Part shown: positions 1-40,442 of the stretch, piece by piece
Position numbering within the stretch: position 1 is the stretch's first letter
How the letters are laid out: every line of letters begins with the position of its first letter
Source: Gammaproteobacteria bacterium
GTDB lineage: Bacteria > Pseudomonadota > Gammaproteobacteria > Steroidobacterales > Steroidobacteraceae
Assembly: GCA_016874235.1 (NCBI GenBank)
Contig: VGUJ01000015.1
Location: 1-40,442, forward strand
DNA length: 40,442 nt
Direction: 5' to 3'
Made by a program: the position numbers and the translations under genes
The notes under the pieces: model-generated
Told to the model about the DNA's origin: nothing
The model's input: only the letters and a program-made list of their open reading frames with translations
Databases searched by the model: none

Positions 1-708
1 GAAGCAGCGAAGGCCTGCATCGGCGTCGTCCCGCAGGAGCTGAATCTCAATCAGTTTGAAACGCCCGAGACCATCGTCGTCAATCAGGCTGGGTTCTATG
101 GCATTCCGCGGCGAGTCGCCGGCGAGCGGGCAGAGAAGTATCTCAAGCAGCTGTCGCTTTGGGACAAACGCCACAAAATGACGCGCACCCTGTCGGGGGG
201 CATGAAGCGCAGGCTGATGATTGCGCGGGCACTCGTTCATGAGCCACGGTTGCTTATCCTCGATGAGCCGACCGCAGGCGTCGATATCGAGATTCGACGT
301 TCGATGTGGGATTTTCTCCGCGAGCTCAATGCGGCCGGAACCACCATTATTTTGACGACGCACTATCTCGAGGAGGCAGAGAGTCTCTGTCGGAATATCG
401 CCATCATCGACCGTGGTCGTATCGCCGAGTCCGATCGCATGGATCGTTTGCTACTCAAGCTGCACACGGAATCATTTGTTCTCAGTCTCCGTGAGGCAGT
501 GGGCACCGTACCGTCTGTACCCGGGTACGACATCCGCCTCGTCGATCCCCACACTCTCGAAGTGGAGGTGAGTAAAGATCGAGACCTGAACGATCTGTTC
601 GCCTATCTCTCCACCGAGCGTATTCACGTCGTCACCTTGCGAAACAAGGTCAATCGACTCGAAGAGATCTTCATGCGACTCGTCGATAAGTCTGGAGCCG
701 CGGCATGA
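1..708 (+). CDS. yadG: ABC transporter ATP-binding protein YadG (5' end outside the window)
   Basis: This is the ATPase subunit of an ABC-2 type exporter. The reading frame is open from the first base, so the N-terminus and Walker A lie upstream. The visible part holds the Q-loop (VVPQE, residues 9-13 of the visible part), the signature LSGGM (64-68), Walker B LLILDEPT (84-91) and the H-loop TTHYLEEAE. The sequence closely resembles E. coli YadG, including VNQAG and the LxLW segment before the signature. The stop overlaps the next start as ATGA, so the permease is translationally coupled. The substrate is unknown in this family. Identity is sure; the role is that of the family. Confidence 0.93.
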   Translation, partial: EAAKACIGVVPQELNLNQFETPETIVVNQAGFYGIPRRVAGERAEKYLKQLSLWDKRHKMTRTLSGGMKRRLMIARALVHEPRLLILDEPTAGVDIEIRRSMWDFLRELNAAGTTIILTTHYLEEAESLCRNIAIIDRGRIAESDRMDRLLLKLHTESFVLSLREAVGTVPSVPGYDIRLVDPHTLEVEVSKDRDLNDLFAYLSTERIHVVTLRNKVNRLEEIFMRLVDKSGAAA

Positions 709-1487
709 GCGCAGGATTCGCGAGCGTTCGTTGGATCGGTTTTCAGACTATCGTGATGCGGGAGTTTGGACGCATCATCCGCATCTGGGGTCAGACGATC
801 GTTCCATCCGCGGTGACGGCAGCACTCTATTTCGTGATCTTCGGCAGCCTGATCGGCCGTCGCATCGGCCAGATGGATGGCGTCGATTACATGCAGTACA
901 TCGCGCCTGGACTCATCATGATGGCGGTCATCACCAATGCCTACGCCAACGTTTCTTCTTCATTCTTTGGCGCAAAGTTCCAGAGATTTCTCGAAGAAAT
1001 CAGCGTCTCGCCACAACCTAACTGGGTGATCATCGCGGGGTATGTTGGTGGCGGAGTATTACGCGGTCTGCTCGTCGGACTCGCAGTCACGATCATTTCG
1101 CTCATTTTTACTCATCTACCGGTACACCATCTTTTTCTGATTCTGGCCGCGGTGCTGCTCACGGCGGTCATTTTCTCTCTGGCTGGGTTCATCAACGGCG
1201 TATTCGCAAAGAATTTTGATCAGGTGAACTGGATCCCGACCTTCATCCTGACCCCGCTCACGTATTTCGGCGGCGTGTTCTACTCGATCAACTTGTTGCC
1301 GGAATGGGCGCGGACGTTGTCGTTCGCAAATCCTGTTCTGCATATGGTCAACGCCTTCCGCTACGGATTTCTTGGGCGTTCCGACGTCGAAGTCGGCCTG
1401 GCCTTCGCCATCATGGTGCTTTCCGCTGTCGTACTTTTCGTGATCGCGCTGTGGTTGATGCAGCGTGGTACGGGTTTGCGCGACTGA
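705..1487 (+). CDS. yadH: ABC-2 type permease YadH
   Basis: This 260-aa inner-membrane permease partners the YadG ATPase directly upstream (4-bp ATGA overlap). It has about six hydrophobic segments, a cytoplasmic N-terminus, and the ABC-2 signature region near residues 180-225, which includes TPLTYFGGVFYS and the following NP. Its length matches E. coli YadH (about 256 aa). YadGH-type exporters are common in proteobacteria, but their cargo is not established. Nothing in the sequence names a substrate. Confidence 0.93.
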   Translation: MSAGFASVRWIGFQTIVMREFGRIIRIWGQTIVPSAVTAALYFVIFGSLIGRRIGQMDGVDYMQYIAPGLIMMAVITNAYANVSSSFFGAKFQRFLEEISVSPQPNWVIIAGYVGGGVLRGLLVGLAVTIISLIFTHLPVHHLFLILAAVLLTAVIFSLAGFINGVFAKNFDQVNWIPTFILTPLTYFGGVFYSINLLPEWARTLSFANPVLHMVNAFRYGFLGRSDVEVGLAFAIMVLSAVVLFVIALWLMQRGTGLRD

Positions 1488-1510
1488 TCTCGACAGCGAT
1501 GGGTTGACTC

Positions 1511-2524
1511 GTGCACGAGGACTTCACTCCACCACGCTGGCTACGCGGCGCCCATGTTCAGTCGATTCTGCCGAGTCTGCCGCTGCGTCGGGCGCTCGTG
1601 GAGCGACGCGCAAGACCTTTACTTACGGCCAGCCGTGAATTGATTCTAGACTGTGGTGACGGGGTGCGACTGCAGGCGTTTTTTTCGCCCGCGCCTGCAG
1701 TACGTACTCGTGGGCCCGAGGAGCCGCAGGACAGGCGGGCGCTCGCCGTACTCTTGCACGGTTGGGAAGGCAGCGCTCAGTCGTTGTATGTGCTTTCGTT
1801 GGCGCAGACGCTGCACGAGAACGGCTTCGATGTCGTCCGGCTCAATCTGCGAGACCATGGCGATACGCACCACCTCAACAAAGAGCTTTTTCATTCCTGT
1901 CGGCTTCCTGAGGTAGTCGGCGCAGTTCGCCGACTGCAGTTTTTGTTTCCCGCGCACCTTCTGACTTTGGCTGGATTTTCCTTGGGCGGAAATTTCATGC
2001 TGCGTGTGGCAGCCGCAGCGCCCGGTGCCGGCATCGAGGTGACTCATGCGGTGGGCGTGTCGCCTGTACTCGATCCGGCAAACTGTCTTGATGCCATGGA
2101 GCGTGGCTGGTCGCTCTATCACGATTACTTTGTTCGAAAATGGCTGCGATCACTTCGATTGAAGCAGCGAGCTTGGCCTGGTGAGTTCACGTTCGACGAT
2201 CTCATCTCGTCACGCAACCTGCGCGAAATGACCCAGGAGCTCGTGTTGAGGCATGCAGGCTACGACGATGTCGACGATTATTTTCGTGGCTATGCCATCA
2301 CCGAGGATCGACTCGCCGATCTGGTAGTGCCTTCGACGCTCATCACCGCCCTCGACGATCCCATCATTCCGGCCGGTGATCTATCGCGGCTCGCAAAGCC
2401 TTCCGCCCTCAAAGTGATTGTCACCGAAACAGGCGGGCACTGCGGATTTTTCGATTCCTTGACGGGACCTGGGTGGGCCGACCGATTGATTCTGCGCGAG
2501 TTGCAGCAGTCTGCGGCCGCATGA
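1511..2524 (+). CDS. yheT: Alpha/beta-hydrolase, YheT family
   Basis: This 337-aa alpha/beta-fold hydrolase belongs to the YheT/COG0429 group (predicted esterase). The N-terminal PPRWLRGAHVQSI is the family hallmark. The nucleophile elbow is GFSLGG (155-160, Ser157). HGWEGS (83-88) sits at the oxyanion side, the acid is Asp282 or Asp283 in ALDDPIIP, and the catalytic His is His310 in GGHCG. The start is a GTG, 23 bp after yadH, so it is probably in the same transcript. There is no signal peptide, so it should be cytosolic. The natural substrate of the family is unclear. Confidence 0.88.
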   Translation: MHEDFTPPRWLRGAHVQSILPSLPLRRALVERRARPLLTASRELILDCGDGVRLQAFFSPAPAVRTRGPEEPQDRRALAVLLHGWEGSAQSLYVLSLAQTLHENGFDVVRLNLRDHGDTHHLNKELFHSCRLPEVVGAVRRLQFLFPAHLLTLAGFSLGGNFMLRVAAAAPGAGIEVTHAVGVSPVLDPANCLDAMERGWSLYHDYFVRKWLRSLRLKQRAWPGEFTFDDLISSRNLREMTQELVLRHAGYDDVDDYFRGYAITEDRLADLVVPSTLITALDDPIIPAGDLSRLAKPSALKVIVTETGGHCGFFDSLTGPGWADRLILRELQQSAAA

Positions 2525-2538
2525 CCTAGAATCGGCGA

Positions 2539-3294
2539 ATGCTCCGCCGGTCATCCTGTATCGTCCTGCTCATCGTCCTCGCCGTGCTCGGCGGTTGCGG
2601 CGAGTTGCAGGATTGGCGCAGTACCCAGCGTGCCGATACCCTCGAGGCATACGAATTGTTCGTCGCACGCTATCCGCAGAGCCAATATGTTCCGGTGGCG
2701 CTGCGACGCCTCACTGACCTCGTGGAGCAGCGCGATTGGCTGATTGCCACGGAGTCCGACACGGCGGCGGGGTATCGTGCGTTCATCAATACCCATCCCA
2801 AGGGACGGTGGACCCGGGAGGCACGAGTTCGTCTGCAGAATTTTTTGACGACGCCAGGGGTTCTCGGGCCGGCGGCTCTTGAGCCCTCCGAACCTCCGCC
2901 TGCAATGTTGCCGGAAGAGCCTGGGCCGATGTCGATGGGGGCGGAGCAGGACGATGTCCCGCTCGGGGCGACATCCGGTGCCCGTGAGCAGTCACCTGAA
3001 TTCGACAGTCCGCCGCCGGTTCCTGCCGCCTTGGTCGAGCCTGCACCGGTGACCCATCGAATTCAGTTGGGGGCTTACTCGAGTCGTATCAAAGCGCTCG
3101 AAGCATGGCGCGAGGTTCGCGCCCGACATACTGAGCTGCAGGGTCTCGTCTCCCAAGTGATCGTGGGCTCAAATGGGCAGGTCGATATCTATCGGCTCCA
3201 GGCGAGCGTGGCGAGTGAGGAACGCGCGCGCGAGGTGTGTCGGGTGCTCGTCGCGGCGCGTCAGGGCTGTGTGTACGTCGCGCCGGGTCGGTGA
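2539..3294 (+). CDS. SPOR-domain lipoprotein with TPR-like repeats
   Basis: This 251-aa predicted lipoprotein has a lipobox ending LGGC with the acylated Cys20. Residues 33-57 and 75-100 are two similar helical repeats of TPR character (AYELFVARYPQS and GYRAFINTHPKG), as in outer-membrane assembly lipoproteins. A Pro/Glu-rich linker (110-170) follows. The C-terminal SPOR domain (about 172-249) begins HRIQLGAYSS. SPOR domains bind glycan strands stripped of peptides, usually at the division septum. The gene starts 14 bp after yheT and ends 30 bp before an ExeA-like ATPase. The domain calls are good; the specific role is unknown. It may act with the ATPase next door. Confidence 0.85.
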   Translation: MLRRSSCIVLLIVLAVLGGCGELQDWRSTQRADTLEAYELFVARYPQSQYVPVALRRLTDLVEQRDWLIATESDTAAGYRAFINTHPKGRWTREARVRLQNFLTTPGVLGPAALEPSEPPPAMLPEEPGPMSMGAEQDDVPLGATSGAREQSPEFDSPPPVPAALVEPAPVTHRIQLGAYSSRIKALEAWREVRARHTELQGLVSQVIVGSNGQVDIYRLQASVASEERAREVCRVLVAARQGCVYVAPGR

Positions 3295-3324
3295 GACGGG
3301 CGCGCTTCGGGCACCCTCCTCATC

Positions 3325-4224
3325 ATGTACGAAAATTTCTTTGGTCTGACTGAGCCGCCGTTCTCGATCACGCCCGATCCGCGTTATCTCTACCCGAGTA
3401 GTCGTCATATCGAAGCGATCGGGCACCTGTTCTATGGTGTGAGCGCCGCCGGCGGCTTCATCCAACTGACTGGCGAAGTAGGTACCGGCAAAACGACGGT
3501 CGTACGATCCTTGCTGGCGCGAGAGCCCGCCGATGTGGACATCGCGCTCATTCTCAATCCTCGTCTCACGGTTCCGGAGTTTTTGCAGACGATTTGCGAG
3601 GAGCTCGGTGTGGCGCTTCCGCCCGACTCAAAATCGAGCGTCAAGACCCTAGTCGATGCATTGACGACCAGGCTACTCGAGGCTCATGCCGCCGGTCGGC
3701 GTGTGGCCGTGCTGATCGACGAAGCGCATTTGCTCGAGCGCGACGTCCTGGAGCAAGTTCGTTTGCTGACTAACATCGAAACGGCAACTCGGAAGTTGCT
3801 GCAAATCATCCTGATCGGGCAGCCCGAGTTGCGCGAGTTACTGGCGCGCGAAGATATGCGTCAGGTCGCGCAGCGGATCACCGGGCGCTTGCATCTCGAT
3901 CCGCTTTCCGAGGGCGAGACGGCGGCCTACGTCAGGCATCGTCTTCGCGTCGCAGGAGCTACACACGAGATTTTTACTCCCCGGGCCTTGCGCGAGTTAC
4001 ATCGTCAGGCGGGGGGTCTGCCAAGACTCGTCAATGTCATCGCGGATCGGGCGATGCTTGGTGCGTATGCCAAAGATCGCCATGACGTAACGCCTGCGCT
4101 GGTTCGAGCGGCCGCCATCGAGGTTTCGGGTGTCGAACCGCGATCCCGCAACTGGGCGTGGCTTGCCGTGATCGCAACCGCGGTCGTGATTGCAGTCAGC
4201 GTGACGATATACCTTCAGATCTGA
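3325..4224 (+). CDS. ExeA/DamX-like AAA ATPase with C-terminal membrane anchor
   Basis: This 299-aa ATPase belongs to the ExeA/GspA-MshM-DamX family. The N-terminus MYENFFGLTEPPFSITPDP is diagnostic. Walker A is GEVGTGKT (50-57) and Walker B is VLIDEAHL (129-136). A single transmembrane helix occupies 276-297 and the protein ends directly after it. Full ExeA and DamX proteins continue into a periplasmic peptidoglycan-binding or SPOR domain, which is missing here. The gene upstream encodes a separate SPOR lipoprotein. Possible roles are septum or envelope remodelling, or secretin or pilus assembly; no secretion genes are nearby. The 3' end overlaps the convergent nucleoside hydrolase gene by 10 bp. 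Confidence 0.87.
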   Translation: MYENFFGLTEPPFSITPDPRYLYPSSRHIEAIGHLFYGVSAAGGFIQLTGEVGTGKTTVVRSLLAREPADVDIALILNPRLTVPEFLQTICEELGVALPPDSKSSVKTLVDALTTRLLEAHAAGRRVAVLIDEAHLLERDVLEQVRLLTNIETATRKLLQIILIGQPELRELLAREDMRQVAQRITGRLHLDPLSEGETAAYVRHRLRVAGATHEIFTPRALRELHRQAGGLPRLVNVIADRAMLGAYAKDRHDVTPALVRAAAIEVSGVEPRSRNWAWLAVIATAVVIAVSVTIYLQI

Positions 4225-5150
4225 AAAACACGGTTGATCAAAGAAAACACGCCGTCCGCATTGGCCCGCACGGCCCATCGCACGTTCTGCTCGCGATCCG
4301 CTCTTGGGCGAAACTCCACTGCCGTATGTCCGAGCGTAAGCGGTGACTCGGTCTCGACGTCCACGTGACACGGTATAAACTCGAAAAGCTCGGTCTGGAT
4401 CAACCACACGATGGGACATGGGTCGTGTAACGGGGATCCATACTCCCGCGGTCCGTTGGCAGGCAGCGCGTTCGAGAACTCGATGAGCTGAGCTGCCGCG
4501 CGTGCGATCGGCGTGCCGATCGCTGAAAGCGTTGCGGTGCGAGCGGGCGTAGCCCGAACCTGATGCGTCGCATCGAGACCGAACGCCCACACCCGTGGCC
4601 CGGCGTTGAAGATCTTCTGTGCCGCGTGGGGATCGGCATAGATGTTGTATTCCGCCGAGGCGGTGATGTTTCCACCCTCGCTTCTCGCGCCTCCCATGAT
4701 GACGAATTCCTTGATCCCCTTCACGCATCGTGGTTCGCGCTGCAGGGCTGTGGCGACGTTGGTCATCGGGCCGGTGATGACAAGCGACATGCTTTCAGGT
4801 GCGGCATCGATCAAGGTACGAACCAGAAAGTCGACGGCGTGCTCAGAGGACACGTGGTGAGTCAGCGCGCGGATGGGTAAGTCGCCAAGGCCCGACTCTC
4901 CGTGGAAGTGCCCGGCCTCAATAGGATCGCGCACGAGCGGCTTCGTGCAACCCGAAAAAATTGGAACATCGAGTCGACCAACGATTTCGCGAATGACGCA
5001 GGCGTTTCGAGCCGTGAGCTCCGCTGAGACATTCCCCGCCACGGTCGTGACACCGAGTAAGTCGATTTCATGCTTTGCCGACAAGGCGAGCAACAGTGCC
5101 ACGCCGTCGTCGACACCCGGGTCGCAATCAAAAATGACTTTTCGCTTCAT
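4215..5150 (-). CDS. Inosine-uridine preferring nucleoside hydrolase
   Basis: This 311-aa enzyme hydrolyses the N-glycosidic bond of nucleosides for purine or pyrimidine salvage. The calcium-binding motif DCDPGVDD spans residues 8-15. TGPMTN (127-131), AEYN-IYADP (167-174) and LHDP (His242, Asp243) are the other family motifs. The start at MKRKVIF is chosen because its ATG overlaps the upstream stop as ATGA, and the calcium motif sits at the usual distance from it. An open frame runs 45 codons further upstream but has no family similarity. It is the last gene of a five-gene run. The exact base preference cannot be read from sequence. Confidence 0.92.
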   Translation of the reverse strand: MKRKVIFDCDPGVDDGVALLLALSAKHEIDLLGVTTVAGNVSAELTARNACVIREIVGRLDVPIFSGCTKPLVRDPIEAGHFHGESGLGDLPIRALTHHVSSEHAVDFLVRTLIDAAPESMSLVITGPMTNVATALQREPRCVKGIKEFVIMGGARSEGGNITASAEYNIYADPHAAQKIFNAGPRVWAFGLDATHQVRATPARTATLSAIGTPIARAAAQLIEFSNALPANGPREYGSPLHDPCPIVWLIQTELFEFIPCHVDVETESPLTLGHTAVEFRPRADREQNVRWAVRANADGVFSLINRVFQI

Positions 5151-6187
5151 TCGACACGATTGATGTCGTCGGATCGAGTGCGGGGTGGTGGAAAACCCGA
5201 TCCAGCGATTCTCGGTCCGAGCCATGAAAGTAAGGCGTCGATATCGCCGCGATCGCCCACGGCACGATAGTTGATTTCTCGCCAACCGGGGTTGGGTGAA
5301 CCCTCCGCGATGGCAAACTCGAAGACGTACGCAGGTTCCTGACCCATCCGCAGATCAGCAATCGTTGCTTGATTGTCTCGTTGAACGACACGAAAGAATC
5401 CGTGACTGAACCATGCCATGCGCTCAAGCCCCCAATTCCCGCGTAGAGAGTCGAAGAGCGAGCGATCGCTCTCAAATCGATCAAAACGAATCGTCCCTGG
5501 TTGATCAAGAAGTGAGTAGAAGCCCTCGTGGTAAACGGCTCCACTGGGTTGCATCGCGACGATACGCCATAGCAGGGTGTTGAAGGCGGTTGCGGTGACG
5601 AGCAGCCGCTCGAACTCGATACCCTGCGCCGCGAGACTATGCTCCGCCGCTCGAGTGGCAAGGGCTTGTGCGGTGATACTCCAGCCGAGATAGGCCACCG
5701 CAATACCGAGCCCGATGTTTGTCCAGCGATGTCGTCGCACTCCACGCGATACGCCAGTCGCAATCAGCCCCGCGATCAAAGGGATCGTGAACAACGGATC
5801 GATGATGAAGACACTTCCGATGCCGTAGGGTGTGTCGACGAAAGGTTGAAAGAGTTGAGTGCCGTAGATCGTCATGACATCCAGCAGCGGATGCGTGAAC
5901 AAGACGAGAAAGGTCGCGAGCCACCATCGACGAAATAGCCCTCGGTCCCGGAGTGAGATGAGCCACGCGAGCGCAGGCGAAATCAACGTCAAGTAAAAGA
6001 GGGAATGACTTTCGGCGCGATGAAAGGTCATGTTGCGGATCGGATCACCGTGATCGATCAGCGAATCAAGATCGGGCAGCGTGCCGCAAACTCCGCCCCA
6101 TAAGGCCGATTTCCAGACGTGCGCGCGTCGTCGCATGACCGCAACGCCCACTGCAGCACCCAATGCAAACTGCGACAGTGAATCCAT
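5147..6187 (-). CDS. Inner-membrane metal-dependent hydrolase, YdjM/DUF457 family
   Basis: This 346-aa membrane protein starts MDSLSQFALGAAVGVA and continues with LPDLDSL, HRAESHSLF and THPLLDVMTIYG, the His/Asp motifs of the YbcI/YdjM (DUF457) predicted metal-dependent hydrolases. There are about five membrane segments in the first 190 residues, followed by a C-terminal soluble part of about 150 residues. The family function is not established; E. coli YdjM is LexA-regulated, but I saw no LexA box here. It is coupled to the nucleoside hydrolase by a 4-bp overlap and lies 9 bp after the aldo/keto reductase. Confidence 0.85.
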   Translation of the reverse strand: MDSLSQFALGAAVGVAVMRRRAHVWKSALWGGVCGTLPDLDSLIDHGDPIRNMTFHRAESHSLFYLTLISPALAWLISLRDRGLFRRWWLATFLVLFTHPLLDVMTIYGTQLFQPFVDTPYGIGSVFIIDPLFTIPLIAGLIATGVSRGVRRHRWTNIGLGIAVAYLGWSITAQALATRAAEHSLAAQGIEFERLLVTATAFNTLLWRIVAMQPSGAVYHEGFYSLLDQPGTIRFDRFESDRSLFDSLRGNWGLERMAWFSHGFFRVVQRDNQATIADLRMGQEPAYVFEFAIAEGSPNPGWREINYRAVGDRGDIDALLSWLGPRIAGSGFPPPRTRSDDINRVE

Positions 6188-6196
6188 ATGTCGAGA

Positions 6197-7150
6197 TCAG
6201 CCGGGCAGGCTATCCCAGAACTCTTCCATACGCTGACGCATCGCAGTGTCCGGTAATCGTCCTTGCGCCGCTCCGAGGTTGTCTTCGAGATTGGCGATTT
6301 TGGTCATACCGGGAATCGCACACGTGACAGCCGGATGAGAAAGCACGTACTTCAACAAGAACTGACCCCAGCTGCGTGCGTCAAAGTCGGCGGCCCATGA
6401 AGGCAAGGACTGACCGCGGACTCGCGCGAAGAGGTTTCCGTCACGCCGACCCCCAAAAGGAAGGTTGATCAGGACGGCGATACCTCGCTCAGCCGCGAGG
6501 GGCAAAATCTGCTCCGCAGCGCCACGATTGCCTAGGGAGTAGTCGACTTGGATGAAATCGAGCGACTCTGAACGCATGAGTCGAACGATCTCTGGATACT
6601 GCTCGTCGCGCGAGGTCGTCACACCGACATATCGAACACGTTTTTGGGCGACCCATTCGCGAATGAGCGGTAGCAAAACGTCCGTACCGATGAGGTTGTG
6701 AACCTGCATGAGCTCAATGAAATCCGTTTGCAGTCGTCGCATGGACTCCTCCATGCTGGCGATCCCTTCCTCGCGAGTCTTGTTAGGTGCGGTGACTTTA
6801 GTCGCAAGGAATGCTTGGGGTCGGTTGCCGATTTCGGCGAGCAACTCGCCGATGACTCGTTCCGATTCGCGGTAGAGCGGCGCCGTGTCGATGACGCGCA
6901 GACCCGAGCCGGTCAAGCGCTCGAGCACTACGCGACGAGCCGCTCGCTCCTCGGGCGTGGTCGGACTGTAGTTGTTGGTCCCTACGCCGATGACGGGTAA
7001 TCGTTCGCCGCTGGACGGAATACGTCGATGCAGCAGCGCATCCGCTGCGAACACCACCGTTGCACCGCCGAGACTGGTGACGAGGCCCGAAGCCAGAGCC
7101 AGTTGAATGGCCGTCCGACGGTCGAGGAGTTCGTGACTGCGTTCGAGCAT
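6197..7150 (-). CDS. Aldo/keto reductase with twin-arginine-like leader
   Basis: This 317-aa protein has an aldo/keto reductase barrel from about residue 50. The catalytic tetrad is complete: Asp88 (VIDTAP), Tyr93 (LYRESE), Lys118 (LATKV) and His151 (QVHN). The first 40 residues are extra. They contain Arg11-Arg12, then a hydrophobic run and a possible cleavage site VFAAD, which resembles a Tat or lipid-facing export leader, although the motif DRRTAIQ is not a perfect Tat consensus. NAD(P)H-dependent enzymes are unusual outside the cytoplasm, so the leader could be a membrane anchor. It is the third gene of the minus-strand run. The substrate is unknown. Confidence 0.87.
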   Translation of the reverse strand: MLERSHELLDRRTAIQLALASGLVTSLGGATVVFAADALLHRRIPSSGERLPVIGVGTNNYSPTTPEERAARRVVLERLTGSGLRVIDTAPLYRESERVIGELLAEIGNRPQAFLATKVTAPNKTREEGIASMEESMRRLQTDFIELMQVHNLIGTDVLLPLIREWVAQKRVRYVGVTTSRDEQYPEIVRLMRSESLDFIQVDYSLGNRGAAEQILPLAAERGIAVLINLPFGGRRDGNLFARVRGQSLPSWAADFDARSWGQFLLKYVLSHPAVTCAIPGMTKIANLEDNLGAAQGRLPDTAMRQRMEEFWDSLPG

Positions 7151-7180
7151 GATCGATAGCCTCCTTACAAAGGACGCCGA

Positions 7181-7909
7181 TCAAACAGCCAGCAAGGCGT
7201 GAGGCTGAGGCGGCGCGAGATCCCGGGATGCGGCATGCAGCAAACCCCAGGCGAGGCAAAGGTTGGACGAAATCACCGGGATCGGCAACTCGTCGCGAAG
7301 GATACGCAAGGCTCGAAGCGTCGGCATGCCGGTTCCGCTCAAGACCAACGCGTCAGCGCCCGCGCAATGGAGACTACGCACGGCCGCGAGCGCATGATCA
7401 CTCGTCATTTCATAGATGGCGTGAGTATCCGTGAGCGTCGGGTCGACACGCTCTTTGGCGACGACTTCGATCCCTGCTCGCGCCCAATAGGTGTAACCCG
7501 CTTCGGCCAATGAGACCGGATAGGGCGAGACTAAGGCGATCCGTTGGGCCCCGAGTGTTTGCAGCGCACGCCGGATCGCCTGTGCCGCCGTGATGACGGG
7601 AATCCCGCTTCGCTGAATCGCCTCGACGGTCAGCCGATCTTCGAGCTCGGGCCCGGCTCTGTAACTCGAGCCGGTGCAGCCGAAGCCGAAGGCGGCAAGT
7701 CGCAGATGACCGAACGTCGCCATCGCCTCGGGGATATGGCGAATGTAATGATCGAGTCGGGTTTCAACGTCCGGGGCCGGGTGCGACAGCCGCGTGGCAT
7801 AGAGCTCGATGCCCTCGGGGAAGAGAGTTCGTAGCTCGGGTTCGACCGTAGGGTTGGCCTGCGGCACTGCCACACCCAGGCGGGCGAGAGCGCCGTAGTC
7901 CGGTGTCAT
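7181..7909 (-). CDS. Asp/Glu racemase-superfamily enzyme (maleate isomerase / arylmalonate decarboxylase type)
   Basis: This 242-aa protein has the two-lobed Asp/Glu racemase fold. LGVAVPQANPTVEPE opens the maleate-isomerase/decarboxylase branch. The first catalytic position is Cys78 in GFGCTGSSY. The second, normally Cys in racemases and isomerases, is Gly192 in VLSGTGMPT. With one cysteine it cannot run the standard two-thiol racemisation; it could be a decarboxylase-like or isomerase-like enzyme. The start overlaps the upstream stop by 4 bp (ATGA), and an aldo/keto reductase follows after 30 bp. Family is clear; reaction is not. Confidence 0.83.
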   Translation of the reverse strand: MTPDYGALARLGVAVPQANPTVEPELRTLFPEGIELYATRLSHPAPDVETRLDHYIRHIPEAMATFGHLRLAAFGFGCTGSSYRAGPELEDRLTVEAIQRSGIPVITAAQAIRRALQTLGAQRIALVSPYPVSLAEAGYTYWARAGIEVVAKERVDPTLTDTHAIYEMTSDHALAAVRSLHCAGADALVLSGTGMPTLRALRILRDELPIPVISSNLCLAWGLLHAASRDLAPPQPHALLAV

Positions 7910-8286
7910 TCGCAGAGACTTTCGAGATAGCCCTGCGCGACGGGCGACAGACGCTTCATGGCCAGAGCACGCGCCTTCGGGGCGTCGATCAGGTGCTCGA
8001 GAGGGCCCGAAACGAGCATTCGACGGACCTGCGGGTCTTTGCGGGACACGGCAGCCATCTTGTTGAGTACGGTGAACCCGCGATAGATCTTCGCGCGCGG
8101 CGCGCGACGGTTTTCGATGGAACGGGCGAGGTACTGACCGAAGCGACTATAGAGAAAATAGTCGTCGTCACCGACGTCGAAACGGGCTTCCGCGAAAAAA
8201 TCGGGAAAATTCTTCTCGAGGTATTGGTTGACCTTGAGGAGACGGGGTCCAGGCTCGTCGGATTGCGACGCTACGTGTTTCTTCAT
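7906..8286 (-). CDS. Conserved-looking hypothetical protein, 126 aa
   Basis: I do not recognise this family. The 126-residue soluble protein has no signal peptide or membrane segment. It has a charged N-terminus, an acidic aromatic stretch around residues 37-47 (DVGDDDYFLYS), and a basic C-terminal half with KARALAMKRLSP. It is real because it starts the minus-strand run, ends in a 4-bp overlap with the racemase-fold gene, and has a usable promoter upstream (8317-8345). Its position suggests it belongs with the enzymes that follow. Confidence 0.7.
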   Translation of the reverse strand: MKKHVASQSDEPGPRLLKVNQYLEKNFPDFFAEARFDVGDDDYFLYSRFGQYLARSIENRRAPRAKIYRGFTVLNKMAAVSRKDPQVRRMLVSGPLEHLIDAPKARALAMKRLSPVAQGYLESLCE

Positions 8287-8316
8287 CTCTACTTGTTACA
8301 CCTCGCAATGCGCGCG

Positions 8317-8345
8317 AAAGTAAGGCACACCGACCTCAAGTGCAA
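8317..8345 (-). promoter_or_regulatory. Candidate sigma-70 promoter for the 8286-4215 gene run
   Basis: Read on the minus strand, TTGCAC (8345-8340) and TACTTT (8322-8317) are separated by 17 bases and lie 30 bases before the first start codon. Each box keeps three of six consensus bases, so this is a modest candidate. The interval 8287-8379 is divergent and must also serve the SDR gene. Confidence 0.35.
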
Positions 8346-8379
8346 TACCTTTACAAAAATTTTTTCGGAGTGAAGAAGC

Positions 8380-9117
8380 ATGACGAACGAGACGCCACTC
8401 GAGTTCGGGAGTTTTGCGAGACCGATGCGAGCGCTGGTGTTCGGTGCCAGCGGCGGAATCGGCATCGCCTGCACCTCGATTTTGCGTGCTCATCCGCAGG
8501 TCGCCGAGGTGTATGCCGCCTCGCGTACCGCCGAAGCGCCCTGGCGATTCTCGTTGGACGACGAAGCGTCGATTGCCGCGGTCGCGGCCGCCGCCAGAGC
8601 GAAGGGGCCGCTCGATCTCGTGTTCGTCGCGACCGGCATGCTGCATTCCGCCGATCAGCAGCCCGAGAAAAGTTGGCGGAGCCTCGACCCGGCTGCCATG
8701 GCACGGGCGTTCGCCCTCAACGCCACCGGGCCTGCGCTCATCGCTAAGCACACGTTAGGACTGCTGCGTCGCGACGCGAAGTCCGTATTCGCATGTCTGT
8801 CTGCGCGGGTGGGGTCGATCGAAGACAACCGGCTCGGCGGATGGCACGCCTACCGCGCTTCGAAAGCGGCTCTGAATATGCTTATCCGCAATTTTGCGAT
8901 CGAGTTGCGTCAGCGCAATCCGCAGGCGATCTGCGTCGGCCTGCACCCCGGCACGGTCGACACCCGTCTGTCGAAGCCATTCCAGACCGCCGTGGCGCCG
9001 GGCAAGTTGTTCACGCCCGAGACGTCCGCCCATGCGCTGTTACGTGTCGTGGATGGCCTGACCCCCACTGACAGTGGACGCCTCTGGGCTTGGGACGGTC
9101 AACCGATCCCGTTTTGA
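8380..9117 (+). CDS. SDR-family oxidoreductase (CsgA/C-factor-like)
   Basis: This 245-aa short-chain dehydrogenase/reductase has the cofactor loop GASGGIG at 22-28, NATG at 114-117, catalytic Ser141 (CLSARVGS) and the YxxxK pair Tyr158/Lys162 (YRASK). The family resembles the C-factor (CsgA) group of SDRs seen in many proteobacteria. An upstream GGAG is spaced 9 bases from the ATG. It stands alone, divergent from the minus-strand run and convergent with vapC (a few bases apart). The substrate is unknown. Confidence 0.88.
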   Translation: MTNETPLEFGSFARPMRALVFGASGGIGIACTSILRAHPQVAEVYAASRTAEAPWRFSLDDEASIAAVAAAARAKGPLDLVFVATGMLHSADQQPEKSWRSLDPAAMARAFALNATGPALIAKHTLGLLRRDAKSVFACLSARVGSIEDNRLGGWHAYRASKAALNMLIRNFAIELRQRNPQAICVGLHPGTVDTRLSKPFQTAVAPGKLFTPETSAHALLRVVDGLTPTDSGRLWAWDGQPIPF

Positions 9118-9513
9118 TCAGCGTAGGCGAGTGAGTCCCGGTACTCGATCGAAGGCCGGATCGAAGCTGAGTACTGTCTCGATGCCGTGACGCTGCATGG
9201 TGGCGACGTGCAGGGCGGCTCGAACCGGTAGGGTCGGATATTGCAGCACCAACTGTTTGGTCCGATCCGCAGTCTCGCGATCGACCGCCAACACCTCGTC
9301 GACGACGCCGAGCAGGGCATCGAACGCTGGCTGGATGCCGCCTCGGCGCTCAATCGAGGTGTACCGATGCAAGATCTCCGTGAGCACCTCGGTATCGGTG
9401 ACGAGACGGGTGCGTTGGGCGACGAGGGTTTCGAGTCGACGCTGAGCATCCACCTTGTTGGGGTGTGCGACGCCCACGAGATAGATCGGGATATTGGTGT
9501 CGATGAAGATCAC
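9118..9513 (-). CDS. vapC: PIN-domain toxin VapC, with a substituted catalytic acidic residue
   Basis: This is a 131-aa PIN-domain ribonuclease of a type II toxin-antitoxin pair. Asp5 (FIDTN), Glu46 (EVLTEI) and the C-terminal SFDPAFD with Asp118 and Asp122 are present. In the usual motif RDALH the Asp is replaced: residues 98-102 read RAALH, so Ala99 stands where a metal-binding Asp is expected. The codon is GCC, one base from GAC. The start is the GTG at 9513, chosen because it overlaps the vapB stop as GTGA; a longer open frame upstream is only a shadow of vapB. Activity may be reduced or lost. Confidence 0.85.
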   Translation of the reverse strand: MIFIDTNIPIYLVGVAHPNKVDAQRRLETLVAQRTRLVTDTEVLTEILHRYTSIERRGGIQPAFDALLGVVDEVLAVDRETADRTKQLVLQYPTLPVRAALHVATMQRHGIETVLSFDPAFDRVPGLTRLR

Positions 9514-9791
9514 CCGTAACCCCCACCGCCTGATGGGGCATCGATCCCGGACCCATAGCCGCGCTCGGTTTCGGAGATCAGGCGCTCCACCGTGCCGACC
9601 GGGGCCGCATGCCGGACGGCCGCTCGGATGGCGGCGAGCTTTCGGTCGACATTGGCGGTGGACGCCTCTCGGCGCGCGGCCGCCAGCGCTTGCCGAACCC
9701 ATTCGGCGACCGTCATCCCCCGACTTGCCGCCGACGCTTGCAGGGCGGCGTAGTCCTCGTCATCAAACAAGACCTGAAGTCGCTTTGTCAT
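9510..9791 (-). CDS. vapB: Ribbon-helix-helix antitoxin VapB
   Basis: This 93-aa antitoxin has an N-terminal ribbon-helix-helix DNA-binding domain (about 2-42): a beta strand KRLQVLFD, then DEDYAALQASAASRGMTVAEWVRQAL. The C-terminal half is the likely toxin-binding tail and ends in a Gly-rich stretch. It precedes vapC with a 4-bp overlap, the usual antitoxin-first order. Directly upstream lie three TGAGTCA-type half-sites, consistent with autorepression by RHH dimers. Confidence 0.85.
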   Translation of the reverse strand: MTKRLQVLFDDEDYAALQASAASRGMTVAEWVRQALAAARREASTANVDRKLAAIRAAVRHAAPVGTVERLISETERGYGSGIDAPSGGGGYG

Positions 9792-9803
9792 AAAGATAGT
9801 TTG

Positions 9804-9837
9804 TTTGACTCATTGTCATGAGTCAAATTGAGTCAAA
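9804..9837. promoter_or_regulatory. Probable VapB operator: three TGACTCA/TGAGTCA half-sites
   Basis: A perfect 10-bp inverted repeat, TTTGACTCAT (9804-9813) and ATGAGTCAAA (9818-9827), is followed directly by a third half-site TTGAGTCAAA (9828-9837). It starts 13 bases before the vapB start codon and lies 60 bases upstream of gltB, in the only interval between the divergent units. RHH antitoxins bind such short repeats. Binding here could also touch gltB expression. Confidence 0.65.
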
Positions 9838-9896
9838 AACTTTTATCCAGCAGGGACGGGTGGTTATAGTCGGCCCGAGAGGGGTTGGGAGAGTTT

Positions 9897-12800
9897 ATGA
9901 CTGCGCAATACACCACGGGGCCTCGCGCCCGAATCACCCGACCCACCCAGCAGGGACTCTACGATCCCCAGCACGAACACGATGCCTGCGGCTTCGGGTT
10001 CGTCGTCGACATCGAGGGGCGTAAATCCAACAAGGTGTTACGAGATGCGATCGAGGTTCTGAAGAATCTCGACCACCGGGGGGCCTGTGGTTGCGAGGTC
10101 AACACCGGCGATGGCGCCGGCGTGCTCCTGCAGATGCCGCACGCCTTCTTGAAAGACGCGGCGAAGAAATCACATATCACCTTGCCGGAGCCAGGCGAGT
10201 ACGCCTGCGGGCTCATCTTCATGCCGCGAAACGCCACGCAGCGCCGCCGCATCGAAGAAATCTTTGCGCGCGTGGTGCAGTCGGAAGGACAGATTTATCT
10301 CGGCGGCCGCACGGTACCGACCGATAACTCCATGCTCGGTGAAACCGCGCGAGTGAGTGAACCCTTCATGCGCCAGGTGTTTGTGCAGCGCGGACCTGAC
10401 ACCGCCGACGCCGATGAGTTTGAGCGCAAGCTTTATGTGATCCGTAAGCGCGCCTACAACGAGATACGTGTCTCGACGATCGGCGGCGCTGAGTATTGGT
10501 ACGTCGCGAGCCTCTCCCACAAGACCTTGGTCTATAAGGGGATGCTGCTCACGATGCAACTTGACCAATATTTTCCCGACTTGCGTCACCCCTTGATGGA
10601 GACGTCGATCGCGCTCGTCCACTCGCGTTTTTCGACCAATACGTTCCCGAGCTGGGACCGTGCCCACCCTTACCGCTATATCGCGCACAACGGCGAAATC
10701 AACACGCTACGCGGCAACATCAACTGGATGCGCGCGCGTGAGGCCTTGCTCGAATCGCCGTTGTTCGGTGACGACACTCGCAAGCTCGCGCCCATCGTCA
10801 ACGTGAACGGCAGCGACTCTTCGATGTTCGACAACGTGCTCGAGCTCATGGTGCTCTCGGGCCGATCGCTGCCCCACGCCATCATGATGATGATCCCTGA
10901 GCCTTGGTCGAAGCACGAGTCGATGGATCCGGCTCGAAAGGCCTTCTATCAGTTCCACTCGAGCTTGATGGAACCCTGGGACGGCCCCGCCGCCATTTCT
11001 TTTACCGATGGCGTTCGTATCGGTGCCGTGCTCGATCGCAACGGGCTGCGTCCGGGTCGTTACTACGTCACCAAAGATGGCATGGTGGTCGTCGCATCCG
11101 AAGCCGGAGTGCTCGATATTCCCGCTGATCAGATCGAGAAAAAAGGGCGTTTACAGCCGGGACGCATGTTCCTGGTCGACACCGACCAAGGGCGCATCGT
11201 CGAAGACGAAGAGATCAAGCGCTCGGTGTGCAACGAGTGGCCGTATGCCGATTGGCTCGCCGAACACCTCGTCTATCTCAAAGATTTGCCTGCCGCACCG
11301 CAATTGCCGGCGCCAGAGCCCGACTTGCTGCTCGCGAGGCAAATCGCGTTTGGGTACAGCTTCGAAGATCAACGGATCTTGATGACGCCGATGGCGCGTG
11401 ACGGTGTTGATGCCGTCGGATCGATGGGTAACGACACGCCACTCGCGGTGCTCTCGAAGCGTCCGCGTCTCATCTACGACTATTTCAAGCAGCTGTTCGC
11501 TCAGGTCACGAATCCGCCGATCGACAGTATCCGCGAAGAAATCATCACCTCCTCCGATGTCTGGCTCGGTTCGGAGGGTAACTTGCTCGATCCGAAGCCG
11601 ACAGACTGTCGACGCATCGAGCTTAAGGCGCCAGTCGTCACTAACGAAGAGTTTGCAAAGATTCGTCGGGTGGCCTTGCCGGGTCTCAAAGTGGGCACGG
11701 TGCCGTTGTTATTCCGCGCGGCCCGCGGTGAAGAGGGTCTCGCCAAGGCGATCGAGCAGATGCGTGCCGAGGCCCGTCGGCTGATCACCGAAGAAGAGAT
11801 CAACATCCTCATCCTGAGTGATCGCGGCGTCACGCGCGAGATGGCGGCGATCCCATCGTTGCTGGCGGTTTCGGCGCTTCATCATTTTCTCATCCGCGAA
11901 GGCTTGCGAATGCGAGTCGCGCTCGCCATCGAAACCGGCGAGGCGCGCGAGGTTCACCACTTCGCGCTACTCATTGGTTACGGATGCAGCGTCATCAATC
12001 CGTATCTCGCTTTCGAAACGCTCGACGGCATGATCCGTGACAACCTATTGCCGAATGTCGATCACACACTGGCCTGCGCCAACTTCGCCAAAGCGGCGAC
12101 CAAGGGCGTCGTCAAAGTGATGTCGAAGATGGGTATCTCTGCGGTACAGAGCTATCACGGCGCGCAGGTGTTCGAAGCGATCGGTCTGCGTCAGGACGTG
12201 ATCGACGAGTACTTCACCGGCACGGCCTCGCGCGTTGGCGGTATCGGGCTCGATACGATCGCGGCCGAGGTGCTGATGCGCCACAACGCCGCATTTCCGG
12301 ATCGACCTGCGGGCGATCAAGTGCTGCCGACCGGCGGACAATATCAGTGGCGTGCTGATGGCGAGTTTCATGTCTTCAACCCCGAAAGCATTCATCGTCT
12401 GCAAAAGGCGGTTCGTACGGGCAGCTATGCGACGTTCAAATCGTATGCCGAACTGATCGACGATCGCGCGAAGAATCTCTCGACCTTGCGTGGCCTCCTC
12501 GAGTTCAAGAAGGGCGAGTCGGTTCCGATCGAGGAGGTGGAATCGATCGAGAGCATCATGAAGCGCTTCAAGACAGGCGCCATGAGCTACGGCTCAATCA
12601 GTAAAGAAGCCCACGAGACGCTCGCGATTGCTATGAACCGCATCGGTGGCAAGAGCAATACGGGTGAAGGGGGTGAGGACCCTGATCGTTACGTGCCGAT
12701 GCCGAACGGAGACTCGAAAAATTCGGCAATCAAGCAAGTGGCCTCGGGGCGCTTCGGCGTCACAAGCGAGTACCTCGTTCAGGCCAAAGAAATACAGATC

Positions 12801-14522
12801 AAGATGGCGCAGGGTGCTAAGCCCGGCGAAGGCGGTCAGCTTCCCGGAACCAAGGTCTATCCCTGGATCGCCAAGGCTCGGCACACGACGCCGGGCGTGG
12901 GCCTGATCTCCCCGCCGCCCCATCACGATATCTACTCGATCGAAGATCTCGCGCAGCTCATCCACGATCTCAAGAATGCCAATCGCCAAGCACGGGTCAG
13001 CGTAAAGCTCGTGGCAGAGGTGGGCGTAGGTACGATCGCCGCTGGCGTCGCCAAGGCGCATGCCGATGTCGTACTCGTGAGTGGCCACGATGGCGGAACG
13101 GGCGCCTCGCCGCTGACATCCACCACTCACGCCGGGTTGCCTTGGGAGCTCGGACTCGCCGAGACGCATCAGACGCTGGTACTCAATAACCTCCGAAGTC
13201 GTATCGTCGTCGAAACAGACGGTCAGCTGAAGACGGGGCGAGACGTCGCGATTGCTGCGTTGCTCGGTGCCGAGGAGTTCGGCTTTGCGACCGCACCGTT
13301 GGTCACCGTGGGATGCATCATGATGCGCGTCTGTCATCTCAATACCTGTCCTGCAGGTGTTGCGACGCAAGATCCGCGCTTGCGCGAGCGCTTCGCGGGC
13401 AAGCCCGAGCATGTGGTGAACTTCATGCGCTTTGTCGCCACGCAGTTGCGCGAAATCATGGCTGAACTCGGGTTCCGCTCGATCAATGAAATGATCGGTC
13501 GCGTCGACCGCCTCGAACCGACTGCCGCCATCGATCACTGGAAGGCGCAAGGATTCGATTTCAGCAATATCCTTTATCAACCCGACTCGGGCCCCGAGGT
13601 GGGACGATTCCAGACCATCGAACAAGATCACGGACTCGACAAGTCGCTCGACGTCACGACGTTGCTCGAGCTGTGCCGTCCCGCCATCGAGCGTGGGGAG
13701 CGTATCGAGGCGAAACTGCCGATCCGTAATGTCCATCGTGTCGTTGGCACCATCACCGGCAGCGAAATCACCCGAAAGTGGGGTAGCGCAGGCTTGCCCG
13801 ACGAGACGATCCGAATTCGTTTTGAGGGGTCAGCCGGTCAAAGTTTTGGCGCGTTCATGCCGCGGGGCATGAGCTTCACGCTCGAGGGCGACGCCAACGA
13901 TTACGTCGGTAAGGGGCTCTCCGGTGGGCGCATCGTCGTTCATCCGCCACGGACAGCCACCTTCAAGGCCGAAGAAAACATGATCGTGGGCAACGTCGCG
14001 TTGTATGGCGCGACGACTGGAGAGGCCTTCATTCGAGGTCAGGCGGGCGAACGTTTTGCGGTACGTAATAGCGGCGTCGATGCAGTCGTCGAAGCAGTCG
14101 GCGATCATGGTTGTGAGTACATGACCGGAGGGCGCGTCGTCATCCTTGGACCGACGGGCCGAAACTTTGGCGCCGGTATGTCGGGTGGTGTCGCCTACGT
14201 CTTCGATGAAGACTCACAGTTCACTCCTCGCATCAACATGCAGATGGTCGAAGTAGGGCGCGTCGAGGACGCCGAAGAGGCAGAGGCCCTACAGCGACTC
14301 ATCGCACGGCATGCTGAACTCACGGGCAGTACCGTTGCTGAGCGCATTCTCTCTGCGTGGCCCATGCAACTTCCAAAATTCCTGCGGGTCATTCCGAAGG
14401 ATTACAAGCGGGTACTCGCCTGTCTCAAACGCGCACACGATCAAGGGTTGTCGGGTGATGAGGCGACGATGGCGGCGTTCGAAGAGAACTCGCGTGACCT
14501 CGCTCGCGTAGGAGGCAACTGA
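9897..14522 (+). CDS. gltB: Glutamate synthase (NADPH) large subunit
   Basis: This 1541-aa subunit makes two glutamates from glutamine and 2-oxoglutarate with GltD. The N-terminal class II amidotransferase domain begins at Cys31 (HDACGFGF), so a 30-residue propeptide is removed to expose the nucleophile. The central and FMN-binding synthase domains follow; the 3Fe-4S cysteines are Cys1140, Cys1146 and Cys1151 ([12 protein letters not shown]). The C-terminal beta-helix domain holds the repeated GG/GA turns. I start at ATG 9897 because GGGAGAG lies just upstream; the TTG at 9885 overlaps that Shine-Dalgarno. A TATAGT at 9865-9870 may be the -10 box. No sigma-54 site is visible. Confidence 0.97.
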
Positions 14523-14524
14523 TC

Positions 14525-16009
14525 ATGGGTAAGCCGACTGGATTCATCGAATACCTGCGCGAGAGTCCACTAGACCGTTCGCCACTCGAGCGCGTGAAAG
14601 ACTGGAAAGAGTTTCATCACGACCTCGACGAAAAAGGCTTACGTAACCAAGCCGCCCGATGCATGGACTGCGGAGTGCCGTTCTGCCACACCGGAAAGCT
14701 GATGAGTGGTGGGGCATCAGGCTGCCCGGTCAACAACCTCATCCCCGAATGGAACGATCTCGTCTATCGCGGGCTTTGGCGCGAAGCGCTCGATCGATTG
14801 CACAAGACCAATAATTTCCCCGAGTTCACGGGTCGGGTGTGCCCCGCGCCGTGCGAGGGCTCGTGCGTACTCGGCATCAACGCGCCGCCGGTGACGATCA
14901 AGAATATCGAAAACACCATCATCGAACGAGGATTCGAAGAAGGATGGGTCGTTCCGGAGCCGCCGGCCACCCGTACTGGGAAGCGCGTGGTCGTCGTGGG
15001 CTCTGGCCCTGCAGGTCTCGCCGCTGCACAACAGCTCAATCGCGCAGGCCACATCGTGACGGTGCTCGAGCGCGCAGATCGCCCCGGCGGCCTGCTCATG
15101 TATGGCATTCCGAACATGAAGCTCGACAAAGAAGCCGTCGTGATGCGACGCATCAAGCTGCTCGAGCAGGAAGGTATCAAGTTCATCTGCAACGCCAATG
15201 TGGGCGACAACTACGAGGCGGAGATGATGCGGCGTGACTTCGATGCCGTCGTACTGTGCACGGGCGCTTCGCAACCTCGAGATCTACCCGTCGAGGGCAG
15301 AACACTCGGCGGCGTCCATTTCGCTATGGATTACCTGACGGGCGCGACGCAAGCGATGCTCGGAAAAGGCCCCGCGAAAGCGAAGATTCATGCCAAGGGC
15401 CTCGATGTCGTCGTCATCGGCGGTGGTGACACGGGTACCGATTGTGTCGGCACCGCGATGCGCCACGGCTGTCGTACGCTCACTCAGTTTGAAATCATGC
15501 CGAAGCCGCCGACGGAGCGTGCCGCCGACAATCCGTGGCCGGAGTGGCCGCGAGTCTACAAAATGGATTACGGCCAGGAGGAAGCAGCGGCGAAGTTTGG
15601 TAAAGACCCTCGCGCTTACCTGACGACGATCAAGAAGTTTGTGGGCGACGACAACGGTCGAGTCAAAGAAATCATCACCGTCGAGATTCGGTGGGAGAAG
15701 AACGACAAAGGACAGCTTGTTCCAGTGGAGCAGGCGGGCACGGAGAAATCCCACCCGGCGCAGCTTGTTCTGCTCGCCATGGGGTTCACGGGACCGGAGA
15801 TCTCTTTGCCGCAGGATCTCGGTCTCGAACTCGATGAGCGCCTGAATATGAAGGCGGCATACGGAGAGTACGCGACCAATATCCCCGGAGTCTTTGCCGC
15901 GGGTGATTGCCGTCGCGGACAAAGCCTCGTCGTCTGGGCCATCAACGAGGGTCGAGGTGTCGCGCGCGAATGCGATCGGTGGTTGATGGGGCGAACGGAC
16001 TTGCCCTGA
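14525..16009 (+). CDS. gltD: Glutamate synthase (NADPH) small subunit
   Basis: This 494-aa subunit carries electrons from NADPH through FAD and 4Fe-4S centres to GltB. The N-terminal cysteine clusters are Cys46, Cys49, Cys54, Cys67 and then Cys106, Cys110, Cys114. The FAD-binding GSGPAG is at 159-164, and the NADPH-binding GGGDTGTDC motif lies near residue 300. [10 protein letters not shown] near the C-terminus is the second FAD contact. It begins 2 bp after the gltB stop with AGGAGG upstream, so the two are one operon. A strong intrinsic terminator follows. Confidence 0.97.
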
Positions 16010-16040
16010 GGTCGATCCTCTGTGGCCAATCGATAGCCAA

Positions 16041-16068
16041 AAAAAACCCCGCTCGCGCGGGGTTTTTT
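16041..16068 (+). terminator. Rho-independent terminator of gltBD
   Basis: A perfect 12-bp inverted repeat (AAAAAACCCCGC, loop TCGC, GCGGGGTTTTTT) lies 31 bases after the gltD stop. The GC stem with a six-T run is a classic intrinsic terminator. The A-run on the other arm allows it to work in both directions. Confidence 0.93.
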
Positions 16069-16366
16069 CTAAGGCGAGGCTTTTCCGAGTCGGTCGCTAT
16101 AAGCCGCTACAAAGGAGCGACTACGCGGGCGCCTAAAGTTGCCGGCTCGAACCCCCGAGGGATTCCCGGGCGCCGCCCAATGAGGAGGCTGCCCGACCGT
16201 GCTCGCGCCGACCGACAAGGCAGTGAGGTAAAAAAACCTCAAAAGCCAGCATAGTATTTGAAATCAACAACTTACGCGTTGTTCAATGACTACGCCGAAA
16301 TGGAGTATACACGGAAGTTGTGTTCATGGAAGGGTGCGTTCCGAGACGCTCGTCACAATTCGTCGA
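16069..16366. other. Unexplained interval between convergent genes
   Basis: No gene is supported here. The first half (to about 16220) is GC-rich and full of short inverted repeats, including two copies of GGGCGCC (16127-16133, 16168-16174) and the run CCCCCGAGGGATTCCCGGG. The second half is AT-richer, with a hairpin TGAGGT-A6-ACCTCA (16224-16241) and another AACAAC-N6-GTTGTT (16266-16283). The second could weakly end the minus-strand gene that stops at 16367. Both flanking genes point inward, so no promoter is needed here. A structured RNA or decayed repeat is possible, but I match it to no known RNA family. Confidence 0.4.
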
Positions 16367-17137
16367 TCAATTCCCCCAGTGCGGACCCCGAGAGAGCTCA
16401 ACGAGCTCGTAATAGGTCTGCATGTAGCCTGCGACCTGGCCCTTTAAAAAGATGAACTCGCCATCGGCGGTGCACCAGACGTCATAGGGAGGATGCTCCT
16501 GAGGCAACTCCGGGTTCGCGACGAACTGAAAATGCAGCGCGTCGAATGTTCCAGCGCCGACGGTGACTTTTTCCGGGCCTACGAAAACGAGATTGAGACC
16601 GATGGAAAAAAGCATCGGCCCCGTCGCGCCACGGTGATCGGGCGAGGACAGCAGCATCTGCGAAATGCGCTGAACGACGCCGGGTTTCTTTTGATCGATC
16701 AGACGCAGGTGCCAAGCGTCGCAAGCGATCGCATGGTTTTGAAAGGTCCGCAGCGGTGTGGCGATGTCCATGCGTTGCGAAACGCGCCCTTCGAGCGACG
16801 TCCAGGTTTCACACTCGGCGTACTGAGGATGGAAGCGGAACCAGCCCGAGCCCATGAATCGACTGCCGACTGAAAGCCGAACGAAGCAGTCGGTCGGCAT
16901 CCAGTTTGCATCGAGCGAGTAGGTGATATCGCGCATCACCGAAGGCCGATCGTCGATTTCACAGTGGGCGGTGCAGGTGCGTGTGCCGTCCGCGTGCACG
17001 TCGATTCTGAAGTACTCACGACCGCGTTCTTGATTGAGACGCTCGGGCTTCTTGCTGGTGTAGAGCACTTTGCCCATCACGCTGCGATGGTCTCGTTGCA
17101 GGATGGGAAGCTTGGGATCGACGGGGGCATTGGCCAT
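16367..17137 (-). CDS. Hypothetical protein, 256 aa
   Basis: I do not recognise the family. The protein is soluble, without signal peptide or membrane helix, and rich in aromatic residues and beta-like segments (GSRFMGSGWFRFHP, GPMLFSIGLNLVFVGPEKVTVGAGTFDALHFQF). The later part, ending in PPYDVWCTADGEFIFLKG, is reminiscent of proteins that bind lipids or hydrophobic ligands, but this is only an impression. The start has AGAGGA seven bases upstream. It lies 36 bp after an MFS carrier on the same strand and is probably cotranscribed with it. Confidence 0.72.
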   Translation of the reverse strand: MANAPVDPKLPILQRDHRSVMGKVLYTSKKPERLNQERGREYFRIDVHADGTRTCTAHCEIDDRPSVMRDITYSLDANWMPTDCFVRLSVGSRFMGSGWFRFHPQYAECETWTSLEGRVSQRMDIATPLRTFQNHAIACDAWHLRLIDQKKPGVVQRISQMLLSSPDHRGATGPMLFSIGLNLVFVGPEKVTVGAGTFDALHFQFVANPELPQEHPPYDVWCTADGEFIFLKGQVAGYMQTYYELVELSRGPHWGN

Positions 17138-17173
17138 GACTGATTCCTCTGAAACTCGTCGCGATTGTAAAGC

Positions 17174-18538
17174 TCAGTTTGCGGTAGCAGTCCACTGACG
17201 CGCTTCACGCGCCGCAGCGCGGAAATGCGGCAAGTTGTAGATCAGCAGCGCCCCGCCGATCAACGACACGGTGGTGGCCACGACGAACATGGAGTAACGC
17301 AACTGCGACTCGTCGGCGAAGTAAAAGTCCGTGACGAGCGCAACGGCCGTGGGACCTATGAAAAACCCGACGGCGTTCAAGACGAAGTAGTAAAGCGCAA
17401 TGACCTGAGCGCGCATCGTCGGCGGCGAGATCGATACGACCGCCGCTGCCCCGGCGGCCGTGGGAGCGGCGGCACCGAGCGTTGCAGGAATGAGCGCAAG
17501 CACGGCGAGTAGTGGCGTGGGCATCAGGGTAAAGGAGCAATAGCCGATCGCCATGACCACGAACGAGACGAGACACACACGCACGTAGCCGTCTTCGTAG
17601 CGCGATTGAAAATAGTCGCTCATCCACCCGCCGATCAAAACGCCCATCAATCCAAACACGATCGTGATGACACCGCGCCACTGAATCCAGAATCCGAGTT
17701 GCTCGGGCGTCAGCGCGTAGGTTCGACGCAGGAACTCGGGAATCCAGAAGCCGATGCCGTAGGCCATGATGGCAAGGCCCGACAGCGCAAAGAAAAGCAC
17801 CAGAAACGCGCGCCACCGACTGACGACATGTGCCAGCGTTTTATTGACCGGTGAGGCGATGGGCTTCAGACCACTGACTAAAAACTCTCTGCGAACCGGT
17901 TCGCGAATCGTGAGCACGAGCAGCGCGATCAGGAGACCAGGCAACCCGACATAGATGAACATGAGTTGCCACGGTTCGTGCCACCCGAGTAGCGGCAGCT
18001 CGACCGGCCCGATTTCTTTGAGTTTTGGATAGACGGCACCGCCGAAAATGAACGCGAGTCCGCTGCCGCTCGAGACGCCGGCGGTGTAGAGGCCGATCGC
18101 ACGCCCGATTTTCTCTGGGGGAAAATAATCTTTCAGCAGCGACAAGGCTGAGGGGTTCAGCGCCGACTCGCCCGCACCGACGCCAACGCGCGCAAGGAAG
18201 AGCGCCGCGTAGGAGGTCGCAAATCCGCAGGCCGCTGTCATCAGGCTCCAGAACGCGACGCCCCAAAAGATGAGCCATCGACGATTGCCGCGGTCGGCGA
18301 GCCAAGCGATGGCGACACCAAAGAAGGTGTAGAACACCGCGAAAGCGCCCCCAAGCAGCAGACTCATTTGGGTATCGCTGATCTGCAGGCTTGCTTTGAT
18401 GTCAGGCACAAGCAGGGCGATGATTTCGCGATCAATGAACGCGAGGATGTAGGCGAGGAGCAGTACGACGACGACGTACCAGGCATAGGCGGGGTGCGGG
18501 TACGGGACCGTTTTGGTGGGTGCGTCATGGCTCGACAT
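17174..18538 (-). CDS. MFS transporter, spinster-like
   Basis: This 454-aa major facilitator protein has about twelve membrane segments. FIDREIIALLVPDIKASLQISDTQ in the first helix and loop marks the Spns/spinster-like branch, and the loop 2-3 motif is WLADRGNRRW. A long mid-protein cytoplasmic loop contains LTIREPVRREF. The start at ATG 18538 is preferred because GAGG is spaced correctly upstream; a TTG at 18592 would add 18 residues without homology and would abut the divergent gene. Substrate unknown; related carriers export lipids or take up aromatic and organic acids. The 256-aa gene follows in the same unit. Confidence 0.88.
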   Translation of the reverse strand: MSSHDAPTKTVPYPHPAYAWYVVVVLLLAYILAFIDREIIALLVPDIKASLQISDTQMSLLLGGAFAVFYTFFGVAIAWLADRGNRRWLIFWGVAFWSLMTAACGFATSYAALFLARVGVGAGESALNPSALSLLKDYFPPEKIGRAIGLYTAGVSSGSGLAFIFGGAVYPKLKEIGPVELPLLGWHEPWQLMFIYVGLPGLLIALLVLTIREPVRREFLVSGLKPIASPVNKTLAHVVSRWRAFLVLFFALSGLAIMAYGIGFWIPEFLRRTYALTPEQLGFWIQWRGVITIVFGLMGVLIGGWMSDYFQSRYEDGYVRVCLVSFVVMAIGYCSFTLMPTPLLAVLALIPATLGAAAPTAAGAAAVVSISPPTMRAQVIALYYFVLNAVGFFIGPTAVALVTDFYFADESQLRYSMFVVATTVSLIGGALLIYNLPHFRAAAREARQWTATAN

Positions 18539-18593
18539 CGGGCATCCTCTTGGTCCCCAGGGCGCGCGTAGTTCTAGCTGATTCGGACTCAAC

Positions 18594-19484
18594 TTGAAAG
18601 TCAGTCATCATCCCGACTACTACTTGCCACTGCCTGAGGGACATCCGTTCCCGATGGTCAAGTACACGCTGGTGTATGACCGACTTCGCGAGGCGGGGCT
18701 GCTGCCCGCCGACAACATCATGATTCCGGAGGAAGCCTCTCGCGCGGATCTCGAGTATGTTCATACCCACGACTACCTTGAGCGCCTCTTTGGCTCCGGG
18801 TTGAGCGCGCAGGAGCAGCGGGCGCTGGGCGTTCCTTGGTCACCGCGCCTGTTGCGTCGCTCGCGACTTGCCGTGCAAGGGACGATCTTGGCGGCTGAAG
18901 CAGCGCTCGATGAGGGGCGCGGCGGTAATCTTGCCGGCGGCACTCACCACGCGTTTCCCGATCATGGAGAAGGATTTTGCGTTTTGAACGACGTCGCGAT
19001 CACGATTCGACGACTTCAGCGCGAAGGTCGAATCACGAGGGCGCTCGTCGTCGATCTCGATGTACATCAAGGCAACGGCACGGCTGCGATCTTCGAAGGT
19101 GATGACTCGGTCTTCACATTCTCCATGCACGGAGAGCGCAATTACCCTTCTCGAAAAATGCGTTCGACACTCGATATCGGACTACCCGACGGCATCGATG
19201 ACGACACTTACCTCTCTGCGCTCAAAGATAACCTGCCTCGGCTTATCGAGAATTTCAGTCCCGACCTCGTGTTCTACCTTGCGGGCGTCGACGTCGCGGC
19301 GGGCGATCGATACGGACGTTTCAACCTCAGCGATGAGGGGGTGCGCGCGCGTGATCGTAGTGTACTCGACTGGACGGCGAAGCACGGATTGCCGCTTGCG
19401 ATTACGCTGGCCGGAGGCTATTCACCCAATACGGTGCGCACGGCGATGCTTCACACCATCGTTTTCGAGGAGGCGATGAAGTGA
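18594..19484 (+). CDS. Histone deacetylase-family (acetoin utilisation/AcuC-like) amidohydrolase
   Basis: This 296-aa zinc deacylase has the fold of class II-like bacterial HDACs. His118-His119 (GGTHHAF) act as the charge-relay pair. Zinc ligands are Asp156, His158 (DLDVHQGNG) and Asp233 (AGVDVAAGD). The loop AGGYSPN near the C-terminus carries the catalytic Tyr. The start is the TTG at 18594: an in-frame stop sits at 18579 and the codons between cannot initiate, so this start is forced. Likely substrates are acetylated small amines or proteins. It overlaps the following hot-dog gene by 4 bp (GTGA), so the two are coupled. Confidence 0.9.
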   Translation: MKVSHHPDYYLPLPEGHPFPMVKYTLVYDRLREAGLLPADNIMIPEEASRADLEYVHTHDYLERLFGSGLSAQEQRALGVPWSPRLLRRSRLAVQGTILAAEAALDEGRGGNLAGGTHHAFPDHGEGFCVLNDVAITIRRLQREGRITRALVVDLDVHQGNGTAAIFEGDDSVFTFSMHGERNYPSRKMRSTLDIGLPDGIDDDTYLSALKDNLPRLIENFSPDLVFYLAGVDVAAGDRYGRFNLSDEGVRARDRSVLDWTAKHGLPLAITLAGGYSPNTVRTAMLHTIVFEEAMK

Positions 19485-20026
19485 GCACTCCAACATCGAA
19501 GCCCCGTCTTATGCAGCGTTTCTTGCGCTTCATGTCCGATCGTCGTGTTCTGTCCGATGCGCGCATGCTCGAGTTGTATCCGCCTTTCTGGTTCATGCGA
19601 ATCAAGGTACTCGAGATGGACCGCGATTGGCGGCATGTGCGTATTCGTTTGCCGCTCAACGGTATTTCTCGAAATCCGGGTGGCGTGATGTTTGGGGGTT
19701 TTCAGGCAGCACTGGCGGATCCGATTGCCGCACTCGCGTGTGCGCGAGTCTTCCCGGGATACTCAACCTGGACACGAGGGCTCTCGGTCGATTTCGAACT
19801 TGGCGGCAGTACCGACCTCGAACTCAGATTCGAATTTCCCATCGAACTCGAATCGAATATTCGTGACACGCTCGCCCGAGATCATCGAGCGACGCCCTCG
19901 TTCGAATATGGGTTTTATTTGAGCGATGGTCGACGCTGTACCCGTATCGTCAACACGGTCGCCATCAGACCGCGGGGCTATAGCCGAGCTACGACGCCAC
20001 CGGCGCCCGAGACAGGGGTCGACTGA
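19481..20026 (+). CDS. Hot-dog fold thioesterase-like protein (PaaI/DUF4442)
   Basis: This 181-aa protein has a hot-dog domain of the PaaI/YiiD-C (DUF4442) kind: LELYPPFWFMRIKVLEMDRDW, then GGVMFGGFQAALADPIAALA and the strand LSVDFEL. Such proteins hydrolyse acyl-CoA thioesters or bind acyl groups. The GTG start overlaps the deacetylase stop. A deacetylase with an acyl-thioesterase suggests a shared acyl-processing job, which is inference. The gene converges on rpoH, 47 bp away. Confidence 0.75.
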   Translation: MSTPTSKPRLMQRFLRFMSDRRVLSDARMLELYPPFWFMRIKVLEMDRDWRHVRIRLPLNGISRNPGGVMFGGFQAALADPIAALACARVFPGYSTWTRGLSVDFELGGSTDLELRFEFPIELESNIRDTLARDHRATPSFEYGFYLSDGRRCTRIVNTVAIRPRGYSRATTPPAPETGVD

Positions 20027-20073
20027 TCCAAAAAGAGGGCGGGGTCGCTCGAATGAGTAGGCGTACCGCCTTG

Positions 20074-20955
20074 TCAGGCGGGCTCGAGCATCAGGGCGCG
20101 AAGCTTTTTGATGGCATTGGCTTCGAGCTGACGGACGCGCTCGGCCGACACGCCGTATTTTGCGGCGAGATTATGCAATGTCGCTTTTTCCGCGTCACCG
20201 GCCATCCATCGGCTTTTCACGATATCCCGGCTGCGCTCGTCGAGCGACTGCATCGCTGCGATGAGGCGGCCGTGTTGGCCATCCTCCCATTCCTCGCTCT
20301 CGACCTGGTCTGCCGGATCGGCGTCGGGGGCGGGCAGGTAGGCCGCGGGTGCGTGGACTTCGTCTTCTTCGGAGTCGAGGGCCATCGGATCGAAAGACAG
20401 ATCCCGGGCGGACAGGCGACGTTCCATCTCGGTGACTTCACGCTCTGATACGCCGAGTTCCGTTGCCACGGTTCGGGTCTCTTCGGGGGAGAGCCAAGAG
20501 AGGTTTTTCTTGAGGCGACGGAGGTTGAAGAACAGCTTGCGCTGCGCTTTCGTGGTCGCGACCTTCACGAGACGCCAGTTGCGCAGGACATATTCGTGGA
20601 TCTCCGCCCGGATCCAGTGCACCGCGAACGAAACCAGACGAACGCCGATCTCGGGGTCGAACCGTTTGACGGCTTTCATCAAGCCGAGATTGCCTTCTTG
20701 GACGATGTCGCCCATCGGCAGTCCGTAGCCGGCGTAGCCGCGAGCGATATGAACCACGAAACGTAGATGAGACAGGACGAGGGCGCGGGCAGAGTCGACA
20801 TCGCCTTGGTCACGGAAGCGACGCGCGAGTGCTTGCTCGTCCTCGCGCGACAGCACGGGCACCTTCGAGACGCGATCGAGATACGCATCGAGGCTGCCGA
20901 GCGGGCCGGTCAGTGCGAGTTCGGAGTAGCGCGGGGCGAGGACTTGAGATGTCAT
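20074..20955 (-). CDS. rpoH: RNA polymerase heat-shock sigma factor RpoH (sigma-32)
   Basis: This 293-aa sigma factor directs heat-shock transcription. Regions 2.1-2.4 run from about 55 to 130 ([19 protein letters not shown] and [10 protein letters not shown]). The RpoH box QRKLFFNLR is at 138-146, which separates it from other sigma-70 members. Region 4.2 at the C-terminus contains [21 protein letters not shown] start at ATG 20955. The further ATG at 20994 would lie inside the spacer of a CIRCE operator, so the operator is better read as upstream leader. It follows ftsX on the same strand, as in E. coli, with 129 bp between. Confidence 0.95.
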
Positions 20956-20980
20956 TCGGGCGTGTACCTCGGACGAAATA

Positions 20981-21007
20981 TTAGCACTCAGCATTTTTGA
21001 GTGCTAA
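20981..21007. promoter_or_regulatory. CIRCE operator (HrcA-binding site) before rpoH
   Basis: TTAGCACTC (20981-20989), nine spacer bases, then GAGTGCTAA (20999-21007) matches the CIRCE consensus at every position. It sits 25 bases upstream of the rpoH start and downstream of an AT-rich stretch (21035-21085) that likely holds the promoter. HrcA bound here would repress rpoH. The hrcA gene is not in the window. Confidence 0.93.
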
Positions 21008-21084
21008 TCCCCACCGAGGTTCCATCAGGTCGCCAGAAAATCAATATCGAGTTAAATCTGTATATTGTTTCATTTATAGATCAA

Positions 21085-22011
21085 TCAGCCACGAGCTTCG
21101 ATGCGAGCAATCAATCTGGCTGCACCCAGCCAGGCGCCCAGCACGCCGAGCAGGGTGCCGCCCGAGATCAGTACGAGCGCTTCGAGAGGCTCGATCCCGA
21201 CCAGTGCGTACCGTCCACCGTAGAGGGAGGCGAGACGCCCGACAGGCTCGATGAGACTCGCGACGGCGAGGCTCACGATGCCGACCGCAGCGGCACCACC
21301 GAGCAGCCCAAAGATCACGCCCTCATAGAGAAAGGGCCGACGGACGAACGCGTTGGTTCCGCCGACGAGCTTGGTCACTTCGATCTCCGATCGACGAGCC
21401 CGAATCTCGAGTCGAATGGCGTTGCCCACCACCGCGAGCACGCCCACGCCGAGCACGATCGCGAAGACCGCAAAGACGTTCCGCAATAGGTCGAGGATGG
21501 CCGTCAGCCTGCGTACCCACTCGCCGTCGAACTGCACGGTCTCGACCTCGGGCCAGGCTGAGAGATAGCGCTTCAGCGATTCGACCCCCTGAGGGTTGGC
21601 ATAAGCGACATCCGGTCGGAGGGTGATGACGTGCGGCAGCGGATTACCCTGCAAGGCGTCGAGCGCGGCGCCGAACCCCGAGTACTGGCGAAACTCTTCG
21701 AGCGCCTCGTCGGCCGATATGAGGGTGGCCTCCTCCACACCGGGGCGTTGACGCGCCGCCTCGGCGAGTTGCTCGGCTTTCGCAAGCGGAACATCGGTTT
21801 TGAAGAATACGGAGAGCTCGATGGAGTCCGTCACATCGCCTGCGGCGATGCGGGCGTTTTTGACGAGTAGCCACAGGGTCGAGGGTAGCGCCAGAGCGAT
21901 GGCGATGACGAATATCGTCAGCACGGTCCCGAGGGGCTGGCGGATCAATCGACCGAACGCCGACAGTAAAGCCTGCGCGTGCCGCGAAAAGTACGTGCCG
22001 GGCGAAATCAT
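21085..22011 (-). CDS. ftsX: Cell-division protein FtsX
   Basis: This 308-aa permease-like subunit of the FtsEX complex links septal peptidoglycan hydrolase control to the divisome. The first membrane helix is near residues 25-50. A periplasmic domain follows, including the FFKTDVPLAKAEQLAE segment, and three further helices lie between about 175 and 300. The N-terminus of related proteins is cytoplasmic. It overlaps ftsE by 4 bp. The gene order ftsY-ftsE-ftsX-rpoH is conserved in gammaproteobacteria. Confidence 0.95.
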   Translation of the reverse strand: MISPGTYFSRHAQALLSAFGRLIRQPLGTVLTIFVIAIALALPSTLWLLVKNARIAAGDVTDSIELSVFFKTDVPLAKAEQLAEAARQRPGVEEATLISADEALEEFRQYSGFGAALDALQGNPLPHVITLRPDVAYANPQGVESLKRYLSAWPEVETVQFDGEWVRRLTAILDLLRNVFAVFAIVLGVGVLAVVGNAIRLEIRARRSEIEVTKLVGGTNAFVRRPFLYEGVIFGLLGGAAAVGIVSLAVASLIEPVGRLASLYGGRYALVGIEPLEALVLISGGTLLGVLGAWLGAARLIARIEARG

Positions 22012-22697
22012 GCGGCGACTCCTGACCCTGGAGCGGGGGGAGTAGCGCTGAACACCCGTCCCTCGTCGATGAGAATTTCGCGCTGTGCGAATTCGCGGAC
22101 GAGCGCCATGTCGTGCGTGGCAATGAGTACCGTTACGCCGACGTCTTGGAACCGACGGAACAAATTCATGACTTCTCGAGCGAGACCATGATCGAGATTT
22201 CCCGTGGGTTCGTCTGCGATGAGCACCGTCGGTCGTGCCACCACGGCGCGCGCAATACCGATGCGTTGTTGCTCGCCGATGGAGAGCTCGGCCGGCGACA
22301 CCCGTTCTTTTCCAGTAAGTCCGACTTGATCGAGCGCCGCACGAACGCGTTTATCGATGTCTCGGAAGCGCGTGTCCGACACCACGAGCGGCAAGGCGAC
22401 GTTATCGTAGACCGGTCGATCCATAAGCAGCTGATGATCCTGAAAGACGATACCGAGCCGACGTCGATAGGCTGGGATCGCACGCGCAGGCAGGTCGCTC
22501 GTTTCTTGTCCGTTGACCGTGACGGTGCCGCGAGTCGGACGCTCGATGAGTGTCAGCAGCTTGAGCACGGAGCTTTTACCGGCACCCGAGCGACCCGTGA
22601 GGAAAACGAATTCCCCTGCTTTTACTTCAAAAGAGACGTCGTGTAGCGCCTCGCGTCCATTCGGATACTGCTTGAAAACGTGATCGAAACGAATCAT
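22008..22697 (-). CDS. ftsE: Cell-division ATP-binding protein FtsE
   Basis: This 229-aa ABC ATPase is the partner of FtsX. Walker A is GRSGAGKS (35-42) and Walker B is VLIADEPTGNLD. The signature reads LSIGEQQR, with Ile where the usual LSGGEQQR has its first Gly; the second Gly and the Ser are kept, so ATP binding is probably intact. It overlaps ftsY upstream and ftsX downstream by 4 bp each, so all three are one coupled operon. The C-terminus ends with a short Pro/Ala tail. Confidence 0.96.
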   Translation of the reverse strand: MIRFDHVFKQYPNGREALHDVSFEVKAGEFVFLTGRSGAGKSSVLKLLTLIERPTRGTVTVNGQETSDLPARAIPAYRRRLGIVFQDHQLLMDRPVYDNVALPLVVSDTRFRDIDKRVRAALDQVGLTGKERVSPAELSIGEQQRIGIARAVVARPTVLIADEPTGNLDHGLAREVMNLFRRFQDVGVTVLIATHDMALVREFAQREILIDEGRVFSATPPAPGSGVAA

Positions 22698-23665
22698 GTC
22701 TCATTCCCCGCCGTCGTGGCGGCCTCCGACTGTCGTCCGTCGACGAGTGCAGCGGCGAAGGCCGTCGCGTCAAACTCGCCGAAATCTTCCGCGCCTTCGC
22801 CAATGCCGATGAATCGAATCGGCAAACCCAGACGTTTCGCGATGGCCAGGACGATCCCCCCCTTCGCGGTGCCGTCGAGCTTGGTGAGCACGAGCCCCGT
22901 CACGCCGACGGCCTCGTGAAACTGCACGGCTTGGGCGAGCGCATTCTGGCCTTGGTTGGCATCGAGCACCAGCAGTACTTCATGAGGGGCCGTTGGGTCG
23001 ACCTTGCCCATCACGCGACGGACCTTGCGCAGCTCTTCCATAAGATGCGACTGCGCTTGTAATCGTCCTGCGGTATCTGCGATCAAGACATCAGCGCCAC
23101 GACTGCGGGCGGCGCTCAACGCATCGAAGGCGACCGCGGCGGGATCAGCACCGGTCTGTTGGGCAATGAGCTCCGCCCCGGTTCGTTCAGCCCAAACTCC
23201 GATCTGTTCGACAGCCGCTGCGCGGAATGTATCGCCCGCAGCGAGCACGACCCGAAGCCCTTGCTGACCCAACCGATGTGCGAGCTTGCCGATGGTCGTG
23301 GTTTTCCCAGAGCCGTTCACGCCCACGACCAAAATGGTGTACGGCTTTGCGCCGCGATCGACGACCAATGGTTTGGCCACGGGGGTCAACATGGCTGCGA
23401 TATCACTGCGCAGCGCTGCGAGCAGGGCATCGACATCATCCAGTTGTTGACGTGCGACGCGAGCGCGCAACCCCTCGAGCAATTCTTCGGTGACAGGTAC
23501 TCCGACATCGGCGGCGAGCAATCGGGTTTCGAGCTCTTCGAGCACGGCGGCATCGATCCGCCGCGCGCCGAACAGACGAGCGAGTCCCGCACCGAGTCCG
23601 CCGCCGGGTCGTGTGAGGCGATCTTTGAGTCGTTGGAAAAAGCCGGGCTTGGATTCGCTTGCCAT
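22694..23665 (-). CDS. ftsY: Signal recognition particle receptor FtsY
   Basis: This 323-aa SRP receptor GTPase delivers ribosomes with nascent membrane proteins to the translocon. The N domain covers about 30-100 and the G domain follows. G1 is GVNGSGKTT (115-123), G3 is DTAGRL near 200, and G4 is TKLDGTAKGG. The basic N-terminus FFQRLKDRLTRP replaces the long acidic domain found in E. coli FtsY, so the protein is a short version that probably binds membrane through this amphipathic helix. It is the first gene of the ftsYEX operon and divergent from rsmD (34 bp). Confidence 0.96.
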   Translation of the reverse strand: MASESKPGFFQRLKDRLTRPGGGLGAGLARLFGARRIDAAVLEELETRLLAADVGVPVTEELLEGLRARVARQQLDDVDALLAALRSDIAAMLTPVAKPLVVDRGAKPYTILVVGVNGSGKTTTIGKLAHRLGQQGLRVVLAAGDTFRAAAVEQIGVWAERTGAELIAQQTGADPAAVAFDALSAARSRGADVLIADTAGRLQAQSHLMEELRKVRRVMGKVDPTAPHEVLLVLDANQGQNALAQAVQFHEAVGVTGLVLTKLDGTAKGGIVLAIAKRLGLPIRFIGIGEGAEDFGEFDATAFAAALVDGRQSEAATTAGNET

Positions 23666-23682
23666 GCGGGGGCGGATTTTAG

Positions 23683-25479
<1,797 letters not shown>

Positions 25480-25501
<22 letters not shown>

Positions 25502-26298
25502 CAGTAGGTCGATCGTTGCGCCTGTACGCGATGCCGTACGAAATCACCACAGCGCCGGCAGGGTTCTCCCTCTCGCTCATACACGAACAGTTTCTGTCTG
25601 AAGTATCCGGGACTACCGTCAGCGCCGACGTAATCGCGGAGGGTTGTACCACCGACTTTGACGGCTTGAGTCAGCACCGCTTTGATCGCTTCGACTAGAC
25701 GTTCGATTTCCTCGCGCTTGAGATGACGAGTTTGACGACCCGGTCTAACGCCAGCGCGAAAAAGCGCCTCGCTTGCATAAATGTTGCCGACGCCGACGAC
25801 GATGTGCGCATTCATCAAAAACGGTTTTACGGCGACTTTACGCCCGCGTGATGCGCGCCAAAGATAATCCGCATCGAACGTGGGCTCGAGAGGTTCTGGA
25901 CCGAGTGAGGCAAGCAAAGGATGATAAAGTGCATCGCCGTCGACTAAATGCAGAGAGCCGAACCGCCTTGGATCGTTGAAGCGCAGAGTACGTCCTGAGT
26001 CGAGTTTCAGATCGAAGTGATCGTGTTTTAGTCGAGGTGTGTCGGCGGGCAGTACCCGCAAACTGCCAGACATACCGAGATGCAGGATGAGCGAGGAACC
26101 GCGATCGAGGTCGATCAGTAAATACTTTGCACGACGTCGTACCCCAACGATCGAGGCATTACGCACAGCGCGCGCGACGCTTGATGGGACGGGCCAACGC
26201 AGTCGCGGCTCATGCACGGCGAGTTCAATGACACGTCGTCCCTCGACATGAGGCTCGATGCCACGGCGCGTGGTTTCGACTTCGGGAAGCTCTGGCAT
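25480..26298 (-). CDS. mutM: Formamidopyrimidine-DNA glycosylase MutM (Fpg)
   Basis: This 272-aa bifunctional glycosylase/AP lyase excises 8-oxoguanine and formamidopyrimidines. After removal of Met, Pro2 is the nucleophile and Glu3 assists (PELPEVE). Lys58 (RRRAKYLL) matches the conserved catalytic Lys. The zinc finger uses Cys247, Cys250, Cys267 and Cys270. All catalytic residues are present, so it should be active. It follows rpmG after a terminator-like hairpin and overlaps the AlkA-like gene downstream. Confidence 0.97.
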
Positions 26299-26310
26299 TC
26301 GCCGGTCACG

Positions 26311-26343
26311 TTAAACGAAAAGGCCTGCACGAGGGCAGGCCTT
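26311..26343 (-). terminator. Probable terminator of rpmB-rpmG
   Basis: On the minus strand, AAGGCCTGC, a six-base loop, and GCAGGCCTT form a 9-bp stem followed by TTCGTTTAA. The hairpin lies 40 bases after the rpmG stop and just before mutM. The T-run is interrupted, so read-through into mutM is possible. Confidence 0.7.
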
Positions 26344-26382
26344 CACGAACCGCAGGAGCGTACCGATGGCACGCGAGCGGAG

Positions 26383-26538
26383 TTACTTGATTTTGGTTTC
26401 CTTGTAGGCCACGTGCTTGCGTACGACCGGGTCGTACTTCTTCACGTCCATCTTCTCGGGGTGAAGACGCTTGTTCTTCATTGCCACATAGAAATGACCG
26501 GTACCGGCGGAAGAGAGCAGTTTCACTTTTTCGCGCAT
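26383..26538 (-). CDS. rpmG: 50S ribosomal protein L33
   Basis: This is the 51-aa L33, read from the minus strand: it begins [17 protein letters not shown] and ends [10 protein letters not shown]. It matches the E. coli form closely but lacks its first four residues. It has no cysteines, so it is the zinc-independent type. It follows rpmB after 19 bp, as in most gammaproteobacteria. Confidence 0.95.
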
Positions 26539-26557
26539 GGCTTCAGTGCTCCGTCGC

Positions 26558-26794
26558 TTAGATCTTCATGCCCTTGGCGCGAAGGTCGGCGACCACCGCG
26601 TCGAGGCCGTTCTTCTCGATGGTGCGCAGGGCGTTCGTGCTGACGCGCAGCGACACCCAGCGCTGTTCGCCCTCGAGCCAGAAACGCTGCGTGTGCAGGT
26701 TAGGCAGGAAGCGGCGACGCTTCTTGTTGTTCGCGTGCGAGACGCGGTTACCCGTGGTGGGGCGCTTTCCAGTGAGTTCGCAGACGCGGGACAT
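26558..26794 (-). CDS. rpmB: 50S ribosomal protein L28
   Basis: This is the 78-aa L28, the standard length. It starts [16 protein letters not shown] and contains [18 protein letters not shown]. It has a single Cys, so it is the form without a zinc ribbon. I use ATG 26794; the longer open frame upstream runs through the promoter. It leads the rpmB-rpmG unit. Confidence 0.96.
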
Positions 26795-26864
26795 CTTGAG
26801 AAGCCTTTGTAAATCAGTGGGTTGGACTCGCCCGAAGGTCTTGGACCCTGAGCAAAGGGCCGCT

Positions 26865-26893
26865 GTTATACCAGTCCCGCCGAGCCGTGGCAA
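26865..26893 (-). promoter_or_regulatory. Sigma-70 promoter of rpmB-rpmG
   Basis: Read on the minus strand, TTGCCA (26893-26888), a 17-base spacer and TATAAC (26870-26865) match the consensus at five of six positions each. It lies between radC and rpmB and predicts a leader of about 65 bases. Confidence 0.8.
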
Positions 26894-26912
26894 CTCGTCC
26901 CTGATCTCCCCT

Positions 26913-27602
26913 TTAGAGCACGCCTCGCTCGGCCAAGGAGACGGTGTACGGTCCGGCGACGATCAGGTGGTGTAGGACCCGGATGTCGACCAGTGCCAGG
27001 GCGTCCCGTAGGCGCAGTGTGATGAGCTCATCGGCCCGACTGGGTTCAGCCACGCCTGAGGGGTGGTTATGGGCCAGGATGACCGCTGCGGCGTGATGGG
27101 CGAGCGCCTGTCGCAGTACCTCGCGGGGATGCACGCTCGCCCCGTCTAGGGTGCCCCGAAACATCTCTTCAAAGGCGATGAGACGGTGGCGAGTGTCGAG
27201 ATACAGACAGCAGAACACCTCGTAGGGACGGTCCCGCAGTTGGGCGCCGAGGAATCGGGTGGTGTCGGAGGGCGAGGCGAGCGCAACGCCAGCGCGAAGG
27301 GCGGAGAGGTAGTGACGCCGCGCCAGCTCGAGAGCGGCGCGTAAGGAGGCCACCCGCGCCGGCCCCAGACCGCGCGAGTTTAGGGCGCGATCGGTCGACG
27401 CTGTCAGCAGGTTGCGCAGGCTGCCGTGTTCTCTCAACAGCGAGCGGGCGAGGTCGAGGGCGTTGGTGCCTCGAATGCCCGTACCGAACAGCAAGGCGAT
27501 CAACTCGGCATCGGTGAGCGATGAGGGGCCGCTCTCGAGAAGTTTTTCTCGCGGGCGCTCGTTCGTGGGCCAATCGCTCAAGCGAAGAGAACGTGTGGGC
27601 AT
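26913..27602 (-). CDS. radC: RadC/YeeS JAB-domain protein
   Basis: This 229-aa member of the RadC family has an N-terminal helix-hairpin-helix region ([19 protein letters not shown]) and a C-terminal JAB/MPN domain with the zinc motif HNHPSG (His178, His180) and Asp191. The biochemical function is still uncertain; a role in recombination or repair was once proposed. The start is ATG 27602, which has AGGAG six bases upstream; the open frame before it runs into the divergent dut promoter region. It keeps the conserved place next to rpmB. Confidence 0.94.
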
Positions 27603-27681
27603 CGAGATCTCCTGCAACGTTTTTTCGGTGATCGGAGCGGTAAGCCTCGAAGAGCAGGGTGGAGTCGAGCGAGAGATGAAA

Positions 27682-27706
27682 GTCGATTTATTGTGCGCAA
27701 ATCGAC
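27682..27706. promoter_or_regulatory. Inverted repeat between radC and dut
   Basis: GTCGATTT (27682-27689) and AAATCGAC (27699-27706) form a perfect 8-bp inverted repeat with a nine-base spacer. It lies centrally in the divergent interval, upstream of a GGATAAT (27718-27724) that could be a dut -10 box. This may be a repressor site; I know no regulator with this sequence. Confidence 0.45.
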
Positions 27707-27760
27707 GGGACGTTCGCGGATAATGCGGCGTCGTTCGAAGAGAGCACCGGGAGTTTTCAC

Positions 27761-28222
27761 ATGACTCGGCGAGCAATGAAGGTCCGCATCCTCGATCCGC
27801 GGATCGGTAAAGAGTTTCCCTTGCCGGCTTACGCCACGGAGGGTTCCGCTGGTCTCGATCTGCGCGCGTGTCTCGACGCGCCGCTCGAGCTTGCGCCCGG
27901 TAAGGCCGAGTTACTGCCCACGGGTCTTGCCATCTGGGTCGCCGATCCGGCGTTGGCTGCAGTGATCCTTCCGCGCTCGGGTTTGGGTCACAAGCACGGC
28001 ATCGTGCTCGGCAATCTCGTCGGTCTCATCGACTCGGACTACCAAGGCCAATTGATGGTGTCGTGTTGGAACCGCGGTGCGACGGCTTACACGGTTCAGC
28101 CCGGCGAGCGCATTGCACAGCTCGTCGTCGTGCCCGTCGTACAGGTCGAACTCGAAGTCGTCGACGACTTCACCGCGACCTCGCGAGGTGCCGGCGGATT
28201 CGGCAGCTCAGGCACGCGCTGA
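27761..28222 (+). CDS. dut: Deoxyuridine 5'-triphosphate nucleotidohydrolase
   Basis: This 153-aa trimeric dUTPase converts dUTP to dUMP and pyrophosphate, which keeps uracil out of DNA and feeds dTMP synthesis. Motif 1 is AGLDLRA, motif 2 is [11 protein letters not shown], motif 3 is GLIDSDYQG, motif 4 is GERIAQLVV, and motif 5 is [10 protein letters not shown] at the C-terminus. I start at ATG 27761 because CGGGAG is spaced correctly; ATG 27776 is an in-frame alternative. coaBC, which lies between radC and dut in E. coli, is not here. Confidence 0.96.
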
Positions 28223-28228
28223 CAGTCG

Positions 28229-29521
28229 TCACGCGCGCTCGACGATGGCTGTGACGCCCATTCCCCCTGCCGTACACACCGAGATGAGACCGCGGCGAGC
28301 GGTCGGAGTGGTGGCCAGCAATTTCGCGAGCGTAGCGAGGATACGTGCACCGGTCGCGGCGAAGGGATGTCCGATCGCCACGCTACTGCCGTTCACGTTG
28401 AGCTTCGTGCGATCGATACCGCCGAGTGCGCCGGGACGCTTGAGCTTCGTCTGGCAGAACTCATCGGACTCCCATGCGGCGAGTGTGCAGAGCACCTGCG
28501 CGGCAAAGGCTTCGTGGATTTCATAGAAGTCGAAGTCCTGCAGCGTGAGCCCCGCATCGTCGAGCATGGCCGGTACGGCATACGCCGGCGCCATCAGCAG
28601 CCCCTCGTCTCCCGTGACAAAGTCGACAGCGGCTGCCTTGCCAAAAGTCAGCCACGCCTGAACAGGCAGTCCGTGGGCACGCGCCCAGTCTTTGCTCGCG
28701 AGTAGTACAGCGGAGGCGCCGTCGGTGAGTGGTGTGCTGTTGCCGGCGGTCAGGGTGCCAGCGCTCGAACGATCGAAGCTCGACTTGAGCTTGGCGAGTT
28801 TTGCCGTGGACGAGTCCGCGCGTACGTTGTCATCGCGTGACAGACCCTCGAACGGCACGACGAGATCATCGAAGAAGCCCGCTTGCCACGCCGCAGCCGC
28901 ACGTCGATGGCTTTCGTACGCGAGCTCATCCTGTGCTGCGCGGGTGATGCCCCAGCGCTTCGCCATGAGCTCACAACTCTCACCCATCGACAGTCCAGTG
29001 CGGGGTTCGTTCGCGCCGGGGATCACAGGTTTGAAGTGATGAGGTCTCAATGAAAGGAACGGAGCAAGTCGACCGCCGAGACTCTTGGCCCGGAAGGCGC
29101 GCATCAAAATTTGTTGGTAGCCACGCGGATACACGATGGGCGGATCGCTCACCGTGTCGACGCCGCCTGCGATCGCGCAGTCGATTTGCCCTAACGCAAT
29201 CTTGTTGGCGACGTTGATGGCTGCTTCGAGGCTCGTACCACAGGCCCTTTGAAGATCGTAGGCCGGTGTATGCGGATCGAGCGTCGTCCCGAGCACGCTC
29301 TCACGCGCGAGATTGAAGTCACGTGAGTGTTTGATGACCGCACCCGCGGCGACCTCGCCAAGTCGTTTTCCGTCGAGTTTGAATCGCGACACGACACCCT
29401 GTATCGCCGCCGTCAGCATCTGCTGATTGCCGACCCGCGAGTAAGCTCCGTGAGCACGCGCAAAAGGAATGCGGGCGCCACCGACGATGGCGACTCGACG
29501 AACGTTCGATCCGACCAGCAT
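28229..29521 (-). CDS. fadI: Acetyl-CoA acyltransferase (FadI-type thiolase)
   Basis: This 430-aa thiolase cleaves 3-ketoacyl-CoA in fatty-acid beta-oxidation. The acyl-accepting Cys94 is in RACGTSLEA. The later catalytic motifs are EIHEAFAAQ, GHPFAATG and the C-terminal CTAGGMG. Its length fits the FadI/trifunctional beta-subunit group rather than FadA (about 390). No fadJ-like partner lies nearby, so the partner must be elsewhere or the enzyme works alone. It converges on dut with 6 bp between. Confidence 0.93.
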   Translation of the reverse strand: MLVGSNVRRVAIVGGARIPFARAHGAYSRVGNQQMLTAAIQGVVSRFKLDGKRLGEVAAGAVIKHSRDFNLARESVLGTTLDPHTPAYDLQRACGTSLEAAINVANKIALGQIDCAIAGGVDTVSDPPIVYPRGYQQILMRAFRAKSLGGRLAPFLSLRPHHFKPVIPGANEPRTGLSMGESCELMAKRWGITRAAQDELAYESHRRAAAAWQAGFFDDLVVPFEGLSRDDNVRADSSTAKLAKLKSSFDRSSAGTLTAGNSTPLTDGASAVLLASKDWARAHGLPVQAWLTFGKAAAVDFVTGDEGLLMAPAYAVPAMLDDAGLTLQDFDFYEIHEAFAAQVLCTLAAWESDEFCQTKLKRPGALGGIDRTKLNVNGSSVAIGHPFAATGARILATLAKLLATTPTARRGLISVCTAGGMGVTAIVERA

Positions 29522-29532
29522 TGACGATCTCC

Positions 29533-30822
29533 TTAGCGCGCCGTACCCGACTTCACTCGCTCGTAGTGACGATCGCGAAGCGCGGTGTGACGTGATTCGA
29601 GCTTCTGGGTTTTTCCGCCGGCGACCACGAGCTCTGGAAGACTCGATACCTCGAGCGGATCACCCGACCACAATACGAGGTCGGCGGGTCTGCCGCGCTC
29701 GATACTACCGAAGCGATCGGCGGCACCAAAGATTTCAGCAGGCGCACGGGTAATGGCGGCGAGCGCGTCCATCCGTGGCATGCCATGCGCGACCGCGTTG
29801 CCGGCAGCCTGTCGCGTCTTGCCCGCATCATCGACGCCAGTATCGTTGAGGGAGATGGCGACGATGACGCCGGCAGCCCTCAACTTCGCCGCGTTCTGTA
29901 ATGTCGAGCCGACCTCGTCGAATGAGTCTGGAAGATTGTGAAGCGGATCGACGATCACAGGGATACGAGCCGCGGCAAGCTCGTCGGCAACCCTCCACGC
30001 TTCCGCTCCGCCGCGAATCACGGCGTTCAGCTTTTCTTCACGAGCGAACTTGATCGTGTTGCGGATGTCGATGGCACGATCGACATCAAAGACGAATACG
30101 CCGTTGCCTTTGAGGAACTCGACCAGCACCTGTCGTCCCGAGGGCGACAGCAAACGCTCGTCGTGCACCATCACGAGGTTGGGTGCACGCGCTTCGACGA
30201 TGGCCTGGCGCAGCAGCATGAACTGCGCTGCACGTGAGCCGCCCGAGAGGTCGTTCGCGTCGCCGCCGAGATCGACGAACATGATGCGCGCGGGCAGCGG
30301 CGCCGAACCGTCGAGACCCACTGGCGCACCCAACCCGGCGACGAGACTGCCGCCCGATGCGGATGCAGGTGTCAGCAGAGTGAAGGTGACGCCGTTGATA
30401 ACGTTCACGCCGACGGTCATCGACTCGGGGTTGTACGCAAGCGTCACATCGAACTCGGGTCGCATTTGACCGAGCCGTTGCGCGAAGTCACCGGTCGTTT
30501 GTTCGATGCCGATCTCTTCGAGACCGATATGTCCGAGACCACCGAAAACGCCGGGGGTGAGGGCGCGACCGTTTGCGTCGATCACCGCGGTGCCCGCGGG
30601 AGCCGTCAAGTTTTGACCGATGGCGGCGATACGACCGTCCTGCACATAGACATCGGTGCCTTTGAGGGGCGCCGTGGCGTCACGCGTCATGGTGTAGACC
30701 GTGGCATTGCGAACGAGCAGCGTGCTGCCACCTGATGATGTGGCGGCGTCATCGGCAAGGGCAGTGTGTTGGAGCATGCCCACGATGACGAGGCTTGCCA
30801 AACTACGGATCAAAGTATTCAT
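29533..30822 (-). CDS. Exported amidohydrolase-family protein with degenerate metal site
   Basis: This 429-aa protein has a cleavable signal peptide (about 1-23, ending HTALA). It has the composite domain and barrel of COG1228-type amidohydrolases: TLLVRNATVYTM at 34-45, PGVFGGLGHIG at 90-100, and GSIERGRPADLVLW near the C-terminus. The usual PGxIDxHxH has become PGVFGGLGH: the first metal-binding His is Leu96 and the Asp is Gly94. Only His98 remains. It overlaps the intact paralogue upstream by 4 bp. It may be a non-catalytic partner or use a different metal site. Confidence 0.82.
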   Translation of the reverse strand: MNTLIRSLASLVIVGMLQHTALADDAATSSGGSTLLVRNATVYTMTRDATAPLKGTDVYVQDGRIAAIGQNLTAPAGTAVIDANGRALTPGVFGGLGHIGLEEIGIEQTTGDFAQRLGQMRPEFDVTLAYNPESMTVGVNVINGVTFTLLTPASASGGSLVAGLGAPVGLDGSAPLPARIMFVDLGGDANDLSGGSRAAQFMLLRQAIVEARAPNLVMVHDERLLSPSGRQVLVEFLKGNGVFVFDVDRAIDIRNTIKFAREEKLNAVIRGGAEAWRVADELAAARIPVIVDPLHNLPDSFDEVGSTLQNAAKLRAAGVIVAISLNDTGVDDAGKTRQAAGNAVAHGMPRMDALAAITRAPAEIFGAADRFGSIERGRPADLVLWSGDPLEVSSLPELVVAGGKTQKLESRHTALRDRHYERVKSGTAR

Positions 30823-32273
30823 CGGATCACCCCTTCGTAGGCAGGCTGACCAAGCAAGAAGTCGGACTCAGGCAGAGCACGCGGTGCAGCGCGATTGAAG
30901 CGCAGCGCTCCGTCGATATAGACCTGTTCGGGGAGCGCATAGACGCTGAATGGATTGCCGTTCCAGACGACGACGTCACCCATCTTGCCCTTCTCGAGCG
31001 TGCCGATCCGAGCCTCGAGCCCGATGGCTTGCGCAGCATTCCGGGTGAGCCAGGTAATCGCGTGCTCGGGTTTGATCTCGAGCCCCATGCGACGCGCATG
31101 AGCCATGCCTTTTGCAGCCTCTTGATTCAGACGCTGAATGCCCTCCGCGGAGTCAGAGTGCACGACGGCACATCCGCCAGGCGCTGCGTCCACAAGAATC
31201 ATGTTCTCGGGGATCGCGTCGTAAGACTCCATCTTGAACCCCCACCAATCGGCCCAAACTGCGGCGCAGATTTTGTTGTCGGCGAGGAGGTTGGAAATCT
31301 TGTAGGCCTCAGTCGCGTGATGGAAGGCGCTGACTCGATAACCAAACTCGCGCGCCATGTCGACCACGATGGCCATCTCGTCAGCACGATAACAGTGATG
31401 CTGAATCAGGATTTCTCCGCTCAGAACACCGGCTAGCGTTTCAAGGCGCAGGTCGCGCTTGGGCGGGCGCACATCTTTGGCGCCTGCAGCCTTGCGACTT
31501 TCGAACTGCTTCCAATCGCGAGCGTATTCCTGCGCTTCGATCCACTGCGCACGCCAGCCCGCGACGTTACCCATGCGAGTCGAGGGCAACTGACGACGAT
31601 TGCCGTAGACGCGTTTCGGGTTTTCGCCACAAGCCATTTTTAGACCATGCGGCGCATCGGGAAACTTCATTGCTTGATACGTGACGGCAGGAACATTTTT
31701 GACAGTGACCGAGCGGCCACCGAAAAGATTCGCCGAACCTGGCAGCACATGCAGGGTGGTGATGCCGCCCTCGAGAGCCGCTTCGAAGCCCGGATCTTGG
31801 GGCCAGATGGAGTGCTCTGACCAAACCTGTGCAGTCGAGGGTGCAGTCGCTTCGTTACCGTCGGAGTGCGCTTCGACGCCCGGTGACGCATAAACGCCGA
31901 GATGCGAGTGGACATCGATGATGCCCGGTGTCACCCACTTGCCTCGACCATCGACGATGCGCGCGTCAGCGGGAGCCGCGAGTTGTACTCCGACGGCCGA
32001 GATCACTCCGTCGCGAAGCAGGACGTCTGCATTCTCCAAGCGATCACCGTTGCCGATGAGCACCGTCGCGCCGCGGATGAGGGTCGGTGCCGAAGGCGCG
32101 GGTTTATAGGTCGAGGGGTAAGGCGAGCCCGTACTCGGAGAGATGGATTGACTCGTTGTGACGGAGGCCTTTGAGGTGTCCGTGCCTTTCATCGGGCCCG
32201 CGGCTGAGCAGGCCGTGAGTGCGAGCGAAAGGCCGGCGAGCAGCGCGAGGTTTCGGGGTCGTCGTGAAATCAT
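30819..32273 (-). CDS. Lipoprotein amidohydrolase
   Basis: This 484-aa amidohydrolase has a lipoprotein signal with lipobox LTAC (Cys22), so it is anchored outside the cytoplasm, probably at the outer membrane. A low-complexity Ser/Thr/Pro linker (30-62) precedes the enzyme. The metal-binding motif PGIIDVHSHLG places His122 and His124. HHC, FHHATEAY and HSDSAEG supply the other ligands. The C-terminal GTLEKGKMGDVVVW is typical of the family. The substrate is probably a peptide- or ring-amide; it cannot be read. I start at ATG 32273 (GGGAGG upstream). Confidence 0.87.
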   Translation of the reverse strand: MISRRPRNLALLAGLSLALTACSAAGPMKGTDTSKASVTTSQSISPSTGSPYPSTYKPAPSAPTLIRGATVLIGNGDRLENADVLLRDGVISAVGVQLAAPADARIVDGRGKWVTPGIIDVHSHLGVYASPGVEAHSDGNEATAPSTAQVWSEHSIWPQDPGFEAALEGGITTLHVLPGSANLFGGRSVTVKNVPAVTYQAMKFPDAPHGLKMACGENPKRVYGNRRQLPSTRMGNVAGWRAQWIEAQEYARDWKQFESRKAAGAKDVRPPKRDLRLETLAGVLSGEILIQHHCYRADEMAIVVDMAREFGYRVSAFHHATEAYKISNLLADNKICAAVWADWWGFKMESYDAIPENMILVDAAPGGCAVVHSDSAEGIQRLNQEAAKGMAHARRMGLEIKPEHAITWLTRNAAQAIGLEARIGTLEKGKMGDVVVWNGNPFSVYALPEQVYIDGALRFNRAAPRALPESDFLLGQPAYEGVIR

Positions 32274-32412
32274 GCAGCAATGCCTCCCTGCTTGAGTCCG
32301 ATGCGGTTGCAACTTTAAAGGTCGGCACGGCAAGATGCCCGAACGAGAGTCGGACGACAACAGGGGCGCAGGGCGCGGCCCGTCGATTGCAGCCCGTCAA
32401 CGAAGAGGCGTC

Positions 32413-32712
32413 ATGGCGTTCAACACCTTCCAGGAGTTCTACCCGTTTTATCTGGGTGAGCACGCCGATCGTACGTCGCGGCGTCTGCATGTCGTGGGTA
32501 CGATCTTGGGCCTCCTGCAACTGCTGCTCGCCCTGGTCACGGGCAACGGCTGGTTGATCCTGACCGGCCTGGTGTCGGGCTACGGATTTGCCTGGGTGGG
32601 GCACTATTTCTTCGAAAAGAACACCCCGGCCACGTTCAAGTACCCGCTCTACAGCCTGCGCGGCGATTTCACCATGGCCCGTGACGTACTCACGGGCCGC
32701 ATTCCCTGGTAG
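32413..32712 (+). CDS. Mpo1-like protein (DUF962)
   Basis: This 99-aa membrane protein belongs to the DUF962/Mpo1 family. Yeast Mpo1 is an iron dioxygenase in alpha-oxidation of 2-hydroxy fatty acids. The conserved His17 and His26 (HADRTSRRLH) and His64 (WVGHYFFEKN) are present, with two short hydrophobic segments between them. The family signature PATFKYPLYSL follows. The gene ends 2 bp before gshA, so the two are probably one transcript. The link to glutathione is not established. Confidence 0.88.
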   Translation: MAFNTFQEFYPFYLGEHADRTSRRLHVVGTILGLLQLLLALVTGNGWLILTGLVSGYGFAWVGHYFFEKNTPATFKYPLYSLRGDFTMARDVLTGRIPW

Positions 32713-32714
32713 CG

Positions 32715-34295
32715 ATGCCCGCGAGTCGCATCGATCGCGTTTTCGAAAAACGCCTTGCCGCCGTCATCAATAGCGGTGAGAGGGCTGCGTTGCAGGCGGG
32801 GCGCCGCGGTGTCGAAAAAGAATCTTTGCGGGTCACGCCCGCCGGCCGGATCGCGACCACGCCCCATCCGATGGCGCTCGGCTCCGCGCTCACCAACGAT
32901 CACATCACGACTGATTACTCCGAGGCATTGATCGAGCTCGTCACGCCGACCTTCACGACCAACTGGGAACTGCTGCAATATCTTTGTGACCTGCATCAGT
33001 TCGTCTACCGTCATATCGAAGACGAACTGCTCTGGGCGACGAGCATGCCCTGTGTCATCGATGGAGATGCCAGCATCCCGATTGCGCAGTTCGGCCCATC
33101 AAACGTCGGCCGGATGAAGACGATTTATCGCGAGGGTCTCGGGCTGCGCTACGGACGAGTGATGCAAGCCATCTCGGGCGTGCACTTCAATTATTCGTTT
33201 CCCGAGCGGCTGTGGCCTGTCTGGGCTGCAATTCGCGAATCGCGTACCTCCGGGCAGTCGTTCATTTCGGAGAGTTATTTCGACTTACTGCGCAACTATC
33301 GAAGGCTCGGATGGATCGTTCTGTATTTGTTTGGCGTCTCTCCCATGGTGTGCAAGTCGTTTCTCCGAGCGCGCGGCGAGACTTTGCCCGAGTACGGGCG
33401 TGGGACGGCTTGGGAGCCGCATTCCACCTCCTTGCGCATGAGCGATCTCGGATACCGAAATCGAAGCCAGTCGAGTCTGGAAGTCTCGGTGAACAGCCTC
33501 GACGAATACGTACGCGATCTCACTCAAGCGATCAGCACGCCTCATCCCGAGTACCAGCGCCTTGGAGTGAAGGTCGATGGCGCCTATCGTCAGCTCAACG
33601 CCAATTTGTTGCAGATCGAGAACGAGTACTACGCGTTCATTCGCCCCAAGCGCGTCGCGCGATCAGGTGAGCGCCCAACCAAGGCCTTGATGCGTCGCGG
33701 TGTCGAATATGTCGAGGTCCGGGCACTCGATGTCAGTGCGTTCGACCCCGTCGGCGTCAATCAAAATAAACTTCGATTTTTGGAAGCCTTCCTGGGTCTG
33801 TGTCTCATGCGAGAGAGTCCGCTCATCGATGCGGCCGAGCAGGCGGTTCTCGATGGCAATCACGTCACCGTGGCCCGACGGGGTCGCGAGCCGGGGTTGA
33901 TGCTGAGCCGCGAAGGCCGTCAAGTGCCCATGCTCGAATGGGCCCGGGAAATCATTGACCAGATGCAAGGTATTTGCGAGCAGCTCGACGAGGGCGACCC
34001 GCAAAAACCGTATTCAGCGGCGCTGGCCGTTCAGGCCGCCAAGCTCGACGACGTGGCACTCACGCCCTCGGCAAGGCTCATCAAAGAAATCGGTGAGACG
34101 GGCGAGTCTTTCTTCGATCTCGCCCTGCGTACCTCAGCGACCCATAAGGGCTATTTCCTCGATCTCCATCAACCGAACGAGGCTCGCTTACGCGAGTTCG
34201 CGGATCAAGCGGCCGAATCGCTCGAGGTCGCGGAGGCGATGGCGAGTGCTCCGCAAAAAGATTTCGATGCGTTTCTCGCCGACTACTTCTCGTAG
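32715..34295 (+). CDS. gshA: Glutamate-cysteine ligase
   Basis: This 526-aa enzyme makes gamma-glutamylcysteine, the first and rate-limiting step of glutathione synthesis. The sequence GRRGVEKESLRVTPAGRI starts the ATP-grasp-like active site; TDYSEALIELVTP and SGVHFNYSFPE follow. The length and sequence match the gammaproteobacterial (E. coli GshA) type, which differs from the plant/alpha type. There is almost no Shine-Dalgarno, so translation may depend on the preceding gene. gshB is not in the window. It overlaps the convergent isoaspartyl peptidase by 13 bp. Confidence 0.95.
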   Translation: MPASRIDRVFEKRLAAVINSGERAALQAGRRGVEKESLRVTPAGRIATTPHPMALGSALTNDHITTDYSEALIELVTPTFTTNWELLQYLCDLHQFVYRHIEDELLWATSMPCVIDGDASIPIAQFGPSNVGRMKTIYREGLGLRYGRVMQAISGVHFNYSFPERLWPVWAAIRESRTSGQSFISESYFDLLRNYRRLGWIVLYLFGVSPMVCKSFLRARGETLPEYGRGTAWEPHSTSLRMSDLGYRNRSQSSLEVSVNSLDEYVRDLTQAISTPHPEYQRLGVKVDGAYRQLNANLLQIENEYYAFIRPKRVARSGERPTKALMRRGVEYVEVRALDVSAFDPVGVNQNKLRFLEAFLGLCLMRESPLIDAAEQAVLDGNHVTVARRGREPGLMLSREGRQVPMLEWAREIIDQMQGICEQLDEGDPQKPYSAALAVQAAKLDDVALTPSARLIKEIGETGESFFDLALRTSATHKGYFLDLHQPNEARLREFADQAAESLEVAEAMASAPQKDFDAFLADYFS

Positions 34296-35296
34296 ATCGC
34301 GATCTGGCGCTGGCCCGATGAGTCGCGCATGCCGCGGAACATTCCGGGACTATTGAATTCCATCACCACGTTGCCTTTAGGGTCGACGGCGATGACACCG
34401 CCTTCGCCGCCGCGCTGCACAAGTTTTTCATGCACAACGGATTTGGCAGCCCGCTCGAGTGACCAGCCGCGATACTCGACGAGCGCGCAAATGTCGTAGG
34501 CGACGACCGATCGAATGAAATACTCCCCATGGCCCGTGGATGACACGGCACAACTCGCGTTGTTGGCGTAGGTGCCGGCACCGATGACGGGCGCGTCACC
34601 GATGCGGCCCCAGCGTTTGTTGGTCATACCGCCCGTCGAGGTCGCCGCGGCGACATTTCCGCTTTTGTCGACGGCGACGGCGCCCACGGTCCCGAGTCCC
34701 GAGAGTTCGTTTTTTGGTTGGGTTTGACCCTGCAGTACGCGTTGTAGCTGGCGCTTGCGTGTGGGCGTGACGAAGTATTCGTTAGGGACCAAGGTGATGC
34801 CCTGAGTGAGCGCGAACTCTTCGGCGCCGGAGCCTGACAAAAACACGTGGGGGGATTGCTCCATCACACGGCGGGCAAGATCGATGGGATTTTTAACGTG
34901 CCGCAAACCCGTGACCGCACCGGCCGACAAATTACGCCCATCCATGATCGAGGCGTCGAGTTCGGCATAGCCATCGTGCGCCAGGACCGCGCCCTTGCCG
35001 GCGTTGAAAAGCGGATTGTCCTCGAGCAGCCGCACGGCTGTCGTGACGGCATCGAGACTGCTGCCACCGGCTTCGAGCACGGCGTATCCCGCATCCAGTG
35101 CCTCGGCCAAGCCCGCTCGGTACGCTGCGCCGTCGTCGGGCCCGAGTTGGTCGCGCGAAATCACGCCGGCGCCACCATGAATTGCGATTGAAATCATTTT
35201 TGACGATTCCTTGCTTTCGGCAGTCGATGCCCACGAGCAGGTAAGGGTGGCGACCATGAAAAGTTTGACGAAGCGAGTCAAGAGGGGCGATATCAC
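34283..35296 (-). CDS. iaaA: Isoaspartyl peptidase / L-asparaginase with signal peptide
   Basis: This 337-aa Ntn-hydrolase cleaves isoaspartyl dipeptides and asparagine. It is made as a precursor that cuts itself before Thr203 (LGTVGAVAVD). IAIHGGAG near residue 38 starts the mature domain. The first 25 or so residues form a signal peptide (hydrophobic LFMVATLTCSWASTA), which most homologues lack, so it may be periplasmic. I choose the GTG at 35296: it overlaps the upstream stop as GTGA and has AAGGA well spaced. A TTG at 35305 touches that AAGGA and is unlikely. Coupling to the flavoprotein upstream is unusual. Confidence 0.9.
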   Translation of the reverse strand: MISPLLTRFVKLFMVATLTCSWASTAESKESSKMISIAIHGGAGVISRDQLGPDDGAAYRAGLAEALDAGYAVLEAGGSSLDAVTTAVRLLEDNPLFNAGKGAVLAHDGYAELDASIMDGRNLSAGAVTGLRHVKNPIDLARRVMEQSPHVFLSGSGAEEFALTQGITLVPNEYFVTPTRKRQLQRVLQGQTQPKNELSGLGTVGAVAVDKSGNVAAATSTGGMTNKRWGRIGDAPVIGAGTYANNASCAVSSTGHGEYFIRSVVAYDICALVEYRGWSLERAAKSVVHEKLVQRGGEGGVIAVDPKGNVVMEFNSPGMFRGMRDSSGQRQIAIYEK

Positions 35297-36516
35297 AGTA
35301 GGCAATCCTTCAAAGAAATAGAGATGTCTGCCGCTTTGTCGGCATCGAGCTTAGCTCGTACCGCAATCAGTTTGCGTGCCGCCATCTGATCCTTGGCTTG
35401 GTTCACCGTATCGATGGCCAGTAATTCGCCATCGCTCTTCAGGTAGCAGCACGAGAACGAATTGTCTTTGGGATGACCACGCAGTACGACTCGATCATGA
35501 CCTTGAGAGAGACCGATGATCAGCAGCTTGTGGTGATATTGGTCTGACCAGAACCACGGTACGCGATCGTGTGGCTGCGCTTGACCTAGGATGTTGAGCG
35601 CGGCCGTCGCCCCTTGTTCGAAGGCGTTGTCGACGGACTCGAGTCGAACCCGACGGCCGTAGCGCTGCGAAGGATGATTACTACAGTCGCCGATCGCGTA
35701 AATCGACGGGTCAGACGTTCGGCAGTATTCATCGACGAGAATACCGTTCTCGCAAGCGAGACCCGCGCTCCGGGCGAGCGTGTCGTGGGCGATCACACCG
35801 ATGCCAACGATCACGAGGTTAGCCTCGATACGTCCCGCGGCCGTGTCGACGCCACACACCCGACCCGACGCATCGCCCTGCAGACCCGTCACGTTGTAAC
35901 GCAACAGCAGCTGAACGCCGTGGCCGGCGTGCTCAGCTTCGAAGTAGCGCGAGACCGGCTCGGCGACCACGCGGTTCATGACCCGATCGGCCATCTCGAG
36001 CACAGTCACTTCCATGCCGAGATGTCTCAACGTCGCGGCCGTTTCAAGACCGATATAGCCACCGCCGATGATGACGGCACGACGACCAGGTTGAATCTCG
36101 CTGCGCAGACGATCGGCGTCTGCGATGTCCTTCAAATAATGAACGCCGGCAAGGTCGCTGCCCGGCAGGCTGAGGCGTCGCGGCAGGCTACCCGTCGCGA
36201 GAACCAAGGCGTCGTAATGGAGAGTTTGGCCATCATCGAGCGTGACCGTCGCGCTCGAGCGACCGATCGATGCCGCGAGCCGCCCGAGATGGAGGCGGAT
36301 CCGCTGCTCGTCAAAGTAATTTTGGTGCCGAAGTGTCAGTCGGTCGCGGCCAAGCTCGCCCGCGAGATACTTTTTGGACAGCGGGGGCCGCTGATAGGGT
36401 AGGTGGGGCTCTTCACCGACGAGGTCGATACTTCCGCCGAACCCTTTCTTTCGCAGGGTCTCGATGCATTGGATGGCGGCCTGGCCCGCTCCGATCACTA
36501 CGACTCGTTCCGTCAT
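35293..36516 (-). CDS. FAD-dependent pyridine nucleotide-disulphide oxidoreductase (ferredoxin/rubredoxin reductase type)
   Basis: This 407-aa flavoprotein passes electrons from NAD(P)H to a ferredoxin- or rubredoxin-type carrier. The N-terminal FAD motif is VVVIGAGQAA; the NAD motif is IIGGGYIGLE near residue 150. YAIGDC is the second FAD contact, and a C-terminal reductase-type domain follows. No ferredoxin, P450 or oxygenase gene is near, so the partner is unknown. The start at ATG 36516 fits the family; the open frame before it runs through the P-II control region. It is coupled to the peptidase below. Confidence 0.88.
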   Translation of the reverse strand: MTERVVVIGAGQAAIQCIETLRKKGFGGSIDLVGEEPHLPYQRPPLSKKYLAGELGRDRLTLRHQNYFDEQRIRLHLGRLAASIGRSSATVTLDDGQTLHYDALVLATGSLPRRLSLPGSDLAGVHYLKDIADADRLRSEIQPGRRAVIIGGGYIGLETAATLRHLGMEVTVLEMADRVMNRVVAEPVSRYFEAEHAGHGVQLLLRYNVTGLQGDASGRVCGVDTAAGRIEANLVIVGIGVIAHDTLARSAGLACENGILVDEYCRTSDPSIYAIGDCSNHPSQRYGRRVRLESVDNAFEQGATAALNILGQAQPHDRVPWFWSDQYHHKLLIIGLSQGHDRVVLRGHPKDNSFSCCYLKSDGELLAIDTVNQAKDQMAARKLIAVRAKLDADKAADISISLKDCLL

Positions 36517-36578
36517 GGGCGGCAAGGATAGGGCCGAACCGCCGGGCGCACCACTCACGGGCGCGCCATCGACCGAAG

Positions 36579-36595
36579 TGCGCCATAATGGTGCG
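36579..36595. promoter_or_regulatory. NtrC-binding site upstream of the P-II gene
   Basis: TGCGCCATAATGGTGCG is a near-perfect dyad (TGCGCCA-N3-TGGTGCG) matching the NtrC consensus TGCACCA-N3-TGGTGCA with one change per arm. Its centre is about 97 bases before the predicted sigma-54 start site, a normal enhancer distance. A weaker half-site GCACCA (36548-36553) has its centre 32 bases further out, three helical turns away. Confidence 0.75.
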
Positions 36596-36657
36596 CGGGT
36601 GCCGCTCAAGAGCCGATGCGAGGCTGAAAATACCGGTCTTTCGGGGCCTCGCCGGCG

Positions 36658-36673
36658 TGGCATGGAAGGTGCA
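36658..36673 (+). promoter_or_regulatory. Sigma-54 promoter of the P-II gene
   Basis: TGGCATGGAAGGTGCA has the GG and GC elements separated by ten bases, as sigma-54 requires, and matches the -24/-12 consensus at 14 of 16 scored positions. Transcription should start near 36684, 45 bases before the start codon. Confidence 0.82.
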
Positions 36674-36707
36674 ATACTCAATCGCCGACAGTCGGTGCCT
36701 CGCATAG

Positions 36708-37067
<360 letters not shown>

Positions 37068-38042
37068 GTGTCGAAGGCGATCCGCATCCATCGGGCGGGT
37101 GGGCCCGAAGAGATGCGTCTCGAAGAGGTGGACGTTGCCGCGCCGGGTGAGGGCGAGGTTCAAGTTCGCCATACGGCCATCGGCCTCAATTACATCGACG
37201 TTTACGACCGCACCGGACTCTATCCGATGCCCATGCCGGCGGGGCTGGGTCGCGAGGCTGCCGGGGTCATCACGGCGATCGGCCGAAAGGTCAAAGATTT
37301 TCGGATCGGCGACCGAGTCGCCTACGTTCATACGACGACCGGAAGCTACAGCGAGCGACGCAATATTCCTGCGTCACGTCTAGTCAAGCTCCCGCGTTCG
37401 ATCAGCGACGAGCAAGCGGCCGCCATCATGCTCAAGGGGCTCACGGCCGAGTATCTTCTCCGACGAACTTATAAAGTGCAGCGCGGCGACTTCATTCTGG
37501 TGCATGCCGCGGTGGGAGGGGTAGGTCTGCTGCTGTGTCAGTGGGCAAAGGCCATCGGCGCCCGGGTCATCGGTGTCGTGGGTAGCTCGTCAAAAGCCGT
37601 GCTCGCCAAGAAGAACGGATGCAAGCACGTACTCGTCATGGGCCAAGATCCGCTCGTCGAGTCCGTCAAAAAAATCACGAAAGGTGCAGGCGTCAAAGTG
37701 GTCTACGACTCGGTAGGCAAAGATACTTTCATCGACTCACTCGATTGTCTCGCGCCGCTCGGCATGATGGTGAGCTACGGCAATGCCTCGGGACCACCGC
37801 CGGCGATCTCGCCGCTCGAGCTCTCGAAGCGAGGATCGCTGTTTCTCACCCGCCCATCGCTCTTTGCCTACATCGCCAAGCGTGAAGATCTCGATGCAGC
37901 GGCCAAGGCGTTGTTCTCGATGATTTCTTCGAAGAAAGTGCGCCTGCGTATCGGCCAGCGTTATGCGCTGGCCGATGCGGCGCAAGCCCATCGAGATCTC
38001 GAAGCCCGCAAGACTACGGGCTCGACGCTGTTACTTCCCTAA
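37068..38042 (+). CDS. qorA: NADPH:quinone oxidoreductase (zinc-less MDR family)
   Basis: This 324-aa medium-chain reductase uses NADPH to reduce quinones or alkenals. GLNYIDVYDRTGLYP in the N-terminal domain and HAAVGGVGLLLCQWAK in the Rossmann fold (about 145-160) are the QOR signature. The catalytic-zinc ligands of alcohol dehydrogenases are absent. It starts with GTG, directly after the P-II stop, so it is in the same sigma-54 transcript. Confidence 0.9.
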   Translation: MSKAIRIHRAGGPEEMRLEEVDVAAPGEGEVQVRHTAIGLNYIDVYDRTGLYPMPMPAGLGREAAGVITAIGRKVKDFRIGDRVAYVHTTTGSYSERRNIPASRLVKLPRSISDEQAAAIMLKGLTAEYLLRRTYKVQRGDFILVHAAVGGVGLLLCQWAKAIGARVIGVVGSSSKAVLAKKNGCKHVLVMGQDPLVESVKKITKGAGVKVVYDSVGKDTFIDSLDCLAPLGMMVSYGNASGPPPAISPLELSKRGSLFLTRPSLFAYIAKREDLDAAAKALFSMISSKKVRLRIGQRYALADAAQAHRDLEARKTTGSTLLLP

Positions 38043-38063
38043 CGGACCGATGCCCCGAGGGCG

Positions 38064-38741
38064 TCAGCCGCCCGGCTTCAGAACGCCGATCAGCGCCGAG
38101 AGCGCGACGCCCGCCCAGATCGCCAGCACGTACGGACGACACGCGCCCATGCCGTCGATCATCTTTTGATCGCTCTCAGGCGTCGGTCCCGTTGAAGCCA
38201 TTACTTTGAAGCCCTCGATGAAGGGCGGAATCTTCAAGCGGATCATGAAGCCGCAGAAAATCAGGAACGCAAAGATGAGCAGTTTGGCGGCGAGCCAAGG
38301 ATAGGGCTGCAGGGGTCCTGTGACCCAGTGGTATCCGACGGACGACACGAGTGCGACGATCATGAACACGCGGAATCGCTTGTCCCATAGCGCCAGCATT
38401 CTGCCGAAGTCCGTCCCTTCTTTTTTGTGGATGGTGTGCACGACCCAGACCCAGATCGGACCGAGCGCGACGATGGCGATGGTTTGCCACAGCGGATGTT
38501 CGTAGCCGATGAACTCGGCCAGGATGCCGCCTACCGTCAGCATGAGCGCCAGGCAGTAACGCGGCAGCATGTCGAGGTTGATGAAAATCTTGAATGCCGT
38601 GAGTCGCGCCTCACGCGAGAGTTTCGTGTTGGTGACGAACGTGCTCGAGTAGAACACGCCTGCATCGCCGCCAAGCCAATACACGAAGAGCAGGATATGG
38701 AGATACGTGAATATCCCGTGGGCGAGACTGATCTCTTCCAT
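38064..38741 (-). CDS. Hypothetical integral membrane protein, six helices
   Basis: I do not recognise the family by name. The 225-aa protein has about six membrane helices (near 9-30, 60-80, 84-105, 124-146, 150-170, 203-221). The first, HGIFTYLHILLFVYWLGGDAG, has two His and a WxGG-like turn, a pattern seen in haem- or copper-related membrane proteins such as CopD/DUF2269. Whether it binds a metal or haem is not shown. It is convergent with qorA and divergent from mutY, alone in its unit. Confidence 0.75.
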   Translation of the reverse strand: MEEISLAHGIFTYLHILLFVYWLGGDAGVFYSSTFVTNTKLSREARLTAFKIFINLDMLPRYCLALMLTVGGILAEFIGYEHPLWQTIAIVALGPIWVWVVHTIHKKEGTDFGRMLALWDKRFRVFMIVALVSSVGYHWVTGPLQPYPWLAAKLLIFAFLIFCGFMIRLKIPPFIEGFKVMASTGPTPESDQKMIDGMGACRPYVLAIWAGVALSALIGVLKPGG

Positions 38742-38868
38742 TGTCTTGAACCCCCTGAAAAAGCGGGCTTAGCCTAGCATGCAGTACCGAGGGGGTTGCT
38801 CTGGCGGGTGGCGCCGCCACCGACGTCCGGATGGTCTGACCTCAGGTCGGACATCTACAATCTGTTCG

Positions 38869-39966
38869 ATGTATCAGTCCAGCGAACCACCCGAGCCTGC
38901 TGAGATCGGCCCCGCGCTCATCGCATGGCATACGAAGAGCGGTCGCCACGATCTGCCGTGGCAACACGATCGCACACCGTATCGCGTCTGGATCTCGGAG
39001 ATCATGCTGCAACAGACGCAGGTCTCGACAGTGATTCCTTACTTCGAGCGTTTCATGCAGCGCTTTCCCGATGTGATCGCGCTTGCCGATGCGCCGATCG
39101 ACGAGGTACTGCATCTTTGGACAGGCCTTGGTTACTACGCGCGTGCGCGTAATCTTCACTCTGCCGCGAAGCGGATCCGAGACGAGTTCAACGGTCAGTT
39201 TCCGACCGAGTTCGAAGCCGTGACGAGTTTGCCCGGCATCGGACGTTCGACCGCGGGCGCCATTCTTTCTTTGTCGCTCGATGAGAGACACGCGATTCTC
39301 GATGGCAATGTGAAGCGCGTGCTCGCGCGAGTCTTCGGCGTCGAGGGGAGTCCTGCAGAACGACGCGTCGAGCAAGCGTTGTGGCAATGGGCTGAAGCCT
39401 GTACGCCCTCGCAAGAGTCTGCCGTGTATACCCAAGCCATCATGGATCTCGGTGCCACCGTCTGCACTCGCAGTCGTCCCGCCTGTGACGCGTGTCCGCT
39501 CGCGACGGGATGCATCGCGAGACAGAGCGGGCGGCAACATGAGCTTCCGACTCCGAAAGCGCGTAAGCCGCGCGCGCTTCGCCGTAGCGATCAATGTTGG
39601 ATGTTGCTCGCTCAAAATTCAGACGGAGCCGTCTTCCTCGAACGTCGTCCAGAACGCGGTATCTGGGGAGGGTTGTGGTGCCCGCCCGAGTTCAAGACGG
39701 AGTCGGCATGCCTCGCCTATGCGCAACATCATTTTCGCCTCAAGCGCGATCAGACCTTGAATCCTCTCGAGTCGGTGAAGCATGTCTTTACGCATTTCGA
39801 CCTCGAGATTTTTCCGCTGTGGATGCAGGGCTGCGAGCCGACCGCCGTGATGGAGTCACCGCAGTCGCTCTGGTATAACGCGCGTCACCCGGAAGGCGTA
39901 GCGCGTGTAGGCTTGCCTGCGCCGGTCAAGGAATTGCTCGATCGACTCACTGCAGGACACGTTTGA
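38869..39966 (+). CDS. mutY: A/G-specific adenine glycosylase MutY
   Basis: This 365-aa glycosylase removes adenine mispaired with 8-oxoguanine. Catalytic Glu44 ([12 protein letters not shown]) and Asp145 ([10 protein letters not shown]) are present, and the helix-hairpin-helix is [10 protein letters not shown] (121-130). The 4Fe-4S cluster uses Cys199, Cys206, Cys209 and Cys215 (C-x6-C-x2-C-x5-C). The C-terminal NUDIX-like domain, from about 235, recognises 8-oxoG. I start at ATG 38869; the open frame upstream lacks similarity. yggX follows 1 bp after the stop, as in E. coli. It completes an 8-oxoG defence with mutM in this window. Confidence 0.96.
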
Positions 39967-39967
39967 T

Positions 39968-40252
39968 ATGACCGACACCCCCGCCGTACGAATGGTTCAG
40001 TGCGTCGTCCTCAAGAAAGAAGCGCCAGGCCTTGAGCGGCCGGTGTATCCGGGTGAGCTCGGTGTACGCATCTGGAGAAGCGTGTCCAAAGAAGGGTGGC
40101 AGCGTTGGGTCGCTCATCAAACCATGCTGATCAACGAATACCGTCTCGTGCCCATCGAGCCCAAAGCCCGAAAATTTCTCGAAGCCGAGATGGAAAAATT
40201 CCTGTTTAGCGACGGCGCCGCCAAGCCTGAGGGCTACGTCGCACCGAACTAG
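39968..40252 (+). CDS. yggX: Fe(II)-trafficking / oxidative-damage protein YggX
   Basis: This 94-aa protein protects iron-sulfur enzymes from oxidative damage. The conserved Cys12 (VQCVVL), VYPGELGVRIW and KEGWQRWVAHQTMLINEYRL match the family throughout. The N-terminus is a few residues longer than in E. coli, so Cys is at 12 instead of 7. It is coupled to mutY, a 4Fe-4S enzyme, by 1 bp. Confidence 0.95.
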   Translation: MTDTPAVRMVQCVVLKKEAPGLERPVYPGELGVRIWRSVSKEGWQRWVAHQTMLINEYRLVPIEPKARKFLEAEMEKFLFSDGAAKPEGYVAPN

Positions 40253-40259
40253 GGCAAAG

Positions 40260-40288
40260 CGCAACCCCTTTCCGATCAATGGGTTGCG
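40260..40288 (+). terminator. Possible terminator hairpin after yggX
   Basis: CGCAACCC (40260-40267) and GGGTTGCG (40281-40288) form an 8-bp stem with a 13-base loop, just after the yggX stop. There is no T-run, so it would be a weak intrinsic terminator or an mRNA-stabilising hairpin. Confidence 0.4.
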
Positions 40289-40299
40289 ATGCTCCGCGC

Positions 40300-40328
40300 T
40301 TGACGGCCGACTAGGGGTCTGGTCCAAT
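40300..40328 (+). promoter_or_regulatory. Promoter of tRNA-Phe
   Basis: TTGACG (40300-40305), 17 bases, then TCCAAT (40323-40328) match the -35 and -10 boxes at five and four of six positions. The next bases, GCGCGTCCCC, form a GC-rich discriminator typical of stringently controlled stable-RNA promoters. A hairpin GGTTAC-N4-GTAACC (40345-40360) lies in the leader. Confidence 0.6.
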
Positions 40329-40362
40329 GCGCGTCCCCATTCGGGGTTACGCTCGTAACCGT

Positions 40363-40438
<76 letters not shown>

Positions 40439-40442
40439 TTTT

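Follow-up and report, generated by a model that had tools for sequence, protein, structure and literature searches.

A CIRCE dyad overlaps a predicted sigma-E-type promoter upstream of rpoH in a Steroidobacteraceae genome and in many other Gammaproteobacteria

The rpoH locus and its CIRCE dyad

The stretch of DNA analysed here (40,442 nucleotides of a Steroidobacteraceae contig, referred to below as the window) carries the sigma-32 gene rpoH (TIGR02392, 398.7 bits; cut-off 323.1), preceded on the same strand by ftsX and ftsE (Table 1). Between ftsX and rpoH, both assigned by curated models, a consensus scan of the window finds an exact copy (0 mismatches) of the CIRCE dyad, TTAGCACTC-AGCATTTTT-GAGTGCTAA, at 20981-21007; in 100 dinucleotide-shuffled versions of the window the average is 0.01 matches even when 3 mismatches are allowed. 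The gap between the dyad and the rpoH ATG (20955-20953) is 25 nt, which bears out the original prediction of an exact CIRCE 25 bases before this gene. The same prediction placed an ATG at 20994 within the CIRCE spacer and held that it affects the choice of start codon. The location is correct; a role as the rpoH start is unlikely, because the spacer bases vary in relatives, the predicted transcription starts (see below) lie at this ATG or downstream of it, and an ATG aligned with 20955 is found elsewhere, namely in the five nearest named relatives (L037-L041). The 20994 candidate was therefore rejected in favour of 20955, which is furnished with GAGG.

Table 1. Features around the rpoH 5' region; positions are those of the window.
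Feature	Position	Strand	Basis or remark
rpoH (sigma-32) coding sequence, ATG at 20955	20074..20955	-	TIGR02392 model
GAGG, likely ribosome-binding site of rpoH	20967..20970	-	read from sequence
TGCTAATAT, candidate extended -10 for sigma-70, leading out of the right arm of CIRCE	20978..20986	-	TGnTAnnnT conservation
CIRCE operator (putative), exact dyad TTAGCACTC-N9-GAGTGCTAA	20981..21007	.	sequence match, conservation
Sigma-E-type -10 element TCAAA (predicted), 16 nt after the -35	20996..21000	-	last TC of CIRCE arm plus spacer
Sigma-E-type -35 element GGAACCT (predicted)	21017..21023	-	conserved block at this offset
ftsX, upstream of rpoH, same strand	21085..22011	-	curated model
ftsE, upstream of ftsX	22008..22697	-	curated model

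Both hrcA and further CIRCE sites were sought in the source genome (1.8 Mb in 27 contigs, 95% complete). The former is present as a single copy at C6:62758-63429 (PF01628, E 4e-64), its product being a full HrcA equivalog (TIGR00331, 340.3 bits vs 197.2), and it is followed downstream by grpE-like and then dnaK-like genes. As for the latter, a scan allowing up to 3 mismatches yields one weaker site, with 2 mismatches and 50 nt before the matched groES start, and no CIRCE at hrcA or dnaK. The element before rpoH thus combines the consensus dyad, an hrcA gene in the same genome and a position 5' of a heat-shock gene that is conserved in relatives.

Conservation of the dyad among relatives

Within the Steroidobacteraceae and Woeseiaceae, a CIRCE with at most 3 mismatches occurs no more than 300 nt upstream of rpoH in 108 of 110 loci hit by rpoH (63 exact, 36 with one mismatch, 8 with two and 1 with three), a count that includes the window itself twice and perhaps some other genomes twice as well. 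One of the two CIRCE-less loci, L036, encodes a different sigma factor and the other, L111, begins inside the gene; L079, with too short an upstream sequence, was excluded before the 110 were counted. Contigs with the titles Gammaproteobacteria, Steroidobacteraceae or Woeseiaceae make up the nearest named relatives, and most are metagenome-assembled. Three contigs carry titles that look wrong, since their rpoH genes are closest to the Steroidobacteraceae type: L041 (titled Klebsiella pneumoniae), L079 (Janthinobacterium lividum) and L116 (Burkholderiaceae), with 78, 70 and 68% rpoH identity to the window, respectively.

A pattern survey of 150 family genomes, allowing up to 2 mismatches, detected at least one CIRCE in 147 of them (110 with two, 32 with one, 5 with three and 3 with none). 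Among 30 loci taken from this survey, 28 sites lie at rpoH, one at groESL and one at neither; the last (L018, G045:C122) is CIRCE-like with 2 mismatches and perhaps due to chance. All 20 second CIRCE sites retrieved from the family lie at groES. Thirty-five genomes had one CIRCE or none, and 30 of these were searched for rpoH in a hunt for exceptions: 16 of the 30 gave a match and 14 gave none at 1e-60, and the dyad was found in 13/13 rpoH loci with readable upstream sequence, L291-L293 having been left out for want of any. Conservation in close relatives, on which the original prediction hinged, thus holds wherever the sequence upstream of rpoH can be read. When the upstream regions are aligned on the dyad (101 order-level sequences after duplicate removal), its arm letters prove nearly invariant and its flanks variable.

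Distribution in the class and the tie to hrcA

Is this arrangement a peculiarity of one lineage? In a sample of 140 genomes from 139 families of Gammaproteobacteria (in the GTDB sense), rpoH was matched in 130 and not in the remaining 10. The scan covered 130 rpoH loci other than that of the window, from 129 genomes, including a second, CIRCE-less rpoH-like copy in G178 that is kept out of the genome table relating hrcA to CIRCE. With up to 3 mismatches allowed, 94 of these 130 loci have a CIRCE before rpoH (47 of them exact), as against 0 of 2,600 shuffled controls. Judged from sequence, the CIRCE-rpoH wiring is therefore widespread in the class and no speciality of this lineage.

HrcA was matched in 105 of the 140 genomes, and the dyad co-occurs with it across families: the rpoH CIRCE is present in 90/98 genomes with hrcA vs 5/32 without (Fisher p 5e-16, no strict probability, because the families share ancestry and are not independent). 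The discordant genomes comprise eight with hrcA and no dyad and five with the dyad and no detectable hrcA (G266, G259, G229, G163 and G213); these five families might reflect incomplete genomes, recent loss of hrcA or another reader of the site. A tree of 66-residue RpoH fragments from 130 genomes resolves few supported pairs, one of which differs in hrcA and two in CIRCE. A tree of full RpoH was built for 51 of the 130 genomes: the window, which has hrcA, 20 genomes picked for low identity among the 98 with hrcA, and 30 from the 32 lacking it. Its only three supported pairs differing in hrcA show CIRCE changing the same way in 2.2 and the opposite way in 0.0 of them on average; for the only four that differ in CIRCE, hrcA goes the same way in 2.2 and the opposite way in 0.1. 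So small a number of pairs does not suffice to correct the association for shared ancestry.

The suspicion that the dyad is a functionless product of chance or a relic is scarcely credible given this link to hrcA, the near-invariance of the arms as opposed to the variable flanks, and the negligible chance expectation in the window.

A predicted sigma-E-type promoter fused to the dyad

The alignment on the dyad reveals a second conserved block, GGAAC(T)(T), whose first base lies 16 nt ahead of the dyad. Within the spacer, positions 2-3 are AA in the order sequences, and in the class position 3 is A; joined to the TC that ends the left arm, this gives the combined consensus GGAACTT-N16-TCNAA. 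A -35 element matching GGAACTT in at least 5 of 7 letters at offsets -17 to -15 accompanies 92/101 order and 63/94 class rpoH CIRCEs, and 0-9/101 and 1-7/94 at other offsets; none of 21 groESL CIRCEs has it under the same match threshold and offsets. The -35 together with A at spacer position 3 is found in 89/101 and 58/94, and neither of the two in 8/101 and 18/94. The fusion is thus common but not universal, since 31 of the 94 class loci lack the -35 and 18 lack both elements.

These elements resemble those of a promoter recognized by sigma-E (RpoE). The window reads GGAACCT-N16-TCAAA upstream of rpoH, conserved as just described; the original prediction had missed this element of the region. 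Upstream of rpoH in E. coli K-12 stands TGAACTT-N16-TCTGA, which we take to be promoter P3: the gene, the elements and the spacing are the same, and the distance from the end of the -10 to the rpoH ATG differs, 93 nt in E. coli P3 and 40 nt in the window. The source genome encodes RpoE (TIGR02939, 291.3 bits vs 236.15), with RseA_N and MucB_RseB domain genes downstream, and directly before rpoE stands CGAACTT-N16-TCTGA, the top match when both strands of this 3.6-kb locus are scanned. The P3 promoter of E. coli rpoH is described as RpoE-dependent (PMC8103513).

With at most 1 mismatch allowed, a search for the composite pattern gives 45 hits in the 140 class genomes, 43 of them at rpoH, and none in 135 genomes of other classes (from a phylum draw of 199 genomes, searched for the composite only). 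Each of the two matches off rpoH has 1 mismatch. One (L270 954-996, G210:C8:47853-47895) is located ~107 nt before a clpB-like gene (domains Clp_N, AAA and AAA_lid_9); the rpoH matched in that genome has no composite. The other (L271, G206:C77:14923-14965) lies near the 5' side of hrcA, suggesting possible hrcA autoregulation in the G206 family.

What of rpoH loci devoid of the operator? Most of the 36 CIRCE-less loci have no sigma-E-type match either, and 5 of the 36 show a strong one, compared with 0.3% of shuffles; loss of the operator with retention of the promoter in some lineages would be expected to leave such loci behind.

The groESL CIRCEs follow a different kind of promoter element. 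TTGA(A/T)(A/T), reminiscent of a sigma-32 -35 box, precedes the CIRCE in all 21 groESL loci, 12 of which show the strict -10 pattern and the remaining 9 GCTATNA; in the family, groESL CIRCEs come after a sigma-32-like box, not after a sigma-E-like one. The left arm of the groESL CIRCE is degenerate (TTAGCAGCC in 20/21 and TTAGCACCC in one; L002, L248-L267), unlike the rpoH dyads, which are mostly exact.

A possible sigma-70 start

Running out of the right arm, TGnTAnnnT is conserved in 101/101 order and 82/94 class rpoH CIRCEs, with its closing T in 0/21 groESL CIRCEs. Matching the consensus of an extended -10, it suggests a second, sigma-70-dependent start of rpoH, with a hexamer that in the window reads TAATAT, 4/6 to TATAAT. 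The AAT following the dyad was also considered as part of an extended operator and rejected, because it is not mirrored on the left (ATT in the left flank of 0/101 and 2/94, vs AAT in the right flank of 52/101 and 38/94) and because of that same absence of the closing T at groESL. A start just downstream of 20981 would still place its -10 under the dyad.

Could this extended -10 (of the TGCTAAAAT type) be the sole promoter under an HrcA-controlled dyad, the GGAACTT block serving a different factor or surviving as a decaying remnant of a promoter like P3? In the class, TGnTAnnnT is indeed steadier than the -35 block (82/94 vs 63/94). Nevertheless, the pair GGAACTT and TCNAA is jointly conserved with exactly the spacing of E. 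coli P3, and RpoE is encoded in the source genome, its own gene preceded by a promoter of that form, so that this explanation is unlikely. A control region combining an HrcA operator with a sigma-E promoter of the P3 type, and probably a sigma-70 start, accounts best for the data, with a probability of about 0.75.

A model for rpoH control

Under this composite reading, rpoH would be transcribed from a sigma-E-type promoter laid out like E. coli P3 and probably also from the sigma-70 extended -10 start slightly downstream. CIRCE lies exactly over both -10 elements, at the predicted starts, where bound HrcA would occlude them. HrcA is active as long as GroEL is free, as established for HrcA elsewhere, and GroE is reported to increase HrcA binding in other bacteria (PMC6032397). 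Free GroEL would thus keep HrcA active on the dyad and both rpoH starts shut, whereas misfolded protein, by occupying GroEL, would release HrcA and allow rpoH to be transcribed; envelope stress, acting through sigma-E, would raise its output further. Transcription of rpoH would in effect report how much GroEL is free, with the envelope signal from sigma-E as a gate. HrcA would also repress groESL, where its CIRCE stands just behind the sigma-32-like promoter, so that release of HrcA and the rise in sigma-32 would converge on groESL in a coherent feed-forward manner, the sigma-32 input being probable; newly made GroEL would then restore HrcA. Repression of rpoH by HrcA, the core of the original prediction, gains support of a comparative kind, from sequence conservation and the joint occurrence with hrcA; HrcA binding, repression, the use of either promoter and titration by GroEL are inferred.

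CIRCE is also known from work on Bacillus as a stem-loop that stabilizes mRNA, and it is worth asking whether the rpoH dyad might be such a 5' RNA element and not an operator. The dyad is long and close to the start codon, and read-through from ftsX would carry all of it; the starts predicted here, by contrast, lie within or past the dyad, and their transcripts would lack one or both arms. A pure stem would, moreover, tolerate paired changes, whereas the arm letters are nearly invariant, and presence of the dyad follows hrcA. A purely RNA-based role is consequently very improbable. A separate matter is an RNA thermometer of the E. coli kind, in which stable structure at the 5' end of the mRNA hides the start: a single 235-nt fold from the predicted start gave it no support, being no more stable than shuffled sequences (z +1.71, with 194 of 200 shuffles at least as stable).

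Relation to known systems

The control of groESL by HrcA and CIRCE is one close counterpart, with the same operator and the same repressor family, and it has its own site in the source genome, where the better CIRCE is found at rpoH (0 mismatches as against 2 at groESL). E. coli differs, in that the best CIRCE match upstream of its rpoH has 8 mismatches and in that it is not among the control genomes matched by the HrcA family. Our literature search found no earlier report of the class-wide sigma-E/CIRCE composite and its tie to hrcA. A 2003 survey by Permina and Gelfand, on heat-shock regulons in the beta-, gamma- and epsilon-proteobacteria, may already describe a CIRCE upstream of rpoH for some gammaproteobacteria, and Ueki and Lovley reportedly studied Geobacter RpoH in 2007. 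In the delta-proteobacterium Geobacter sulfurreducens, a CIRCE upstream of rpoH was already predicted in 2004 (PMC545781). Like the source genome, it combines an exact CIRCE before rpoH (at -51) with hrcA and a groESL CIRCE; unlike the source genome, which has the element at rpoH and groESL only, it carries a further one at hrcA-grpE-dnaK-dnaJ, and the accessible parts of that account describe no sigma-E promoter under the dyad (PMC545781). What is new, as far as the literature searched goes, is the fusion of the CIRCE dyad to a predicted sigma-E-type promoter and its wide occurrence in the class.

Evolutionary reading and significance

Did the E. coli arrangement come first? The composite layout occurs in many families, chiefly in genomes with hrcA, a distribution that suggests E. 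coli has a pared-down form of it. One may go further and propose, with about even odds, that the composite of CIRCE, sigma-E promoter of the P3 type and sigma-70 extended -10 was the ancestral form of rpoH control in Gammaproteobacteria (in the GTDB sense), with HrcA, as a reporter of free GroEL, placed above sigma-32 in most families; as part of the same proposal, lineages lacking hrcA, E. coli among them, would have shed the operator and retained no more than the P3 core. On that view, post-transcriptional regulation, the textbook mode of rpoH control, would have arisen later as a replacement.

Should these thoughts prove true, the two classic heat-shock circuits would form one hierarchy in the class instead of being alternatives, and a signal of cytoplasmic folding (GroEL via HrcA) and one from the envelope (sigma-E) would meet on ~45 bp before rpoH. 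E. coli would be recast as a derived case, and in any member of the class bearing hrcA, rpoH would be expected to become derepressed when hrcA is absent.
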